Positions 1 through 64,000 of a DNA stretch of 64,000 nucleotides are shown piece after piece. Source of the stretch: Sphingomonas sp. (GTDB lineage Bacteria; Pseudomonadota; Alphaproteobacteria; Sphingomonadales; Sphingomonadaceae); contig JAFOMG010000023.1 in the NCBI GenBank assembly GCA_017418975.1, positions 17,095 to 81,094 on the forward strand. The letters run 5' to 3'. The notes below the pieces were generated by a model that ran no database searches, had not been told where the DNA came from, and worked only from the letters and a program-made list of their open reading frames with translations. Made by a program: the position numbers and the translations under genes. Positions within the stretch are counted from its first letter, which is position 1; every line of letters begins with the position of its first letter.

Positions 1-2724
<2,724 letters not shown>

Positions 2725-3012
2725 GGTGCCGGCCCGGCTCCTCCCGTTCCGCCTGAGGGGATAGCGGCGGGCGGGGCCGGGGTGCCGGTTCTCCGCGCGG
2801 ACGGCGCGGCCGCCGGCTTGCCCGGGAACCCCCGTCTCGCCGGGTTGCAAAGCGGTTCCGGGCCGGTTCGGGCCTGGAGGCTGGAACCGGCCGATGCGCC
2901 CCGGGGCCGATAGCGGCCTGCCCGGATGGACATCGGCGGCGGGACCTATCGACAGGTTGAGGCCACACAGGCTTTTGCACTGTCGCGCAAACGCGGTATC
3001 GCAGAAGGCACG
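2725..3012. other. Intergenic region between gltB and tauE-like gene
   Basis: This is the longest non-coding stretch in the window (288 bases). It is very GC-rich. An in-frame ATG at 2926 could extend the next protein by 29 residues, but those residues look non-coding (polar, no family similarity that I recognise). I see no clear terminator with a T tract, no RNA gene and no recognisable riboswitch. Confidence 0.5.
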
Positions 3013-3927
3013 ATGGATCTCTACCTCCCGATCGCCAACCTGTCGGTCAACGCGCTCGTCATCGTGGCGCTGGGGTTCGGCGTCGGCCTGCTCTCGGGCA
3101 TGTTCGGCGTCGGCGGCGGGTTCCTCACCACGCCGCTGCTGATCTTCTACGGCATTCCGCCGACGGTCGCCGCCGCATCGGCGGCCAGCCAGGTTACCGG
3201 CGCCAGCGTCTCGGGCGTGCTCGCGCATTTCCGCCGGGGCGGCGTGGACATCCATATGGGCGTGGTGCTGGTGGTGGGGGGCGTGATCGGCAGCATCGCC
3301 GGGGCCGCGTTATTCACGCTGCTGCAGAAGAGCGGCCAGATCGATGTGGTGATCGGGATGCTCTATGTGCTGATGCTCGGCTCGATCGGCGGGCTGATGC
3401 TGCACGAATCGGTCCAGGCGATCCGGGTGACCCGCGGCGCCCGGCCACCCCGCCCGCGCAAGCGCCGCCACCATCCGCTCGTCGCGATGCTGCCCCTGCG
3501 CTGGCGCTTCTATGCCTCGGGCCTCTACATCTCGCCGCTGGCACCGTTGCTGCTCGGCTTCTTCACCGGCATCCTCACCGTGCTGCTCGGCGTGGGCGGC
3601 GGCTTCATCCTGGTGCCGGCGATGCTCTACCTGCTCGGCATGGGCACGCAGGTCGTGGTCGGCACCTCGCTGTTCCAGATCCTGTTCGTCACCGCCGCCG
3701 CCACCATGGTCCATGCCACCACCACCAAGGCCGTAGACATCGTCCTCGCCGCCCTGCTCCTGCTCGGCTCGGTGATCGGCGCGCAGATGGGCGCGCGTTT
3801 CGCGATGCAGGTGAAGCCGGAATATCTGCGCCTCATCCTGGCGGTGATCGTGCTGCTCGTCGCGGTGCGCATGCTGCTCGGGCTCGCCTGGCAACCCGAT
3901 GAGATCTATTCGGTGGAGCTGCTGTGA
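3013..3927 (+). CDS. TauE/SafE family sulfite/anion exporter
   Basis: A 304-residue inner-membrane protein with about eight hydrophobic segments in two homologous halves. Each half starts with the glycine-rich family signature (GLLSGMFGVGGGFLTTPLL near residue 25 and TVLLGVGGGFILVPAML near residue 195). TauE/SafE proteins export sulfite, sulfoacetate or related organosulfur anions; the substrate cannot be told from sequence. I chose ATG 3013 because MDLYLPIANLS leads straight into the first membrane segment; ATG 2926 in the same frame would add an unlikely polar extension. The stop overlaps the GTG start of the next gene (GTGA), so the two are almost certainly cotranscribed. Confidence 0.9.
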   Translation: MDLYLPIANLSVNALVIVALGFGVGLLSGMFGVGGGFLTTPLLIFYGIPPTVAAASAASQVTGASVSGVLAHFRRGGVDIHMGVVLVVGGVIGSIAGAALFTLLQKSGQIDVVIGMLYVLMLGSIGGLMLHESVQAIRVTRGARPPRPRKRRHHPLVAMLPLRWRFYASGLYISPLAPLLLGFFTGILTVLLGVGGGFILVPAMLYLLGMGTQVVVGTSLFQILFVTAAATMVHATTTKAVDIVLAALLLLGSVIGAQMGARFAMQVKPEYLRLILAVIVLLVAVRMLLGLAWQPDEIYSVELL

Positions 3928-4685
3928 GAAGGGCGCTCCTCCTGCTCCTCGCGCCGTTGCTGATGGGGCAGGCCAAGCCGGTCCTGGTCCCCGACGTTTC
4001 GCAGCGCGACATCGAGATCGCCTATTCCTTCACCGGCGCCGAGCTGCTGCTGTTCGGCGCGATCCTCTATCCCGGCGGCCGCGCGCCGGAGCGGGGCGAG
4101 AAGCCCGCGGACATCGTCGTGGTGGTGAAGGGCCCCACCCAATCCGTGCAGGTGCGCGAGAAGGAGCAGGTGGCGGGCATCTGGGTCAATGCCCAGCGGA
4201 TGCGCTATCGCTCGGCGCCGAGCTTCTACGCCATCGCCTCGTCCAAGCCGATCGAGAGGATCGTCGACGAGCGCACGCGCGCCATCTACGAGCTCGGCGT
4301 CGAGAGCCTGCAGCTTTCGCCTGCTTCGGGCGCGGCGCCCGAGGTGCAGACGCGCTTCGACAAGGGGCTGGAGGATCTGCGCACCCGGGCCGGCCTCTAT
4401 TATGAAGCGCCGGGGGCGGTGGAGATCACCGACGGCGTGCTCTATCGCGCCCGGCTCGCCATTCCGGCGCGCGTGCCGGTCGGCAAGTTCACCGCAGAGA
4501 CCTTTCTGATTCGCGACGGCCGCGTCCTCGCCGCCGCCGTCCGGGGAATCGAGATCCGCAAATCGGGCTTCGAGCGCTTCGTCGCGCATTCGGCCGAGCA
4601 TTATTCGATACTCTACGGCATCCTTGCCGTCGCCCTTTCCATTCTCTTCGGATGGGGAGCGGGGGCGGTGTGGAAACGCTTCTGA
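3924..4685 (+). CDS. TIGR02186 family protein (Alph_Pro_TM), partner of the TauE exporter
   Basis: 253 residues starting at a GTG that overlaps the upstream stop by four bases. An N-terminal signal-like segment (LLLLLAPLLMGQAKP) is followed by a periplasmic domain and one C-terminal membrane helix (ILYGILAVALSILFGWGAGAVW) ending in a short cytoplasmic tail, that is, a type I membrane protein. Such proteins are known mainly from Alphaproteobacteria and typically sit beside TauE/SafE exporters, as here. No biochemical function is established; a role as periplasmic partner of the exporter is inferred from the overlap only. Confidence 0.85.
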   Translation: MRRALLLLLAPLLMGQAKPVLVPDVSQRDIEIAYSFTGAELLLFGAILYPGGRAPERGEKPADIVVVVKGPTQSVQVREKEQVAGIWVNAQRMRYRSAPSFYAIASSKPIERIVDERTRAIYELGVESLQLSPASGAAPEVQTRFDKGLEDLRTRAGLYYEAPGAVEITDGVLYRARLAIPARVPVGKFTAETFLIRDGRVLAAAVRGIEIRKSGFERFVAHSAEHYSILYGILAVALSILFGWGAGAVWKRF

Positions 4686-4754
4686 AGGTTTCGGGACTCA
4701 CCCAATCTTTACTTCCCCGCGCGCATATTCGAGCCTGTTGACGGGGAGTAGCCG

Positions 4755-6422
4755 ATGGACGGCCAGTTTGGCGCGCGCGGGTTCGAAGGTGCGGCGCCGG
4801 TTTCATCTTCCGGGGGCCTGCCCTCGCACGCGCCGGTCGAGCCGATCGGCGCGGTGCTCGAGATCGCCGGATCGTCGAGCCAGGTGCTGCTCGATCCGGA
4901 GGCGCTGAACGCGCTGGGGGGCAGCCCCGATTCCACCATCGCCAATGCCGGCCAGGTCGGCAGCCAGGTCAAGGTGCGCGTCGGCGCGACTTGGCTCATC
5001 GCCAATGTCCGCTCGCTCAAGCTCCAGGGCGAGCATATCGCCGCCTATATCGACTTTCTCGGCGAGGGCGACGAGGAGCGGCTGACCGGCAAGCTCTACA
5101 AGTTCCGCCGCGGCGTGACTCGCTATCCCACGCCGGGCGCACCGGTCTTCCCGGTGTCGACCGCGGACCTCAAGCAGATCTACGCCGCCGAGGACCGCGC
5201 CCATATCGAGATCGGCAGCGTCTATCCGACGCGCGACATCCGCGCGGCGCTCTATGTCGATTCGATGCTCGGCAAGCATTTCGCGCTGCTCGGCTCGACC
5301 GGCACCGGCAAGTCGACCGCGACGGCGCTGATCCTGCACCGCATCTGCGAGATGGCGCCGCAAAGCCATGTGGTGATGATCGATCCGCACGGCGAATATG
5401 CCAGCGCGTTCAAGACGACGGGCGCGCTCTACGATGTCGGCAACCTGCAGATGCCGTACTGGCTGATGAACTTCGAGGAGCATTGCGAAGTGTTCCTCAC
5501 CACCTCCGGCTCGGACCGGCAGGTGGATGCGGACATCCTCGCCAAATGCGTGCTCGCCGCCAAGCAGAAGAACCGGCTGGCGGCCGAGATCGGCAAGCTG
5601 ACCGTCGATGCGCCGATCCCCTATCTCCTGTCGGACCTGACTCAGATCCTGCAGCTCGAAATGGGCAAGATGGACAAGGCGACCGACACGGCGCCCTATC
5701 TGCGCATCCGCTCCAAGATCGACGAGATCAAGGGCGACCCGCGCTATGCCTTCATGTTCTCGGGCATGCTGGTGGCGGACACGATGGCGGGTTTCCTCGC
5801 CCGGGTCTTCCGCCTGCCGGGCGACGGCAAGCCGATCTCGATCATCGACGTGTCGGGCGTGCCCAGCGAGATCACGTCCGTGGTCGTAGCAGTGCTGAGC
5901 CGAATGGTGTTCGACTTCGCGATCTGGTCGCGCGGCGAGAGCAAGCGGCCGATCCTGCTCGTCTGCGAGGAAGCGCACCGCTACGTTCCCAACGAGCGCA
6001 ATGCCGATGGTTCCTCGGTCGGCCGGATTCTCAGCCGGATCGCCAAGGAAGGCCGCAAATACGGCGTGTCGCTGGGCCTGATCACCCAGCGTCCGTCCGA
6101 TCTGGCGGAAGGCGTGCTCTCCCAGTGCGGCACGATCCTGTCGATGCGCCTCAACAACGAGCGCGACCAGGCCTTTGTCCGGGCGGCGATGCCGGAAGGC
6201 GCGCGCGGCTTCCTCGATTCGATCCCGGCGCTGCGGAACCGCGAGTGCATCGCGGTGGGCGAGGGCGTGGCGACGCCGATCCGCCTGCTCTTCGATACGC
6301 TCGACGATGCCAAGCGGCCGGCATCGGACGATCCGCTCTTTTCCGAGCTGTGGCGCGACACCGGCGGCGAGGAGCAGATTCTCGAGCGCACGATCCGCCG
6401 CTGGCGCGCGCAAGGCAAGTGA
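4755..6422 (+). CDS. HerA-like/DUF87 hexameric ATPase
   Basis: 555 residues. An N-terminal HAS-barrel-like region (about residues 20-140) precedes a RecA/FtsK-type ATPase core. Walker A is GSTGTGKST with Lys186. Walker B is LLVCEEAHRYVPNE with the acidic pair Glu405-Glu406, and the downstream RIAKEGRKYGVSLGLITQRP is the conserved sensor/arginine region of HerA-family translocases. In archaea HerA works with the NurA nuclease at DNA ends; bacterial homologues have varied roles and no nuclease gene is adjacent here. Start chosen at ATG 4755, preceded by a GGGGAG ribosome-binding site. It stands alone: 69 bases separate it from the gene upstream, and the next gene is convergent. Confidence 0.9.
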   Translation: MDGQFGARGFEGAAPVSSSGGLPSHAPVEPIGAVLEIAGSSSQVLLDPEALNALGGSPDSTIANAGQVGSQVKVRVGATWLIANVRSLKLQGEHIAAYIDFLGEGDEERLTGKLYKFRRGVTRYPTPGAPVFPVSTADLKQIYAAEDRAHIEIGSVYPTRDIRAALYVDSMLGKHFALLGSTGTGKSTATALILHRICEMAPQSHVVMIDPHGEYASAFKTTGALYDVGNLQMPYWLMNFEEHCEVFLTTSGSDRQVDADILAKCVLAAKQKNRLAAEIGKLTVDAPIPYLLSDLTQILQLEMGKMDKATDTAPYLRIRSKIDEIKGDPRYAFMFSGMLVADTMAGFLARVFRLPGDGKPISIIDVSGVPSEITSVVVAVLSRMVFDFAIWSRGESKRPILLVCEEAHRYVPNERNADGSSVGRILSRIAKEGRKYGVSLGLITQRPSDLAEGVLSQCGTILSMRLNNERDQAFVRAAMPEGARGFLDSIPALRNRECIAVGEGVATPIRLLFDTLDDAKRPASDDPLFSELWRDTGGEEQILERTIRRWRAQGK

Positions 6423-6446
6423 CGGCCGCCCGCGCGGGCCACGCCT

Positions 6447-7465
6447 TCAGAAATCGGCGCCGAGCGTGAGCGCCAGGCCCGAACCGGGCCGCGCCTCGCC
6501 TGCCACGCGCTGGCGCCAATCGAGCGCAAGGCGCAGGTTGCGCACGGCAAGCGTGGCCGAAGGGCCGATATCGAGCCGCTGCGCATCGCGCTGTGCCGCC
6601 CCCCATGCGCCGGCGCCAAGGGCGAAGCGCACCGGCCCGCTGGTACCGATCGCGCGGGTACCCCGCGCGGCGCCGTCGGCATAGGGATCGGCGCGCCGCC
6701 GCAGCACCGCACCCGCCTGGCCATAGGCTTCGAGCCGGAAGCCTTTCCATTTCGCGTCGATCCCGGCGATCGTTCCCAGCCCGGTGCCGCCGGGATTGCC
6801 GTCGAGCCCGAAGCGGCGTTCGACGACCAGCCGGACGGGCGCCCTGGACGGCTGCCATTCCAGTCCGAGCGCGGCCTCCCGGCCCCTGCCCCGCAGCGGC
6901 GCGGTGACCCGGCCATAGGCGGCGATGCGGTCGCGCGGCGAGATCCGCCATGCGATTCGCGCGCCTGCCTGGCCGCCGCCGATCTGCCCGCCGGGTGCCG
7001 CGCCCATGCCACCTTCGCCGCGCGCGACCATCCAAAGGCTCAGCGACCAGCGGTCCGGCAGCGGGTCGAGTCGCTCGGGTGCTCCGGGCGCGGTGGGCCC
7101 GGGGTGGGAGCCCGGGGCACCGGTTGCGCCAGCCGGAGCGCCGGCGGAACCGCGCCATATTGGGCGAGCGCCATCAGCGCGAGCTGCACCCGGGGATGCT
7201 CCTCGCCCAGTGGCGCCCGATAGCCGGGCACCGGCTGCCTCTTCCCCGAAGGCGGGCGTTCCCGCCGGGTCGGTGCGGGCAGGGGCGACGGAGGCGGCGC
7301 GACGGCCGCCGTCACGGCGACCGGCCCGGCGCCGGCACCGGGCGCCGCCGCTTCGATCGCGGCCGAAGGCGATCCGGCCCGCGGCCATAGCAGCGCCGCG
7401 CGCACGCCGACCCAGGCGATGGTCACCATCGCGAGGAAACGGAGCGGCCGTCCGCGTCCGCGCAT
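6447..7465 (-). pseudogene. Frameshifted membrane-anchored, beta-barrel-like protein downstream of the NfrB-like transferase
   Basis: Two open frames on the minus strand together look like one gene. The first begins at ATG 7465 (TGATG overlap with the transferase stop). It encodes a membrane anchor (RFLAMVTIAWVGVRAALLW), a Pro/Ala-rich linker and a short domain, then stops at 7040. The second, one base out of phase, carries about 210 residues starting ERLDPLPDRWSLSLW and ending at 6447 in LALTLGADF. Its alternating amphipathic strands and terminal phenylalanine are typical of an outer-membrane barrel. The second part has no signal peptide of its own. Adding one base near 7085-7125, which is full of C and G runs, would fuse the two. 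It may be a real mutation or an assembly error. The barrel resembles the C-terminal region of NfrA-like partners; that is an inference. Confidence 0.65.
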
Positions 7466-8853
7466 CAATTGCCCGCCGGGCGGAGATCGGGAAACCGGTG
7501 CGCGGTCTTGTCCCAGCGCGGGGGGCTGCCCCGAAGCATATCGACATAGGCGAACAGCGCGCGCCGCGCCGCCAGCAGCGCGACCGTGTTGCTCGAGAAT
7601 ATGCGGGGGACGGACCACAGCGCCTCGCGCCAGCCATAGGCGCGGCCGACGAACGCCGCACGCACCGCGAGCCGCCAGGCGAGCAGCCCGAGATTCGCCA
7701 GGAGCAGCCCGCGCATCAGCGCGGACGGCATTGCGGGGTCGATGCCGGCCAGGAGATGCGCGCCCAGGGAAAGCGCCCAGGCGAGGATCGAGAGATAGGC
7801 CAGGGCGAGCACCGGGATCTCCAGTGTCGCGCGCCGATCGCGCATCCGCATCCAATTGTCCCCGATCCGCCGCCATCCGCCCCAGCCGGTCCGGTCCCAG
7901 CCCGCGAGCGCGATGCCGATCATCCAGCGCGCCTTTTGCCGCACGGCTGCGTCGAGCGTGTCGGGGAAATAGGCGCGCACCGCCACCGGCGGGCCGCCCG
8001 GCGCCTCGGCGACGCGCATCAGCTGCGCCGGCATGCCCATGGTCGCGATGGCGAGGCCGAGCTCGTAATCCTCGACCAGGCTGTCGGCATCGAACGGCGT
8101 GCCGCCCCGCATTGCCGCCAGCCGCGCCAGCACCGTCCGCCGGATCGCGCAGCCGACCCCGGCAAAGGGCAGGCCCGCGCCCACCGCCTGGCGGACCACC
8201 AGCGCCCGGCCATGGGCTTCGGCGAACTCGTCGAGATAGTGGCCGGCGAAGAAGCGCGAATGCGTGTGCGCGAGCGGTAGCACCGGCAGCTGGACGGCGG
8301 CGTGATCGATCAGCCCGTGCGCATAGAGGCGCAGCTCGAGCGGATGCACCACGTCCTCGGCATCGTGCAGCGCCACGGCGCTGGCGACGAAGCCTTCCGC
8401 CGCCTCGTCGCGCAGCAGCGCCCGCCACAGCGTGTTGAGGCAGTCCGCCTTGGTCGAGGGGCCGGGCGCCGCGCCGATCACCAGCCGGACCCGCGCGTCC
8501 GCTCGCGCCACCTCCGCCACGGCCGCGATCGTCGCGGGATCGTTGGGATAGGTGCCGACATAGATCCGGTAGTCCGGATGATCGAAGCGCTCCAGCGCGG
8601 TGCGCAGCATCCTGCCGATCACTGCGGATTCGTCCCAGGCGGGCACGAACACCATGATGCGCCCCGCCGGCACCGGCCCGGCCAGCGCGGGCGCCGGCCG
8701 CCCCCGGCCGCGCAGCCGCCGCGCCAGATAGATCAGGTCGACCAGCAGGTCGTCGATCCCGCCGACGACGAACCACAAGGCGGCGAACAGAGTCATCTCG
8801 CGCGCGATCGCGTCGACCCAGAGGATCGCTCCTTCCCCCAACGCTGCCCCCAT
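7465..8853 (-). CDS. NfrB-like membrane glycosyltransferase (GT2)
   Basis: 462 residues. A first hydrophobic segment (FAALWFVVGGIDDLLVDLIY) precedes a GT-A fold domain. Sugar-nucleotide and metal-binding features are visible (FVPAWDESAVIGRML; KADCLNTLW; VALHDAEDVVHPLEL with the DxD-like HDAED; GVGCAIRR; EDYELGL; QKARWMIGIALAGWD, which is the Q/RxxRW motif of processive synthases). Two or three membrane helices follow. In E. coli NfrB is the inner-membrane c-di-GMP-responsive transferase serving as a phage N4 receptor component; this protein has the transferase and membrane parts but ends before the C-terminal regulatory region seen in NfrB. The downstream barrel-like gene overlaps it, consistent with a secreted-glycan system. 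Confidence 0.85.
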   Translation of the reverse strand: MGAALGEGAILWVDAIAREMTLFAALWFVVGGIDDLLVDLIYLARRLRGRGRPAPALAGPVPAGRIMVFVPAWDESAVIGRMLRTALERFDHPDYRIYVGTYPNDPATIAAVAEVARADARVRLVIGAAPGPSTKADCLNTLWRALLRDEAAEGFVASAVALHDAEDVVHPLELRLYAHGLIDHAAVQLPVLPLAHTHSRFFAGHYLDEFAEAHGRALVVRQAVGAGLPFAGVGCAIRRTVLARLAAMRGGTPFDADSLVEDYELGLAIATMGMPAQLMRVAEAPGGPPVAVRAYFPDTLDAAVRQKARWMIGIALAGWDRTGWGGWRRIGDNWMRMRDRRATLEIPVLALAYLSILAWALSLGAHLLAGIDPAMPSALMRGLLLANLGLLAWRLAVRAAFVGRAYGWREALWSVPRIFSSNTVALLAARRALFAYVDMLRGSPPRWDKTAHRFPDLRPAGN

Positions 8854-9008
8854 TCCCCCGATTCGGAGATGGAACTAAACCGTGCCGCTCTCGGAACGAT
8901 CAAGCCGATTGGTGCATTTCCCTCCGAAACGGAGACGGTTAATTCGTCGCTGGACTCGCAGTGGTGCCCGGCTATCGTGCCCATCGCTGCCCGAGGGGGA
9001 GGTTGTCG

Positions 9009-12000
9009 ATGAAGCTCGTTGCCCGGCTTGGCGTATTGGCTCTGGTCCTGGCGCCCATCGGGGCCGTCACTGCGTTCGGCGACAACAGCCCGCAGGTCGA
9101 GATGGCGACGCCCGGCGTCGGCGACGGGGCGATCGAGCGCTTCACCGCGCGCTTCAACGTGGCGATGGTCCCGCTGGGCGATCCCCGTGCCGAATCGCCG
9201 TTCAAGGTCGATTGCCCGGTCGGCGGGCAGGGCCGCTGGGTCGACCAGCAGACTTTCGTCCATGAATTCACCGGCCCGCTCCCCGGCGGCGTCACCTGCA
9301 AATTCACCCTGCGCGACGGGCTCAAGAGCCTCTCGGGCTATGCGCTGCAGGGCCAGAAGGAGTTCACCGTCGATTCGGGCGGGCCGATCGCCCGCGCCGT
9401 GCTGCCCAATCGCTATGGCAGCGAGATCGAGGAGGACCAGGTCTTTGTCGTCGCGGCGAATCTGGCGCCCGATCCCGCCTCGGTCGGCGCCAATGCCTAT
9501 TGCGCGGTGGACGGCCTGGGCGAGAAGATCCCGGTCGACGTGCTTCCGCCCGACGTGGCGCCCAAGCTGCTCGCCGATCTCGGCACCGATCGCTGGGAAG
9601 TGCGCAGCTTCCTGGGCGAGGCCGGCCTGCCCCAGGCGCTGCCCGAAAGGGCGGAGGACCGCGTCAAGTCGCTCGCCAGCGTCGTCGCGGTGAAGTGCCG
9701 CCGCCCGCTGCCGGCGGGCCGCGACATGGCGCTGGTCTGGGGCAAGGACATCAAGAGCGCCTCGGGCCGTGCCGCCGGCACCGACCAGCGCTTCGACTTC
9801 ACCGTCCGCAAGGAATTCAGCGCCCGCTTCGAATGCTCGCGCGTCAATCCGCAGGCCGGGTGCAGCCCCGTGCAGGACGCCTGGGTGCGCTTCTCCGCGC
9901 CGATTCCCAGGGCCCAGGCCGAAGCGGTGCGCATCCGCACGGCCGACGGCAAGGAGCTGGCGCCGGTCTTCGGCGACGACGACAAGAACAAGGCCGCGGT
10001 CGCCGACCTGAAGTTCAAGGCGCCGCTCCCCGCCGAGACCACCGCCAGGCTGATCCTGCCCGCCGATGTGAAGGACGAGAGCGGCCGCAAGCTCGCCAAT
10101 GCGGAACGCTTCCCGCTCGACGTCAAGTTCGACGCGCCGCCGCCGCTGGTGAAGTTCGCCGGCAATTTCGGCATCCTCGAAGCGAAGGAAGGCGGCGTCC
10201 TCCCGGTCTCGGTCCGCAACGTCGAGCCGGAGCTGCAGGGCAGCCAGATGACCGTCACCGGCCAGAGCCTGAAGGTCGAGGGCGGCGACGGCGAGATCGC
10301 CAAATGGTTCCGCGCGCTGGCCGATGCGGCCGAGGACAAGTCGGACGAAGTGAAGCGCGGCACCGAGACCGTGCGGATCAACCAGACCGGCGCGAAGCCG
10401 CTATTGACGTCCGCCACCGGCAAGCCGCTGAAGATCGGCCTGCCCGGCAAGGGCAAGGATTTCGAAGTGGTCGGCATCCCGCTCGGCCAGCCCGGCTTCT
10501 ACATCGTCGAGCTCGCCAGCCCGCGGCTCGGCGAGGCGCTGCTCGGCCGCAAGGCGCCGCGCTATGTCGCCGCCGGCGCGCTCGTCACCAATATGAGCGT
10601 CCATTTCAAATGGGGGCGCGACCAGTCGCTGGTCTGGGTGACGGCGCTCGACAGCGGCCAGGGCGTGGGCGAGGCGGAAGTGCGGGTGACCGACGCCTGC
10701 ACCGGCCAGCTGCTCGCCAAGGGCAAGACCGATGCTTCGGGCCGCCTCGGCGTTCCCGCCGGCCTGCCCGAGCCCCAGACCTATACGAGCTGCGACCATG
10801 GCAGCAACGACGTGCTGATGATCTCGGCGCGCAAGGCCGATGATTTCAGCTTCACGCTCACGCAGTGGGGCGATGGCATCCGCCCGTTCGATTTCGACCT
10901 GAACTATGGCTGGTCGGCCCCCGAGCAGAAGTTCCACACCGTGTTCGACCGCGCGCTCGTCCGCCAGGGCGAGACGATCCATATGAAGCACATCGTCCGC
11001 CAGCCGATCGCCAAGGGCTTCGCGCCTTCGCCGGCCTTTAGCGGCACGCTGCGCCTCAGCCATCGCGGCTCGGACACGCAATATGACCTGCCGCTCGCCA
11101 TCGACGCGAACGGCGCCGGCGAGACGGAATGGACTGCTCCCCAGGGCGCGAAGATGGGCGATTACGACCTCACCGTCCTGGTCAAGGACGCGGAGGGCAA
11201 GGAGAAGACGCTCTGGACCGGCCAGTCGTTCAAGGTCGACGAATATAAGCTGCCGACGATGAAGGCTTCGGTCGCCGGGCCCAAGGATGCCGCGGTGCGG
11301 CCGAGCGCGCTGCCGCTCGACCTGTTCGTCGGCTATCTCTCCGGCGGCGGCGCGGCGAACCTGCCGGTCGAGACGCGCATCGGCTATTTCGCCGACTTCA
11401 AGACTCCCGACGGCTATGACGGCTACAGCTTTGGCGGCCGCGCCATGGCCGAGGGCACCAAGCCGATGGACGGCGAGGGCGAGGACGAGCAGGTTCAGCT
11501 GCCGCCGACCCAGACACTGCCCGCCACGCTGGGCGCCGACGGCACCGCCCGGATCAACGCCGAGGTGCCGCAGACGCTCGAGCAGAACACCACGATGCTG
11601 GTCGAGATGGATTATCAGGATGCCAACGGCCAGATCCTGACTTCGTCGCGCCGCATCCCGATCTTCACCTCTGGCGTGCAGCTGGGGATCAAGAGCGACG
11701 GCTGGCTGATGAAGCAGGACGATCTGCGCCTGCGCTTCGTCGCGCTCGACACCGCGGGCAAGCCGCTCGCCAACCAGGCGGTCTCGGTCGAGCTCTACAG
11801 CCGCCAGATCCTCACGGCCCGGCGCCGGCTGATCGGCGGCTTCTATGCCTATGACAACCAGATGAAGACGGCCAAGCTGTCGGCCACCTGCTCGGCGACC
11901 ACCGATGCGCAGGGGCTGGCGAGCTGCCAGCTCAACCCCGGCATATCGGGCGAAGTCTATGCGGTGGCGACCACCAAGGACGCCAATGGCAATGTCGCCC

Positions 12001-14768
12001 GCGCGACCAAGTCGGTCTGGCTGGTCGGCGACGACGACTGGTGGTTCGGCGGCGACAATGGCGATCGCATGGACGTGATCCCCGAAAAGCTGGAATACAA
12101 GGCGGGCGAGACCGCGAAGTTCCAGGTCCGCATGCCCTTCCGCGAGGCGACCGCGCTGGTCACGGTCGAGCGCGAAGGCGTGCTCTCCAGCTTCGTCGTC
12201 GGCCTCACCGGCAAGGACCCGGTGATCGAAGTGCCGATGCCGGGCGATTATGCGCCGGACGTGTTCGTCTCGGTCATGGCGGTGCGCGGGCGCGTGTCCG
12301 GCTGGCAGAACTGGCGCTCCAGCATGGCGCGCGACTGGGGCGCGCCCTGGTCGAAGGACGGCGGCGAGCCGACCGCGACCGTCGATCTCGCCAAGCCCGC
12401 CTATCGCCTCGGCATCGCCAAGGTGAAGGTCGGCTGGGAAGGCCATAAGCTCGACGTGGCGGTGAAGGCCGACAAGGCGAGCTATGCCGCGCGCGACACC
12501 GCAAATGTCGACGTGACGGTGAAAAGCCCCGACGGCAAGCCGGCCGCCTCGGCGGACCTGGCCTTTGTCGCGGTGGACGAGGCGCTGCTCCAGCTCGCCC
12601 CGAACGATAGCTGGAACCTGCTCGAGGCGATGATGGGCGATCGCCCGATCTCGGTGCTCACTTCGACCGCGCAGACCCAGGTTGTCGGCAAGCGCCATTA
12701 CGGCAAGAAGGCAGTGGAAGCCGGCGGCGGCGGCGGCGGTGATCTCTCGGGGCTCAACCGCGAGAATTTCCAGCCGGTGCTGCTCTGGAAGGGCAAGGTG
12801 GCGCTCGACGCCAATGGCCATGCCAGGGTCGCGGTGCCGCTCAACGACGCGTTGACGTCGTTCAAGCTGGTCGCGGTGGCGACGTCGGGCCCGCAGCTCT
12901 TCGGCACCGGCATGGCGAGCATTCGTTCCTCGCAGGATCTGACCATCTATCCGGGCGTGCCGCAGCTGGTGCGCACCGGCGACCAGTTCGGTGCGATGTT
13001 CACGCTGCGCAACGGCTCGGGCAAGCCGATGAAGGTGACCGCGACCGTGGCGCTCAACCCGGCCTATGCGACCGGCAAGCCGCTGACCGTGGAGATCCCG
13101 GCGGGCGGCGCCGCGCCGGTGGTGTGGAACCTCACCGCGCCGCCGCGCGACGGCAAGCTGAGCTGGACGGTCACGGCGAAGACCGCCGACGGCAAGTCGG
13201 GCGACAAGGTGACGATCGTCCAGGCGGTGGCGCCGGCCGTGCCGGTGGAGACCTGGGCGGCGACGCTCGGCCGGGTCGGCACCGGCACCCAGTTCGCGAT
13301 CGCGCCGCCCGCGGGCGCGCTGCCCGGCTTCGGCACGGTCGAGGTGAGCCTCACCGACAGCCTTGCCCCGCCGCTCTCCGGCGTGCGCGACTATATGCGG
13401 GCCTATCCCTATAACTGCCTCGAGCAGCGCACCTCGCGGGCGATCGCGCTGGGCGATACGGGCATGTGGAACCTGATCGCGAGCGACATGCCCGCCTATC
13501 AGGACGGTGACGGGCTGCTGCGCTATTGGCCCGGCGACTGGCCGGGTTCGGAGGCGCTGACTGCCTATATCCTCTCGGCGAGCGCCGAAGCCGGGCTGCC
13601 GCTGCCGGACGGCCCCCGGGCCAAGATGCTCGACGCGATGAAGGCCGTGCTCGACGGGCGCCTCCGCCACGAGGATTATGGCGATGTCCGCCTGCAGCGC
13701 GTCGCCGCCTTCACGGCGCTGGCGCGGCAGGGGGCGGCGACGTCGGCGATGCTCGGCCAGATCGGCATGGCGCCCACCGAGATGCCCACCGCCACGCTCT
13801 CCGACTATGCGATGGCGCTGGGCAAGGTACAGGGCCTGGCCAATGGCGCCCAGCTGCGCCTGGATGCCGAGAAGGTGCTGCGCACCCGGCTGGTCTATGA
13901 GGGCACCCGGGTCGACCTGTCGGACAAGGGCCGCATGGCCTGGTGGCTGATGTCGTCGGACGACGAGGCGGCGATCAAGGCGCTGCTCGCCACGCTCGGC
14001 CGCCCGGGCTGGGAGAATGACGCGGGCAAGCTGATGGTCGGCATCGCCTCGCGCCAGCAGCGTGGCCATTGGGACACCACCACCGCCAATGCCTGGGGCA
14101 CGATCCTGGCGCGGCGCTTCATGGGCCTTTATCCGGCCGAGGCGATCGCCGGCGTCACCACCGCGAGCTTCGGCGGCAACAGCCCGCTGAGCCTCAACTG
14201 GCCGCTCGCCGAGCCGCAGCGCAGCTTCGGCTTCCCGCTGCCGGCGCAGACCACGCCGCTGGTGATGAGCCAGGCGGGCGGCTCGGGTCCCTGGGCGTTC
14301 GTGCGGGTAAAGGCGGCGGTGCCGCTCACCGAGCCGCTGATGGCCGGGTACAAGATGACCAAGAAGGTCGAGGCGGTGAAGCAGGCCGTTGCCGGCAGCT
14401 GGTCGCGCGGCGACGTCGTCAAGGTGACGATCAGCGTCGAGGCCTCGGCCGAACGCAACTGGGTGGTGGTCAACGATCCGGTGCCGGCGGGCGCGACGAT
14501 CGTCGGCAATCTCGGCGGCCAGTCGGAGCTGCTCGCCAAGGACAGCGGCACCAGCGAGGGCGTCTCGCCCAGCTATGTCGAGCGCGGCAATGACAGCTGG
14601 CGCGCCTTTTACGGCTGGGTGCCGCGCGGCAGCTTCACGGTCTCCTATGTGATGCGGCTCGACGCGGCGGGCAGGTTCAACCTGCCGGCGACGCGTGTCG
14701 AGGCGATGTACGCGCCCGAGATCCGCGCGCAGCTGCCCAATGCCGTGATGGCCGTGGCGCAGCGGTGA
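9009..14768 (+). CDS. Alpha-2-macroglobulin family protein (large, YfhM-like)
   Basis: 1919 residues, preceded by a GAGGGGGAGG ribosome-binding site. A signal peptide (KLVARLGVLALVLAPIGAVTAFG) lacks a lipobox cysteine, so the protein is probably soluble in the periplasm rather than a lipoprotein like E. coli YfhM. A series of macroglobulin domains, a bait-region-like part and the thioester domain follow; the thioester motif CLEQ is intact (Cys1470 to Gln1473, in YPYNCLEQRTSRA). Bacterial A2Ms are thought to trap proteases that breach the outer membrane. The stop overlaps the GTG of pbpC, the classic pairing with penicillin-binding protein 1C, which would repair peptidoglycan after such a breach. 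The ATG at 8961 in the same frame would add 16 residues before the signal peptide and is unlikely. Confidence 0.95.
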   Translation: MKLVARLGVLALVLAPIGAVTAFGDNSPQVEMATPGVGDGAIERFTARFNVAMVPLGDPRAESPFKVDCPVGGQGRWVDQQTFVHEFTGPLPGGVTCKFTLRDGLKSLSGYALQGQKEFTVDSGGPIARAVLPNRYGSEIEEDQVFVVAANLAPDPASVGANAYCAVDGLGEKIPVDVLPPDVAPKLLADLGTDRWEVRSFLGEAGLPQALPERAEDRVKSLASVVAVKCRRPLPAGRDMALVWGKDIKSASGRAAGTDQRFDFTVRKEFSARFECSRVNPQAGCSPVQDAWVRFSAPIPRAQAEAVRIRTADGKELAPVFGDDDKNKAAVADLKFKAPLPAETTARLILPADVKDESGRKLANAERFPLDVKFDAPPPLVKFAGNFGILEAKEGGVLPVSVRNVEPELQGSQMTVTGQSLKVEGGDGEIAKWFRALADAAEDKSDEVKRGTETVRINQTGAKPLLTSATGKPLKIGLPGKGKDFEVVGIPLGQPGFYIVELASPRLGEALLGRKAPRYVAAGALVTNMSVHFKWGRDQSLVWVTALDSGQGVGEAEVRVTDACTGQLLAKGKTDASGRLGVPAGLPEPQTYTSCDHGSNDVLMISARKADDFSFTLTQWGDGIRPFDFDLNYGWSAPEQKFHTVFDRALVRQGETIHMKHIVRQPIAKGFAPSPAFSGTLRLSHRGSDTQYDLPLAIDANGAGETEWTAPQGAKMGDYDLTVLVKDAEGKEKTLWTGQSFKVDEYKLPTMKASVAGPKDAAVRPSALPLDLFVGYLSGGGAANLPVETRIGYFADFKTPDGYDGYSFGGRAMAEGTKPMDGEGEDEQVQLPPTQTLPATLGADGTARINAEVPQTLEQNTTMLVEMDYQDANGQILTSSRRIPIFTSGVQLGIKSDGWLMKQDDLRLRFVALDTAGKPLANQAVSVELYSRQILTARRRLIGGFYAYDNQMKTAKLSATCSATTDAQGLASCQLNPGISGEVYAVATTKDANGNVARATKSVWLVGDDDWWFGGDNGDRMDVIPEKLEYKAGETAKFQVRMPFREATALVTVEREGVLSSFVVGLTGKDPVIEVPMPGDYAPDVFVSVMAVRGRVSGWQNWRSSMARDWGAPWSKDGGEPTATVDLAKPAYRLGIAKVKVGWEGHKLDVAVKADKASYAARDTANVDVTVKSPDGKPAASADLAFVAVDEALLQLAPNDSWNLLEAMMGDRPISVLTSTAQTQVVGKRHYGKKAVEAGGGGGGDLSGLNRENFQPVLLWKGKVALDANGHARVAVPLNDALTSFKLVAVATSGPQLFGTGMASIRSSQDLTIYPGVPQLVRTGDQFGAMFTLRNGSGKPMKVTATVALNPAYATGKPLTVEIPAGGAAPVVWNLTAPPRDGKLSWTVTAKTADGKSGDKVTIVQAVAPAVPVETWAATLGRVGTGTQFAIAPPAGALPGFGTVEVSLTDSLAPPLSGVRDYMRAYPYNCLEQRTSRAIALGDTGMWNLIASDMPAYQDGDGLLRYWPGDWPGSEALTAYILSASAEAGLPLPDGPRAKMLDAMKAVLDGRLRHEDYGDVRLQRVAAFTALARQGAATSAMLGQIGMAPTEMPTATLSDYAMALGKVQGLANGAQLRLDAEKVLRTRLVYEGTRVDLSDKGRMAWWLMSSDDEAAIKALLATLGRPGWENDAGKLMVGIASRQQRGHWDTTTANAWGTILARRFMGLYPAEAIAGVTTASFGGNSPLSLNWPLAEPQRSFGFPLPAQTTPLVMSQAGGSGPWAFVRVKAAVPLTEPLMAGYKMTKKVEAVKQAVAGSWSRGDVVKVTISVEASAERNWVVVNDPVPAGATIVGNLGGQSELLAKDSGTSEGVSPSYVERGNDSWRAFYGWVPRGSFTVSYVMRLDAAGRFNLPATRVEAMYAPEIRAQLPNAVMAVAQR

Positions 14769-17017
14769 CGGCGAAGGAGGCAGCCGACCGCTTCCTCGCC
14801 TTCGCCCGCCGCTGGACGAAGCGCATCGACGACGCGCCCGATGCGCTGCGGGCATGGCTCGGGCGCGAGCGGGCGGCGTGGCGGGAAACGGGCTGGCGCG
14901 GCATAGTCACGCCGTCGCGCCTGGCCGGCACTGTCCTGACGCTCGTCTTCGCCGGCTCCGCCAGCTTCTGGTGGGTGACGCGCCCGCCGGCCCTGCCCGA
15001 TTACGCCGCCGTCCGCGCTGGCTGGCATCCGTCCGAGGCCTGGCTCTACGATCGGCACGGCGTGCTGATCGATTCCAGCCGCGTCGATTATCAGGCCCGG
15101 CGCCTTGCCTGGACCAGGCTGGAGGATGTCTCGCCGGTTGCGCGCGCGATATTGGTCGCCGCCGAGGATCGCCGCTTCCGCGACCATGGCGGCGTCGACT
15201 GGATGGCGCTGACCGGCGCGGTGCGCGACCGGGCCGAAGGCAAGCGCGGGCGCGGCGCCTCGACTCTGTCGATGCAGGTCGCCGCCTATCTCGCGCCCGA
15301 GCTTTCCGTGCCGGGCAGCCGGGGCTTGCGCGACAAGCTGCGCCAGATGCGCGCGGCCTGGGGCCTCGAATCGCGCTGGAGCAAGGACCAGATCCTCGAG
15401 GCCTATCTCAACCTGGCCGGCTTTCGCGGCGAGGCGCAGGGCATCGGTGCGGCCGCGCTCGGTCTGTTCGGCAAGACCCCGGCCACGCTCACCCGCGATG
15501 ATGCGCTGCTGCTCGCCGCCCTGCTGCCCAACCCCCGGGCCAATGCCTTCGAGGTCGCGCGCCGCGCCTGCGCGCTGAGCCGGGAGGCCGACTGCACGCG
15601 CTTCCCCGGCGCGGCCGCCTCGATGCTCGGCCCGGCGCGCAGCCTGGCGCTCGATCCCGGCCTGGCCCCGCATCTCTCCGCCGCATTGCTCACTCGGCCC
15701 GGCGCGAAGATCACCACCACGCTGGATGCCGCCATCCAGCGCGCCGCGATCACCGCGCTCCGGCGCCAGCTCCAGGGGCTGGGCGGCAGCCGCGCCCGGG
15801 ACGGCGCGGTGGTGGTGGTGGACAATGAATCGGGCGACGTGCTCGCCTATGTCGGCGGGATCGGCGGCGCGAGCACGGCGCCTGCCGTGGACGGCGCCTC
15901 GGCCTATCGCCAGGCGGGATCGACGCTGAAGCCCTTCCTCTACGCGATGGGCATCGAGAAGGGCTATCTCACCGCCGCCTCGATCCTCGATGATTCGCCG
16001 GTCCAGCTCGATACCGCCTCGGGGCTCTATGTTCCCCAGAATTACGACAAGGCATTCAAGGGGCCCGTCTCCGCCCGCATCGCGCTGGCCGGCTCGCTCA
16101 ACGTGCCGGCGGTGCGCACGCTGCTGCTCACCGGCGTCGATGCCTTTCGCGATCGCCTGTGGGACACCGGCTATCGCGGCCTGGTCGAGGACGGGCAATA
16201 TTATGGCTATTCGCTCGCGCTCGGCTCGGCCGAAGTGACGCTGATGGAACAGGTCGCCGCGTATCGCAGCCTTGCGCGCGCAGGCCGCTGGTCGCCGCTT
16301 CGCCTGAGAATGGATGCGAAGACCGATGCGCCGCGGCGCACCACCACGCCCGAGGCCGCCTGGATCGTCGCCGACATGCTCGCCGACCCCAATGCCCGCG
16401 CCGGCACCTTCGGCATCGATTCGGCCCTGCGCCTGCCCTTCTGGGCCGCGGTGAAGACCGGCACGTCGAAGGCGATGCGTGACAATTGGTGCATCGGCTT
16501 CACCGATCGGTTCACGGTGGGCGTGTGGGTGGGCAATCTCGAAGGCGATCCGATGCGCGCCGTCTCGGGCACCAGCGGCGCGGCGCCGGTGTGGCGCGAC
16601 GTGATGCTCGCGCTCAACCAGGGCAGCCCCGGCAAGGCGCCGCCGCGTCCGGAGGCGATCGAGGAGCGCCAGGTGCGCTTCGCCGCCGGCATGGAGCAGC
16701 CGCGCCGGGAATATTTCCTGAGGGGCACCGGCTTCGACCGAGTCGCCTTCGCGCCCGCCGAATCGCGCCGGCCGCGCATCGTCAATCCGGTCGCCGGCAG
16801 CGTCTATGCGCTTGATCCGGACATTCCGCGGGACAATCAGCGCCTCGCCATCTCGGTGTCGGGCCAGGCGCTCGGCCACCGGCTGATCCTCGACCGGCGC
16901 GATCTCGGCACCGCCGATTCGCGCCCGCTGATCCTTGCCCCGCCGGGCAAGCATCGGCTCGCGCTGGTCGATCTCGACGGCAAGGTCATCGACCAGGTGC
17001 TGTTCACCATCCGATAG
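14765..17017 (+). CDS. pbpC: Penicillin-binding protein 1C (bifunctional transglycosylase/transpeptidase)
   Basis: 750 residues, GTG start overlapping the A2M stop (GTGA). One N-terminal membrane anchor (LTLVFAGSASFWWVT) holds the enzyme in the inner membrane. The GT51 domain shows EDRRFRDHGGVD (Glu134) and GASTLSMQ. The transpeptidase domain has the SxxK serine in STLKPFLY (Ser386), SLN at about 444-446 and KTGTS from Lys564. A C-terminal BiPBP_C-like domain of about 90 residues completes the PBP1C architecture. All key catalytic motifs are present, so it should both polymerise and cross-link glycan strands. Cotranscription with the A2M gene suggests coupled envelope defence and repair. Confidence 0.96.
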   Translation: MTAKEAADRFLAFARRWTKRIDDAPDALRAWLGRERAAWRETGWRGIVTPSRLAGTVLTLVFAGSASFWWVTRPPALPDYAAVRAGWHPSEAWLYDRHGVLIDSSRVDYQARRLAWTRLEDVSPVARAILVAAEDRRFRDHGGVDWMALTGAVRDRAEGKRGRGASTLSMQVAAYLAPELSVPGSRGLRDKLRQMRAAWGLESRWSKDQILEAYLNLAGFRGEAQGIGAAALGLFGKTPATLTRDDALLLAALLPNPRANAFEVARRACALSREADCTRFPGAAASMLGPARSLALDPGLAPHLSAALLTRPGAKITTTLDAAIQRAAITALRRQLQGLGGSRARDGAVVVVDNESGDVLAYVGGIGGASTAPAVDGASAYRQAGSTLKPFLYAMGIEKGYLTAASILDDSPVQLDTASGLYVPQNYDKAFKGPVSARIALAGSLNVPAVRTLLLTGVDAFRDRLWDTGYRGLVEDGQYYGYSLALGSAEVTLMEQVAAYRSLARAGRWSPLRLRMDAKTDAPRRTTTPEAAWIVADMLADPNARAGTFGIDSALRLPFWAAVKTGTSKAMRDNWCIGFTDRFTVGVWVGNLEGDPMRAVSGTSGAAPVWRDVMLALNQGSPGKAPPRPEAIEERQVRFAAGMEQPRREYFLRGTGFDRVAFAPAESRRPRIVNPVAGSVYALDPDIPRDNQRLAISVSGQALGHRLILDRRDLGTADSRPLILAPPGKHRLALVDLDGKVIDQVLFTIR

Positions 17018-17070
17018 CGCGGAAATGGCTGAATGTTGAGGGAGCGAAACGCTATCTCGTGCGTTTCAGC

Positions 17071-17100
17071 GCACGGTCCCTCCCCCTTTCGGGACCGTGC
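17071..17100 (+). terminator. Stem-loop after pbpC
   Basis: A perfect 10-bp inverted repeat (GCACGGTCCC, 10-base loop, GGGACCGTGC) lies 53 bases after the pbpC stop, between convergent pbpC and bamE. A second GC-rich stem (GGCCGCGC/GCGCGGCC, 17112-17140) follows. Neither has a long T tract, so termination is inferred from position and stem strength. Confidence 0.5.
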
Positions 17101-17205
17101 CCACCGGCACCGGCCGCGCGGCCCAAAAGGCGGCGCGGCCGAAGCCTCTTTCCGATCAATGACTTGGCTATTGTTCAGCGCGTCCGGGGCGAAGCCGGGC
17201 CACGA

Positions 17206-17691
17206 CTAGGGGCCGTTGCCGCCGCCGCCACCGCCGCCCGGGCCGCCGGTGCCCGGCGCGCCGACCGTGCCGATATTGCCGAACAGATCCTCGAAGAAGC
17301 CGCGCTTGTGGCCCAGCGTCGGCGTGGTCTTGCCATAGGGATCGACCGAGGCGATCAGGTCCTTGCCCATCCGGTCGACCGCGACGACATTGCCCTTGGC
17401 GTCGAAGCTGACGCGCAGCGTCGTCTGGTCCTTGGCCTTGAGGCTCTGATAGCCGAGGTTCGCGCTCTGGCGCGAGATGTAATACCACTCGCCTTCGTTG
17501 AACTGGCTGGTGAAGGTCGGGCGGCCCAGCGTCTGGAGCACCGATTCGCGCGTGTCGATGCCGGGCTGCACCGAATCGACCAGCTCCTTGTCGATGATAT
17601 AGCCCTGGTGCGTGCGGACCGGCACGCAGGCGGTGGTGCCAAGCGCGGCTGCCAGCAGGGCGGCGCCAAGCGCGCGGGCGGGAATCGGCAT
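17206..17691 (-). CDS. bamE: Outer membrane protein assembly factor BamE (lipoprotein)
   Basis: 161 residues. A signal peptide ends in TTACVPV; Cys22 is the likely lipidation site, though the lipobox is weak. The SmpA/OmlA (BamE) domain follows, with the typical start HQGYIIDKELVDSVQPG, then TRESVLQTLGRPTF and EWYYISRQ. BamE is a small lipoprotein of the BAM complex that inserts outer-membrane barrels. The C-terminus is a Gly-rich tail of about 25 residues (GGPGGGGGGGNGP), unusual but probably unstructured. ATG 17691 was chosen because it immediately precedes the signal peptide; the frame stays open far upstream without sense. Divergent from the bc1 chaperone gene. Confidence 0.9.
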   Translation of the reverse strand: MPIPARALGAALLAAALGTTACVPVRTHQGYIIDKELVDSVQPGIDTRESVLQTLGRPTFTSQFNEGEWYYISRQSANLGYQSLKAKDQTTLRVSFDAKGNVVAVDRMGKDLIASVDPYGKTTPTLGHKRGFFEDLFGNIGTVGAPGTGGPGGGGGGGNGP

Positions 17692-17826
17692 TATGGTCTC
17701 CAGGCAAACGCATACCGGCGTCCCGATGCATTCGGTTGCATTGCATCGCGGGCCGTTCGCCTCAATATGCGGCAAAATGCGGCCAAACAAGGTCGCGCCC
17801 CCATATTGCAGGAACCGAACCGGCAC

Positions 17827-18336
17827 ATGCGCTTGCTCAAGCGGCTCTTCCAGGCTCCCGATCGCGGTGCCGCCCCGATTCTCTACGCTGCCATCGTCGC
17901 GCGCGGCCGCGAGGCCCATTGGTACGAAGCGGGCCAGGTGCCCGACACGATCGACGGCCGCTTCGACATGATCGCCGCGGTGATGAGCCTCGTCCTGCTC
18001 CGGCTCGAACAGGATCCGCAGGCGGTTCCGTTCAGCACCCAGCTCACCGAGGTGTTCATCGACGACATGGACGGGCAGCTGCGCCAGATCGGCATCGGCG
18101 ATATCGTCGTCGGCAAGCATGTCGGCAAGATGATGGGGATGCTGGGCGGCCGGCTCGGCGCCTATCGCGACGCGTTGGCGGCGGGCTCGCTGGGCGAGGC
18201 GCTGGTGCGCAACCTCTATCGCGGCGCGGCGCCGGCACCCGAAGCGCTCGCCCATGTCGAGGCTGCGCTCCGGGCGCTCCACGCCAGCCTGGCCGGAGCG
18301 CCGGTCGCCGCGCTGCTCGCGGGAGAGCTGGCATGA
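17827..18336 (+). CDS. Ubiquinol-cytochrome c chaperone family protein (CBP3/UQCC1-like)
   Basis: 169 residues matching the bacterial form of the CBP3-type ubiquinol-cytochrome c chaperone. Recognisable stretches are ILYAAIVARGREAHWYE, DTIDGRFDMIAAVMSLVLLRLEQD and FIDDMDGQLRQIGIGDIVVGKHVGKMM. The mitochondrial relatives assist cytochrome b synthesis and complex III assembly; a matching role in Alphaproteobacteria is inferred. ATG 17827 gives the family N-terminus (MRLLKRLFQ); the in-frame open region upstream is antisense to bamE. The stop overlaps the next start (ATGA), forming an operon with DUF177 and the ATPase gene. Confidence 0.88.
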   Translation: MRLLKRLFQAPDRGAAPILYAAIVARGREAHWYEAGQVPDTIDGRFDMIAAVMSLVLLRLEQDPQAVPFSTQLTEVFIDDMDGQLRQIGIGDIVVGKHVGKMMGMLGGRLGAYRDALAAGSLGEALVRNLYRGAAPAPEALAHVEAALRALHASLAGAPVAALLAGELA

Positions 18337-18884
18337 TCCAGAACGAGTTCAACCGGCCGCAGCGGCTCGACACGATCGGTGCCGGCGAGAGCCAGGTCCA
18401 TGTCGCGGCCGAGCCGGGCGAGCGCGCCGCCCTGGCCGAGCGCTTCGGCCTCAAGGCGATCGACAGCCTCGCCGCCGGCTATCGCATCCGCCGCGACGCG
18501 CGCGGGATCGTCGCCACCGGCCATCTCTCCGCGCGCGTCGTCCAGGCCTGTGTGATCACCGACGAGCCGGTGCCCGCCGCGATCGAGGAGGATTTCGCGA
18601 TTCGCTTCCTGCCCGAGGCCGAAGGCGAGGGCGGCGACGAGGAGATCGAGCTGAGCGAGGACGAATGCGACATCGTCTTCTATTCGGGCGGCGCGATCGA
18701 CCTGGGCGAGGCCGCGGCGGAGACGCTGGCGCTGGCCCTCGATCCCTATCCGCGCAGCCCGGCCGCGGAAGCGGCGCTGCGCGATGCCGGCGTGATCAGC
18801 GAGGAGGAAGCGAAGCGCCTCGCCGAGGAGAGCGGCCCGTTCGGCGGGCTCGCCGGCCTCAGGGACCAGCTCGGCAAGGGCTGA
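18333..18884 (+). CDS. DUF177 (YceD-family) protein
   Basis: 183 residues, ATG overlapping the upstream stop. It has the YceD/DUF177 pattern: LDTIGAGESQVHVAAEPGERAAL, then C-V-I-T-D-E-P-V-P in VVQACVITDEPVPAAIEEDFAIRF, an acidic stretch (EAEGEGGDEEIELSEDE) and the ending ALALDPYPRSP. In other bacteria YceD precedes rpmF (L32) and has been linked to 23S rRNA maturation; rpmF is not next to it here. The order bc1 chaperone - DUF177 is common in Alphaproteobacteria. Confidence 0.9.
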   Translation: MIQNEFNRPQRLDTIGAGESQVHVAAEPGERAALAERFGLKAIDSLAAGYRIRRDARGIVATGHLSARVVQACVITDEPVPAAIEEDFAIRFLPEAEGEGGDEEIELSEDECDIVFYSGGAIDLGEAAAETLALALDPYPRSPAAEAALRDAGVISEEEAKRLAEESGPFGGLAGLRDQLGKG

Positions 18885-18886
18885 GC

Positions 18887-19396
18887 GTGCGGGCCCGTCG
18901 CATCGCCATCTCGGGCTGTTCGGGCGGCGGCAAGTCCACTTTGCTCGACGCGCTCGCCCGGCGTGGCTTCGCCACCGTCGCCGAGCCCGGGCGGCGGATC
19001 GTCGCGGCGGGTGGCCCGATGCCCTGGAGCGATCCGGCGGGCTTCGCGCGCCGCGCGATCGCGATGGCGCTCGACGATCTGGACGCGGCGGCGCGGCTGG
19101 CCGGGCCGGTCTTCTTCGATCGCGGGCTGATCGACGCGGTGGTCGCCTTCGAACATGCGACCGGCGAGGCGGCGCCCGTCGATCCCGCGAATCGCTACGA
19201 CCGGGTCTTCCTCGCCCCGCCCTGGCCCGAGATCCATGTCGTCGACGATGCCCGCCGCCACGGCATGGACGAAGCGCTGGCGGAATATGCGCGGCTCGAA
19301 GCCGCCTGGCCCGGTTTCGGTTACACGGTCGAGCGGCTGCCGAGGATCGACGTCGAGGCGCGTGCCGATTTCGTGCTCGCGCGGCTGGAGGGTTAG
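18887..19396 (+). CDS. AAA family ATPase (small P-loop NTPase, AAA_28-like)
   Basis: 169 residues from GTG 18887, two bases after the DUF177 stop. Walker A is SGCSGGGKST close to the N-terminus (Lys at about 16). A Walker-B-like FFDRGLIDAVVAFEH follows, then RYDRVFLAPPWPEIHVVDDARRHG, the lid-like segment of kinase-type P-loop ATPases (NadR-like/AAA_28). These proteins resemble nucleotide or nucleoside kinases, but their substrates are unknown. No ATG fits. Translational coupling to DUF177 is likely from the 2-base gap. Confidence 0.85.
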   Translation: MRARRIAISGCSGGGKSTLLDALARRGFATVAEPGRRIVAAGGPMPWSDPAGFARRAIAMALDDLDAAARLAGPVFFDRGLIDAVVAFEHATGEAAPVDPANRYDRVFLAPPWPEIHVVDDARRHGMDEALAEYARLEAAWPGFGYTVERLPRIDVEARADFVLARLEG

Positions 19397-19424
19397 GCTG
19401 AGGGCTCATATTCTTCTTTCGTCG

Positions 19425-19443
19425 CCCCGGCCCTGAGCCGGGG
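19425..19443. repeat. REP-like intergenic palindrome
   Basis: CCCCGGC-CCTGA-GCCGGGG is a perfect 7-bp inverted repeat in the gap between convergent genes. Nearby bases (GGGATCCCCGCTCAAGG then TGGAATGACGGCAG) resemble a decayed intergenic palindrome of the type scattered through sphingomonad genomes. It may also act as terminator for the ATPase operon. Confidence 0.45.
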
Positions 19444-19534
19444 TCTCGCTGCCTTACGGGCGGAAGCAGCAGAGGGATCCCCGCTCAAGGCTGGAATGAC
19501 GGCAGAAAATCAAATACTTGTCTGGGCTTTCAAC

Positions 19535-20014
19535 CTAGGCGTGCCCGACCACGTGCAGGTGCGGCGCGCGGCTGTTCACGAATACTTCCTCGCGCGCGAC
19601 GGGCGACCAGGGCAGCCAGCGGAACCAGGTATAGACGGTCCGCCATGCGGCATCCTCGCCCTGGCCGATGGCGCGCTGGAGCAGCGTCTTGTACGGCCGG
19701 GTGGCGCGCGGCCAGTAGAAGAGGTGGAGGCGGATAGTACCGGTCACCAGCCCGTCCAGCGTCTCGACGAAGCTGCTCTCCGCCTCGGGATCGGCATCGA
19801 GATGGAACTGGGCAGTGAACAGATCGCTGCGGATCATCAGCATGTCGCGCGCCCAGACGAGCTTCAGCGCGATGCGCAGCCCATATTGCACGGGCAGCTC
19901 GAGCTCGAGATAGTCGGGGCCGGCATCGGCGCCGCGCATGCGCAGGCCGTGCCGCTCGGCCAGCACCGAGAACAGCGCCCTTGCCCGGGCCACATGCCAG
20001 TCGCTGAAATCCAT
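19535..20014 (-). CDS. Conserved protein of unknown function
   Basis: 159 residues; I do not recognise a named family. Start chosen at ATG 20014 (MDFSDWHVARARALFSVLAE); the frame stays open to 20140, but that part is antisense-like and overlaps the TetR gene. It is soluble, with no signal peptide or membrane segment, and unusually rich in Trp and aromatic residues near the C-terminus (RTVYTWFRWLPWSPVAREEV). The central DMLMIRSDLFTAQFHLDAD and LDGLVTGTIRLHLFYWPR look like beta strands. It ends in a His-containing tail (HLHVVGHA). It lies 45 bases after the TetR gene in the same direction and may be cotranscribed with it. Confidence 0.7.
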   Translation of the reverse strand: MDFSDWHVARARALFSVLAERHGLRMRGADAGPDYLELELPVQYGLRIALKLVWARDMLMIRSDLFTAQFHLDADPEAESSFVETLDGLVTGTIRLHLFYWPRATRPYKTLLQRAIGQGEDAAWRTVYTWFRWLPWSPVAREEVFVNSRAPHLHVVGHA

Positions 20015-20058
20015 GGCCCCAAGATGCGGCAGCGCGGCGCGGCCCGCAATGGCGCGGG

Positions 20059-20694
20059 CTATCGCTCCGTCCCGATTCCGTGCGTCAGCATCGCCGCGAC
20101 GGTCTGCGCGATCGCCTCGGGATCGACGTCCTCCTGCCACACGCTGTAGCGCAGGCCCAGGAACACGTTCATGCCCATGATCGCCCAGGCGTGGATCTCG
20201 TTCACGTCCTCGCGCACCTCGCCGCGCGCCGCCGCCGCCTGAAGGCGCTTCGCGATGCGCTCGGCGGTGGTCGCATAATGCATGCGAAAGCTCTCGGGAT
20301 CGACGAACTCGGCCTCGTCGATGATGCGGTAGATCTCCTTGTGCGCGCGCGCGAAGCGGATGAAGGCGAGCAGCGCCGCCTGTTCCGCCGCGATCTGGCC
20401 CCCGGTCGCGCCCTTGATCGCCGGCGCGACATGCTCGCGCACCTGGTCGCTCATGTCGCGCACCAGCGCGCGGAACACGTCGTCCTTCGAATCGAAATAG
20501 GTGTAGAAGCTGCCCAGCGCGACGCCCGCGCGGCGCGTGATGCCGCTGATCGAGCCTTCGTGGAAACCCTTGGCGCCGAATTCCTCCGCCGCCGCGTCCA
20601 GGATCAGGCGCAGCGTTCGCCGTCCGCGCGCCGTGCGCGGCTCCTTGCCCGCACTCGCTTCGCCGCCGCCCAGATCCGGTGCTGTGGCGCTCAT
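20059..20694 (-). CDS. TetR/AcrR family transcriptional regulator
   Basis: 211 residues from ATG 20694 (an in-frame ATG at 20712 would add six). The N-terminal TetR helix-turn-helix is clear: RRTLRLILDAAAEEFGAKGF then ISGITRRAGVALGSFYTYFDSKDDVF. The ligand-binding half is divergent, as usual. It is transcribed divergently from a TonB-dependent receptor; two palindromes in the shared 136-base gap are good operator candidates (20741-20761, 20786-20807). The likely role is local repressor of the receptor/MFS pair, with the effector probably being the transported compound or a breakdown product of it. Confidence 0.93.
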   Translation of the reverse strand: MSATAPDLGGGEASAGKEPRTARGRRTLRLILDAAAEEFGAKGFHEGSISGITRRAGVALGSFYTYFDSKDDVFRALVRDMSDQVREHVAPAIKGATGGQIAAEQAALLAFIRFARAHKEIYRIIDEAEFVDPESFRMHYATTAERIAKRLQAAAARGEVREDVNEIHAWAIMGMNVFLGLRYSVWQEDVDPEAIAQTVAAMLTHGIGTER

Positions 20695-20739
20695 GCCACG
20701 CCCCCTTGCCATTCTGGTCCCTCTTCCCGTTTATCCAAG

Positions 20740-20768
20740 TTGAAACCCGGTTCAGGTTTCAGTATAGC
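20740..20768 (+). promoter_or_regulatory. Sigma-70-type promoter for the TonB receptor gene
   Basis: TTGAAA (20740-20745) and TATAGC (20763-20768) are separated by exactly 17 bases, close to the housekeeping consensus. The start point would be near 20775, about 55 bases before the receptor ATG. The spacer is almost wholly filled by a palindrome (20741-20761). Confidence 0.65.
20741..20761. promoter_or_regulatory. Candidate TetR operator 1
   Basis: TGAAACC-N7-GGTTTCA, a perfect 7-bp inverted repeat occupying the -35 to -10 spacer of the receptor promoter. It contains the core AACCCGGTTCA, shared with the second palindrome at 20786 (AACCCGCGTTCA). Binding here would block RNA polymerase. Confidence 0.6.
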
Positions 20769-20785
20769 GTCGTGCGACCACTTAC

Positions 20786-20807
20786 AACCCGCGTTCAAGA
20801 ACGGGTT
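20786..20807. promoter_or_regulatory. Candidate TetR operator 2
   Basis: AACCCG-N10-CGGGTT with a nested CGTTC-AA-GAACG palindrome, lying just downstream of the predicted transcription start of the receptor gene. The centre is about 46 bases from that of operator 1, roughly four helical turns. Confidence 0.55.
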
Positions 20808-20830
20808 CGACTGATGGGGAGGAAGTCTGG

Positions 20831-23206
20831 ATGTCACGCCTGAATAGTGCCCGTTCGATTCTGTTCGCGGGCGCTGCCCTTGCGGCAATCGCCACCACGC
20901 CCGCCTTCGCGCAGGAAGCCGCGGCGCCGGCCGCGCCCGAAGCGCAGGATAGCGCACTCGCCGACACGGGCGAAATCGTCGTCACCGCCCGCCGCCGCGA
21001 GGAGAAGCTGCTCGACGTGCCGACCGCGGTCACCGCGCTCACTGCCGCCCAGCTCGATCAGGCCGGCGCGATCGACCTCACCGACCTGCAGATCGCCTCG
21101 CCCAACACCACGCTGAAGGATGCGCGCGGCACCAACTCGACGCTCGCCGCCTTCATCCGCGGCGTCGGCCAGCAGGATCCGGTGCCGGGCTTCGAGGCCG
21201 GTATCGGCATCTATCTCGACGACGTATATCTGAACCGCCCGCAAGCGGCGGTGCTCGACATCTACGACGTCGAGCGGATCGAAGTGCTGCGTGGGCCGCA
21301 GGGCACGCTCTATGGCCGCAACACCATCGGCGGCGCGATCAAATATGTCACCAAGAAGCTCGAGGATCGTCCGACGATGACGGTCAAGGGCAATTACGGC
21401 TCGTACAACCAGGCCGATGTGATCGTCAGCGCCTCCACGCCGATCGGCTCGATGTTCAAGCTCGGCATCTCGGGCGCCCGCCTCACCCGCGACGGCTTCG
21501 GCAGGAACCGCTATCTCGGGATCGACAATTACAACAAGAATGTCTGGGCCGGCCGCGCCACGCTGGAGTTCGAGACGCCCGACGAGAAGATGTCGGTGCG
21601 CATCACCGGCGACTATACCCATGACAAGTCGAACGCCCGCAACGGCCATCGCCTGATCCCGGGCCTGCTCACCGGCTCGCCGGTGCTGAGCAACGTCTTC
21701 GACACCAATGCCGGGCTCAACAGCCCGAAGAACGACGTCCAGGCGGGCGGCATCTCGATGACGGTCAATGCCGAGGTCAGCGAGCTGATCACGCTGCGCA
21801 GCATCAGCGCCTATCGCGAGGACACGTCGTACACGCCGATCGACTTCGATTCGACGCCGTCGGTCGATGTCGACGTGCCGGCCTATTACAAGAACAACCA
21901 GACCAGCCAGGAATTCCAGGCGCTGATCCATGGCGGCAAGCTCAACGGCATCGTCGGCTTCTACTATCTGGGCGCCAAGGCGACGACCGGCTTCGGCGTG
22001 CTGCTGTCGACCACCCTGCCCGGGTTCAACGCCTATACCGCCGGCGACGTGCGCACCGAGACCAGCTCGATCTATGGCGACTTCACCTTCGACTTCACGC
22101 CGCAGCTGAGCCTGACGCTCGGCGGCCGCTACACCTGGGATCAGCGCCGCAGCTATGTCTTCAAGGCGAGCTATTTCGGCCTGACCCCGGACTTTGGCGG
22201 CACGCCGATCCCGGCCGGCGCGCCGTCCACCGATTTCCGCGGCACCGCCAATTTCAAGCGCTTCACCCCGCGCGCGACGCTGAGCTTCAAGCCAAGCGCG
22301 GACCATATGGTCTATGCGTCCTATTCGGAAGGCTTCAAGGGCGGCGGCTTCGATCCGCGCGGCTCGGGCACTTCGGCGCCGATCAGCAACCCCGCGGCGG
22401 GCCGCACCTATCAGGACATCTACAACTATCTCTCCTTCGATCCCGAGACGGTGAAGAGCTATGAGATCGGCTGGAAGGGCGCCGCGTTCGATCGCCGCCT
22501 GAACTGGTCGCTCGCCGGCTTCTATTCGGACTATTCGAACGTCCAGATCCCGGGCTCGGTCGGCTGCATCATCAACAATGTCCAGAGCTTCTGCGGCATC
22601 ACCACCAATGCCGCCAAGGCCGATATCAAGGGCGTGGAGCTCGAGACCAACGCGGTGCTGGCGCGCGGCTTTGCCGGCCCGGGCTCGAGCGTCTTCTTCA
22701 ACGGCGCGCTCGGCTATATCGACGCCAAGTACAAGCGCTTCATCGGGCCGACCGGCGTGGACGTGGCCAATGTCCGCGTGTTCCAGAACACGCCGGACTG
22801 GACGCTGGCGGGCACGCTCGGCGCCGCGCTGCCGATCGGCAGCGGCGACCTCAACGCCACCACCACCGTGTCGTATCGCAGCCTGACCCATCAGTTCGAG
22901 ACGGCCAGCCCGTTCCTCGACCAGCCGGGCTACACGCTGCTTGACGCGCACCTGGTCTATAATTTCGGCGGAGGCCGCTATTCGATCGGCATCCACGGCA
23001 AGAACCTGACCAACGTGCACTACAAGACCGCCGGCTATCAGTACATCAAGACCAACATCGCCGGGCAGCCGCTCGACGCGACCATTCCGGGCAACGTCAT
23101 CACCAACGGCACCGGCTATGTGCCGACGCTGGGCAAGGAAGGCGTGGCGACGGCCTTTTACGGCAATCCGCGGCAGATCTTCGGCTCGTTCAGCGTCAAG
23201 TTCTGA
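20831..23206 (+). CDS. TonB-dependent outer-membrane receptor
   Basis: 791 residues, ribosome-binding site GGGGAGGAAG. The signal peptide ends ATTPAFAQ. The plug domain follows a TonB-box-like EIVVTARRREEKLLDVP and contains LDDVYLNRPQAAVLDIYDVERIEVLRGPQG-type features (in pieces: IYDVERIEVLRGPQGTLYGR). A 22-strand barrel ends with a terminal aromatic (SFSVKF). Receptors of this class without CarA-like features import vitamin, siderophore, plant-derived or aromatic compounds in sphingomonads. Pairing with an MFS permease and a divergent TetR regulator suggests a small-molecule catabolic substrate; the ligand cannot be deduced. Confidence 0.95.
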   Translation: MSRLNSARSILFAGAALAAIATTPAFAQEAAAPAAPEAQDSALADTGEIVVTARRREEKLLDVPTAVTALTAAQLDQAGAIDLTDLQIASPNTTLKDARGTNSTLAAFIRGVGQQDPVPGFEAGIGIYLDDVYLNRPQAAVLDIYDVERIEVLRGPQGTLYGRNTIGGAIKYVTKKLEDRPTMTVKGNYGSYNQADVIVSASTPIGSMFKLGISGARLTRDGFGRNRYLGIDNYNKNVWAGRATLEFETPDEKMSVRITGDYTHDKSNARNGHRLIPGLLTGSPVLSNVFDTNAGLNSPKNDVQAGGISMTVNAEVSELITLRSISAYREDTSYTPIDFDSTPSVDVDVPAYYKNNQTSQEFQALIHGGKLNGIVGFYYLGAKATTGFGVLLSTTLPGFNAYTAGDVRTETSSIYGDFTFDFTPQLSLTLGGRYTWDQRRSYVFKASYFGLTPDFGGTPIPAGAPSTDFRGTANFKRFTPRATLSFKPSADHMVYASYSEGFKGGGFDPRGSGTSAPISNPAAGRTYQDIYNYLSFDPETVKSYEIGWKGAAFDRRLNWSLAGFYSDYSNVQIPGSVGCIINNVQSFCGITTNAAKADIKGVELETNAVLARGFAGPGSSVFFNGALGYIDAKYKRFIGPTGVDVANVRVFQNTPDWTLAGTLGAALPIGSGDLNATTTVSYRSLTHQFETASPFLDQPGYTLLDAHLVYNFGGGRYSIGIHGKNLTNVHYKTAGYQYIKTNIAGQPLDATIPGNVITNGTGYVPTLGKEGVATAFYGNPRQIFGSFSVKF

Positions 23207-23231
23207 GCCCCGCGCGATCCGTGAACCCAAT

Positions 23232-23267
23232 GAGCCGGGCGTCCCATTGACGTCCGGCTCTTTTCTT
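23232..23267 (+). terminator. Rho-independent terminator after the TonB receptor
   Basis: GAGCCGGGCGTC-CCATT-GACGTCCGGCTC forms a 12-bp stem with one G-T wobble, followed by TTTTCTT. It sits just before the MFS gene, so it should reduce read-through rather than isolate the permease completely. Confidence 0.85.
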
Positions 23268-23281
23268 GCCGAGATGCTGTC

Positions 23282-24547
23282 ATGAACGCTCCCGCTTCAA
23301 ACCCCGCGAGCCGCCCCGGCTATCCCGGCGTCGTGCTGGCGATGCTCCTGCTCGTCTACACCTTCAACTTCCTCGACCGGCAGATACTGGGCATCCTGGC
23401 CAAGCCGATCATGGAGGACCTGCACCTCACCAAGACCGAGTTCGGCGCGATCGGGGGCCTGGCGTTCGCGATCCTCTATTCGGTGCTTGGCGTGCCGCTC
23501 GCCTATCTCGCCGACCGGACCAGCCGGTCGGGCGTGATCGCCGGCGCGCTGGCGGTGTGGAGCGCGTTCACCGGGCTGTGCGGCGCCGCCACCGGCTATT
23601 GGCAGCTCTTCCTGTTCCGCCTCGGCGTCGGTGTCGGCGAGGCGGGGGGCGTGGCGCCCTCCTATGCGGTTATCTCCGATTACTTCCCGCCCGAGCGCCG
23701 CGCCCGCGCGCTCGCCATCTATTCGCTCGGCATCCCGATCGGCCTGGCGCTCGGCACCCTGCTGGGCGCCTATATCGCCGCCTGGGTGAATTGGCGCGCC
23801 GCGTTCATCACCATGGGCGTGATCGGCCTGGTGATCGCGCCGATTTTCCGCTGGGTAGTCCGCGACGTGCCGCGCGCGCCCGCCGGCGAAGGCCCCGCCG
23901 GCGCGCCGGTGAGTGCGGTGTTCGGCATCCTGGCCGGCAAGCCTGCCTTCTGGCTGCTCGCCTTCGGCGCCTCGTGCAGCTCGCTGTGCGGCTATGGCCT
24001 GGCGCTGTGGACGCCGCTGGTGCTGATGGGCAATTTCGGCTTCGACCTGGTGACGACCGGCCAGTTCATGGCTTCGCTGCTGCTGATCGGCGGCACTGCG
24101 GGCGTGTTCGCCGGTGGCTGGTTCGCCGACCGGCTCGGCAAGGGCGACCGCGCCTGGTACGCTTGGCTGCCCGCCATCGCCTGGCTGCTGACCGCGCCGC
24201 TCTTCGCGGTCGGCTTCCTCACGTCCAACCCCTGGATCGCCTGGCCGCTGCTGCTGATCCCCAACGGGCTCAACATCCTGTGGCTCGGCCCGGTGACCAC
24301 CGCCGTCCAGCACCTCGTGCCCCAGCACATGCGGGCCACCGCCTCGGGCAGCTTCCTGCTGATCAACAACCTGATCGGCATGGGCCTGGGCCCGCTGCTG
24401 ATGGGCTATCTGTCCGAGGAGCTGAAGTCGAGCTACGGCGCCGAGGCGCTGCGCTATGGCGCGGTGTTCTGCCTGGGCTTCTATGTAATTGCCGGCATTC
24501 TGGCGCTGCTGGCCGCCCGTCACGTGCGCAAGGGCTGGGTCGACTGA
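23282..24547 (+). CDS. MFS transporter
   Basis: 421 residues with about 12 membrane helices. The family signature between helices 2 and 3 is present (GVPLAYLADRTSRSGVI), as is the helix 4-5 region (GVGEAGGVAPSYAVISDYFPPERRARAL). The opening (LLLVYTFNFLDRQILGILAKPI) matches the Spinster-like/anion-cation symporter permeases often paired with TonB receptors in Sphingomonadaceae. It would move the receptor's substrate across the inner membrane. Starts 75 bases after the receptor, beyond a terminator; the terminator tail overlaps the region just upstream of its start, and no strong ribosome-binding site is visible. Confidence 0.93.
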   Translation: MNAPASNPASRPGYPGVVLAMLLLVYTFNFLDRQILGILAKPIMEDLHLTKTEFGAIGGLAFAILYSVLGVPLAYLADRTSRSGVIAGALAVWSAFTGLCGAATGYWQLFLFRLGVGVGEAGGVAPSYAVISDYFPPERRARALAIYSLGIPIGLALGTLLGAYIAAWVNWRAAFITMGVIGLVIAPIFRWVVRDVPRAPAGEGPAGAPVSAVFGILAGKPAFWLLAFGASCSSLCGYGLALWTPLVLMGNFGFDLVTTGQFMASLLLIGGTAGVFAGGWFADRLGKGDRAWYAWLPAIAWLLTAPLFAVGFLTSNPWIAWPLLLIPNGLNILWLGPVTTAVQHLVPQHMRATASGSFLLINNLIGMGLGPLLMGYLSEELKSSYGAEALRYGAVFCLGFYVIAGILALLAARHVRKGWVD

Positions 24548-24590
24548 GGCGACCTAGGTAGTTTCCCGACTCGGCGGATTCCTGAATCGC

Positions 24591-24621
24591 GCAAATTCCA
24601 CATTTGCACGATCCTGCAAAT
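24591..24621. repeat. Three alternating copies of GCAAAT/ATTTGC
   Basis: GCAAAT (24591), ATTTGC (24602) and GCAAAT (24616) alternate in orientation within 31 bases, so the middle copy can pair with either neighbour. It lies in the gap between the MFS gene and prfC. Function unknown; mutually exclusive hairpins or a protein-binding site are possible. Confidence 0.45.
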
Positions 24622-24649
24622 GCGTTCCGAAAGGATGCCTTTCCGGGAC

Positions 24650-24677
24650 GGCCGGGCGGGGATGGGACCGCCCGGCC
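24650..24677. terminator. GC-rich stem-loop between convergent MFS and prfC genes
   Basis: GGCCGGGCGG and CCGCCCGGCC form a perfect 10-bp stem with an 8-base loop, 18 bases past the prfC stop. There is no T tract on either side, so it is a possible bidirectional terminator or transcript-end stabiliser. Confidence 0.5.
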
Positions 24678-24694
24678 ACCCGTGACGCAGGCGA

Positions 24695-26263
24695 TCAGCG
24701 CTCGCGCGTCGCCGCGAACTTCACCTTCGGATAGCGATCGGCGACATAGCCGACTTCCCAGTTCGACTTGGCCATGAACACCGGGTTGCCGTCGCGGTCC
24801 TTGGCCATGGCGCCGCGGTTGAGCGCGACGAAGTCGGCCAGGTCCTTGGGATCCTCGGCCGAGATCCAGCGCGCGGTCTCGAACGGCGCGACTTCCAGCC
24901 CGGCCGCCACCTTGTACTCGGCCTCGAGCCGGCTGATCAGCACGTCCAGCTGCAGCTGCCCCACCACGCCGATCACCCAGTTCGAGCCGATCTCGGGATA
25001 GAAGACCTGAGTCACGCCTTCCTCGGCCATGTCGTCCAGCGCCTTGCGCAGCTGCTTGGTCTTGGTCGGATCCTTGAGCACCACGCGGCGCAGGATCTCC
25101 GGCGCGAAATTGGGCAGGCCGGTGAAGCGCACATCGGCCTTTTCGGAAAGCGTGTCGCCGACGCGCAGCACGCCGTGATTGGGGATGCCGATGATGTCGC
25201 CGGGGAACGCCTCGTCGGCCAGCTCGCGCTCGCGGGCGAAGAACAGGATCGGCGAGTGGATCGCGATCGCCTTGCCATGCCCGGTCGGCGTCAGCTTCAT
25301 GCCGCGCTTGAAGGTGCCCGAGACCAGCCGCATGAACGCGATGCGGTCGCGGTGATTGGGGTCCATATTGGCCTGGACCTTGAACACGAAGCCGGTGACC
25401 TGCCCCGCATCGGGCGAGACCGGGGCCGGCTCGGCGGGCAGGGCGTGCGGCGGCGGCGCATGGGTGGCGATCGCGTCGATCAGCGAATCGACGCCGAATT
25501 CCTTCAGCGCCGAGCCGAAATAGACCGGGGTCAGGTCGCCGTGCCGATAGGCCTCGGCATCGAATGCGGGATAGCCGGCCTGGGCCAGCTCGACATCCTC
25601 GCGCAGCCTGGCGAGGTTGTCGGCCGAAAGGATCGCGTCGAGCTGCGGATCGTCGAGGCCCGAGGTCTGCACCACCTTGCCATGGAATTCGCGGCTGTCG
25701 CCCTCGGGCAGCAGCAGCCGGTTGGTGGCCAGGTCGAAAATCCCCTCGAAGGTGCCGCCCATGCCCACCGGCCAGGTCATCGGGCACACGTCGAGCGCGA
25801 GCAGGTCGGCGATCTCGTCGAGCGTCTCGAACACGTGGCGGCCTTCGCGGTCGACCTTGTTGACGAAGGTGATGATCGGCACGTTGCGCAGGCGGCAGAC
25901 TTCGAACAGCTTGCGGGTCTGGCTCTCGATGCCCTTGGCGACGTCGATCACCATCACCGCCGAATCGACCGCGGTGAGCGTGCGATAGGTATCTTCCGAG
26001 AAATCCTCGTGGCCCGGCGTGTCGAGCAGGTTGAAGGTGATGCCGCCCCGCTCGAAGGTCATCACCGAGCTGGTGACCGAGATGCCGCGCTGCTGCTCGA
26101 TCTTCATCCAGTCCGAGCGGGCGCGCCGGGCGGCGCCGCGCGCCTTCACTTCGCCGGCAAGGTGAATCGCACCGCCGAACAGCAGCAGCTTTTCGGTGAG
26201 CGTGGTCTTGCCCGCGTCGGGGTGCGAGATGATGGCGAAGGTACGGCGATCGGAAACTGGCAT
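24695..26263 (-). CDS. prfC: Peptide chain release factor 3
   Basis: 522 residues, full length for RF3. GTPase motifs: SHPDAGKTT (G1), the switch I region containing QQRGISVTSSV, DTPGHEDFSEDTYR (G3) and NKVDREGR (G4). EF-Tu-like domain 2 and the RF3 C-terminal domain follow. RF3 is a GTPase that recycles RF1/RF2 from post-termination ribosomes. It stands alone on the minus strand, with a widespread alphaproteobacterial palindrome just upstream. Confidence 0.97.
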   Translation of the reverse strand: MPVSDRRTFAIISHPDAGKTTLTEKLLLFGGAIHLAGEVKARGAARRARSDWMKIEQQRGISVTSSVMTFERGGITFNLLDTPGHEDFSEDTYRTLTAVDSAVMVIDVAKGIESQTRKLFEVCRLRNVPIITFVNKVDREGRHVFETLDEIADLLALDVCPMTWPVGMGGTFEGIFDLATNRLLLPEGDSREFHGKVVQTSGLDDPQLDAILSADNLARLREDVELAQAGYPAFDAEAYRHGDLTPVYFGSALKEFGVDSLIDAIATHAPPPHALPAEPAPVSPDAGQVTGFVFKVQANMDPNHRDRIAFMRLVSGTFKRGMKLTPTGHGKAIAIHSPILFFARERELADEAFPGDIIGIPNHGVLRVGDTLSEKADVRFTGLPNFAPEILRRVVLKDPTKTKQLRKALDDMAEEGVTQVFYPEIGSNWVIGVVGQLQLDVLISRLEAEYKVAAGLEVAPFETARWISAEDPKDLADFVALNRGAMAKDRDGNPVFMAKSNWEVGYVADRYPKVKFAATRER

Positions 26264-26281
26264 GGTGGCGGGCGCTTTAGA

Positions 26282-26325
26282 GCATCGCAGCGAAAAGTGG
26301 GAACCGGTTTTCGCGCCCGCGATGC
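26282..26325. repeat. Alphaproteobacterial intergenic palindrome (AAAAGTGGGAACCGGTTTT type)
   Basis: GCATCGC-A-GCGAAAA-(11-base loop GTGGGAACCGG)-TTTTCGC-GCCC-GCGATGC forms a long two-part stem. The AAAAGTGGGAACCGGTTTT core is familiar from repeats found many times in rhizobial and sphingomonad genomes (from memory, not searched). It sits between the aldose-epimerase stop and the prfC start. Confidence 0.65.
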
Positions 26326-26344
26326 GCCGGCGGGAAGAAGCGAG

Positions 26345-27211
26345 TCAACGGGCCAGCGTCACCCGCATCGTGAAGGTCCTCGCTTCGCCCGGCGCATAGC
26401 GCTGCATCAGCGGCTTGTCCCAGATCTCGCCGGTGAAGCCATGGGGATCGGCGATGCCGTGCCAGGGCTCGATGCACAGATAGCGCGCGCCCGGCTTCAT
26501 CCACAGGCCCAGCGCCGGCGTGTCGGGGAAATCGCAGACCAGCCGCGGCCCGCCCTCGGCGCCATAGGCGAGCGACTGGCTGCGCACCGGATTCCACACC
26601 AGCGCGTCGCGCTCGAACAATTCGTCGTGCAGCGCGAGCACGCGCCCCTCGACCGGGCTTTCCCAGCCGGCGGCATCCATCCAGCCGCCCTTGACGATCG
26701 CCGCCAGCTCGCCCGGCTCGTCCTCGGCGAAGGTGATCCGGTGCGCGTCCTTCGCCGCGCCATAGGGGAGCGGCCAGGCAAAGGCGGGGTGGAAGCCGAA
26801 GCTCGCCGGCATGTCGACATCGCCCCTATTGGTGACAGTGACGTCCATCGCGAGCGTCGCGCCCTGGAGCGTAAAGGCCGCATCGAGCGCGAAGGCGAAG
26901 GGATAGACGGCGCGCGTCTCGGGATTGTCGATCAGGCGCAGCACCGCCCGGTCCGGTGCCTGGTCGATCAGCGCGAAGGTCTGGCGCCGCGCGAAGCCGT
27001 GTTGGGGCAGCGCATATTCCCTGCCGTCCAGCCGGTATCTGTCGCCCATCAGCCGCCCGACGATCGGGAAGAGCAGCGGCGCCCGCCCGGCCCAGAAGGC
27101 GGGATCGGCATCGGTCATCAGCGCGCGGCCCCCGGCATCGCGCAGCGACCATAGCTCCGCGCCCAGCGGGTTGACGGTGGCGGTAAGCGCCTCGGAGCCG
27201 ATCTCGATCAT
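26345..27211 (-). CDS. Aldose 1-epimerase family protein (YeaD/LacX-like)
   Basis: 288 residues of the aldose-1-epimerase superfamily. Characteristic pieces: NPLGAELWSLRD, LFPIVGRLMGDRY, LPQHGFARRQTF (the HGFAR catalytic histidine motif), PASFGFHPAFAWPL (second histidine) and CIEPWHGIADPHG. These enzymes interconvert sugar anomers, and some members act on glucose-6-phosphate; the substrate is not known here. ATG 27211 overlaps the SDR stop (ATGA), so the two genes form an operon. Confidence 0.9.
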   Translation of the reverse strand: MIEIGSEALTATVNPLGAELWSLRDAGGRALMTDADPAFWAGRAPLLFPIVGRLMGDRYRLDGREYALPQHGFARRQTFALIDQAPDRAVLRLIDNPETRAVYPFAFALDAAFTLQGATLAMDVTVTNRGDVDMPASFGFHPAFAWPLPYGAAKDAHRITFAEDEPGELAAIVKGGWMDAAGWESPVEGRVLALHDELFERDALVWNPVRSQSLAYGAEGGPRLVCDFPDTPALGLWMKPGARYLCIEPWHGIADPHGFTGEIWDKPLMQRYAPGEARTFTMRVTLAR

Positions 27212-27942
27212 GGCTCGCGGTGCACCGCGAAGCCCTGCCAGCTCTGGTTGACCGGCATCAGCTCGAGCGCATTGATGTTGAGGTGCGGCGGCAGCGTCGC
27301 CACCCACAGGATCGTCTCGGCAATGTCCTCGCCGGTCATCGGGTCCACCCCGGCATAGAGCTTGTCCGACACGTCCTGGCTGCCGGTGCGCACCAGCGTG
27401 AACTCGGTCTCGACCATGCCCGGCTCGATCGAAGTGACGCGCACACCGGTGCCGTGCAGGTCGGCGCGCAGGTCCAGGCTCAGCTGGCGGACGAACGCCT
27501 TGGTCGCCGCATAGACGTTGCCGCCGGGATAGGGATAGGTCGCCGCCACCGAGGAGAGGTTGATGATCGCGCCCTTGCGCGCGATCAGCATGGGCAGCAG
27601 CCTGTGGGTGATCGAGACGAGCGCAGTGACGTTGGTGTCGATCATCGTCTTCCAGTTGGCGAGCGATGCCTGCTGCGCCGGCTCGAGGCCCAGCGCCAGC
27701 CCGGCATTGTTCACCAGCAGGTCGATGTCGCGAAAGCCCCCGGGCAGCCCGTCCAGCGCCGCATCGCGTGCCGCCTCGTCGCGAATGTCGAAGGCGAGGG
27801 TGCGGACATTGTCGCGCGCGAGCTTCTCCAGCCGATCCTCGCGCCGGCCGGTGGCGACGACGTTCCACCCGGCATCGGCAAAGGCATGGACGCATGCCTC
27901 GCCGATCCCCGCGGTGGCGCCGGTGATGAGTGCGGTGGGCAT
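27208..27942 (-). CDS. SDR family NAD(P)-dependent oxidoreductase (YdfG-like)
   Basis: 244 residues. Nucleotide-binding ITGATAGIGEA (TGxxxGIG), VNNAGLALG (NNAG), catalytic Ser in INLSSVAATYPYPGG, and YAATKAF (YxxxK). The sequence order and length match the YdfG group of serine/3-hydroxy-acid dehydrogenases, but specificity is unproven. Start at ATG 27942 (MPTALITG), immediately before the first beta strand; the frame extends further upstream but without meaning. First gene of an SDR-epimerase operon, divergent from a small membrane protein gene. Confidence 0.9.
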   Translation of the reverse strand: MPTALITGATAGIGEACVHAFADAGWNVVATGRREDRLEKLARDNVRTLAFDIRDEAARDAALDGLPGGFRDIDLLVNNAGLALGLEPAQQASLANWKTMIDTNVTALVSITHRLLPMLIARKGAIINLSSVAATYPYPGGNVYAATKAFVRQLSLDLRADLHGTGVRVTSIEPGMVETEFTLVRTGSQDVSDKLYAGVDPMTGEDIAETILWVATLPPHLNINALELMPVNQSWQGFAVHREP

Positions 27943-28024
27943 GGGGCTGCTCCTTGTCGATATCCTGCCGCGCCTATGGTCAATCCGCGCGACGGCTGCA
28001 ATTGTCCGTGCGGGAGGGGCGAGC

Positions 28025-28528
28025 ATGGAAGCGCTGAAAATCACCGGATTCGCGATATTCGCCGCGATTGCCTATGGCGTGCTCCACGACCAGGTGACCG
28101 CGCATCTCTGCGTCGAATATTTCACGATCGGGCATCCGCCGGTCTTCCCGACCAGTTCGCCCTTCCTGCTTGCGCTGGGCTGGGGCGTGATCGCGACCTG
28201 GTGGGTCGGGCTGCCGCTTGGCATCGGACTTGCCGTGGCGGCGCGGGCGGGGCGCGCGCCCCGGCTGTCGCTCGCGCAGCTGCGCCGGCCGATCCTGTTG
28301 CTGATGCTCGGCTGCGGCCTGTTCGCGCTGCTGGCCGGGATCGCGGGCGCGGTCGGTGCCGCGATGGGCTGGGTCTGGCTTGTCGGCTGGCTCGCCGACG
28401 CGGTGCCGCCGGAAAAGCACGTCGCCTTCCTCGCCGACCTGTGGGCGCACAGCGCGAGCTATGCCGGCGGCGTGCTGGGCGGGTTGGGGTTGATGGTCTG
28501 GACGTGGCGCCGGCGTCGCGTCGCTTGA
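28025..28528 (+). CDS. Small membrane protein of unknown function
   Basis: 167 residues with four hydrophobic segments (KITGFAIFAAIAYGVLHD; FLLALGWGVIATWWVGLPLG; ILLLMLGCGLFALLAGIAGA; SYAGGVLGGLGLMVWTW). A conserved-looking HLCVEYFTIGHPP follows the first helix. I recognise no named family, though proteins of this shape occur widely as hypotheticals in bacteria. It is monocistronic, divergent from the SDR gene, with strong hairpins after its stop. Confidence 0.75.
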   Translation: MEALKITGFAIFAAIAYGVLHDQVTAHLCVEYFTIGHPPVFPTSSPFLLALGWGVIATWWVGLPLGIGLAVAARAGRAPRLSLAQLRRPILLLMLGCGLFALLAGIAGAVGAAMGWVWLVGWLADAVPPEKHVAFLADLWAHSASYAGGVLGGLGLMVWTWRRRRVA

Positions 28529-28581
28529 GCGGCCGGTCATCCTGAACCTGTCTGGCGCTTGCCCCCTGGACAAATACCCCT

Positions 28582-28611
28582 CCGTCATCCCCGGCTTCGT
28601 GGGGATGACGG
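28582..28611. repeat. REP-like palindrome (CCGTCATCCCC type)
   Basis: CCGTCATCCCC-GGCTTCGT-GGGGATGACGG is a perfect 11-bp inverted repeat between convergent genes. It resembles the CGTCATCCC-type intergenic repeats of sphingomonads and shares the ATGACGG end with the decayed copy near 19494-19500. Confidence 0.6.
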
Positions 28612-28623
28612 CTATCCTGAGCG

Positions 28624-28655
28624 CTTCCTTCTCCCCTCAGGGGAGAAGGAAGTTT
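28624..28655 (+). terminator. Strong hairpin between the membrane-protein gene and pheT
   Basis: CTTCCTTCTCCCC-TCA-GGGGAGAAGGAAG is a perfect 13-bp stem with a 3-base loop followed by TTT on the plus strand. Located between convergent genes, it probably ends the plus-strand transcript and may also block pheT read-through. Confidence 0.65.
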
Positions 28656-28662
28656 GTCCGCC

Positions 28663-31089
28663 TCACCCTCGCAGCGCCGCGCCCAGCTTCGCCGCCGCGG
28701 CGACCACCTTGTCGGCGACTGCCCTCAGTTCCTCGTCGGTGAAGCTCTTCTCGCCCGGCTGGAGCGTGACTTCGATGGCGAGGCTCTTCTGGCCTTCCGG
28801 CACGCCGGCGCCGGTGAACAGGTCGAACAGCCGGGCATCGACGATCGCCGCCTTGTCCGCTCCCTTCACGGCGCGGACGAGATCGCCCGCGGCCAGGGCG
28901 TCCGGCACCAGGAAGGCGAAGTCGCGGGTCACGGCCTGGAGCGCGGGCGGCGTATAGGCCGTGCGCATGAAGCCGCTCCCGCCGCGCTTGGCGGGCAGCG
29001 CATCGAGATAGAGCTCGACCGCGGCGACATCGCCGTCGAGGTCGAACGCCTTGAGCACGCTCGGATGGACCATGCCGAACGCCGCCAGCACCGTCTTGGG
29101 CCCAAGCCGCAGCGTCGCCGACTGGCCCGGATGCCAGACTTCGCCGGCTTCACCCATCACCTGCAGGTTCGCCACCGGCGTGCCGGCGGCCTCAAGCAGC
29201 GCCAGCGCCTCGGCCTTGGCGTCGAACGCCGTGAAGGGCTGCGCCTTGCCGCCCTGCCAACCGCGCGGGGTCTTGGCGCCGGCCAGCAGCACGCCCAGCG
29301 TCACGCGTTCATCGAGATTCTTGGCGCTGTCCGCCAGATAGCGCCGGCCCAGCTCGAACAGGCGCACCGAAGCCGCCCCGCGCTTGAGGTTGCGCTCCGC
29401 TGCGCCGAGCAGGCCCGGCAGCAGCGACGGGCGCATCACCTTCATGTCCTCGCTGATCGGGTTGGCCAGCGTCCAGGCGCCGCCGCCGAACGGCGCCGCC
29501 TGGCCTTCCGAGACGAAGCTCCAGGTCACCGCTTCGTTCAGCCCGCGCGCCGCGGCGGTCCGCCGCAACCTGCGCTCGAGCTTCTGCTCGGGCGTCGCCG
29601 TCGGCCGGGCCACGCCGGGGAGGCGCGACAACGGCGTGGAGGGGACATGGTCGATGCCCTCGATGCGGATCACTTCCTCGACCAAGTCGGCCGGTCCGTC
29701 CACGTCGCGGCGCCAGCTCGGCGCGGTGACGCGCAGCGCGTCGAAGCCATCGGCCAGCTCGACCGGATCGCCATTGCCGTCGAGCGGCTGGACGGTGAAG
29801 CCGAGGCTCTCGAGGATCGCGACCTGGCGCGCCGCCGGTACGGCGAGGCCGCCCAGCGTCTCGGCGAGCGTCGGATCATAGCCGGTGGTCACGCCCACCC
29901 TCGGCAGCGTGCCGGCGCGCGTGACCTCGCTCGCCTTGCCGCCGCACAGCCGGGTCACCAGCCGCGTCGCGATCGCGATGCCGTCTTCGAGGAACGCGGG
30001 GTCGACGCCGCGTTCGAAGCGCGAGCGCGCGTCGCTGGTCAGCATCAGCTTCTGGCCGGCACGGGCGATATGGTCCGGATCGAAGAACGCGCATTCGATC
30101 ACGACGTCGGTGGTGGCGTCGGATACGCCGGTGTCCTCGCCGCCCATGATGCCGCCGATATCGTGCACGCCATTGTCGTCGGCGATCACCGTGATCGTCT
30201 CGTCGAGCGTGTAGGTCTTCTCGTTGAGCGCCAGCACCTGCTCGCCGGCCCTGGCCTTGCGCACCGTCAGCGCGCCCGAGAGCTTCGCCTTGTCATAGAC
30301 GTGCAGCGGGCGGCCGAGATCGATCATCACGTAATTGGTGATGTCGACCAGGGCCGAGATCGGCCGCTGGCCGATCGCCTTGAGCCGGCGCTGCATCCAT
30401 TCGGGCGAGGCGCCGTTGGTCACGCCGCGGACCGTCTGGCCATAATAGGCCGGGCACCCCTCGGGCGCCTCGATCTTCACCTCGGGGCCCGCGCCTTCGC
30501 CCTGCACCGGCTCGGCATCGAGCGGCTTGAGCGTGCCGATGCCCGCCGCGGCGAGGTCGCGCGCGATGCCGCGCACGCCCATGCAATCCTGGCGGTTCGG
30601 CGTGATCGAGATGTCGAACACCGGGTCGTTGAGTTCCGCATAATCGGCAAAGGCGGTGCCCACCGGCGCATCGGCCGGCAGCTCGATGATCCCGTCATGA
30701 TCGTCGCCGAGCTCCAGCTCGCGGGTCGAGCACATCATGCCGTTCGATTCGACGCCGCGCACCGCCGCGACCTTGAGCGCCATGCCATTGGCCGGCACCA
30801 CGGCGCCCGGCGTGCCGAGCACGCCGACCAGCCCGGCGCGCGCATTGGGCGCGCCGCAGACGACGGTCAGCACCTGCTCGCCGGTATCGACCGTGAGCAC
30901 TTGCAGCTTGTCGGCCTGGGGATGCCGCTCGGCGGTCAGCACCCTGGCGACGCGGAAGCCGTTCAGCTTCTCGCCCGGATTCTCCACGCCTTCCACTTCG
31001 AGGCCGACGCGGGTCAGCGCCTCCTCGATGTCGGTGAGCGAGGCGTTGGTATCGAGATGCTCCTTGAGCCAGCTCAGGGTGAACTTCAT
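28663..31089 (-). CDS. pheT: Phenylalanine--tRNA ligase beta subunit
   Basis: 808 residues, the normal size. In order: [14 protein letters not shown], the tRNA-binding EMAP-like domain ([20 protein letters not shown]), the B3/B4 editing domain, B5, the catalytic-like core and the C-terminal FDX anticodon-binding domain ([10 protein letters not shown] to the end). It pairs with PheS in the alpha2-beta2 enzyme that charges tRNA-Phe. ATG 31089 overlaps the pheS stop (ATGA); the frame is open further upstream inside pheS but has no family similarity. Confidence 0.98.
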
Positions 31090-32186
31090 GCGCCCACTCC
31101 CCCGCTCAGCGTGGGCACGTCGAGCGCCGAGAAGCCGTAATGCCTCAGCCAGCGCAGATCGCCGTCGAAGAAGGCGCGCAAATCGTCCATCCCATATTTG
31201 AGCATCGCCAGCCGGTCGACGCCGGTGCCGAAGGCAAAGCCCTGCCATTCGTTCGGATCGAGCCCGCAGGCCTCGATCACCTTGCGATGGACCATCCCGG
31301 AGCCGAGCACTTCCATCCAGCCGCCATTATCCGACTTGCGCGGATCGCCGCCGATCACGCGCTTGCCGTTCTGCCAGGTGAAGCCGACATCGACTTCGGC
31401 CGAAGGCTCGGTGAACGGGAAATAGCTCGGGCGCAGCCGCAGCACGATGTCGTCGCGCTCGAAGAACGCCTTGAGGAAGGTCTCGAGCGTCCATTTGAGA
31501 TGGCCGAGCGTGATCCCCTTGTCGATCACCAGTCCTTCGATCTGGTGGAACATCGGGGTGTGCGTAGCGTCGCTGTCCGAACGATAGACCCGGCCCGGCG
31601 CGATGATCCGGATCGGCGGCTTGCTCGCCACCATGGTGCGGATCTGCACCGGCGAAGTGTGGGTGCGCAGCAGATATTTCTGGCTGCCGTCCGCCTCGCG
31701 CGGGAAATAGAAGGTGTCGTGCATCGCCCGTGCCGGATGAGTCTCCGGGATGTTGAGCGCGGTGAAATTGTGCCAGTCGTCCTCGATCTCCGGGCCGGTG
31801 GCGACGGAGAAGCCCAGATCGGCGAAGATCTCGGCCAGCTCGTCCATCACCTGGCTCACCGGATGCACGCTGCCCGCCGCCACGCCGTCCACCGGCAACG
31901 TCATGTCGAGCGTCTCGTCGGCAAGCCGGGCGTCGAGCGCCGCCTTTTCCAGCGAGGCCTTGCGCGCGGCCAGCGCCTCGGTCACGGCCTCGCGCAGGCC
32001 GTGGATGCGCGGGCCCTGTTCCTGGCGCTCCTCGGGGCTCATCCCGCCCAGGGTCTTGAGCAGGGCGGTGATCGCCCCCTGCTTGCCGAGCGCGTGCACG
32101 CGCACCGCTTCGAGCGGCTCGAGCCCCGCCGCGGCATCGACCGCGCCGAGCAGGTCGGTGCGGAGCTGGTCCAGATCGGTCGTCAT
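31086..32186 (-). CDS. pheS: Phenylalanine--tRNA ligase alpha subunit
   Basis: 366 residues. An N-terminal coiled-coil (about 1-90) is followed by the class II catalytic domain: [32 protein letters not shown] (motif 1-2 region), [37 protein letters not shown] and the motif 3 region [21 protein letters not shown] 32186 has GAGG eight bases upstream; a TTG three bases earlier is less likely. Separated from rplT by a strong terminator, so pheST probably has its own promoter within 32190-32291 or depends on partial read-through. Confidence 0.98.
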
Positions 32187-32230
32187 CAAATCCTCATTTG
32201 GTCGAGGGAGCCTCTAGCGGGGGCGGGGGC

Positions 32231-32265
32231 AAAGAAAAAGGGCGCCGGTGTTGCCACCGGCGCCC
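32231..32265 (-). terminator. Rho-independent terminator after rplT
   Basis: On the minus strand: GGGCGCCGGTG-GCAA-CACCGGCGCCC followed by TTTTTCTTT. The perfect 11-bp stem, tetraloop and T tract make it textbook. It lies between rplT and pheS and would partly or fully uncouple the ribosomal protein genes from the tRNA synthetase genes. Confidence 0.92.
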
Positions 32266-32291
32266 CATTTTCTCGTACTCGCTCAGGTCGC

Positions 32292-32657
32292 TCAGGCGGC
32301 CTGGGGCAGAGCCGCCTTCGCCTGCGCGATGATGGCGGTAAAGGCTTCGCCCTCGTGCATCGCGATATCGGCCAGGACCTTGCGGTCCAGCTCGATGCCG
32401 GCGAGCTTCAGCCCGTGCATGAACTGCGAATAGGTCAGGCCCTCGGCGCGGACGCCGGCGTTGATGCGCTGGATCCACAGACCACGGAAGGTCCGCTTCT
32501 TAACCTTGCGGTCGCGATAGGCGTACTGGCCGGCCTTCTCGACGGCCTGGCGGGCGATGCGGATCGTGTTCTTGCGACGACCGCGATAGCCCTTTGCCTG
32601 CTCCAGGATGTTCTTGTGCTTGGCCTTGGTGGTAACACCACGCTTAACTCGTGCCAT
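32292..32657 (-). CDS. rplT: 50S ribosomal protein L20
   Basis: 121 residues, standard length. Begins [18 protein letters not shown] and includes [17 protein letters not shown] and [20 protein letters not shown], all diagnostic of L20. It binds 23S rRNA early in 50S assembly. It follows rpmI by 14 bases. infC, which often precedes rpmI, is not adjacent here; hisN is upstream instead. Confidence 0.99.
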
Positions 32658-32671
32658 TTCTCAGGCCCTCC

Positions 32672-32875
32672 TTACTTCAGACCGTAGGGCGCCCATGCCT
32701 TGATGTGCGCGACATCGGCATCGGCGAGCACGGAGGTGCCGCGGTTCTGGCGGATATACTTGGCGTTGTGGCTGATCAGCCGGTGGCGCTTGCCGGCCAC
32801 ACCGTGCTTCACCTTGCCGGTGGCGGTGAGCTTGAAGCGCTTCTTCACGCCGCTCTTCGTCTTGAGCTTGGGCAT
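32672..32875 (-). CDS. rpmI: 50S ribosomal protein L35
   Basis: 67 residues, very basic; MPKLKTKSGVKKRFKLTATG is the L35 signature. Start ATG 32875 is preceded by AAGGAGACG on the minus strand, a good ribosome-binding site. First gene of the rpmI-rplT operon; its promoter must lie in the 219-base gap to hisN. Confidence 0.98.
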   Translation of the reverse strand: MPKLKTKSGVKKRFKLTATGKVKHGVAGKRHRLISHNAKYIRQNRGTSVLADADVAHIKAWAPYGLK

Positions 32876-33045
32876 TTTCGTCTCCTTGAGTTCGACGATT
32901 GCGGACACGCGCGGCAGCCCATTCAGCCGGCGCATCCCTACGATCGCGGAAAGCGGGCCCCCTAGCGCAAAGCCCCGACCGGCGCAACCCGAGTCGGAAA
33001 CCGGCTTGCTCCCTCGCCGTCCGCCAGGCCGCGCAAGGAGAAGTG

Positions 33046-33070
33046 CGGGAGGGAAGAACCGGCCCTCCCG
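33046..33070 (-). terminator. Possible hisN terminator stem
   Basis: CGGGAGGG and CCCTCCCG form an 8-bp perfect stem with a 9-base loop, 25 bases past the hisN stop on the minus strand. It lacks a clean T tract (CACTTCTCC follows), so termination is only a suggestion. Confidence 0.35.
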
Positions 33071-33094
33071 TGGCGTAAACTTTCGAGTCGCGGC

Positions 33095-33889
33095 TCAATG
33101 GCCGTGATCATGCCCCCGGCAGGCCAGTGCCTCGAGGATATCGTCGATCCGCGCCGGGTCGCCGGCGGCGATCACCTCGCCATTGCTCCCGGCGTGCAGG
33201 GGATCGCCCTGCCAGTCGCACATCCGCCCGCCCGCGCCCTCAACGATGGGGACCAGCGCGGCGAAGTCGTGCAGCTTGAGCCCCGCCTCGACGACAATGT
33301 CCATCCAGCCGCTCGCGACGCAGCCATAATTATAGCAGTCGCCGCCCAGCACCGTGCTCATCACCGCGCCGTCGAGATGCTCGAAGGCATGGAGCTGGTC
33401 GTCGCCGAACAGCGCCGGCGAAGTGGTGGCGAGGATCGCCTGGTCGAGGTCGCGGCAGCGGCGCGTCGCGGCCGGCGCGCCGTTGAACAGGGTCGGCCGC
33501 CCCGCCACGCCCAGCCAGCGCTCCCGCGTCACCGGCTGGTCGAGGATGCCGAGCAGCGGCCAGCCATCCTCGATCAGCGCGATCAGCGTGCCGAAGATCG
33601 GGCGGCCGGCGATGAAGGCGCGCGTGCCGTCGATCGGATCGAGCACCCACAGGCGCCCGCTCGTTCCTTCGCGCGTGCCGAACTCCTCGCCCTGGATGCC
33701 GTCCATCGGGCGCTCGGCGACGATCAGCCGGCGCATCGCTTCCTCGGCGGCGCGATCGGCAAGAGTGACCGGGGACTGGTCGTCCTTGGCCTCGAGGCCG
33801 TGGGCGCCGCGGAAATAGGGGAGGATCGCCGCGCCCGCCGCATCGGCAAGGCGTTCGGCAAGGGCGATATCGGCTGCGGTCACGGGCAT
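33095..33889 (-). CDS. hisN: Histidinol-phosphatase of the inositol monophosphatase family
   Basis: 264 residues of the IMPase superfamily. Metal-binding motifs: GEEFG (Glu), WVLDPIDGTRAFI (DPIDGT) and the C-terminal WMDIVVEAGLKLHDFAALVP (xxDxxxxxxLxxxDxA). The length and the RAFIAGRP stretch after DPIDGT fit the HisN-type histidinol-phosphatase group of Alphaproteobacteria (dephosphorylating histidinol-P in histidine synthesis) better than suhB. Ends with a His-rich tail (CRGHDHGH). Start ATG 33889 is the first that keeps the family N-terminus. Divergent from pldA. Confidence 0.85.
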   Translation of the reverse strand: MPVTAADIALAERLADAAGAAILPYFRGAHGLEAKDDQSPVTLADRAAEEAMRRLIVAERPMDGIQGEEFGTREGTSGRLWVLDPIDGTRAFIAGRPIFGTLIALIEDGWPLLGILDQPVTRERWLGVAGRPTLFNGAPAATRRCRDLDQAILATTSPALFGDDQLHAFEHLDGAVMSTVLGGDCYNYGCVASGWMDIVVEAGLKLHDFAALVPIVEGAGGRMCDWQGDPLHAGSNGEVIAAGDPARIDDILEALACRGHDHGH

Positions 33890-33955
33890 TCGACACGCCC
33901 TAGCCCCGAGATTTTGACTCGCCAAGGTCACAAAGCCCTGCCACTCAACCGGCCG

Positions 33956-35020
33956 ATGCGCCGCCGCCTGCTGATTCCGATCGCGTTCCTCGCCGCCACG
34001 CCCGCCGCGGCCCAGGGCCTGCGCGCCGTGCCTGCCCAGCCCGCCTCGGAGGCGGAGGCGCTGCGCGGCGTCGAGGTCTTCCTGGTCAACGAGGGCGATC
34101 TGGCGGTCACCGATGCCGGCCCGCGCGAGATCGAGGTCACCGCGGTGGACGGCACGCGCCTGGTGCTCGAGCGCGCGCCCGGCCCGCTGCCCACCGTCGC
34201 GCCGCACGGCTTCGCCAAGGCGCGCTACGTGCCGGTGAGCGTGGCCGGCCGCGCGGTGCCGCCCACCGAGCAGCACGCCGCCGCCGAGATCCCGCAGGGG
34301 GAGGCGGTAGTGCAGAGCGCGACCGGCAGCTCGGCCGCCTTTGTCGACCGGTTCGAGCCGCACGAGCCGATCTATGGCGCGTTCGGCCTGAAGGATGCCG
34401 GCGGCAAGTTGCAGGTGAGCTTCGCCTTCCGCCCGTTCGGCGAGAAGGCGCCGCTCAAGCTCGGCAATCTGCGCTTCGCCTATACCCAGACGATGTTCTG
34501 GGCGCTGAACCGGCCTTCGGGGCCGTTCCGCTCGACCAATTACAGCCCCGAAGTCTATGCCGACATTCCCTTCGACGACACCACCAAGGTGGCGCTCGGC
34601 TATCGCCATGATTCGAACGGGCGCGGCGTGGCCGACTCGGTCGATCTCAACCGGGTGTTCCTGCGCGCCGAGAAGCGCTTCGACCTGGGCGGCGACTGGC
34701 ATCTCGACGTCGCGCCCCAGGCCTGGTTCTATCTCGGCCGGCTGGGCACCGCGCCGGACGTGAAGAACTATTTCGGCTATACCAGCCTCACCGCCGCGAT
34801 CGGCCAGCAGGACGGGTTGAAGCTTTCGCTCACCGGTCGCGGCAATTTCGAGACGGGCAAGGGCGCGGCCGAATTGTTCGTCTCCTATCCGCTGGCGCGG
34901 ATTGCCAAGGGAGTGGGCTTCTATATCTTCGGCCAGGCCTTCACCGGCTATGGCGAGGCGCTGGACGACTATCGCCGGAACGACACCCATGCCCGGATCG
35001 GCATCGCGCTGACGCGCTAG
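33956..35020 (+). CDS. pldA: Outer-membrane phospholipase A (OMPLA-like)
   Basis: 354 residues. The signal peptide ends AATPAAAQ, and a ~110-residue N-terminal extension precedes the phospholipase A1 barrel. The barrel has FAYTQTMFWALNRPSGPFRSTNY, matching the YTQ/W region, and the catalytic HDSNG with His218 and Ser220; RVFLRAEKRF follows. E. coli PldA also needs Asn156 as third catalytic residue; its equivalent is probably in the DLNRVFLR strand. OMPLA hydrolyses phospholipids that reach the outer leaflet when the outer membrane is damaged. Start ATG 33956 begins the signal peptide. Followed after 30 bases by a secreted peroxiredoxin, possibly cotranscribed. Confidence 0.85.
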   Translation: MRRRLLIPIAFLAATPAAAQGLRAVPAQPASEAEALRGVEVFLVNEGDLAVTDAGPREIEVTAVDGTRLVLERAPGPLPTVAPHGFAKARYVPVSVAGRAVPPTEQHAAAEIPQGEAVVQSATGSSAAFVDRFEPHEPIYGAFGLKDAGGKLQVSFAFRPFGEKAPLKLGNLRFAYTQTMFWALNRPSGPFRSTNYSPEVYADIPFDDTTKVALGYRHDSNGRGVADSVDLNRVFLRAEKRFDLGGDWHLDVAPQAWFYLGRLGTAPDVKNYFGYTSLTAAIGQQDGLKLSLTGRGNFETGKGAAELFVSYPLARIAKGVGFYIFGQAFTGYGEALDDYRRNDTHARIGIALTR

Positions 35021-35050
35021 CCGCCGGCAACGACATTCAGGAGGATCGCC

Positions 35051-35596
35051 ATGCGCAAATTGCTGATCGCCGCCGCCGCCCTGTCGCTCGCCGTGCCGGC
35101 CATGGCCACGCTCAAGCCCGGCCAGCGCGCGCCCGACTTCACCGCCCCCGGCGCGATGGCGGGCAAGCCCTTCACGGTCGACCTCAAGGCGGCGCTGAAG
35201 AAGGGGCCGGTCGTCCTCTATTTCTTCCCCGCCGCCTTCACCGAAGGCTGCAATGCCGAAGCGCATGCCTTTGCCGAGGCGCTGCCCGATTTCCAGAAGG
35301 CCGGCGCCAGCGTGATCGGGATGACCGCGGGCAATATCGACAAGCTCGAGGCCTTTTCGGCGGAGAAATGCGCCGGCAAGTTCGCCGTCGCCGCCGCCAG
35401 CCCCGAGATCGTCAAGGCCTATGACGTCCAGCTGACCCGGCCCGACGGCACCGCCACCAAGATCACCAGCCGGACCTCCTATGTGATCGCGCCGGACGGC
35501 AAGCTGCTCTTCGTCCATTCGGACATGAGCCCGGCGGGGCATATCCGGCTCTCGCTGGAAGCCGTCCAGAAATACCGGGCCGCGCACAGGCACTGA
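35051..35596 (+). CDS. Secreted peroxiredoxin (AhpC/TSA-like)
   Basis: 181 residues; AGGAGGA ribosome-binding site. The signal peptide (LLIAAAALSLAVPAMA) makes it periplasmic, unlike typical cytoplasmic AhpC. The thioredoxin-fold motif PAAFTEGC fits PxxxTxxC with peroxidatic Cys67; Thr64 is present, and the usual Arg lies downstream in SRTSYVI. A second cysteine (C102, in EKCAGKF) could resolve the sulfenic acid. It would reduce H2O2 or lipid peroxides in the periplasm, and a link with the adjacent phospholipase suggests membrane-lipid repair (inference). Confidence 0.88.
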   Translation: MRKLLIAAAALSLAVPAMATLKPGQRAPDFTAPGAMAGKPFTVDLKAALKKGPVVLYFFPAAFTEGCNAEAHAFAEALPDFQKAGASVIGMTAGNIDKLEAFSAEKCAGKFAVAAASPEIVKAYDVQLTRPDGTATKITSRTSYVIAPDGKLLFVHSDMSPAGHIRLSLEAVQKYRAAHRH

Positions 35597-35732
35597 TCTC
35601 CGGAGCCGGTATTTTCACGAGTCCGCAAGCTTTGCTCACCGGATATTAGCAGTTGGGGCCTAGTCTGCACGGCGTGGCGGTGCTGCGGGTCGGCACCGTC
35701 GGGACCAAATTTCTGGTGAGGAATTGAGGCAG

Positions 35733-36752
35733 ATGGTCGCGGCCAAGGCCGTTCGGGTGGCAAGCGGTTCCCAGGCCGCACGTGGCCTGTACGACCGCAT
35801 CGGAGAATTTCTGATAGACCAGCGGCTGGATCCCGATCCGGCCAATTATGCTTTCGCCTATCAGCTTCTCGCCAACCCCGATGGCCCGCTCGCCCGGGCG
35901 GTGCACGCGCTGACCGATGGCGGCGTCCGCCTCACCCGGCGCGACATCGAGACGCTGGGGTGCGACGCGCAGCCCGTCGCGGGCATGCCCACCGCCACGA
36001 TCGAGAAGGCCCAGGGGCTGGTCGCCCAGACCCAGATGCAGGTCGAGGGCTTTCAGGACATGGTCACGGCCATGCGCGCCGAGACGAAGGATTTCGGCCG
36101 CGACCTTGCCGCCAGCGCGCAGGCGATGCGCAGCTCGGGCGGCGACGATATCGAGATCGCCCGCATCACCGCGACGATGCTCGAGCGGGTCCGCAACGCC
36201 GAGGAGCGGCTGGAGACCGCCAATCGCGAGGCCAGCGAGCTGCGCACCAAGCTGGAGGAGGCGCGCGACAATGCGCGCCGCGATCCGTTGACCGGCCTGC
36301 CCAATCGCCGCGCCTTCGAGGAGGCCTATGCCGCCCAGGCCTCGGCGGGCGCGCGGATCTGCATGGCGGTGTGCGATGTCGATCACTTCAAGTCGGTCAA
36401 CGACCGGTTCGGCCATGTCGTCGGCGACCGGGTGCTCAAGGCGCTCGGCGAAGCGCTGTCCGACACCTGCAAGGGCCATCTCGTCGCGCGCTATGGCGGC
36501 GAGGAGTTCGTCGTCCTGTTCACCGGCCTCGACCTGATGGCGGCGCGCGAAGTGCTCGACCGGGCCCGCCTCGCCGTCTCCGCCAAGCGCTATCGCCTGC
36601 GCGAGACCGACGCGCCGCTGGGCGAGATCACCTTTTCCGCCGGCCTCAGCCCGGCGGCCCAGGGCGAAGTGTTCGGCACCGTGTTCCACCGCGCCGACCA
36701 GCTTTGCTACGCCGCCAAGAATGGCGGCCGCAACTGCGTCCGCGTCGATTGA
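35733..36752 (+). CDS. Diguanylate cyclase (GGDEF domain)
   Basis: 339 residues from ATG 35733, with GAGG seven bases upstream (a TTG at 35724 is also in frame). An N-terminal helical region of about 170 residues, ending in a coiled coil (MLERVRNAEERLETANREAS), is a likely dimerisation/sensor module of unknown type. The GGDEF domain starts RDPLTGLPNRRAF and has an intact active site GGEEF at residues 255-259. The allosteric RxxD I-site is not present upstream of GGEEF (CKGHLVAR occupies it), so product inhibition may be weak. No membrane segment; it is cytoplasmic. Makes c-di-GMP, which controls motility and biofilm. Confidence 0.93.
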   Translation: MVAAKAVRVASGSQAARGLYDRIGEFLIDQRLDPDPANYAFAYQLLANPDGPLARAVHALTDGGVRLTRRDIETLGCDAQPVAGMPTATIEKAQGLVAQTQMQVEGFQDMVTAMRAETKDFGRDLAASAQAMRSSGGDDIEIARITATMLERVRNAEERLETANREASELRTKLEEARDNARRDPLTGLPNRRAFEEAYAAQASAGARICMAVCDVDHFKSVNDRFGHVVGDRVLKALGEALSDTCKGHLVARYGGEEFVVLFTGLDLMAAREVLDRARLAVSAKRYRLRETDAPLGEITFSAGLSPAAQGEVFGTVFHRADQLCYAAKNGGRNCVRVD

Positions 36753-36759
36753 TCGGAAT

Positions 36760-36784
36760 CGGACAGTCGCTGTCCGCCTTTGAT
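36760..36784 (+). terminator. Short stem after the diguanylate cyclase gene
   Basis: CGGACAG-TCG-CTGTCCG, a perfect 7-bp stem, is followed by CCTTTGATT, eight bases after the stop. A weak intrinsic terminator is plausible. Confidence 0.45.
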
Positions 36785-36822
36785 TGGGAAATTACACCAT
36801 AGCTTGGTGTGGAATTTCCCAA
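36784..36822. promoter_or_regulatory. Long palindrome upstream of a sigma-54-type promoter (candidate enhancer)
   Basis: TTGGGAAATT-ACACCA-TAGCT-TGGTGT-GG-AATTTCCCAA: 10-bp outer and 6-bp inner arms pair perfectly, with only a 2-base bulge. The centre is about 98 bases upstream of the start point predicted from the -24/-12 element at 36874, the usual distance for an activator (bEBP) site. It could alternatively belong to the preceding gene's transcript end. Confidence 0.5.
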
Positions 36823-36873
36823 CCGCGCGTAACTTTCTTACTCGCGCTCAATGAAATCAATCACTTAGAAAAC

Positions 36874-36889
36874 TGGCACGCTCCCTGCA
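36874..36889 (+). promoter_or_regulatory. Sigma-54 (RpoN) type -24/-12 promoter
   Basis: TGGCACG-CTCC-CTGCA matches the TGGCACG-N4-TTGCA consensus in all but one position, and GG and GC are exactly 10 bases apart. The predicted start is near 36900, giving a leader of about 50 bases before the ATG at 36951. Confidence 0.75.
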
Positions 36890-36950
36890 ATCCATCTGGC
36901 ATCGGCAACGCCGGATGGTCCGGCAACCGACAATACAGGGAGTAACTATC

Positions 36951-37058
36951 ATGGCCGTTCGTATCAGCTCGTTCCAGCACAGCGTTGCCGTCATCGGCGC
37001 CGTCGTCCTCACCTATGCCATCGTGCTCTTCTCCTCGCCCGTGGTTCCGATCGCGTGA
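36951..37058 (+). CDS. Tiny predicted membrane/exported protein (35 aa)
   Basis: MAVRISSFQHSVAVIGAVVL is followed by a hydrophobic end (TYAIVLFSSPVVPIA): one membrane-spanning or signal-like segment of about 24 residues behind a short basic N-terminus. A good ribosome-binding site (AGGGAG) sits seven bases before the ATG. It is the first gene after the sigma-54-type promoter and upstream palindrome. No known family recognised. The translation signals and placement argue that it is real; the sequence alone cannot say whether it is a membrane peptide or an exported one (SSPVVPIA could be a cleavage region). Confidence 0.6.
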   Translation: MAVRISSFQHSVAVIGAVVLTYAIVLFSSPVVPIA

Positions 37059-37093
37059 CCCGTAGCGGTCAGCACGGAACGGAGAGGATAAGC

Positions 37094-37189
37094 ATGACGC
37101 GCAGCCTGATGATCGGGATGGCCTCCTTCGCCATCACCGCAATGGCGATCGCCACGGTCGGCCTGCAGGGTTTCAGCCACTTCGGCTGA
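37094..37189 (+). CDS. Second tiny predicted membrane protein (31 aa)
   Basis: MTRSLMIGMASFAITAMAIA then TVGLQGFSHFG: a basic start, a single hydrophobic helix and a polar aromatic tail. GGAGAGG lies seven bases upstream of the ATG. It begins 35 bases after the 35-residue ORF and would be on the same sigma-54-dependent transcript. No family recognised. Codon usage is normal for this genome. Confidence 0.55.
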   Translation: MTRSLMIGMASFAITAMAIATVGLQGFSHFG

Positions 37190-37397
37190 ACCCTGCCGGA
37201 CCGCCCGGCGGCGGCCCCCAACTCCGGCGGAAGCTCGGCCCGCCTTATGGTTTCCCCAGGCATTCCATCCGGATGCCGCGAAGCTCGAAACCGCCGAGAA
37301 ACCCGTGACGCGCTCCGGACATGAGCGCGGGACTTCAGCCCGGACTCCATCGCGGCCGTGCCGCCACCGCGCCCATCACGGCGCGCCGGCCGGCGCG

Positions 37398-38012
37398 TCA
37401 GGCGGCGGCACCGGCTCCCACCCGGCCGATCGGGGCTTGCTCGCCTCGCGAATAGGTGCCGGTGAGCAGCCCGGCGGCGATCACCCGGCCTTCCATCGCG
37501 CGCAGGATCGCGCCGCGCCCGGGATTGTCGCCGGGATCCTCGCCTTCGTTCAGCGCGAAGAGCTGGAAGGCGTAATTATGCTCGCCATGCCCGTTGGGCG
37601 GATCGGGCGGCAGCCAGCCCTCGACGAAGCGGCTGTTGCGGCCGACATCCTCCCCGTTCGGGCTGCCTTCGCCATCGGGCCCGATCTCGCCTTCCTTGAG
37701 GTCGCCGCCGAGCGGCAGGCCCCAGACGATCGCGTGCACCACCGGCTGCGGGGTCGGCGCATCGGGGTCCTCGACGATCAGCACCAGCCGCGCGGTGCCT
37801 TCGGGCACGCCCGTCCAGAAGAGCGGCGGCGAGATGCCCTCGCCATCGGCGGTGAACCGATCGGGCAGCCGCGCGCCGTTGGCGAAGGCCGGGCTGGCGA
37901 GATGGATCACGCCTTCGCCGGCCAGCTCGGGCCGGACGATCGCCAGCTTGTCGGCGCCGGCGCGAAATGGGCTCAGCGCCTTGCCGAGCCAATGGGGAAG
38001 ATGTTCGAGCAT
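37398..38012 (-). CDS. YbhB/YbcL family Raf kinase inhibitor-like protein (PEBP fold)
   Basis: 204 residues from ATG 38012 (GTG 38018 would add two). PEBP motifs are clear: GEGISPPLFWTGVP, LVLIVEDPDAP (DPDxP), VVHAIVWGLP (the HxIxW-type binding-site histidine) and the GxNS-like GRNSRF, then a YAFQLFALN core strand. Related proteins bind phosphate or phospholipid head groups; bacterial function is not known. No signal peptide. Stands alone on the minus strand. Confidence 0.88.
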   Translation of the reverse strand: MLEHLPHWLGKALSPFRAGADKLAIVRPELAGEGVIHLASPAFANGARLPDRFTADGEGISPPLFWTGVPEGTARLVLIVEDPDAPTPQPVVHAIVWGLPLGGDLKEGEIGPDGEGSPNGEDVGRNSRFVEGWLPPDPPNGHGEHNYAFQLFALNEGEDPGDNPGRGAILRAMEGRVIAAGLLTGTYSRGEQAPIGRVGAGAAA

Positions 38013-38225
38013 AAGCACCCCGGTGAGTGCCCGATCGGAGCGATCGGGATCTTGCGGGAAAAGCGCATGGCGGCGCCGGGAGTTTCATGCGGCAGCGGAG
38101 TCGGCGGCATGGATGTCGAGATCGAGATACGGGCGCGCTCGGCGTCCAGGCCCGCGGTCAGTTCCTCCGGATCGAGACTGTCGCCGTGGAAGCCCGGCGA
38201 CGCGTGGTCCGGTGCGGCGCCGCCA

Positions 38226-38897
38226 TCAAAGGTCGAGCTTCTCGTAATCGGCGGGGGGCGGGATCCCTTCCATCCGCTCGCTGAGCAGCGGGCGGAAGCT
38301 CGGGCGGCTCTTCATGCGGATGTACCAGCCCTTGGCCTGTTCGTGGCTCTTCCAGTCGATCCCGCCAAGATAGTCGGCGATCGAGATCTGGGCCGCGGCG
38401 GCAAGATCGGCGAGGCTCATCGTCGGGCCCGCCAGCCAGGTGCGGTGATCGAGCAGATAGTCGATATAGTCGAGATGGTTGACCGCCGCCTTCATCGCAT
38501 TGCGCAGGGCCTGGCCGTCGGGCGACTGCTTGTAGACGATGCGCTTCAGCATCCGCTCGTGGAGCAGGGGGGCCGTGATCTCGGCATAGAAATTGGTATC
38601 GAACCAGATCGCCAGGCGGCGGATCTCGGCGCGATCGGTGGCGGTGCCGTTGAGCATCGGCGCCTTGTTCACCGTCTCCTCGAAGAACTCGCAGATCACC
38701 TGCGAATCGATCAGCGTCACGCCGCGCTCGTCATCGACCATCACCGGCACCTGGCCGGTGGGATTCAGGTCGAGGAACTCGTCGCGCCGCAGCCAGGGCG
38801 ATTCGCGCACCGGCTCATAGCCGACGGCCTTCTCGCCCAGCAGCAGGCGGACCTTGCGCGAGAAGGGACAGAGCGGGAATTGGTAAAGCTGCCACAT
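38226..38897 (-). CDS. Glutathione S-transferase family protein
   Basis: 223 residues. The N-terminal thioredoxin-like domain begins WQLYQFPLCPFSRKVRLLLGEK with a CPFS motif (Cys10, Ser13) that suggests a cysteine-type or omega/beta-like GST; NPTGQVPVMVDD and IDSQVICEFFEE follow (glutathione-binding loop). The helical C-terminal domain contains TMSLADLAAAAQISIADY, the N-capping/hydrophobic staple region. Likely conjugates or reduces small electrophiles with glutathione. Confidence 0.92.
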   Translation of the reverse strand: MWQLYQFPLCPFSRKVRLLLGEKAVGYEPVRESPWLRRDEFLDLNPTGQVPVMVDDERGVTLIDSQVICEFFEETVNKAPMLNGTATDRAEIRRLAIWFDTNFYAEITAPLLHERMLKRIVYKQSPDGQALRNAMKAAVNHLDYIDYLLDHRTWLAGPTMSLADLAAAAQISIADYLGGIDWKSHEQAKGWYIRMKSRPSFRPLLSERMEGIPPPADYEKLDL

Positions 38898-39026
38898 CGG
38901 CTCGCTTTAGGACTCGGGATGCGCCCGCGTAAAGCGCTTGCGGACGCGGCTTGCGTCCGGGACGTACGGCAGCGCGCCATATGGTTGCGGCGGCTCTTCC
39001 GCCCCGTACGATCGTTACGCGGGCGA

Positions 39027-39464
39027 TCAGTTCTTGAGCGCGGCGCGCAGCGGGGCGAGCGCCGCGCGCAGCCGGGCGGCGGTCTGGTCGAGCGATTCCT
39101 GCATCTGCAGCGCACCGTCGGTGAGCTTGCCCGCGACGGCGACGGCGGCGCGCGCGTCCTGGTGGAAATGCTTCTCGAAATCGGGATCGTTGCGGCGCTG
39201 GATGTCGCGCAGCGTGTCCTGCTCGCCGATCCTGGGATCGGCATAGCGGGCGATGGAGCCGACCCGCGTGTCGAGCACGATGCCGGCGAGGTTGGTGAGC
39301 ATCGCCGCCGCGCCTTCCTGCACCATCGGATTGTTCAGCGCGCGGGCGAGCGCTTCGGCCTTGTCGCGGGTAGAGGCGTCGCGGGTGGGCGCCGGCTGCG
39401 ACTGCTGGGCGAGCGCCGGCATCGCGACGGCGCAGAACAGGGCGGCAGTGAGGACGAGACGCAT
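39027..39464 (-). CDS. Small exported protein of unknown function
   Basis: 145 residues with a clear signal peptide (RLVLTAALFCAVAMPALAQ). The mature part is helical and charged (ALARALNNPMVQEGAAAML; DTLRDIQRRNDPDFEKHFHQ), with a heptad-like C-terminal helix (ALQMQESLDQTAARLRAALA). No family recognised; probably periplasmic. ATG 39464 begins the signal peptide. It stands alone; a gap of 129 bases separates it from the GST gene downstream. Confidence 0.75.
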   Translation of the reverse strand: MRLVLTAALFCAVAMPALAQQSQPAPTRDASTRDKAEALARALNNPMVQEGAAAMLTNLAGIVLDTRVGSIARYADPRIGEQDTLRDIQRRNDPDFEKHFHQDARAAVAVAGKLTDGALQMQESLDQTAARLRAALAPLRAALKN

Positions 39465-39590
39465 GGTACGCTCCGGAGTCGGACTCGGATATCCTGGCTC
39501 CATAGCACAAATGGCCGGCATTGGCGCAGCAGGTTGCGACGAGCCGTGCCTCCCCTTCCGGGAGAGGAAGTCGGGGCCTTGCGCGGGATG

Positions 39591-41072
39591 CTAGTCCTCG
39601 GCGTCCTTCACGGCGCCGTGCCCGATCGGCACCGAGAGCAGGCGGTTCAGCTGGGCCCTGAACTCGCCGAGATCGCCGCCGGTAAGCTGCTGCGTGCTGG
39701 TGAACGACACCGAGCGCGGATTCACCGCCATGCCGTTGCGATAGAGTTCGTAATGGAGGTGCGGGCCGGTCGAGAGGCCGGTATTGCCCACCGCGCCGAT
39801 CCGCTGCCCGCGGCGCACATGCTCGCCGTTGCGCACATAGATGCGGCTCAGATGGCCATAGCCGGTGCCATAGCCGCCGCCATGGGTCACCTTGATGAAA
39901 TTGCCATAGCCGCTGCTGCGGCCGGCGAACTGGACGACGCCGTCGCTCGCGGCGAAGACCGGCGAGCCCCAGGGCGCGGCGATGTCGACGCCCCGGTGCA
40001 TGCGGGTATAGCCGAGGATCGGGTGGCGGCGCATGCCGAAGCCCGAGGAGAAGCGGCCGTTCGCCGGCATCGCCATCGCGCCGGTGCTGTTGCCCTTGCC
40101 CGACCCGTCGAACCAGCTGGTCTTGCCGCCCTGTTCGAACGGCGCGAGCTGCACCTTGTTCGAGCAGCCGCTGACCCCGGCGTACATCAGGGTGCCGAGC
40201 TGCACCTCGCCGGTTTCGGCGCGGGCCTGGCCGACGATGATGTCGAACTTGCAGTCCGAGCCGAGCCGCGAGACCGGCGTGCGGGTGGCGAGCGTCTTGA
40301 TATAGCTTTCGACTGCCTTGGCGGGCGCGCCGGCGGCGCGGGCCGAGCGATAGAGCGACCTGCCGATGGTACCCTGGATGCGCAGCGGCGTCCGGTCGAT
40401 CGCGATCGGGATCGCGCGCATCGCAAGCACGTTGCCGGTGCGCACGAACTCGACGCGCTGATCGAAGCGCGTGCGGATGTCGAGCTTCTCGAGCGGGCGC
40501 GGCTGCGACTTGTCGACGCGGCGGCCCAGCGTGTAGTCGGCCATGGTGTTGGACTGGATCTCGTCCAGCGCAACGGCCTTGGTGATCATGCTGCTGACCG
40601 TCGTGGCATCGGCCTTGCCGATGCCCGAGCGCAGCAGCGTCGCGAGCAGCGCGCCGCCCGAGGCCAGCTTGGTGGTACCTTCGAGGAGCGGCCGCTCCGG
40701 CGTGTCGGTGAGCGGCGCGACCAGCCCGGTCGCGGCGACGCGGGCGCCGGTGCCCGAGCCCATGCCGAGCGGCTTGATCGCCTGCGCCTGGGTCGCGTCG
40801 AACTCGGCGCCCGAAAGCGGCGCGGGAACGGTGCCGTAGATCGGGTTCTCGAAGCCGGGCGCGAGCAGCAGGGTGGCGGTGATCAGGGCGACGCAGGTTG
40901 CGGCGCCGCGATACCAGGTCAGCGAGCCGATGCGCGAGCCGAGATCCGGCGCGAATTCGAAGTCGGCGAAGCGCTCGCCCAGGCGTGCGGCCAGGCCGCG
41001 CGCCGGTGCCGCGGCAAGCGCCGATGCGCCGCCGCCGGTCAGCCCCTCTCCATGGTCACTACGCAGATACAA
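39591..41072 (-). CDS. M23 family metallopeptidase (peptidoglycan hydrolase, LytM-like)
   Basis: 493 residues if translation begins at TTG 41072 (LYLRSDHGEGL), the only start that keeps the N-terminus before the membrane anchor (TWYRGAATCVALITATLLLA). A periplasmic region of ~250 residues, which may hold an OapA/LysM-like segment, precedes the M23 domain: MHRGVDIAAPWG with zinc ligands His359 and Asp363, and PHLHYE with His438/His440. The fold and zinc site are intact, so it should cut peptide cross-links of peptidoglycan. The TTG start is inferred by position; no ATG or GTG fits between the signal anchor and the upstream gap. Confidence 0.85.
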   Translation of the reverse strand: MYLRSDHGEGLTGGGASALAAAPARGLAARLGERFADFEFAPDLGSRIGSLTWYRGAATCVALITATLLLAPGFENPIYGTVPAPLSGAEFDATQAQAIKPLGMGSGTGARVAATGLVAPLTDTPERPLLEGTTKLASGGALLATLLRSGIGKADATTVSSMITKAVALDEIQSNTMADYTLGRRVDKSQPRPLEKLDIRTRFDQRVEFVRTGNVLAMRAIPIAIDRTPLRIQGTIGRSLYRSARAAGAPAKAVESYIKTLATRTPVSRLGSDCKFDIIVGQARAETGEVQLGTLMYAGVSGCSNKVQLAPFEQGGKTSWFDGSGKGNSTGAMAMPANGRFSSGFGMRRHPILGYTRMHRGVDIAAPWGSPVFAASDGVVQFAGRSSGYGNFIKVTHGGGYGTGYGHLSRIYVRNGEHVRRGQRIGAVGNTGLSTGPHLHYELYRNGMAVNPRSVSFTSTQQLTGGDLGEFRAQLNRLLSVPIGHGAVKDAED

Positions 41073-41325
41073 GGCGCAACGCCCCCCAAAAGGTCGTCGA
41101 TGTCGTGCCGTAAACCCCCGGCTACCGACAAGATCACTGTGGAAGGCAGGACTTAAAGTCAAATTAAGCACCCTGTTCGGGGCCGGCTCGTGCGGCGAGT
41201 TGTGCCACCTCGCGGATGAAGCGAAGTGTTCAGCATATTCGCCAGTATTTCCAACATGGTTAAGGCGGATCGCCAATCCGGGGGAGTTGCTTAAGGGGCG
41301 ACTCGGAACGATCTTGGGAGTCGCA

Positions 41326-43803
41326 ATGAGTCGTTTCGCGCGTTCTCCGATCACCGCCGTGCTGGGTCCTACCAACACCGGCAAGACGCATCTCGCAGTG
41401 GAGCGGATGGCCGGCCATGCCAGCGGCATGATCGGCTTCCCGCTGCGGCTGCTGGCGCGCGAGGTCTATGATCGCGTCGTCAGGATGAAGGGCAGCGATG
41501 CCGAGGTCGCGCTGATCACCGGCGAAGAGAAGATCCTGCCGCCCAAGGCCCGCTGGTTCCTGTGCACCGCCGAGAGCATGCCGCTGGAACGCGAAGTCGC
41601 GTTCGTCGGCCTGGACGAGGCGCAGCTGGGCGCCGATCCCGAGCGCGGCCATGTCTTCACCGATCGGCTGCTGCGTGCCCGCGGCCGCGAGGAGACGATG
41701 ATCCTCGGCTCCGACAGCCTGAAACCCATGCTGAAGGCGCTGGTGCCCGAGGCCGAGGTGATCGGCCGGCCGCGCTTCTCGACCCTCAGCTATGCCGGGG
41801 CGAAGAAGCTCTCCCGTCTGCCGCGCCGCTCGGCGATCGTCGCGTTCAGCGCCGAGGAAGTCTATGCCGTCGCCGAGGCGCTTCGCCGGCTCCGCGGCGG
41901 TGCGGCAGTGGTGATGGGGGCGCTCAGCCCCCGCACCCGCAATGCCCAGGTGGCGATGTTCCAGGCGGGCGAGGTCGATTATCTCGTTGCCACCGATGCG
42001 ATCGGCATGGGCCTCAACATGGACGTGCACCATGTCGCCTTCGCCTCGCTTTCCAAGTTCGACGGGCGCCGCCAGCGCCGGCTGACCGTGGCCGAGATGG
42101 CGCAGATCGCCGGGCGTGCCGGGCGGCACCAGAAGGATGGCACGTTCGGCGCGTTGCACGAGGAAGGCCCCAATGCCTTCACGCCGGAAGAGGTGCTTGC
42201 GATCGAGGGGCACCGGGTGCCGCCGCTGGAGAAGCTCTACTGGCGCGAAGGCGAGCCGGACTTCGCCAGCGTCGAGGCGCTGATCGCCAGCCTGGAGGCC
42301 AGGCCGAACAGCGATGTGCTGCGCGCCGCGCCCGAGGCGGTGGACCTGGCCGTGCTCAAGCGGCTTTCGGAAGAGGATTGGGTCCGCCAGCGGGTGCGCG
42401 CGCCGGCGATGGTCAAGCGGCTCTGGGCGGCGTGCGGCCTGCCCGATTTCCGCAAGCTCGGGCCCGAGCCGCACAGCCGCTTCGTCGGCCGGCTCTTCGG
42501 GCATCTCTCCGAGGGGCGCGGCCATGTGCCGCACCAATGGTTCGCCGACGAGATCCAGCGGCTGGACAATATGGGCGGCGATGTCGAGACGCTTGCCGGG
42601 CGCATCGCCGCGGCGCGCAGCTGGGCCTATATCGCGCACCGGGCGGACTGGCTGGAGGACCCGGTCCATTGGGCCGAGCGCACGCGCGCCGTGGAGGAGA
42701 AGCTCTCGGACGCGCTGCACGCCAGCCTGACCCAGCGCTTCGTCGACAAGCGCACCACCGTGCTGCTGCGCCAGATCGGCGCCGACGCCTCGAACCTGCC
42801 GGTGACGATCGGCGCCGAGGGCGAAGTGACCGTCGAGGAACATGCCCTGGGCACGCTCACCGGCTTTCGCTTCACCGTCGCGCCGGAGGCGCGCGCCGCG
42901 GACAAGCGCATGCTGCTGGCGGCGGCGGAGAAACGGCTGGGCGGCGAATATCGCAAGCGCGGGGCCGCGCTTGCCGAGGCCGAGGATGCGGCCATCCTGT
43001 TGACCTGGTCGGTGCTCGCCTGGAACGGCGTGGCGGTCGCGGCGCTGGAGCCGGGGCCCAATATCGCCCGGCCGCGCATCCGGCTGGATCGCGCGCTCGA
43101 CGTGCTCGATCCCCCGGCGAGAACGGCGGTGCAGGCCCGGCTCGAACGCTGGTTCGCCGATCAGATCGGCAAGCGCCTGGCCGTGCTCGGCAAGCTCGAC
43201 GCGGCGGCGCGCGATCCGGCCGCCGGCTCGCCGCTGCGCGCGCTCGCCAATGCGCTGCTCGAGGCCGGCGGGCTGCTGCCGCGCCGTGCCGCCGCGATGC
43301 TGGTGGAGGCGCTCGACCCGCCGGCGCGCCAGCGGCTGCGCACGATCGGCGTCACCATCGGCACGCTCGACATCTTCGCCCCCGCGCTGCTCAAGCCCGG
43401 CGCGGCGCGCTGGCGGCGCGAGCTGATGGGGCTGGCCGAAGCCCCGCGCGACGGCGCCACCGTGCTGCTGCGCGCCGCGCCGGGTGCCGATCTCGTCCAT
43501 GGTTATCGCCCGCTGGGAGCCCAGGCGGTGCGCGTCGACCTGGTCGAGCGCATTGCCCGTGCCGCGCACGACGCGCGCCAGGGCCGCAAGCCCTTTGCTC
43601 CCGATCCGGCGCTTGCCACTTCGATGGGGCTGACCGCCGAGACGCTGGCGCGGCTGATGGCCCAGCTCGGCTTCCGCACCGCCCGTTCGGCGGAGGGCGA
43701 GCCGCAGCGCTGGATCTGGCAGGGACTCGTGGCGCCGCCCCGGCCCAAGGCGCCGCCGCGCGACAATGCCTTCGCGGCGCTCCAGGCGCTGAAGCATGGC
43801 TGA
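41326..43803 (+). CDS. SUV3-like DExH RNA helicase
   Basis: 825 residues. Walker A GPTNTGKTH (Lys20) and GLDEAQLG (DEAQ-type Walker B) start the helicase core. TDAIGMGLNMDVHHVAFASLSKFDG and IAGRAGRHQKDGTFG are motifs V and VI, arranged as in the mitochondrial degradosome helicase SUV3, whose closest bacterial relatives are alphaproteobacterial. The C-terminal half contains the SUV3 C-terminal-like region and ends in a basic tail. RNA unwinding in decay or ribosome maturation is inferred. ATG 41326 follows GGGAG. Its stop lies inside the next gene, which starts eight bases earlier. Confidence 0.92.
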   Translation: MSRFARSPITAVLGPTNTGKTHLAVERMAGHASGMIGFPLRLLAREVYDRVVRMKGSDAEVALITGEEKILPPKARWFLCTAESMPLEREVAFVGLDEAQLGADPERGHVFTDRLLRARGREETMILGSDSLKPMLKALVPEAEVIGRPRFSTLSYAGAKKLSRLPRRSAIVAFSAEEVYAVAEALRRLRGGAAVVMGALSPRTRNAQVAMFQAGEVDYLVATDAIGMGLNMDVHHVAFASLSKFDGRRQRRLTVAEMAQIAGRAGRHQKDGTFGALHEEGPNAFTPEEVLAIEGHRVPPLEKLYWREGEPDFASVEALIASLEARPNSDVLRAAPEAVDLAVLKRLSEEDWVRQRVRAPAMVKRLWAACGLPDFRKLGPEPHSRFVGRLFGHLSEGRGHVPHQWFADEIQRLDNMGGDVETLAGRIAAARSWAYIAHRADWLEDPVHWAERTRAVEEKLSDALHASLTQRFVDKRTTVLLRQIGADASNLPVTIGAEGEVTVEEHALGTLTGFRFTVAPEARAADKRMLLAAAEKRLGGEYRKRGAALAEAEDAAILLTWSVLAWNGVAVAALEPGPNIARPRIRLDRALDVLDPPARTAVQARLERWFADQIGKRLAVLGKLDAAARDPAAGSPLRALANALLEAGGLLPRRAAAMLVEALDPPARQRLRTIGVTIGTLDIFAPALLKPGAARWRRELMGLAEAPRDGATVLLRAAPGADLVHGYRPLGAQAVRVDLVERIARAAHDARQGRKPFAPDPALATSMGLTAETLARLMAQLGFRTARSAEGEPQRWIWQGLVAPPRPKAPPRDNAFAALQALKHG

Positions 43804-44098
43804 CGGCGCGGCGATGCGGATCGACCGGTTCCTCTGGTGGTCGCGCCTGGCCAAGACGCGCTCGGCGGCGCAGGCGATCGCCGAGAAGGGCATGCTGCGC
43901 ATCGATGGCCGCCGGGTCGAGCGCAGCTCGGCCACGGTGCGCGTGGGGTGCGTCGTGGCCTTCCCGCTCTATGGCAAGGTTCGGGTGATCCGGGTCGAGC
44001 TGCTGCCCGTCAGGCGCGGCCCGCCGGCCGAGGGGCGCGCCTGCTATCAGGACCTTGTGGTCACTGAGAACGTCTCGCAGGAAGCGCCAACTGATTGA
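43796..44098 (+). CDS. S4 domain RNA-binding protein (Hsp15-like)
   Basis: 100 residues. The S4 fold is clear: MRIDRFLWWSRLAKTRSAAQAI, MLRIDGRRVERSSATVRVGCVV (the RNA-binding hairpin). The first seven residues (MADGAAM) overlap the end of the helicase gene by eight bases. Hsp15 binds the 50S subunit carrying a nascent chain after heat stress; in Alphaproteobacteria this small protein usually follows the SUV3-like helicase, as here. Confidence 0.9.
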   Translation: MADGAAMRIDRFLWWSRLAKTRSAAQAIAEKGMLRIDGRRVERSSATVRVGCVVAFPLYGKVRVIRVELLPVRRGPPAEGRACYQDLVVTENVSQEAPTD

Positions 44099-44158
44099 CG
44101 CAGCGAATCCACAGGCATAGCAGGACCCCCACGTCTTCGATCCAAGGGGCCAGTTTCC

Positions 44159-44497
44159 ATGACCTATGTCGTCACCGACGCCTGCATCCGGTGCAAGTAC
44201 ATGGATTGTGTCGAGGTCTGTCCGGTCGACTGTTTCTACGAAGGCGAGAACATGCTCGTCATCAATCCGAACGAGTGCATCGACTGCGGCGTCTGCGAGC
44301 CGGAATGCCCGGCCGAGGCGATCCTGCCCGATACCGAGAACGGCCTCGAGAAGTGGCTGGAGCTCAATCGCACCTATTCGGAATCCTGGCCCAACATCAC
44401 GCAGAAGGGCGATGTGCCCGCCGATGCCGATGCGATGAAGGGAGTCGAGGGCAAGTTCGAGCAGTTCTTCTCGCCGGAGCCCGGTTCGGGCAGCTAG
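44159..44497 (+). CDS. fdxA: Ferredoxin FdxA (7Fe-8S)
   Basis: 112 residues. Cysteines at 9, 17, 21, 40, 43, 46 and 50 match the Azotobacter-type 3Fe-4S plus 4Fe-4S pattern ([17 protein letters not shown] and [12 protein letters not shown]; Cys12 is extra, as in that type). The C-terminal half ([13 protein letters not shown]) matches the long form of FdxA. It is an electron carrier; it follows the S4 protein in the helicase cluster and is convergent with a Sel1 gene three bases away. Confidence 0.97.
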
Positions 44498-44500
44498 CCT

Positions 44501-45370
44501 CTAGTTCTTGTCGATGTCCGCAAGGATGTCGGCCATCTCCTTGCGCCGCTTGGGGTCGGGCTCCTCCGCCGCCGCGATGCGCAGCCAGTGCATCATCTCG
44601 GCCACCGCTTCCCGGTCGGTCACCGTTTTCCCATCCGGCGCCGCGCGCCGGAACGCGGCCCGTGAGATGAGCGCGGCGGCATCGGCGCGGCCGCCGGCAT
44701 AGGCCTTCTTCCACCATGCGACCGCGGCACCCGGGTCGGCCGGGCCGCCATCGCCGTTCCACAACATCTGGCCGAGCAGGAATTCGGCATTGTGCTGGCC
44801 TTGCGCGGCGGCATCGGCCAGCCAGCGCCGGGCCGCGACCATGTCCTGCGGCAGATTCGCGCCGGTCAGCAGCCAGCCGGCATAGTCGGTCTGGGCATTG
44901 GCATTGCCCGATTCCGCGGCCTCGCGGCACAGCGCCACGCCGCGCGGCGCGTCCTTCGGCCCGCCCCGGCCCGAGACCAGCAGCGTGCCGAGCGCGCATT
45001 TCGCCTGCACCCAGCCGAGCCGGGCGGCGCTGGCATAGAGGGTGCGCGCCCTGGCCAGGTCCTGTGGCCTGCCCTGGCCGTTCTCGAAGCAGAGCGCGAG
45101 ATTATGGGCCGAATCGCCACGCTGCGGCGCAGCACGTTCGAACCAGCCACAGGCCTTTTCCGGATCGCGGGGCCAGCCGATCCCGCCGAAATTGCTGGCT
45201 TCGCCCGCCAGCTCGGAAGCGGAAGCGTCGCCCTGCAGTGCCAGGGTTTCGATCCGGCGGACGAACTCCTCCGGTGCCAGCGTCTCACGTGTGTCGAGCA
45301 ATGCCTTGACCGCCGGCGAGAAGTTGGCGCCGGTGTCCTGAGCCTGGAGGAGCAGAAGTAGCGCGAACAT
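44501..45370 (-). CDS. Sel1-repeat protein
   Basis: 289 residues with a short hydrophobic start (FALLLLLQAQ), probably a signal peptide. Sel1-like repeats run through about residues 55-250: ACGWFERAAPQRGDSAHNLAL, DLARARTLYASAARLGWVQA, APRGVALCREAAESGNANAQ, AARRWLADAAAQGQHNAEFL and PGAAVAWWKKAYAGGRADAA. Such repeats form alpha-solenoids for protein-protein contacts in envelope or signalling complexes. The partner is unknown. It ends three bases from fdxA (convergent). Confidence 0.88.
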   Translation of the reverse strand: MFALLLLLQAQDTGANFSPAVKALLDTRETLAPEEFVRRIETLALQGDASASELAGEASNFGGIGWPRDPEKACGWFERAAPQRGDSAHNLALCFENGQGRPQDLARARTLYASAARLGWVQAKCALGTLLVSGRGGPKDAPRGVALCREAAESGNANAQTDYAGWLLTGANLPQDMVAARRWLADAAAQGQHNAEFLLGQMLWNGDGGPADPGAAVAWWKKAYAGGRADAAALISRAAFRRAAPDGKTVTDREAVAEMMHWLRIAAAEEPDPKRRKEMADILADIDKN

Positions 45371-45611
45371 GCCTCAGCAATGCCTGAGTCGAGAGACAGC
45401 CACAATCCTGCGATTAATTGCATATTTTCGCTGCAAGGCGGCACAGTCGGTCTGGTAATTTTATTGCAAACGTGTTAAATGCCCCAAGACGGAGGAAAAC
45501 TCGCCTCCGCCCGGAGAAGCAAAGAGAAGTCGCCCCGATCAGCCCGTCCCGCATTCGCCGGGGCGGACGCCGAGCCCGTCGGGGCCGGTTATCACGAAAG
45601 GTTCCTCGCAC

Positions 45612-46145
45612 ATGGCTGCCAAGGCGCTGTCCTTCGATGTCGGCGATTATGTCGTTTACCCCAAGCACGGCGTGGGCCGTGTTATCGAGCTGCAGAAATC
45701 CGAGATCGCGGGTATGCAGCTCGAACTCTACGTGCTGCGCTTCGAAAAGGAAAAGATGACGCTGCGCGTTCCGACCAACAAGGCCGAGAGCGTCGGCATG
45801 CGCAAGCTTTCGAGTGACAAGACACTCAAGGAAGCGCTCGATACGCTGAAGGGGAAACCGAAGGTCAAGCGCACCATGTGGTCGCGCCGCGCCCAGGAAT
45901 ATGAAGCGAAGATCAATTCGGGCGACCTGGTGTCGATCGCCGAAGTGGTCCGCGACCTGTTCCGCGCCGACGACCAGCCCGAGCAGAGCTATTCCGAGCG
46001 CCAGATCTTCGAAGCGGCGGCCAGCCGCCTCGCTCGCGAGCTCGCGGCGATGGAGGAAGTGGACGAGCCGGCCGCGCTCGAGAAGATCCTCGAGATCCTG
46101 CGCAAGGCCGCGGCCATCCACAACAAGGACAAGGTTCCGGCCTGA
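45612..46145 (+). CDS. carD: CarD family transcriptional regulator
   Basis: 177 residues. The N-terminal RNA-polymerase-interacting domain (FDVGDYVVYPKHGVGRVIEL, then LYVLRFEKEKMTLRVP) is followed by the DNA-binding helical domain, including RMRKLS-like MRKLSSDKT, KRTMWSRRAQEYEAKINSGD and the conserved tryptophan (Trp87 in MWSRR) that wedges into the promoter in mycobacterial and Thermus CarD. It stabilises open complexes, often at ribosomal promoters. Monocistronic, with a strong terminator. Confidence 0.97.
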   Translation: MAAKALSFDVGDYVVYPKHGVGRVIELQKSEIAGMQLELYVLRFEKEKMTLRVPTNKAESVGMRKLSSDKTLKEALDTLKGKPKVKRTMWSRRAQEYEAKINSGDLVSIAEVVRDLFRADDQPEQSYSERQIFEAAASRLARELAAMEEVDEPAALEKILEILRKAAAIHNKDKVPA

Positions 46146-46170
46146 TCTCGGCCGGCATCGAAGCCCAAGG

Positions 46171-46204
46171 AAAGGGGCGGCCTTGAAAACCGCCCCTTTT
46201 CCTT
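46171..46204 (+). terminator. Rho-independent terminator after carD
   Basis: AAAGGGGCGG-N9-CCGCCCCTTT followed by TCCTT; a perfect 10-bp stem 25 bases past the carD stop. Confidence 0.85.
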
Positions 46205-46262
46205 GTCTCATCGATGGTGTATTATGTATCCAACACACATATTGCTTCGGGAGGAAGTTTCG

Positions 46263-46994
46263 ATGCGCGCTGCCCTGTTCGCTCTTGCCCTGTTGCCGCT
46301 CGCGGCCACCGGCGCCTGCCACGCCAGCTGGGAAAAGGAAGGTCACAAGGCCGCGCCGAGCGGCGTCGGCGCCAAGCGCAGCTATGACGCGAGCGGCTTC
46401 ACCAAGGTCGACCTGCGCGGACCCGATGACATCGAGGTGCGGAACGGCGGCCAGTTCGCGGTCACGGCCGAGGGCGATACCGCGGTGCTCGACCAGCTCG
46501 AAGTCCGGGTGGTCGACGGTACGCTGCGCGTCGGCCGCAAGGACCGCAGCGGCTTCTCGTTCAGCAACGATCGCGGCGTGAAGGTTCATGTCGTCCTGCC
46601 GAAGCTCGATGGCGCGAGCGTCAGCGGCTCCGGCAATATGAGCGTCGACAAGGCCGAGGGTGCTTTCCGCGGCGCGATCGCCGGCTCGGGCAATCTCGGC
46701 ATCGCCGCGCTCGCCGCGACCGATGCCGATCTCTCGATCGCCGGCTCGGGGGATCTCACCGTCGCGGGCACGGTCAGCCGGCTCAATGCCTCGATCGCCG
46801 GGTCGGGTGACATCGACGCGAGCAAGCTCACCGCCACGGGCGCCAGCATCTCGGTCATCGGCTCGGGCAGCCTGCGCGGCGTCGTGAAGGGCGGGGCCTC
46901 GGTCTCGATCGCGGGCTCGGGCGATGTCGATCTCACCGGCGGCGCGAAATGCTCGGTGAGCGCGGTGGGTTCGGGCGAGGCGCATTGCTCCTGA
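46263..46994 (+). CDS. DUF2807 (head-GIN) exported protein 1
   Basis: 243 residues from ATG 46263, with a GGGAGGAAG ribosome-binding site. A signal peptide with a Cys (TGACHAS) may be a weak lipobox. The mature part is a Ser/Gly-rich beta-helix: SVSGSGNMSVDKAEG, AIAGSGNLGIAA, SIAGSGDLTVAG, SIAGSGDIDASK and SIAGSGDVDLTG recur about every 20-24 residues. DUF2807 proteins sit on the cell surface or in the periplasm; their function is not known. A second DUF2807 gene follows 37 bases downstream. Confidence 0.88.
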   Translation: MRAALFALALLPLAATGACHASWEKEGHKAAPSGVGAKRSYDASGFTKVDLRGPDDIEVRNGGQFAVTAEGDTAVLDQLEVRVVDGTLRVGRKDRSGFSFSNDRGVKVHVVLPKLDGASVSGSGNMSVDKAEGAFRGAIAGSGNLGIAALAATDADLSIAGSGDLTVAGTVSRLNASIAGSGDIDASKLTATGASISVIGSGSLRGVVKGGASVSIAGSGDVDLTGGAKCSVSAVGSGEAHCS

Positions 46995-47031
46995 GCTTGC
47001 CTCGGCGCTGAAGCCGCGCGAGGGTGTGGCC

Positions 47032-47733
47032 ATGTATCGGCTCGCCCTCGCCCCCCTGCTGCTCCTGGGCGCCGCCGCGCCGGGAGACGAGCGCGTCGTG
47101 ATGGTCACCGGTTTCGACCGGCTGCGCATCGACGGGCCGTTCGCGGTGGAGGTGGCGCCCGGATCGCCGGGCGTGACGCTCACCGGCGATCGCGCCGCGC
47201 TCGACCGGGTGGGCGTGCGCGTGGAGGCGGGAACGCTGATCGTCAATGCCGGTACGCAAAGCTGGGAATCGGCTGCGGGCAAGGCCGCGAGCGGCGCGCG
47301 CATCCGTGTCACGGTGCCCGGGCTGCGCGTGGTGCAGACCAATGGCGGCGCGTTGCTGAAGATCGCCGAGATGCGCGGCAACCGGCTCGACGTCTCGCTG
47401 AACGGGGCGGGGCGGATCGATATCGGCAAGGTCGACGCGCAGGATCTGAGCGTTACCCTGGCCGGCACCGGCACGGTGGCGCTCGCGGGCAACGCACTGC
47501 ACACGCGCGTGCGGCTCTATGGCACCAGCAGCCTCGACGCGGCGGCGCTGACCACCGCCGATGCGCTGCTCGTCTCGGGGAGCGGCGGCGCGCTGGTGAT
47601 GAACGTGCGCTACAACGCCCAGATCAGCGCGACGTCGAGCGGCGTGATCCGGGTGCTCGGCTCCGCCAAATGCCAGGTGATCGGGCAGGGCCCGGTGGAA
47701 TGCGCCGATCTCGAGCCGCGCCGGGGCGGCTAG
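47032..47733 (+). CDS. DUF2807 exported protein 2
   Basis: 233 residues from ATG 47032 (GTG 47026 would add two). Signal peptide (YRLALAPLLLLGAAAPG). FDRLRIDGPFAVEVAPGSPG is the DUF2807 opening; the beta-helix turns are less regular than in its neighbour (LNGAGRIDIGK, LAGTGTVALAG, VSGSGGALVM). Ends with two cysteines (SAKCQV, VECADL), as does its neighbour (GAKCSV, EAHCS), so the two were probably duplicated from one ancestor and share a C-terminal disulfide. Convergent with pdeM, which it overlaps by four bases. Confidence 0.85.
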   Translation: MYRLALAPLLLLGAAAPGDERVVMVTGFDRLRIDGPFAVEVAPGSPGVTLTGDRAALDRVGVRVEAGTLIVNAGTQSWESAAGKAASGARIRVTVPGLRVVQTNGGALLKIAEMRGNRLDVSLNGAGRIDIGKVDAQDLSVTLAGTGTVALAGNALHTRVRLYGTSSLDAAALTTADALLVSGSGGALVMNVRYNAQISATSSGVIRVLGSAKCQVIGQGPVECADLEPRRGG

Positions 47734-48395
47734 GCCGCGAGCGGGAAGCGCAGCAGCCGGTCCTCGAGCGCGACCAGCGCCTGCGCGCTGCACCCCACCG
47801 CGCGGGCGATCTCCGGATGATGCGCGTCCAGTCCGCCGGTGAGCGCGCCGAAGGCCGGCAGGATCAGCTTGGTCGGCGAGGCGACGAAACAGCGCCGCGC
47901 CACTTGCCGCCCCCGGATGCGCAGGCGCAGCTTGGGGTGGAAATGGCCCGACAGCTCGGGGCGCGGATCGTCCGGTTCGGCCTCGTGGCGCAGGACCAGC
48001 CCATCGACCTCCGCCTCCGCCAGGATCGTGCCGCCAAAGGGATCGATCAGCAGGCTGTCGTGATTGCCGGTGATCCAGCGCCAGTCGAGCCGGGCGGTGA
48101 GCCGGGCAAGCAGCGCGCGCGCATCGCCGGGCAGCCGTTCGCAGCCTTCCGAATCATGGAAGCTGTCGCCCAGGCACCAGAGTTCGCGCGCCTGGGTCCG
48201 GTCCGCCAGCGCCTCGATCGCCTGCAGGGTCGCGATCGAATCATAGGGGGGCAGCATCTGGCCGCGCGCGGCGAACCAGCTGCCCTTCTCGAAATGCAGG
48301 TCGGCGACGAGCAGGGCCCGCCGCGCCGGCCAGTAGAGCGCGCCCTCGGGCAGCGCCATCAGGTCGTGGCCGGCGAACGAAAGGGGAACCATCAT
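47730..48395 (-). CDS. pdeM: Ligase-associated DNA damage response endonuclease PdeM (calcineurin-type metallophosphatase)
   Basis: 221 residues. Metal motifs in order: ALLVADLHFEKGSWF (DxH), LWCLGDSFHDSEG (GD-x-HD), ITGNHDSL (GNHD) and LSGHFHPKL (GHFHP). The DLHFEKGS and SGHFHPK stretches are diagnostic of PdeM, which in many Proteobacteria sits with an ATP-dependent DNA ligase, an exonuclease and an Lhr-type helicase. None of these partners is adjacent here, so the usual cluster is dispersed. Start: two ATGs in tandem (48395/48392). Confidence 0.9.
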   Translation of the reverse strand: MMVPLSFAGHDLMALPEGALYWPARRALLVADLHFEKGSWFAARGQMLPPYDSIATLQAIEALADRTQARELWCLGDSFHDSEGCERLPGDARALLARLTARLDWRWITGNHDSLLIDPFGGTILAEAEVDGLVLRHEAEPDDPRPELSGHFHPKLRLRIRGRQVARRCFVASPTKLILPAFGALTGGLDAHHPEIARAVGCSAQALVALEDRLLRFPLAA

Positions 48396-48423
48396 GCCGA
48401 TATCGATCCTGGCGGCCGCGCCG

Positions 48424-48867
48424 TCAACAGCGCAGCATCGGCACCTTGCGGCCCTGATAGGTGATCGTGCCGTGATCCTGGTCGGCGCGCTCGATCGTGT
48501 AGCTGCGCGTCTCGGGCGGGTTCACCTTCTCGGCGCCGTCGCTCGCCGCGGCGTCATAGCGCTCGCGGATCGTCTCGGTCACGATGTTGCCGGCCAGCGC
48601 CCAGCCGCCCATCTCGCCGCTATTGTCGAGGCTGCCATCGGCCGCATAATGGGCGATGAAGTCGCTCGCGCAGCTCGCTTCGAACGACCAGCTGCCGACC
48701 AGCCATTCGCGCAGCGGCGCGCCGGCGGCGCCAGCCGCAGCCGCTGCGGGCGCGACAGCGGCCTCGCTTGCCTCGGCCTTCGGCACCGGCTTGGCCGCAT
48801 CGGGCTGGCAGGCCGCCAGCGCCGCGCCGCCGAGCATCAAAGCAATGAATCGAGCCCCCTCCTGCAT
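48424..48867 (-). CDS. Predicted lipoprotein of unknown function
   Basis: 147 residues. A signal peptide ends in ALAACQPD with a good lipobox (LAAC). An Ala/Glu-rich linker (KAEASEAAVAPAAAAAGAAG) leads to a small domain, REWLVGSWSFEASCASDFIA, in which a conserved-looking WSFE and cysteines suggest a lipocalin-like (calycin) fold as in small heme or lipid carriers. Function is not recognised. It lies 28 bases upstream of the pdeM start on the same strand and may be cotranscribed with it. Confidence 0.75.
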   Translation of the reverse strand: MQEGARFIALMLGGAALAACQPDAAKPVPKAEASEAAVAPAAAAAGAAGAPLREWLVGSWSFEASCASDFIAHYAADGSLDNSGEMGGWALAGNIVTETIRERYDAAASDGAEKVNPPETRSYTIERADQDHGTITYQGRKVPMLRC

Positions 48868-48908
48868 GACCCGAACCTAGCCGAGCCGGCCGATTCGGGC
48901 CAGCGCGA

Positions 48909-50318
48909 TCAGGCCGGCACCTTCGCCGTCTCGCCGATCTTCGCCAGGATTCGCACCCAGGAGCGGATGCCCTTGTGAAAGCTCTTCAGGTCATATTTCT
49001 CATTGGGCGAATGGATATTGTCGTCGGTCAGCGCGAAGCCGACCAGCACCGTGTCCATCCCCAGGATCTTCGAGATCGACGTGACGACCGGGATGCCGCC
49101 GCCGCAGCCGATCAGCGCCGCCTTGCCCCATTCGGCGTCGAGCGCCGCCCGGGTGGCCTCCAGCGGCGGGCTGTCGCTCGATACCGAGACCGCGGGGCTG
49201 CCCGGGCCACGCCCGGTGAACACCGCCGAGCAATCGGCGGGCAGGCGCGAGCGGACATGCTCCTCGAACGATGCCCAGACCGTTTCCGGGTTCTGGCTTC
49301 CGGTCAGGCGGAAGCTCACCTTGGCATGGGCCTCTGCCGGGATGACCGTCTTGAAGCCTTCGCCGGTATAGCCGCCCCAGATGCCGTTGACCTCGGCGGT
49401 CGGCCGCGACCAGATCTGCTCGAGCACGTCATGGCCCTTCTCGCCGGCGGGCACGCGCAGCCCGATCTCGCCGAGAAAGCCGCCGCCGTCGAAGCCGAGC
49501 GCGTCCCAGCTCTCGCGGACCGCCGGCGTCACTTCGGGCACGCCGTCATAGAAGCCGGGCAGCGTCACTCGGCCATCGGCGTCCTTCATCTCGCCCAGGA
49601 TCGTGCAGAGCAGCTGGATCGGGTTGCGCGCCGCGCCGCCATAAAGGCCGGAATGGAGATCGCGCGAAGCCGCGCGGATCGTCACCTGGCCCGCCGCCAT
49701 GCCGCGCAGCCCGATGGTGAGGCCCGGCGTCTCGGTGTCCCACATCAGCGTGTCGCAGATCAGCGCGAAATCGGCCTTCAGCTCCTCGGCATGGGCATGG
49801 AGGAACGGCTCGAGGCTGGTCGAGCCCGATTCCTCTTCCCCTTCGAACAGGATCGTCACCTTGCACGGCAGCCTGCCCTCGGTCTCCTTCCAGGCGCGGC
49901 AGGCCTCGACAAAGGTGCGCAGCTGGCCCTTGTCGTCCGACGCGCCGCGGCCGACGATCTGCTTCGCGCCGTCGCTGCGCGTCTCGATCACCGGATCGAA
50001 CGGATCGCGCTTCCACAACTCGATCGGATCGACCGGCTGCACGTCGTAATGGCCGTAGAACAGGACGTGCGGAACCCACTCGCCCGCGGGCCCGTCATGA
50101 TGCGCGACCACCATCGGATGGCCCGGCGTCTGCGCGACGCGGGCGGTGAAGCCCAAGCCGGCCAGCTCGTCGGAGAGCAGCTTCGCGGCGCGCTGACACT
50201 GCTCGGCATAGGCGGGATCGGTCGAGACCGAGGGGACGCGCATCAGCGCGAAGAGTCGGTCCAGGCTGTCGTCGAGATGCGCCTCGACATAGTCGAGCGC
50301 CTTGGTGGAATCGGTCAT
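48909..50318 (-). CDS. M20 family metallopeptidase (dipeptidase-like)
   Basis: 469 residues. Zinc ligands and catalytic residues: FYGHYDVQPVD (His/Asp), GRGASDDKGQL (bridging Asp), LFEGEEESGS (catalytic Glu and zinc Glu), DTLMWD and the C-terminal zinc His region (SPNEKYD). GGGIPVVTSISKILG and the dimerisation domain in the middle fit the cytosolic dipeptidase/ArgE-DapE branch that handles mixed di- and tripeptides. No signal peptide, so cytosolic. Monocistronic. Confidence 0.93.
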   Translation of the reverse strand: MTDSTKALDYVEAHLDDSLDRLFALMRVPSVSTDPAYAEQCQRAAKLLSDELAGLGFTARVAQTPGHPMVVAHHDGPAGEWVPHVLFYGHYDVQPVDPIELWKRDPFDPVIETRSDGAKQIVGRGASDDKGQLRTFVEACRAWKETEGRLPCKVTILFEGEEESGSTSLEPFLHAHAEELKADFALICDTLMWDTETPGLTIGLRGMAAGQVTIRAASRDLHSGLYGGAARNPIQLLCTILGEMKDADGRVTLPGFYDGVPEVTPAVRESWDALGFDGGGFLGEIGLRVPAGEKGHDVLEQIWSRPTAEVNGIWGGYTGEGFKTVIPAEAHAKVSFRLTGSQNPETVWASFEEHVRSRLPADCSAVFTGRGPGSPAVSVSSDSPPLEATRAALDAEWGKAALIGCGGGIPVVTSISKILGMDTVLVGFALTDDNIHSPNEKYDLKSFHKGIRSWVRILAKIGETAKVPA

Positions 50319-50458
50319 GCGTGAGCGCTACGCCTGTGGACGGGACGGAGCAAGCCGGGCCGCATCCGCCGGCATGGGGCGGGCGGAATCCTGCATTGCA
50401 AGGGTTCCTTCTGGCTCTCGTTCCTCGCCGGGAGGGCGAGTCCCAAAGGGAAGGCGAT

Positions 50459-51583
50459 CTAAGCTCCGCCGATCCAGGTCTCGCGGACCTGCCCCGCATC
50501 GTCGAGCAGCACCAGGTCGGCGGCATGGCCGGCCGCGATCCGGCCATGCGTGTCGCCGAGGCCCATCAGTCCGGCCGGGCTGGCGCTCGCCATCGTCACC
50601 GCGGTGGCCAGATCGATGCCGAGCATCGCAACCGCGTTGCGCACCGCCGCCGCCATGTCGAGATGCGATCCGGCCAGCGTGCCGTCGTCGCTGCGGCAGG
50701 CGCCGTCCCGCACGGTGATGTGGCGGCCCTGCAGCACGAACGCGCTCGCATCCGATCCGACCGAGGGCATCGCATCGGTCACCAGCATGAAGCCGCTGGC
50801 CGGCTTGCAGCGCAGCGCTAGGCGGAGCGTGGCCGGGTTCACGTGATGGCCGTCGACGATCAATCCGCAGACCAGCGCGTCCGAATCGAGCGCGGCACCG
50901 ACCATGCCCGGCTCGCGCGAGCCGAGCGGCGACATGGCGTTGAACAAATGGGTCACGCCGCGCATGCCCGCGGCCACCGCCGCCTTGGCCTGGTCGTAGC
51001 GCGCATTGGTATGCCCCGCCGCGACCACCACGCCCGCCGCGACGAGCTGCTCGATGTCCGATACCGCCACCCGCTCGGGCGCCAGCGTCACCAGCGTGCG
51101 GCCGCGCGCCAGGCCGGTCAGCGCGGCGATCCCCTCCGCGTCGAGCGAACGGATCTTCTCGGCCGAATGGATGCCCTTGCGATCCACGTTGAGGAACGGG
51201 CCCTCGATATGGATGCCGAGCACGCCCGGCACGCCCGCCGCGATCGCCGCGTCCACGGCCGCCACGGCGCGGCGGATGACGTCGAGGTCGTCGCTGATCA
51301 GCGTCGGGAAGAAGCCGGTGGTGCCGAAGCGGCGATGCGCGGCACCGATCGCGGCGATGCCCGCCACGGTCGGTGCGTCGTTGAACAGCACGCCGCCGCC
51401 GCCATTGACCTGGGTATCGATGAAGCCGGGCGCGAGCGTGCCGTCCAGGCGCCGCGACTCGGCGCCGGCGGGAATTGCAGCGGCCGGCGCCACGCCGGCG
51501 ATCCGCGTGCCGTCGATCAGGACGGCGACATCCTGGCGGAGCGCGCCGTCGACCAGCGCGCGAGTCGGTATCAGCACCTGCAT
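50459..51583 (-). CDS. nagA: N-acetylglucosamine-6-phosphate deacetylase
   Basis: 374 residues. The amidohydrolase features of NagA are present: GFIDTQVNGGGGVLFND (replacing the HxH of other amidohydrolases with QxN), GIHIEGPFLN, VAAGHTNA, HLFNAMSPLGSREPG and FMLVTDAMPSVG with the catalytic Asp. It converts GlcNAc-6-P to GlcN-6-P plus acetate in the cytoplasm. Its ATG overlaps the SIS gene's stop (TGATG), and it is the last gene of the regulator-deaminase-deacetylase operon. Confidence 0.97.
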   Translation of the reverse strand: MQVLIPTRALVDGALRQDVAVLIDGTRIAGVAPAAAIPAGAESRRLDGTLAPGFIDTQVNGGGGVLFNDAPTVAGIAAIGAAHRRFGTTGFFPTLISDDLDVIRRAVAAVDAAIAAGVPGVLGIHIEGPFLNVDRKGIHSAEKIRSLDAEGIAALTGLARGRTLVTLAPERVAVSDIEQLVAAGVVVAAGHTNARYDQAKAAVAAGMRGVTHLFNAMSPLGSREPGMVGAALDSDALVCGLIVDGHHVNPATLRLALRCKPASGFMLVTDAMPSVGSDASAFVLQGRHITVRDGACRSDDGTLAGSHLDMAAAVRNAVAMLGIDLATAVTMASASPAGLMGLGDTHGRIAAGHAADLVLLDDAGQVRETWIGGA

Positions 51584-52614
51584 CAGATGGTCTCGGTCAC
51601 CTTGGCGAGCGACGGCGGCCGATCAGGATCGAAGCCGCGCGCGATCGAGAGCGCGTTGGCGGCGCGGTAGAATGCCTGGATCTGCAGGATCGGTTCGATC
51701 GCCGGCCCGGCGGCGGGATGGGGGAGGTGGATCGCGCCCGGCACCTCGCCGCCGCTCACCAGCACTTCGCCGCCGCGCGCCAGCACGTCCGAAACCAGGT
51801 CGTCGACGCCGTCGGCAGTGGCATCGTCCTGGCGGAAGACCAGCAGCGGGAAGCCCGGCCCGACCAGCGCCATCGGCCCGTGGCGGACCTCGGCGGCGCT
51901 GAATGCCTCGGCATGGAGGCCGCAGGTCTCCTTGAACTTGAGCGCCGCTTCCTGCGCCACGCCGAAGCCCAGGCCCCGGCCGATCACATAAAGGCCGCGC
52001 GCGTCGCGCAGCCGCTCGACGAGCGGCGACCAGTCGGCGCTCCATGCCTGTTCGAGCAGGTCGGGCAGCGCGGCGAGGCCGGCCGCGAGCGCTTCGTCAC
52101 CGGCCCATTCGCTCACCAGATGGAGCTGGGCGGCGAGCGCGGCGATGTAGGACTTGGTCGCGGCGACGCTGATCTCGGGCCCGGCCTGCAGCGGCACCAG
52201 CGTGTCCGATTCGGTCGCGAGCGGCGAATCGGCGACATTGACCATCGCCACGGTGCGCGCGCCGCTCTCCCTGGCGGCGCGCATCGCGGCCAGGATATCG
52301 GGGCTCTTGCCCGATTGCGAGATGCCGAGCGCCAGCATGTCGGAATAATCGGTCTCGACGCCATAGACCGAGGCGATCGACGGCGAGACCGAAGTGGTCA
52401 GCAGCCCCAGCCGCGTCTCGATCAGATAGCGGCCGAAAGTGGCGGCATGGTCAGAGCTGCCGCGCGCGCAGGTGAGCACGCCGCGCGGGCGCGTGGCGCG
52501 CAGCCGGGCGCCCAGTTCGCGGACCACCGGCCCGTTCCGGTCGCGCTGGCGGCGAACGGTGGCGCCGGCCTCGGCGGCCTCGGCGAACATCCTGGTCGAT
52601 TCGGGGTCGGTCAT
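51583..52614 (-). CDS. SIS-domain glucosamine-6-phosphate deaminase (NagB-II/AgaS type)
   Basis: 343 residues; two SIS domains resembling the isomerase half of GlmS but without its glutaminase domain: CARGSSDHAATFGRYLIE, LGISQSGKSPDILAAM (phosphate loop) and SVAATKSYIAALAAQL; the second domain has YVIGRGLGFGVAQEAALKFKE and AEVRHGPMALV. This is the NagB-II type of deaminase/isomerase, which takes the place of classical NagB in many Proteobacteria: GlcN-6-P to fructose-6-P plus ammonia. Start chosen at ATG 52614, four bases after the regulator's stop. Function supported by operon context. Confidence 0.92.
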   Translation of the reverse strand: MTDPESTRMFAEAAEAGATVRRQRDRNGPVVRELGARLRATRPRGVLTCARGSSDHAATFGRYLIETRLGLLTTSVSPSIASVYGVETDYSDMLALGISQSGKSPDILAAMRAARESGARTVAMVNVADSPLATESDTLVPLQAGPEISVAATKSYIAALAAQLHLVSEWAGDEALAAGLAALPDLLEQAWSADWSPLVERLRDARGLYVIGRGLGFGVAQEAALKFKETCGLHAEAFSAAEVRHGPMALVGPGFPLLVFRQDDATADGVDDLVSDVLARGGEVLVSGGEVPGAIHLPHPAAGPAIEPILQIQAFYRAANALSIARGFDPDRPPSLAKVTETI

Positions 52615-52618
52615 CGGT

Positions 52619-53362
52619 TCAGCCCCGCATGTCGAGTTCGGCGACGAAGTCATAGGCGTCGCCGCGATACCAGCTGGTGGTCGCCTCGATCACCCGGCCA
52701 TCGGCCAGGAAGCCGCGGCGCTCGATATAGAGGACCGGCGCGCCCACTTCGACGCCGAGCAGCGCGGCGCGCTCCGCGTCGCACAATGCCGCGCGCAGCC
52801 GCTGGAGCGCGCGCACCGGGCGGTTGCCGGTCGCCTCGAGCGCGGCATAGAGCGACGAATCGACGGCATCGAGCCCGGACAGGCCGAAGCCCGGGATGAT
52901 CGCGAACTCGAGCGCCATCGGCACGTCGTCGGCATAGCGGATGCGGTGGAAGCGATAGACGGCGGTGCCGGGGCTGAGCCCGAAGGTGAGCGATTCCTCG
53001 CCCGTCACCACGCCCGATTCGCGGATCAGCCATTCGCTGCGCACGCTGCGCCCGCGCGAGGCCATGTCCTCGGAGAAGGACGAGAGCTTGGCGAACTGCT
53101 TCTCGACTCGGCCCGCGACGAAGGTGCCGGCGCCGTGGCGGCGGACCAGCAGCCCCTCGTCGACCAGCTTGTCGATCGCCTTGCGCAGGGTGATCCGCGA
53201 GACCGAGAGATCGGCGGCCAGGTCGCGCTCGGCGGGGAGCGCTTCGTTGGGCTTGAGCAGATTGTCGCGCAGCGCCTCGCGCAACGCGGTCTCGAGCTGC
53301 CGGTAGAGCGGCCCCCTGCCTGCTCCGTCGAGCGGCCTGATCTTTTGCGCCAGCAGCGGCAT
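52619..53362 (-). CDS. nagR: GntR family regulator with UTRA domain (probable NagR)
   Basis: 247 residues from ATG 53362. The GntR winged helix: GPLYRQLETALREALRDN, LPAERDLAADLSVSRITLRK and DEGLLVRRHGAGTFVAG. The C-terminal half is a UTRA effector-binding domain (HutC subfamily: YRFHRIRYADDVPMALEF, SLYAALEATG). Such regulators sense GlcNAc-6-P or GlcN-6-P and repress nag genes. It lies first in its operon and faces the TonB receptor gene; candidate operator sites lie in the shared gap. Confidence 0.93.
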   Translation of the reverse strand: MPLLAQKIRPLDGAGRGPLYRQLETALREALRDNLLKPNEALPAERDLAADLSVSRITLRKAIDKLVDEGLLVRRHGAGTFVAGRVEKQFAKLSSFSEDMASRGRSVRSEWLIRESGVVTGEESLTFGLSPGTAVYRFHRIRYADDVPMALEFAIIPGFGLSGLDAVDSSLYAALEATGNRPVRALQRLRAALCDAERAALLGVEVGAPVLYIERRGFLADGRVIEATTSWYRGDAYDFVAELDMRG

Positions 53363-53406
53363 CGGTTCCCCATCATCGGTCGGCTGTGTGCCGGATGCAA
53401 CACTAG

Positions 53407-53422
53407 TACCAATAACATACCA
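53407..53422. promoter_or_regulatory. Candidate GntR/NagR operator on the regulator side
   Basis: TACCAATAACATACCA: two TACCA units, six bases between them, 45-60 bases upstream of the regulator ATG. It matches the reverse complement of the site at 53500-53516 (shared TACCAATA then TACCA), so the two face each other across the divergent region. Confidence 0.5.
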
Positions 53423-53499
53423 CATGTCAGCAAAAAAATTGCTCTGGTCTGTAACCGCACTGTAAAAATCTGTCTTGACGGCTCCTCAACAGTGAGGAA

Positions 53500-53516
53500 T
53501 GGTACTGATATTGGTA
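53500..53516. promoter_or_regulatory. Candidate GntR/NagR operator on the receptor side
   Basis: TGGTACTGATATTGGTA: two TGGTA units seven bases apart, 76 bases before the TonB receptor ATG. It lies 20 bases after a TTGACG (53475-53480) that could be a -35 element, so it would overlap the promoter's -10 end. Confidence 0.5.
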
Positions 53517-53591
53517 TGCGACTGGTCTGCCGGTGCCGTACCACAACGAATCATAAGCAAGTTCAGAATCATCTGACCAAGGGGATGAGAG

Positions 53592-56294
53592 ATGGGGATC
53601 CGGGGATTTCTTATCGGCACAGCCAGCGCGATGGCGCTGCTCAGCGGTGCCGCGCATGCACAGACCAGCGACACTGCCCAGCCTGCCGATGACCATGAGA
53701 TCGTCGTCACCGGCTTCCGCGCCTCGCTCGCCCAGTCGATCGAGGCCAAGCGCAAGGCCGATGCGATCATCGACTCGGTCTCTTCGGAAGACGTGGGCAA
53801 GTTCCCGAACACCAATGTCGCCGAGGCGCTGACACTGGTTCCGGGCGTCACCGTCGACCGCGCGTTCGGCCAGGGCGAGAAGGTCTCGATCCTCGGCACC
53901 GATCCGGCGCTGAACCGCACGCTGCTGAACGGCCAGACGGTCGCCTCGGCCGACTGGTTCATCCTCGACAATCCGGGCCGCACCTTCAACTATGCGCTGC
54001 TCGCGCCGCAGCTCGTCAACCGGGTCGACGTCTACAAGTCGCCCGAGCCGCGGATCGACGAGGGCTCGATCGGCGGCACCGTCAACGTGCTCACCCGCAA
54101 GCCGCTCGAGCTGAAGCCCTTCGTGGTGGCCGGCTCGCTCAGCTATCTCTACAACGACCGTTCGAAGAAGGGCGACGTCCAGGGCTCGGCGCTGGTCAGC
54201 TGGCACAATGAGAGCAAGACCCTCGGTCTCCTCGCCTCGTTCCAGCGCACCAAGGACCGGCTGCGCCGCGACGGCCTGGAGAGCTATGGCACGATCAGCG
54301 CCAATTTCTGGAACGGCGCGAACGACGCCAAGACGAGCTCGCTGCCGCAGAGCATGATCCCGGTCGCGCCCAATCCGGCCGACCAGATTACCGGCACGGG
54401 CCAGTGCACCGGCACCTGCGCCACCACGCTGCTGGCCAACCCGAACGCCAAGTTCCCGAACGCGTTCGGCACTTCCTATTTCGAGCAGGGCCGCGAGCGC
54501 CTGACCTATTCGGCGACCGCGCAGTGGAAGCCGGTCGACGAGCTGACGATCACCGCCGACTGGCTGCGCATCGACGCGACCTATGACAATCTCAACCAGT
54601 CGATGTACGCCTTTCCGGGCAATGTCTGGAACAGCGCCGGCCGGCTGACCGGGCTGAACGTGCAGGACGGCATCGTCACTTCGGCGACCTTCAACAACGC
54701 GCTTTCGGTGCTCGACGCGCAGTATCGCGTCGCCGAGATGCATTCGCAGACCTTCCATGGCCAGATCGGCTGGAACGACGTGAAGTGGGACCTGAACGTC
54801 GAGGGCGGCATCTCCGACGCCGATGGCGGCACCAAGAAGCAGGTGTTCCTCGAATTCCTCAACTGGGCGAACTACACGGTCGACATCAGCGGCGCGCCCA
54901 ACCGGCCGGGCACGATCAGCTATGGCAGCAACGTGCTGGGCAACCCGGCGGCGTTCGTCACCGATCCGGGCTGGAGCGGCAACCTGGTCGACAAGCCGAC
55001 CACCGACAAGGAGCGCTACGGCCAGATCGACTTCGGCCTGAAGTTCGACGGCGTGCTGAAGCGCATCCAGCTCGGCTACAAATATCGCAAGCACGAGACC
55101 GGGCAGGAATATGCGGGCATCGCGCTGACCGGGCTGGCGGTGCCGGCGGGCAATTTCAACACCAGCATCGTCAGGGACAATTACCTGTCCGGCTTCGACG
55201 GCATCAACGACCAGATGCGCGGCCGCTTCATCATCGACGGCAATTCGATGGTGAACTATGTGCAGGGCCGCCCGGGCCTGCCGACCCCGTCCAAGTTCGC
55301 CGCTTCGGAATTCACCGCGGGCAACTGGGACATCCAGGAGCAGATCCACGCCTTCTATGCCCAGGCGAACTTCGATGCCGGCGGCTTCCGCGGCAATTTC
55401 GGCGTCCGCTACGTCCACACCGCGACCGACAGCGCGGGCTATGTCTGCAAGCCGGGCGCGATGTGCAACGCCCAGGCCGACTGGGTGTGGCAGACGACCA
55501 AGACCAGCTACGACAATGTCCTGCCGAGCGTGAACATCGTCGCCGATGTGAACAAGAACCTGGTGTTCCGCTTCGCCGCGGCACAGGTGATCGCCCGCCC
55601 GAACTATGCCGACATGACCAATTACTTCTGGCTGTCGGACCAGATCCTCACCGGAGGCGGCGGCAATCCGGACCTGAAGCCCTACAAGTCGAACAACTTC
55701 AACGCGTCGCTCGAATGGTATCTGGCGCCCCGTTCGATCCTGTCCGGCGAAGTGTTCTACAAGGACATCAGCAACTATATCCTGCAGCAGACCTCGCCCG
55801 AGCAGCATTTCAACACCGCCCGGGGCACGGTGACGACCTATCAGATCAGCCGCCCGTTCAACGCGGGCTCGGCCGAGGTGAAGGGCTTCGCCATGGCCTA
55901 TCAGCAGAGCTTCCCGCTCGGCTTCGGCGTGCTGGCCAACTATACCTATTCGGACGGCAAGGCGAGCAACGGCGGCGACCTGCCCTATAATTCGCGGCAC
56001 CAGGCCAGCCTGAGCCCGTTCTTCGAGAGCGGCCCGGTGGCGCTGCGGGCGACCTATACCTGGCGCTCGAAATACTTCACCGGCATCGATCGCGGCGACA
56101 AGATGTACGTTCGCGACAATGCCAATGTGGACGTATCGGCGACCTGGAACTTCACCAAGGAAGTCGGGCTCACCCTGTCGGGCATGAACCTGACCGACAG
56201 CCAATATTATGCCTATGCCAATACGCCGCGCCTGCCGCGCGGCGTGTACAAGACCGGCCGCAAGCTGCTCGCGACGGTCAACGTCAACTTCTGA
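53592..56294 (+). CDS. TonB-dependent receptor for N-acetylglucosamine oligosaccharides (inferred)
   Basis: 900 residues of the Caulobacter/Xanthomonas carbohydrate type. Signal peptide (TASAMALLSGAAHAQ); EIVVTGFRASLAQSIEAKRKA is the characteristic N-terminal region; plug (DVGKFPNTNVAEALTLVPGV; LLNGQTVASADW; VDVYKSPEPRIDEGSIGGTV); barrel ends in RKLLATVNVNF with terminal Phe. The ligand is inferred from its place directly between the nag regulator and the hexosaminidase: chitooligosaccharides or GlcNAc. Ribosome-binding site GGGGATGAGAG. Confidence 0.93.
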   Translation: MGIRGFLIGTASAMALLSGAAHAQTSDTAQPADDHEIVVTGFRASLAQSIEAKRKADAIIDSVSSEDVGKFPNTNVAEALTLVPGVTVDRAFGQGEKVSILGTDPALNRTLLNGQTVASADWFILDNPGRTFNYALLAPQLVNRVDVYKSPEPRIDEGSIGGTVNVLTRKPLELKPFVVAGSLSYLYNDRSKKGDVQGSALVSWHNESKTLGLLASFQRTKDRLRRDGLESYGTISANFWNGANDAKTSSLPQSMIPVAPNPADQITGTGQCTGTCATTLLANPNAKFPNAFGTSYFEQGRERLTYSATAQWKPVDELTITADWLRIDATYDNLNQSMYAFPGNVWNSAGRLTGLNVQDGIVTSATFNNALSVLDAQYRVAEMHSQTFHGQIGWNDVKWDLNVEGGISDADGGTKKQVFLEFLNWANYTVDISGAPNRPGTISYGSNVLGNPAAFVTDPGWSGNLVDKPTTDKERYGQIDFGLKFDGVLKRIQLGYKYRKHETGQEYAGIALTGLAVPAGNFNTSIVRDNYLSGFDGINDQMRGRFIIDGNSMVNYVQGRPGLPTPSKFAASEFTAGNWDIQEQIHAFYAQANFDAGGFRGNFGVRYVHTATDSAGYVCKPGAMCNAQADWVWQTTKTSYDNVLPSVNIVADVNKNLVFRFAAAQVIARPNYADMTNYFWLSDQILTGGGGNPDLKPYKSNNFNASLEWYLAPRSILSGEVFYKDISNYILQQTSPEQHFNTARGTVTTYQISRPFNAGSAEVKGFAMAYQQSFPLGFGVLANYTYSDGKASNGGDLPYNSRHQASLSPFFESGPVALRATYTWRSKYFTGIDRGDKMYVRDNANVDVSATWNFTKEVGLTLSGMNLTDSQYYAYANTPRLPRGVYKTGRKLLATVNVNF

Positions 56295-56317
56295 TCTCCA
56301 ACCTGGTGTAGTGCACT

Positions 56318-56365
56318 GGGGCGGCGGATGGACGAGCGATCGCACCACCGCCGCCCCTTTTTCTT
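56318..56365 (+). terminator. Rho-independent terminator after the nag-locus TonB receptor
   Basis: GGGGCGGCGG (56318-56327) pairs perfectly with CCGCCGCCCC (56348-56357) across a 20-base loop; TTTTTCTT follows. It would make the receptor transcript separate from, or more abundant than, the hexosaminidase-PTS transcript. Confidence 0.75.
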
Positions 56366-56455
56366 ATCCGCGGCGCGGCCTTCCTCGAGCACGCCGCGAT
56401 TGAGCGCGGGGCGAAACCGCCTAAGCTCGCTCGATCCAAGCCGGGAGCCGTCCGC

Positions 56456-58723
56456 GTGATTTCCTGCCGCCTCGCTTTGACCTTCGTCGCCGCGCTCTGC
56501 GCCCCGCTGCCCGCCGCCGCCCAGCAGCTGCCGCGCCTGCTGCCGGTGCCCGCCGAGATGGCGCCCGCCCCGGGCCGTTTCGCGCTCGCCGCATCGACTG
56601 CGATCGTCGTGCCGGCGGACGATGCCGGCGCGCGCGCCGCCGCCGACCGGCTGGCCGAGCTGCTGCGTCTCTCGCGCGGCCTGGCGCTGCGCCCCGCCGC
56701 CGTGTCGCAGCGTCCCGCGATCCGCTTCGTGCGCGCCGCCACCGGCAAGGCGGAGAGCTACCGGCTCGAGATCGGCGCGAACGGCGCCACCATCACCGCC
56801 GGCGACGATGCCGGCCTGCTCTACGGCGCGGTCACGCTGTGGCAGGTGCTGACCCAGGACGGCGGCAAGGGGCCGGTCACCGTTGCCGGCCTCGGCATCC
56901 ATGACGCGCCGCGCTTCGCCTGGCGCGGGCTGATGCTCGACAGCGCCCGCCATTTCCAGTCGCCCGCCTATGTCCGCCAGCTGATCGACTGGATGGCGGT
57001 CAACAAGCTCAACACGCTTCACTGGCACCTGGTCGACGACCAGGGCTGGCGCGTCGAGATCCGCAAATATCCGAAGCTCACCAGCATCTCGGGCTGGCGC
57101 TATCCCGCCACCGCGCCGGGCGCGCCGCCGCTGCCCAGGACCGGCGGCTTCTACACCCAGGCCGAGATCCGGGCGATCGTCGCCTATGCAGCGAAGCGGG
57201 GCATCACCATCGTGCCCGAGATCGAGATGCCGGGCCATGCGCTCGCCGCGATCCGTGCCTATCCCGAGCTGGGCATGGGCGTGCCGATCCCGCCCGGCAC
57301 CGAGAGCGACTGGGGCGTCTTCCCCTGGCTCTACAATGTCGACGACAAGACCTTCGCGTTCCTCGAGGACGTGCTGACCGAAGTGATGGAACTGTTCCCG
57401 TCGCAATATATCCATGTCGGCGGCGACGAGGCGGTGAAGGACCAGTGGAAGGGCTCGCCGGCCATCCAGGCGAAGATCAAGGCGCTGGGCATCAAGGACG
57501 AGACCGCGCTCCAGGCCTGGTTCGTCCACCGCATCGCCGGCTTCCTCCAGGCGCATCACCGCAAGCTGATCGGCTGGGACGAGATCCTCGAGGGCGATGT
57601 GCCCGCCGATGCGACGATCACCTCGTGGCGGGGCATCGAAGGCGCGATCACCGCGGCCAAGGCCGGGCACGACGCGGTGCTGAGCCCGTCGCCGACGCTC
57701 TACATCAATCATCGCCAGGGCCAGGGCCCCGACGAGCCGCCGGGCCGCGGCGACGTGATGGACCTCAGGACCGTCTATGCCTTCGATCCGGCGCCCAGGG
57801 AGATTCCGGCCGAGCAGCAGCATCATATCCTGGGCCTGCAGGCGAATCTGTGGACCGAGCATGTCCGCACCGAAGCGCGCGCCACCTGGCAGATCTTCCC
57901 GCGCGCCAGCGCCGTGGCCGAGATCGGCTGGTCGAAGGCGGATGGGCGCGACTATGCCGATTTCGTCGACCGGCTGGTGCCGCAGATGGACCGGATGAAG
58001 CCGCTGGGCATGACGCCGGCCACCAGCGCCTTCGCGGTGCGCCCGGCGCTCGACTACAAGGCGGGCGAGAAGACCGTGTCGGTCACGCTCGCGAACCAGT
58101 CGGGCCTGCCGATCCGCTACACGACCGACGGCACGCCGGTCACCGCGCGCGCGCCGCTCTATGCCGGCCCGCTCGCGTTGCCGCTGCCGACCCGGCTGCG
58201 CGCCGCGAGCTTCCATGGCACCGCTCCGGTGGGCGGCGCCCTCGACCAGCCGCTCGATGCGCGCAGCGTGCGGTTCCGCAATGACGAGGACCTGAAGACC
58301 TGCTCGCGCAAGGTCGTGCTCGCGCTGGAGGATGATTATCCCGCCGCCGGCAAGCGCGCGGTGTTCCTCACCGACATCTTCGCGCCCTGCTGGCAATGGG
58401 AAGCCGCGCCGGTGGGCGGGGCGAAGGCGATCGCGCTCACCGTCGGGCAGATTCCGTTCAACTTCCAGCTCGGCGCCGATCTCGCGCATGTGAAGATCCC
58501 GCCCTCGGCGACGCCCGAAGGCGAGTTCGAGGTCCGCGCCGGCACCTGCGAAGGCCCGCTGCTCGCGACGCTGCCGCTCGCCGCCGCGGCCGGCAATCCC
58601 GGGCTGACCCGGCTGGTCGCGCCCTTCCCGGTGCGCGCCGGGAACGAGGCCCTGTGCATCCGCACGACCGCCCGGGGCCTCAACCCGATGTGGGCGCTGG
58701 AGTCGGTGGAGCTGGTGCAGTGA
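56456..58723 (+). CDS. Beta-N-acetylhexosaminidase (GH20)
   Basis: 755 residues, GTG start. Signal peptide (LALTFVAALCAPLPAAAQ), so periplasmic or outer-membrane. An N-terminal GH20b-like domain (LPRLLPVPAEMAPAPGRF) precedes the catalytic barrel, FAWRGLMLDSARHFQS and NTLHWHLVDDQGWRVEI. The catalytic pair is HVGGDEAVKDQW (Asp324-Glu325); the aromatic box follows (EILEGDVPADATITSWRG). A C-terminal domain of about 180 residues completes it. Releases terminal GlcNAc from chitobiose and chitooligomers. The stop overlaps the PTS gene (GTGA). Confidence 0.95.
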   Translation: MISCRLALTFVAALCAPLPAAAQQLPRLLPVPAEMAPAPGRFALAASTAIVVPADDAGARAAADRLAELLRLSRGLALRPAAVSQRPAIRFVRAATGKAESYRLEIGANGATITAGDDAGLLYGAVTLWQVLTQDGGKGPVTVAGLGIHDAPRFAWRGLMLDSARHFQSPAYVRQLIDWMAVNKLNTLHWHLVDDQGWRVEIRKYPKLTSISGWRYPATAPGAPPLPRTGGFYTQAEIRAIVAYAAKRGITIVPEIEMPGHALAAIRAYPELGMGVPIPPGTESDWGVFPWLYNVDDKTFAFLEDVLTEVMELFPSQYIHVGGDEAVKDQWKGSPAIQAKIKALGIKDETALQAWFVHRIAGFLQAHHRKLIGWDEILEGDVPADATITSWRGIEGAITAAKAGHDAVLSPSPTLYINHRQGQGPDEPPGRGDVMDLRTVYAFDPAPREIPAEQQHHILGLQANLWTEHVRTEARATWQIFPRASAVAEIGWSKADGRDYADFVDRLVPQMDRMKPLGMTPATSAFAVRPALDYKAGEKTVSVTLANQSGLPIRYTTDGTPVTARAPLYAGPLALPLPTRLRAASFHGTAPVGGALDQPLDARSVRFRNDEDLKTCSRKVVLALEDDYPAAGKRAVFLTDIFAPCWQWEAAPVGGAKAIALTVGQIPFNFQLGADLAHVKIPPSATPEGEFEVRAGTCEGPLLATLPLAAAAGNPGLTRLVAPFPVRAGNEALCIRTTARGLNPMWALESVELVQ

Positions 58724-61176
58724 GCGACGCGGTCACGCTGGTTTCCCCCTTTGCCGGCTGGCTCGCGCCGCTCGACGAAGTGCCCGACGCGGTCTTCGCC
58801 GAGCGGATGATGGGCGACGGCTTCGCGGTCGATCCGGTCGAGGGCGTGCTGCGCGCGCCGGCCCCGGGCGAAGTGATCTCGATCCCGGCGAGCGCGCATG
58901 CGGTGACGCTGCGGCTCGACAATGGCGCCGAGCTGCTGCTCCATATCGGGCTGGAGACGGTCGCGCTGAACGGCAGGGGCTTCGCGGCCAGGGTCGCCCC
59001 CGGCGCGCGGGTGGCGGCGGGGGATCCGCTGGTCGCGTTCGACCTGGACGCGGTCGCCCTGGCCGCCCGCGCGCTGATCACGCCGGTGGTGGTGGCGAAT
59101 CAGGGCTATGCGCTGGCGCTGGAGCCGCTCGGCCGCATGGTGGAAGCCGGTGCGCCGGTCGGGCGCGTCGTGCGCAACGCGCGGGAAGGCGCCATCGCGC
59201 GCGCGGCCTCCGAGGTCACGGCTGAGCGCAGCGTGCGGATTGCCGCCGCCCATGGCATCCACGCCCGGCCTGCCGCGCGCATCGCCGCTGCGCTCAAGCC
59301 CTTCCTCGCCGATGTCGCGCTGCATGTCGCCGATCGCAGCGCCAATGCGCGCAGCACCATCGCGCTGCTCGGGCTGGGCGCGGGCAAGGACGACGAAGCG
59401 CGCATCGTCGCGACCGGCGGCGATGCCCAGGCCGCGGTCGATGCGGTGGCGGAGCTGATCCTCGCCAATTTCCACGAGGCCGCGCACGCCCCGGCGGCCA
59501 GGCCGGCGGTTGCCGCGCACGGCCCGGTCCGTGCCGCGCCCGGCCTCGCCATCGGCCAGGCCTTCCAGCTGCGCGGCGTCGATCTCGACGTGCCGGCCGA
59601 CGGGGCGGGAGCCGCCGCCGAGCAGGCTGCCCTGTCCGGCGCGCTGGCCGCCATCGCCGCCGGCCTGGACGGCGCGCACGGCACCGCCGCCGAGATTGCC
59701 GAGGCGCATCGCGCGCTGCTCGCCGATCCCGAGCTGGCCGCCATCGCCGCCCGCCATGTCGGCGAGGGGCGCAGCGCCGCCTTTGCCTGGCGCGCCGCCA
59801 CGGCCGAAGCCGCCGCCGCGCTGCGCGCCACGGGGGATCCGCTGCTGATCGAGCGCATCGCCGACCTGACCGATCTGGAGCGCCAGGTGATCGCGCGGCT
59901 GCTGGGCGCCACCGCGCCGGCCGCGCCCCTGCTGCCCAAGGGCGCGATCCTGTTCGGCGAGGATCTGTTGCCGTCGCAATTTCTGGGCCTGGACGCGACG
60001 CGCCTCGCCGGCATCTGCACCGCACAGGGCGGACCGACTTCGCATGTCGCGATCCTGGCGGCGTCGGCGGGCGTGCCGATGCTGGTCGCGGCGGGCGAGG
60101 GGGTGCTGGTGATCGCCGACGGCACGCCGGTGATCCTCGATGCGGATGCCGGCACGCTCGCCATCGGCCCCGAAGCCGATGCGCTGGCGGAGGCGAGCGC
60201 GCGCCTTGCGGCCCTGCGCGAGCGCCGCGCCCGCGAACTGGCCGCGGCGCATGCGCCCGCGCATACCGCCGATGGCACCCGCATCGAAGTCTTCGCCAAT
60301 CTCGGCTCGGTTGCCGATGCCGCGGCTGCGGTCAGCGCGGGAGCGGAGGGCTGCGGCCTGCTGCGCACCGAATTCCTGTTCCTCGACCGCGAGACCGCGC
60401 CGAGCGAGGAAGAACAGCGCGAGACCTATTCCGCCGTCGCCGCCACGCTCGGCGAGCGCCCGCTGATCGTCCGCACCCTCGATATCGGCGGCGACAAGCC
60501 GGTGCCCTATCTGCCGATGGACGGCGAGGAGAATCCGGCGCTCGGCCTGCGCGGCGTGCGGCTGACGCTCGCCCGGCCGGACCTGATGCGCGTCCAGCTG
60601 CGCGCCATCCTGCGCGCGGTGCCGGTGGCCCAATGCCGGATCATGCTGCCGATGGTGGCGGACCTGGGAGACTATCGCCCGGTCCGCGCGCTGCTGGACG
60701 AGGTTCGCGCCGAACTCGGCGTGGCGGCGGCGGTGCCGCTCGGCGTGATGATCGAGACGCCCGCCGCGGCGCTGCTCGCCGGGCAGATCGCCGGCGAGGC
60801 CGATTTCCTCTCGATCGGCACCAACGACCTCACCCAATATACGCTCGCCGCCGATCGCGGGAACGCGGCGGTCTCGCAGCGGATCGACGCGATGCACCCG
60901 GCGGTGCTGCGCCTGGTGCGCGAAGTGGGCAGGGGCGCTGCTGCGGCGGGCCGCTGGGCCGGCATGTGCGGCGGCCTCGCGTCCGATCCGCTCGCCGCGC
61001 CGATCCTGATCGGGCTCGGCATCACCGAGCTTTCGGCGACGCCCGCCCAGGTGCCCGCGGTCAAGGCCGCGGTCGCCCGGTTCGACATGGCCGCCTGTAC
61101 CGCGCTCGCCGCGCGTGCCTGCGATGCCCAATCCGCGGACGAGGTCCGCGCCCTAGCCATGGAAGCGTCCGCATGA
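58720..61176 (+). CDS. nagF: PTS EIIA-HPr-EI fusion (multiphosphoryl transfer protein, NagF type)
   Basis: 818 residues, GTG start overlapping the hexosaminidase stop. Three fused PTS modules: an N-terminal EIIA-Glc-like domain (ELLLHIGLETV, phospho-His75), HPr (GIHARPAAR, phospho-His181) and enzyme I (GGPTSHVAILA, phospho-His442; then TEFLFLDR and the PEP-binding barrel VRTLDIGGDKPVPYLPMD, LSIGTNDLTQYTLAADRG). It carries phosphate from PEP to the sugar-specific EIICB. This fusion order matches NagF of Cupriavidus and similar proteins. As all three steps are in one chain, no separate ptsHI genes are needed for this sugar. Confidence 0.95.
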   Translation: MSDAVTLVSPFAGWLAPLDEVPDAVFAERMMGDGFAVDPVEGVLRAPAPGEVISIPASAHAVTLRLDNGAELLLHIGLETVALNGRGFAARVAPGARVAAGDPLVAFDLDAVALAARALITPVVVANQGYALALEPLGRMVEAGAPVGRVVRNAREGAIARAASEVTAERSVRIAAAHGIHARPAARIAAALKPFLADVALHVADRSANARSTIALLGLGAGKDDEARIVATGGDAQAAVDAVAELILANFHEAAHAPAARPAVAAHGPVRAAPGLAIGQAFQLRGVDLDVPADGAGAAAEQAALSGALAAIAAGLDGAHGTAAEIAEAHRALLADPELAAIAARHVGEGRSAAFAWRAATAEAAAALRATGDPLLIERIADLTDLERQVIARLLGATAPAAPLLPKGAILFGEDLLPSQFLGLDATRLAGICTAQGGPTSHVAILAASAGVPMLVAAGEGVLVIADGTPVILDADAGTLAIGPEADALAEASARLAALRERRARELAAAHAPAHTADGTRIEVFANLGSVADAAAAVSAGAEGCGLLRTEFLFLDRETAPSEEEQRETYSAVAATLGERPLIVRTLDIGGDKPVPYLPMDGEENPALGLRGVRLTLARPDLMRVQLRAILRAVPVAQCRIMLPMVADLGDYRPVRALLDEVRAELGVAAAVPLGVMIETPAAALLAGQIAGEADFLSIGTNDLTQYTLAADRGNAAVSQRIDAMHPAVLRLVREVGRGAAAAGRWAGMCGGLASDPLAAPILIGLGITELSATPAQVPAVKAAVARFDMAACTALAARACDAQSADEVRALAMEASA

Positions 61177-62897
61177 GCTTCAGCCCCTCGACTCTGCTCG
61201 CCAAGGCCCAGCCGCTCGGCCGCGCGCTGATGCTGCCGATCGCGGTGCTGCCGATCGCCGCGCTGCTGCTGCGGCTCGGCCAGGCGGACATGCTGAACGT
61301 CCCCTTCATCGCGGCGGCGGGCGATGCGATCTTCTCGAATCTCGGCCTGCTCTTCGCGGCGGGCGTGGCCGTGGGCCTGGCCAGGGAGAATCACGGCGCG
61401 GCTTCGCTGGCCGGCGTGGTCACCTATCTGGTCGCGACCGAGGGGGCCAAGGTGCTGCTCCATCTGCCGCCCGATATTGCCGGCGCCGCCGCGCTGGAAC
61501 AGGCGGCGTGGCGCGCGAAGGAGATCTCCAAGCTCAGCGTTCCGGTGGGCATCTGCTCGGGCATCGTCGCGGGGCTGCTCTACAATCGCTTCCACGCGAT
61601 CCGGCTGCCCGACTATCTGTCCTTCTTTGGCGGCCGGCGCTTCGTGCCGATCGTCTCGGGCCTGGCCGGGCTGGTCTTCGCCGCCGCCTTCGGGCTCGGC
61701 TTCCCCTGGTTCGAGGCGGGGATCGATGCGCTCAGCCGCTGGGTGCTCGGCGCCGGCTCGCTCGGGCTGTTTCTCTACGGGCTGCTCAACCGGCTGCTGC
61801 TGATCACCGGCCTGCACCATATCATCAACAACATCGCCTGGTTCCTGCTGGGCGACTTCCACGGCGCGACCGGCGACATCAAGCGGTTCTTCGCGGGCGA
61901 TCCGACGGCGGGGTCGTTCATGGCCGGCTTCTTCCCGGTGATGATGTTCGGCCTGCCCGCCGCCTGCCTCGCCATGTATCGCAACGCGCTGCCGGAGCGG
62001 CGCAAGGCGGTCGGCGGGCTGCTGCTCAGCCTCGCGCTGACCTCGCTGCTCACCGGGGTGACCGAGCCCATCGAGTTCAGCTTCATCTTCCTGGCGCCGG
62101 TGCTCTACCTGATCCATGCGGTGCTCACCGGCATCGCGATGGTGGTGATGGATCTGCTCGGCGTGAAGCTGGGCTTTGGCTTCTCGGCCGGGCTGTTCGA
62201 CTATGTGCTGAACTATGGCCTTTCCACCCGGCCGCTGCTGCTGATCCCGGTCGGGATCGCCTATGCCGCCATCTATTACTTCGCCTTCAGCTGGTGCATC
62301 CGGAAATTCGACCTCAAGACTCCCGGCCGCGAGCCGATCGAGGCGGTGGCGGATCCGGGCGCGGCCGTCGCCGATCGCGGCACGGCGATTGCAACTGCGC
62401 TGGGCGGGGCGGCGAATATCCGCTCGGTCGATGCCTGCACCACGCGGCTTCGCCTGGTGCTGGCCGACAATGGCATCGCCGACGAGCCGCGCCTCAAGGC
62501 GCTGGGCGCCCGGGGCGTGGTCAAGCTGCGCGACGGCGGGCTGCAGGTGGTGCTCGGGCCGATCGCCGACCAGGTTGCCGCCGAGGTGCGCGCGGCGATC
62601 GGCGGCGGCGTGGCGGCAGCGCCTGCGTCCGCGCCTGCGCCCGCGATGCCGGCGGCGGCGCAGGCCGATACCGGCGGCATCCGCGCCGCGCTCGCCGGGA
62701 CGCAGGTTCGTGCCGTGGCCGCCAATGCGACCCGCGTGCTGATCGACGTCGCGGATCCCGGTGCGGTCGACATTGCCGCGCTGGCCGGTGCGGGCGTGCG
62801 CGCGGCGATGGGCTCCGGCAATCGCCTCCACCTGATCACCGGCCCCGGTGCCGAGGCGCTGGGCGCCCGGCTCAGGAGCGAGCTGCTGCCCGGCTAG
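61173..62897 (+). CDS. nagE: PTS N-acetylglucosamine EIICB transporter (NagE type)
   Basis: 574 residues; ATG overlaps the nagF stop. EIIC has about ten membrane segments and the GlcNAc/glucose-family features GLHHIINNIAWFLLGDFHGA and GVTEPIEFSFIF. EIIB follows with its phosphocysteine in VDACTTRLRL (Cys422). After an Ala/Pro linker (GVAAAPASAPAPAMPAAAQA) there is a second, shorter EIIB-like domain, RAVAANATRVLIDVADPG, in which the cysteine position is Asn518. No EIIA is attached, matching the EIIA at the start of NagF. Imports and phosphorylates GlcNAc to GlcNAc-6-P. Confidence 0.94.
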   Translation: MSFSPSTLLAKAQPLGRALMLPIAVLPIAALLLRLGQADMLNVPFIAAAGDAIFSNLGLLFAAGVAVGLARENHGAASLAGVVTYLVATEGAKVLLHLPPDIAGAAALEQAAWRAKEISKLSVPVGICSGIVAGLLYNRFHAIRLPDYLSFFGGRRFVPIVSGLAGLVFAAAFGLGFPWFEAGIDALSRWVLGAGSLGLFLYGLLNRLLLITGLHHIINNIAWFLLGDFHGATGDIKRFFAGDPTAGSFMAGFFPVMMFGLPAACLAMYRNALPERRKAVGGLLLSLALTSLLTGVTEPIEFSFIFLAPVLYLIHAVLTGIAMVVMDLLGVKLGFGFSAGLFDYVLNYGLSTRPLLLIPVGIAYAAIYYFAFSWCIRKFDLKTPGREPIEAVADPGAAVADRGTAIATALGGAANIRSVDACTTRLRLVLADNGIADEPRLKALGARGVVKLRDGGLQVVLGPIADQVAAEVRAAIGGGVAAAPASAPAPAMPAAAQADTGGIRAALAGTQVRAVAANATRVLIDVADPGAVDIAALAGAGVRAAMGSGNRLHLITGPGAEALGARLRSELLPG

Positions 62898-62915
62898 GCG
62901 CCGGTCCCATGCGGG

Positions 62916-63731
62916 GTGGGGAGCGAACTCGCTTGCGGTGGGCGGCGGTTGGCGCGAAGGAGGCATGGTTCGAACGTCGAGGGCCTTGATATCGTCGATC
63001 TCACCCAGCGGATTGCGCAGCTGCGTTCGGCCCTGGCCGGGACGGGCTATGTGCATGTCGATGCCGCCAGCTTCCGGGAAATGGCCGGCGCGACCGAGGC
63101 CGGCGCGTTCGGGAGCTTCGCCGACCATTGGGGCGATCTCGAGCCCGACAGGTTCATGGCCGATGGCGGGCGCTATCGCCGCCGCCGGCACGCGGCGTTC
63201 GCGCTGCGCGACACGGCCGCGCTCCGCAAGCCCGACCAGCCCCATTTCCAGAGCAGCGCCTATAACCCGCTGAACGGCGATGTGGAGCGATGGTTCGCCC
63301 CCGCCACTAAGGCCCTGGTCCGCCATCCGATCCTGCGAAACCTGTTCGCGCTTTGCACGCCGCTCTTCTCCGCGCTCGAGGGCGGCGGCGCCGATCTTGA
63401 ATGGGATGGCGAGCTTCATCAGTTCCGGATCGAGGCGTTGGGAGCCGAGCTCGGATTGCCGACGCCGGAAGGCATGCATCGCGACGGCGTCGACTGGGTG
63501 CTGGTCATGCTGGTCGCTCGCGCCAATGTCGCGGCGGGCATGACCGAGATCCTCGACGAAACCGGCCGCCGCGACAGTTTCGTCCTGTCCGAGCCGGGCG
63601 AGGCGGTCCTGCTGGATGACCGGCGCATCCGGCACGGCGTCACCGCGATCCGGGCACTGGATCCGGCCCGGGCCGCCTATCGCGATGTGCTGGTGATGAC
63701 CTGGCGCCGATCCGGCCCGGCATCCGGATAG
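62916..63731 (+). CDS. 2OG-Fe(II) dioxygenase family protein (2OG-Fe_Oxy_2)
   Basis: Up to 271 residues if the in-frame GTG at 62916 is used; conserved sequence starts only near VDLTQRIAQLRSALAGTGYV (about 62990). The Fe-binding HxD is in EGMHRDGVDWVLVMLV, with the family's ARANVAAGMTEI afterwards; the distal His (IRHGVTAI) and the 2-oxoglutarate Arg (YRDVLVMTWRR) follow. Similar bacterial enzymes hydroxylate free amino acids. An odd feature: the best ribosome-binding site (GAAGGAGG, 62956-62963) is one base from an ATG at 62965 that reads a different frame. The start is therefore uncertain, or a small indel is present. Confidence 0.75.
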   Translation: MGSELACGGRRLARRRHGSNVEGLDIVDLTQRIAQLRSALAGTGYVHVDAASFREMAGATEAGAFGSFADHWGDLEPDRFMADGGRYRRRRHAAFALRDTAALRKPDQPHFQSSAYNPLNGDVERWFAPATKALVRHPILRNLFALCTPLFSALEGGGADLEWDGELHQFRIEALGAELGLPTPEGMHRDGVDWVLVMLVARANVAAGMTEILDETGRRDSFVLSEPGEAVLLDDRRIRHGVTAIRALDPARAAYRDVLVMTWRRSGPASG

Positions 63732-63988
63732 GGGATCCGCTCGGCGCGGCCTTTTGGCGGCACTGGTTCTCGTCAATACTCTTGGCTGCCGTCCATGGCG
63801 GCCCTGCCTTGCCCCGATATGCGCCATCGAAATCGGGATGTTGCAGTGTTGGATTTATCGTGGAAACAAACTTGAATTGTCTTGAGAAAAAGGGAGTAGC
63901 CGGGTTCGCATATCTTTCGCGCCCTGTTCTTGGGTGCGGTATTTTTCCGTATTGATTCAATTCATTAAATGGAAATCGGGGAGGGCAT
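63732..63988 (+). other. AT-richer leader region before the last gene
   Basis: Bases 63820-63975 are noticeably richer in A and T than the rest of the window (e.g. CTTGAATTGTCTTGAG, TATTGATTCAATTCATTAAA). I see no coding sequence in it and no clear terminator for the dioxygenase gene; a promoter and leader for the following gene is the likely content. Confidence 0.4.
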
Positions 63989-64000
63989 ATGCGTCTTCGC
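63989..64000 (+). CDS. Start of a gene running off the window
   Basis: ATG 63989 is preceded by GGGGAGGG at a proper distance and followed by MRLR; only four codons are visible, so nothing can be said of the product beyond a basic N-terminus, as in many signal peptides. Confidence 0.5.

Follow-up and report, generated by a model that had tools for sequence, protein, structure and literature searches.

Which activator would drive a sigma-54 promoter that is followed by only two ORFs of 35 and 31 residues and then by a convergent gene, and what would the two products do? The question arises from a locus in a window of 64,000 nucleotides (the whole stretch of DNA that was analysed), which is part of the 4.69-Mb genome of a Sphingomonas sp. 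On the best reading of its sequence, the locus is a small PspF/sigma-54 operon that would encode two new inner-membrane microproteins. A preliminary description of this DNA had proposed two one-helix ORFs with good ribosome-binding sites and nothing larger after them, and all of these elements are present in the window, the next gene after ORF2 being a PBP-family gene on the opposite strand. Comparison also backs each of the broader elements of that proposal, namely the microproteins, the sigma-54 promoter, the upstream activator site and the envelope-stress setting. The features are as follows, in window coordinates:

35724–36752, GGDEF gene, the 5′ neighbour of the microprotein locus
36760–36776, terminator-like hairpin CGGACAGTCGCTGTCCG, 3′ of the GGDEF gene
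36784–36800, minus strand, candidate PspF operator A, left arm of an inverted repeat, reading ATGGTGTAATTTCCCAA
36804–36822, plus strand, candidate PspF operator B, right arm of the repeat, TTGGTGTGGAATTTCCCAA, with two extra bases
36855–36867, plus strand, IHF-like site AATCAATCACTTA, perfect against WATCAANNNNTTR
36874–36888, plus strand, sigma-54 −24/−12 element TGGCACGCTCCCTGC, with GG at 36875–36876, N10 and GC at 36887–36888
36902–36930, plus strand, 5′ leader hairpin, with inner stem 36910–36915/36919–36924 and outer stem 36902–36905/36927–36930
36951–37058, plus strand, ORF1, 35 aa, with AGGGAG at 36937–36942, 8 nt before the ATG
37094–37189, plus strand, ORF2, 31 aa, with GGAGAGG at 37081–37087
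37398–38018, minus strand, convergent PBP-family gene (Pfam PBP, PF01161)

The sigma-54 promoter and its surroundings

The −24/−12 element has the GG-N10-GC form that had been ascribed to it, and the genome encodes rpoN (TIGR02395, 415.3 bits), so the objection that sigma-54 might be missing falls away. Counting 12 bases from the GC predicts a transcription start at ~36900, and a search for a sigma-70 promoter over 36700–37500 found none. As a class, sites of the form TGGCAYRN5TGCW are not enriched in this genome, since 14 were counted against 19 in the reversed control. In relatives, 67 of 70 ORF1 loci have the pattern where it would be expected, and 23 ORF1 loci carry the exact 15-mer TGGCACGCTCCCTGC; the three misses are a locus with spacing one base short (L009), one in which an upstream start was chosen (L135) and the second of two tandem copies (L162). 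An exact-pattern search with the promoter and leader together returned 29 stretches from named genomes, which comprise Sphingomonas species (S. leidyi and S. kyeonggiensis among them) and MAGs, one Sphingomonadales bacterium MAG and Hephaestia mangrovi.

Upstream of the promoter, the preliminary description had reported a 39-base palindrome centred about 98 bases from the −24 element. An inverted repeat does span 36784–36822, but it is imperfect, the right arm being two bases longer, and it is better described as two operators set back to back; from its centre (~36803) the distance is 71 bases to the −24 element and ~97 to the predicted start. A role for the repeat as the terminator of the GGDEF gene was considered and rejected, given that no T run follows it and that a separate terminator-like hairpin lies directly upstream. 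One terminator-like hairpin was found near the GGDEF gene, against a shuffle mean of 0.6, and a hairpin resembling it is visible by eye in several relatives.

The IHF-like site of the window is a perfect match to WATCAANNNNTTR, which we take to be the IHF consensus. Among 68 ORF1 promoters, such a site at −20 to −18 is perfect in 14 and has at most one mismatch in 29, with mononucleotide shuffles giving 0.3%; among 40 Sphingomonas pspA promoters, a site with at most one mismatch was found in none. E. coli pspG has a perfect IHF-like site at −17, and the presence of one here thus gives the locus a layout like that of E. coli pspG. According to one study, PspF binds two UASs at pspA and a single one at pspG, with assistance from IHF (PMC3709507).

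Two predicted microproteins under purifying selection

The comparison set comprised 199 genomes, 121 of them in the window's genus. A single-sequence search with ORF1 gave matches in 29 of the 199, and a profile search gave matches in 81 at E 0.1. The 70 loci that were read come from 70 genomes (29 + 41), all of the window's genus; six profile matches within the genus were left out (G026 and G076, which lie away from their leader, and G094, G111, G114 and G118), and five outside it, which are partial with E > 0.02, were left uncounted. A model of the 5′ leader (R1), built from 65 loci, matches 97 of the 199 genomes, all within the 121 of the genus, and it recovers 65 of the 70 ORF1 loci (G006, G012, G030, G049 and G063 were missed). 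From the 32 genomes with a leader match only, 23 further loci were read, the rest being G003, G009, G037, G045, G073, G086, G094, G111 and G114. ORF1 and its promoter were therefore read in 93 of 121 genus genomes (70 protein-found, 23 leader-found). At every one of the 23 leader-found loci, the ATG of an ORF1-like frame of 35–36 aa lies no more than one base from the end of the model. ORF2 was found in 59 of the 70 protein-found loci and is missing in 11, and by eye it is present in 16 of the 23 leader-found loci and missing in seven. At one locus (L162, in G016), ORF1 occurs in two tandem copies after one leader, with ORF2 next.

Sequence comparison shows that both ORFs have evolved under purifying selection. 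ORF1 has a pN/pS of 0.352 (25 disjoint closest pairs, binomial p 3e-21) and ORF2 one of 0.387 (17 disjoint closest pairs, p 1e-8), although the all-pairs median dN/dS is less favourable, at 0.38–0.46 for ORF1 and 0.27–0.66 for ORF2. The preliminary description had looked to homologues for support, and there the starts and stops are conserved, with the −24/−12 element and the upstream site alongside; the bias towards synonymous change that it anticipated is likewise seen (pN/pS 0.35 for ORF1 and 0.39 for ORF2). The marks by which we recognised a microprotein, selection at the protein level together with a kept start codon, are thus present in the pN/pS ratios and in the 23 of 23 starts.

ORF1 and ORF2 each have a single hydrophobic segment, with Kyte-Doolittle 19-residue maxima of 2.24 and 1.89, respectively. 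Single-sequence structure models predict one helix in each, spanning residues 2–28 in ORF1 (mean pLDDT 87) and 3–30 in ORF2 (mean pLDDT 91). K or R occurs among the first 12 residues in 91 of 93 ORF1s, and the last 22 residues are without charge in all 93. By the positive-inside rule, the N terminus of ORF1 would be cytoplasmic, with the short uncharged C terminus predicted to lie in the periplasm. The three C-terminal residues of ORF1 are PIA in 51 of 93 sequences, including that of the window, and PVA in 25. Neither microprotein matches a family described in Pfam or NCBIfam: the Pfam search of both gave no match at E 1, and the NCBIfam search gave no meaningful match, with a line for an ADOP permease appearing for ORF2 only (E 0.21). 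Surveys based on domain profiles would consequently miss both ORFs.

The candidate activator and the leader

The preliminary description held that the window does not suffice to name the activator, and suggested PspF-like or PrsR-like proteins as examples. An operator common to pspA promoters now makes PspF the most likely candidate; for PrsR, which the genome also encodes (TIGR02915, 663 bits), no tie to this promoter was found. The genome has a pspF (TIGR02974, 471.7 bits, above the cut-off) beside pspA, pspB and pspC, on another contig than ORF1, and the pspF-pspA region carries TTGGTGTATTTTCCCAA 93 bases before its −24 element. In a genome-wide scan with TTGGTGTANTTTCCCAA, the best match is the pspA promoter (no mismatch) and the next is operator A (one mismatch), followed by five other places with three mismatches; the reversed control found four. 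The corresponding site of E. coli pspA, TTAGTGTAATTCGCTAAC, is alike to TTGGTGTATTTTCCCAAC in 13 of 18 bases by our own count.

A PspF matrix was trained on pspA promoters only (39 promoters from 40 regions read, 25 distinct sites), with the poor training sites of G006, G009 and G067 kept. On this matrix operator A scores 21.8 bits, and the 17-base core of operator B (36806–36822) scores 9.9 bits, which is weak in this genome. The best score averages 16.1 over 67 ORF1 promoters and 2.1 over shuffles; of these promoters, 63 exceed the 95th percentile of the shuffles and four fall below it. When 2,048 genomic windows serve as the background, 64 of the 67 exceed the 95th percentile and 59 the 99th, with eight below the latter, although AT-rich windows (n = 144) score higher, their 95th percentile being 10.4 against an overall 99th of 10.5. 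Relative to the −24 element, the best sites of the 63 promoters above the shuffle percentile fall between −100 and −81 or between −70 and −61 in 53 cases and elsewhere in ten. Operators of at least 8 bits occur near −91 in 50 of 68 promoters, near −69 in 36 and at both places in 32, with a chance expectation of 0.24% per position window.

Specificity within the genome was assessed by scoring all 14 TGGCAYRN5TGCW (sigma-54-like) sites with a matrix that omitted this genome's own pspA site and from which the three poor training sites had been dropped. The pspA promoter scored 24.5 bits, the ORF1 promoter 21.9 and the next site 4.6, the operator being absent from the 12 others by this scoring. 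PspF is the likely activator of the ORF1-ORF2 operon because, among these sites, only the pspA and ORF1 promoters carry the operator. A composite operator-promoter pattern, searched over the whole genome, was found at pspA, at the ORF1 promoter and at one place on C24, with one hit in the reversed control. Another enhancer-binding protein could in principle serve instead, most plausibly the exosortase/PEP-CTERM regulator PrsR, with the likeness to the pspA operator reflecting a shared Fis-type site. The genome has proteins to choose from, as the PspF model matches 10 in all (eight below the cut-off and a PrsR-like one, besides PspF itself); however, the missing operator at the 12 other sigma-54-like sites and the coincidence of the genome's two best motif places with the pspA and ORF1 promoters make such an activator very unlikely.

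In four members of the genus (G007, G012, G062 and G088) the PspF model gave no match close to its cut-off, and PspA was found in three of them, G007 being the one without it. In G088 pspF is split over two frames, and G012 has a pspF-like start; in G062 the operator and promoter are seen, and the contig has less than 1 kb upstream.

The foot of the leader hairpin lies a base or two after the predicted start. Its inner stem, GCCGGA-UGG-UCCGGC, is paired in 87.6% of cells over 65 sequences, against 83.3% in shuffles, with 12 cells changed on both sides against 2.8 in shuffles, and slid controls were each lower. Single folds of the leader have a mean z of −1.3, with 45 of 65 below −1 and 15 of 65 below −2, and RNAalifold kept three pairs. 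A search for a known RNA family gave two matches only, both far below gathering scores. An mRNA can be protected by a hairpin near its 5′ end, and the leader hairpin may protect this message from decay. The conservation of the leader sequence and inner stem, and the finding of the leader just once in 95 of 97 genomes (the exceptions being G020 and G090), would also suit an RNA product: a small RNA formed by the leader and the message, with ORFs of minor importance. Against this stand the purifying selection on both ORFs, their kept start codons and lengths and their good ribosome-binding sites, as well as the few pairs retained by RNAalifold and single folds that are not extreme, and we consider an RNA product highly improbable.

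Probable place in the phage shock response

Sequence comparison establishes the promoter, operators of the kind found at pspA, the conservation of the leader and the selection on the proteins, whereas dependence on PspF in vivo, the topology, the effector role and the function of the hairpin are inferred. The locus is probably a second PspF target, away from the psp locus, whose two microproteins would act as phage shock effectors. Damage to the inner membrane would release PspF from PspA, and PspF would bind the paired operators at 36784–36822, with IHF bending the DNA at 36855–36867. Sigma-54 RNA polymerase, opened by PspF at 36874–36888, would then make a short mRNA that starts with the 5′ hairpin, possibly as a guard against decay, and that yields two one-helix inner-membrane microproteins, their N termini predicted to be cytoplasmic and their short uncharged C termini periplasmic. 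These would serve as membrane effectors of the response, jointly or with PspA, PspB or PspC, as E. coli PspG does, and an effector role is by analogy the most likely one.

Larger membrane proteins are frequent binding partners of single-helix proteins this small, which would fit a different role within the same operon and under the same activator: the peptides may be regulators that bind PspA, PspB or PspC and set the gain or the shut-off of the response. The operator common to the pspA and ORF1 promoters agrees with such a role, as does the kept C-terminal P-[IV]-A, which is what a contact motif would look like. Conversely, pspF is still present in genomes where no copy of the locus was found, and we regard regulation as a possible but clearly less probable function than that of effectors.

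The pspA operon of Sphingomonas has features of its own. It often opens with a small ORF, 35–49 aa long in the 20 that were aligned, which contains a P-x-A motif and a single hydrophobic stretch (for example, L031 2696–2803 in G000); the longer ones resemble a signal peptide with a short tail, and G107 seems to lack such an ORF. Outside the window's genus (L047–L076), many pspA-leading ORFs differ, being ~55 aa long, often with an MNIL start and an arginine-rich end. In the psp operon of G000 (L039 4272–5963), pspA, pspB and pspC are followed by five serial ORFs of 81–106 aa, whose N-terminal parts are hydrophobic and whose tails are alike; they are PspB-like by eye and gave no Pfam match at 0.001. 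Duplicates of PspB within operons are mentioned in part of a Psp survey (PMC11237479). It is conceivable, if doubtful, that phage shock in Sphingomonas works to a good extent via microproteins (the opener of the pspA operon together with ORF1 and ORF2), that the uncharged end of ORF1, almost always P-x-A, is periplasmic and read by a sensor, a protease or PspC, so that PspF output would be reported across the membrane, and that the 5′ hairpin makes for a long-lived message.

Among openly licensed papers found for PspF, phage shock or RpoN-linked small membrane proteins in sphingomonads, none concerns this operon as judged by its title, and the string "Sphingomon" does not occur in the portions of two Psp surveys that were available (PMC11237479; PMC9239133). 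The Sphingomonas pspA operon resembles the ORF1 locus in having the same operator at a similar distance from the −24 element, as well as an ORF of about 35–50 aa with one hydrophobic stretch, which there precedes pspA, and differs in having another leader and no IHF-like site. An hhalign profile comparison of ORF1 with the ORF that precedes pspA gave a probability of 5%, and the idea of homology between the two was rejected. In E. coli, small membrane proteins linked to stress, YohP among them, have fewer than 50 residues and one helix, as do ORF1 and ORF2. When YohP is produced, the proton motive force falls and PspA/PspC increase (PMC12719787), and YohP would on that account act upstream of the phage shock response; unlike YohP, ORF1 and ORF2 are placed by their promoter sequence at a predicted position downstream of PspF.

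The closest parallel is E. coli pspG, which in one passage of PMC9239133 is given as the only known E. coli PspF target besides the psp operon, with a role that is not fully understood. Like the ORF1-ORF2 operon as read here, pspG is a single unit away from pspA, with a −24/−12 promoter, an upstream PspF site, an IHF-like site near the −24 element and a small inner-membrane product. The differences are that pspG has one UAS (PMC3709507), compared with the two operators at the ORF1 promoter, and that PspG is one protein and has two predicted transmembrane helices (PMC2763126), compared with two one-helix proteins here. Membership of the PspG family found no support, as neither ORF has a Pfam match at E 1 and each has one helix instead of two. 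The ORF1-ORF2 operon is thus best read, by analogy, as a working counterpart of PspG outside the PspG family. As a conserved pair under a PspF-type promoter across much of the genus, it would represent a second solution with no sequence similarity to PspG, would point to more than one recruitment of small membrane effectors by the phage shock response, and would offer very small, tractable components with which to study how a membrane is repaired by PspF output.
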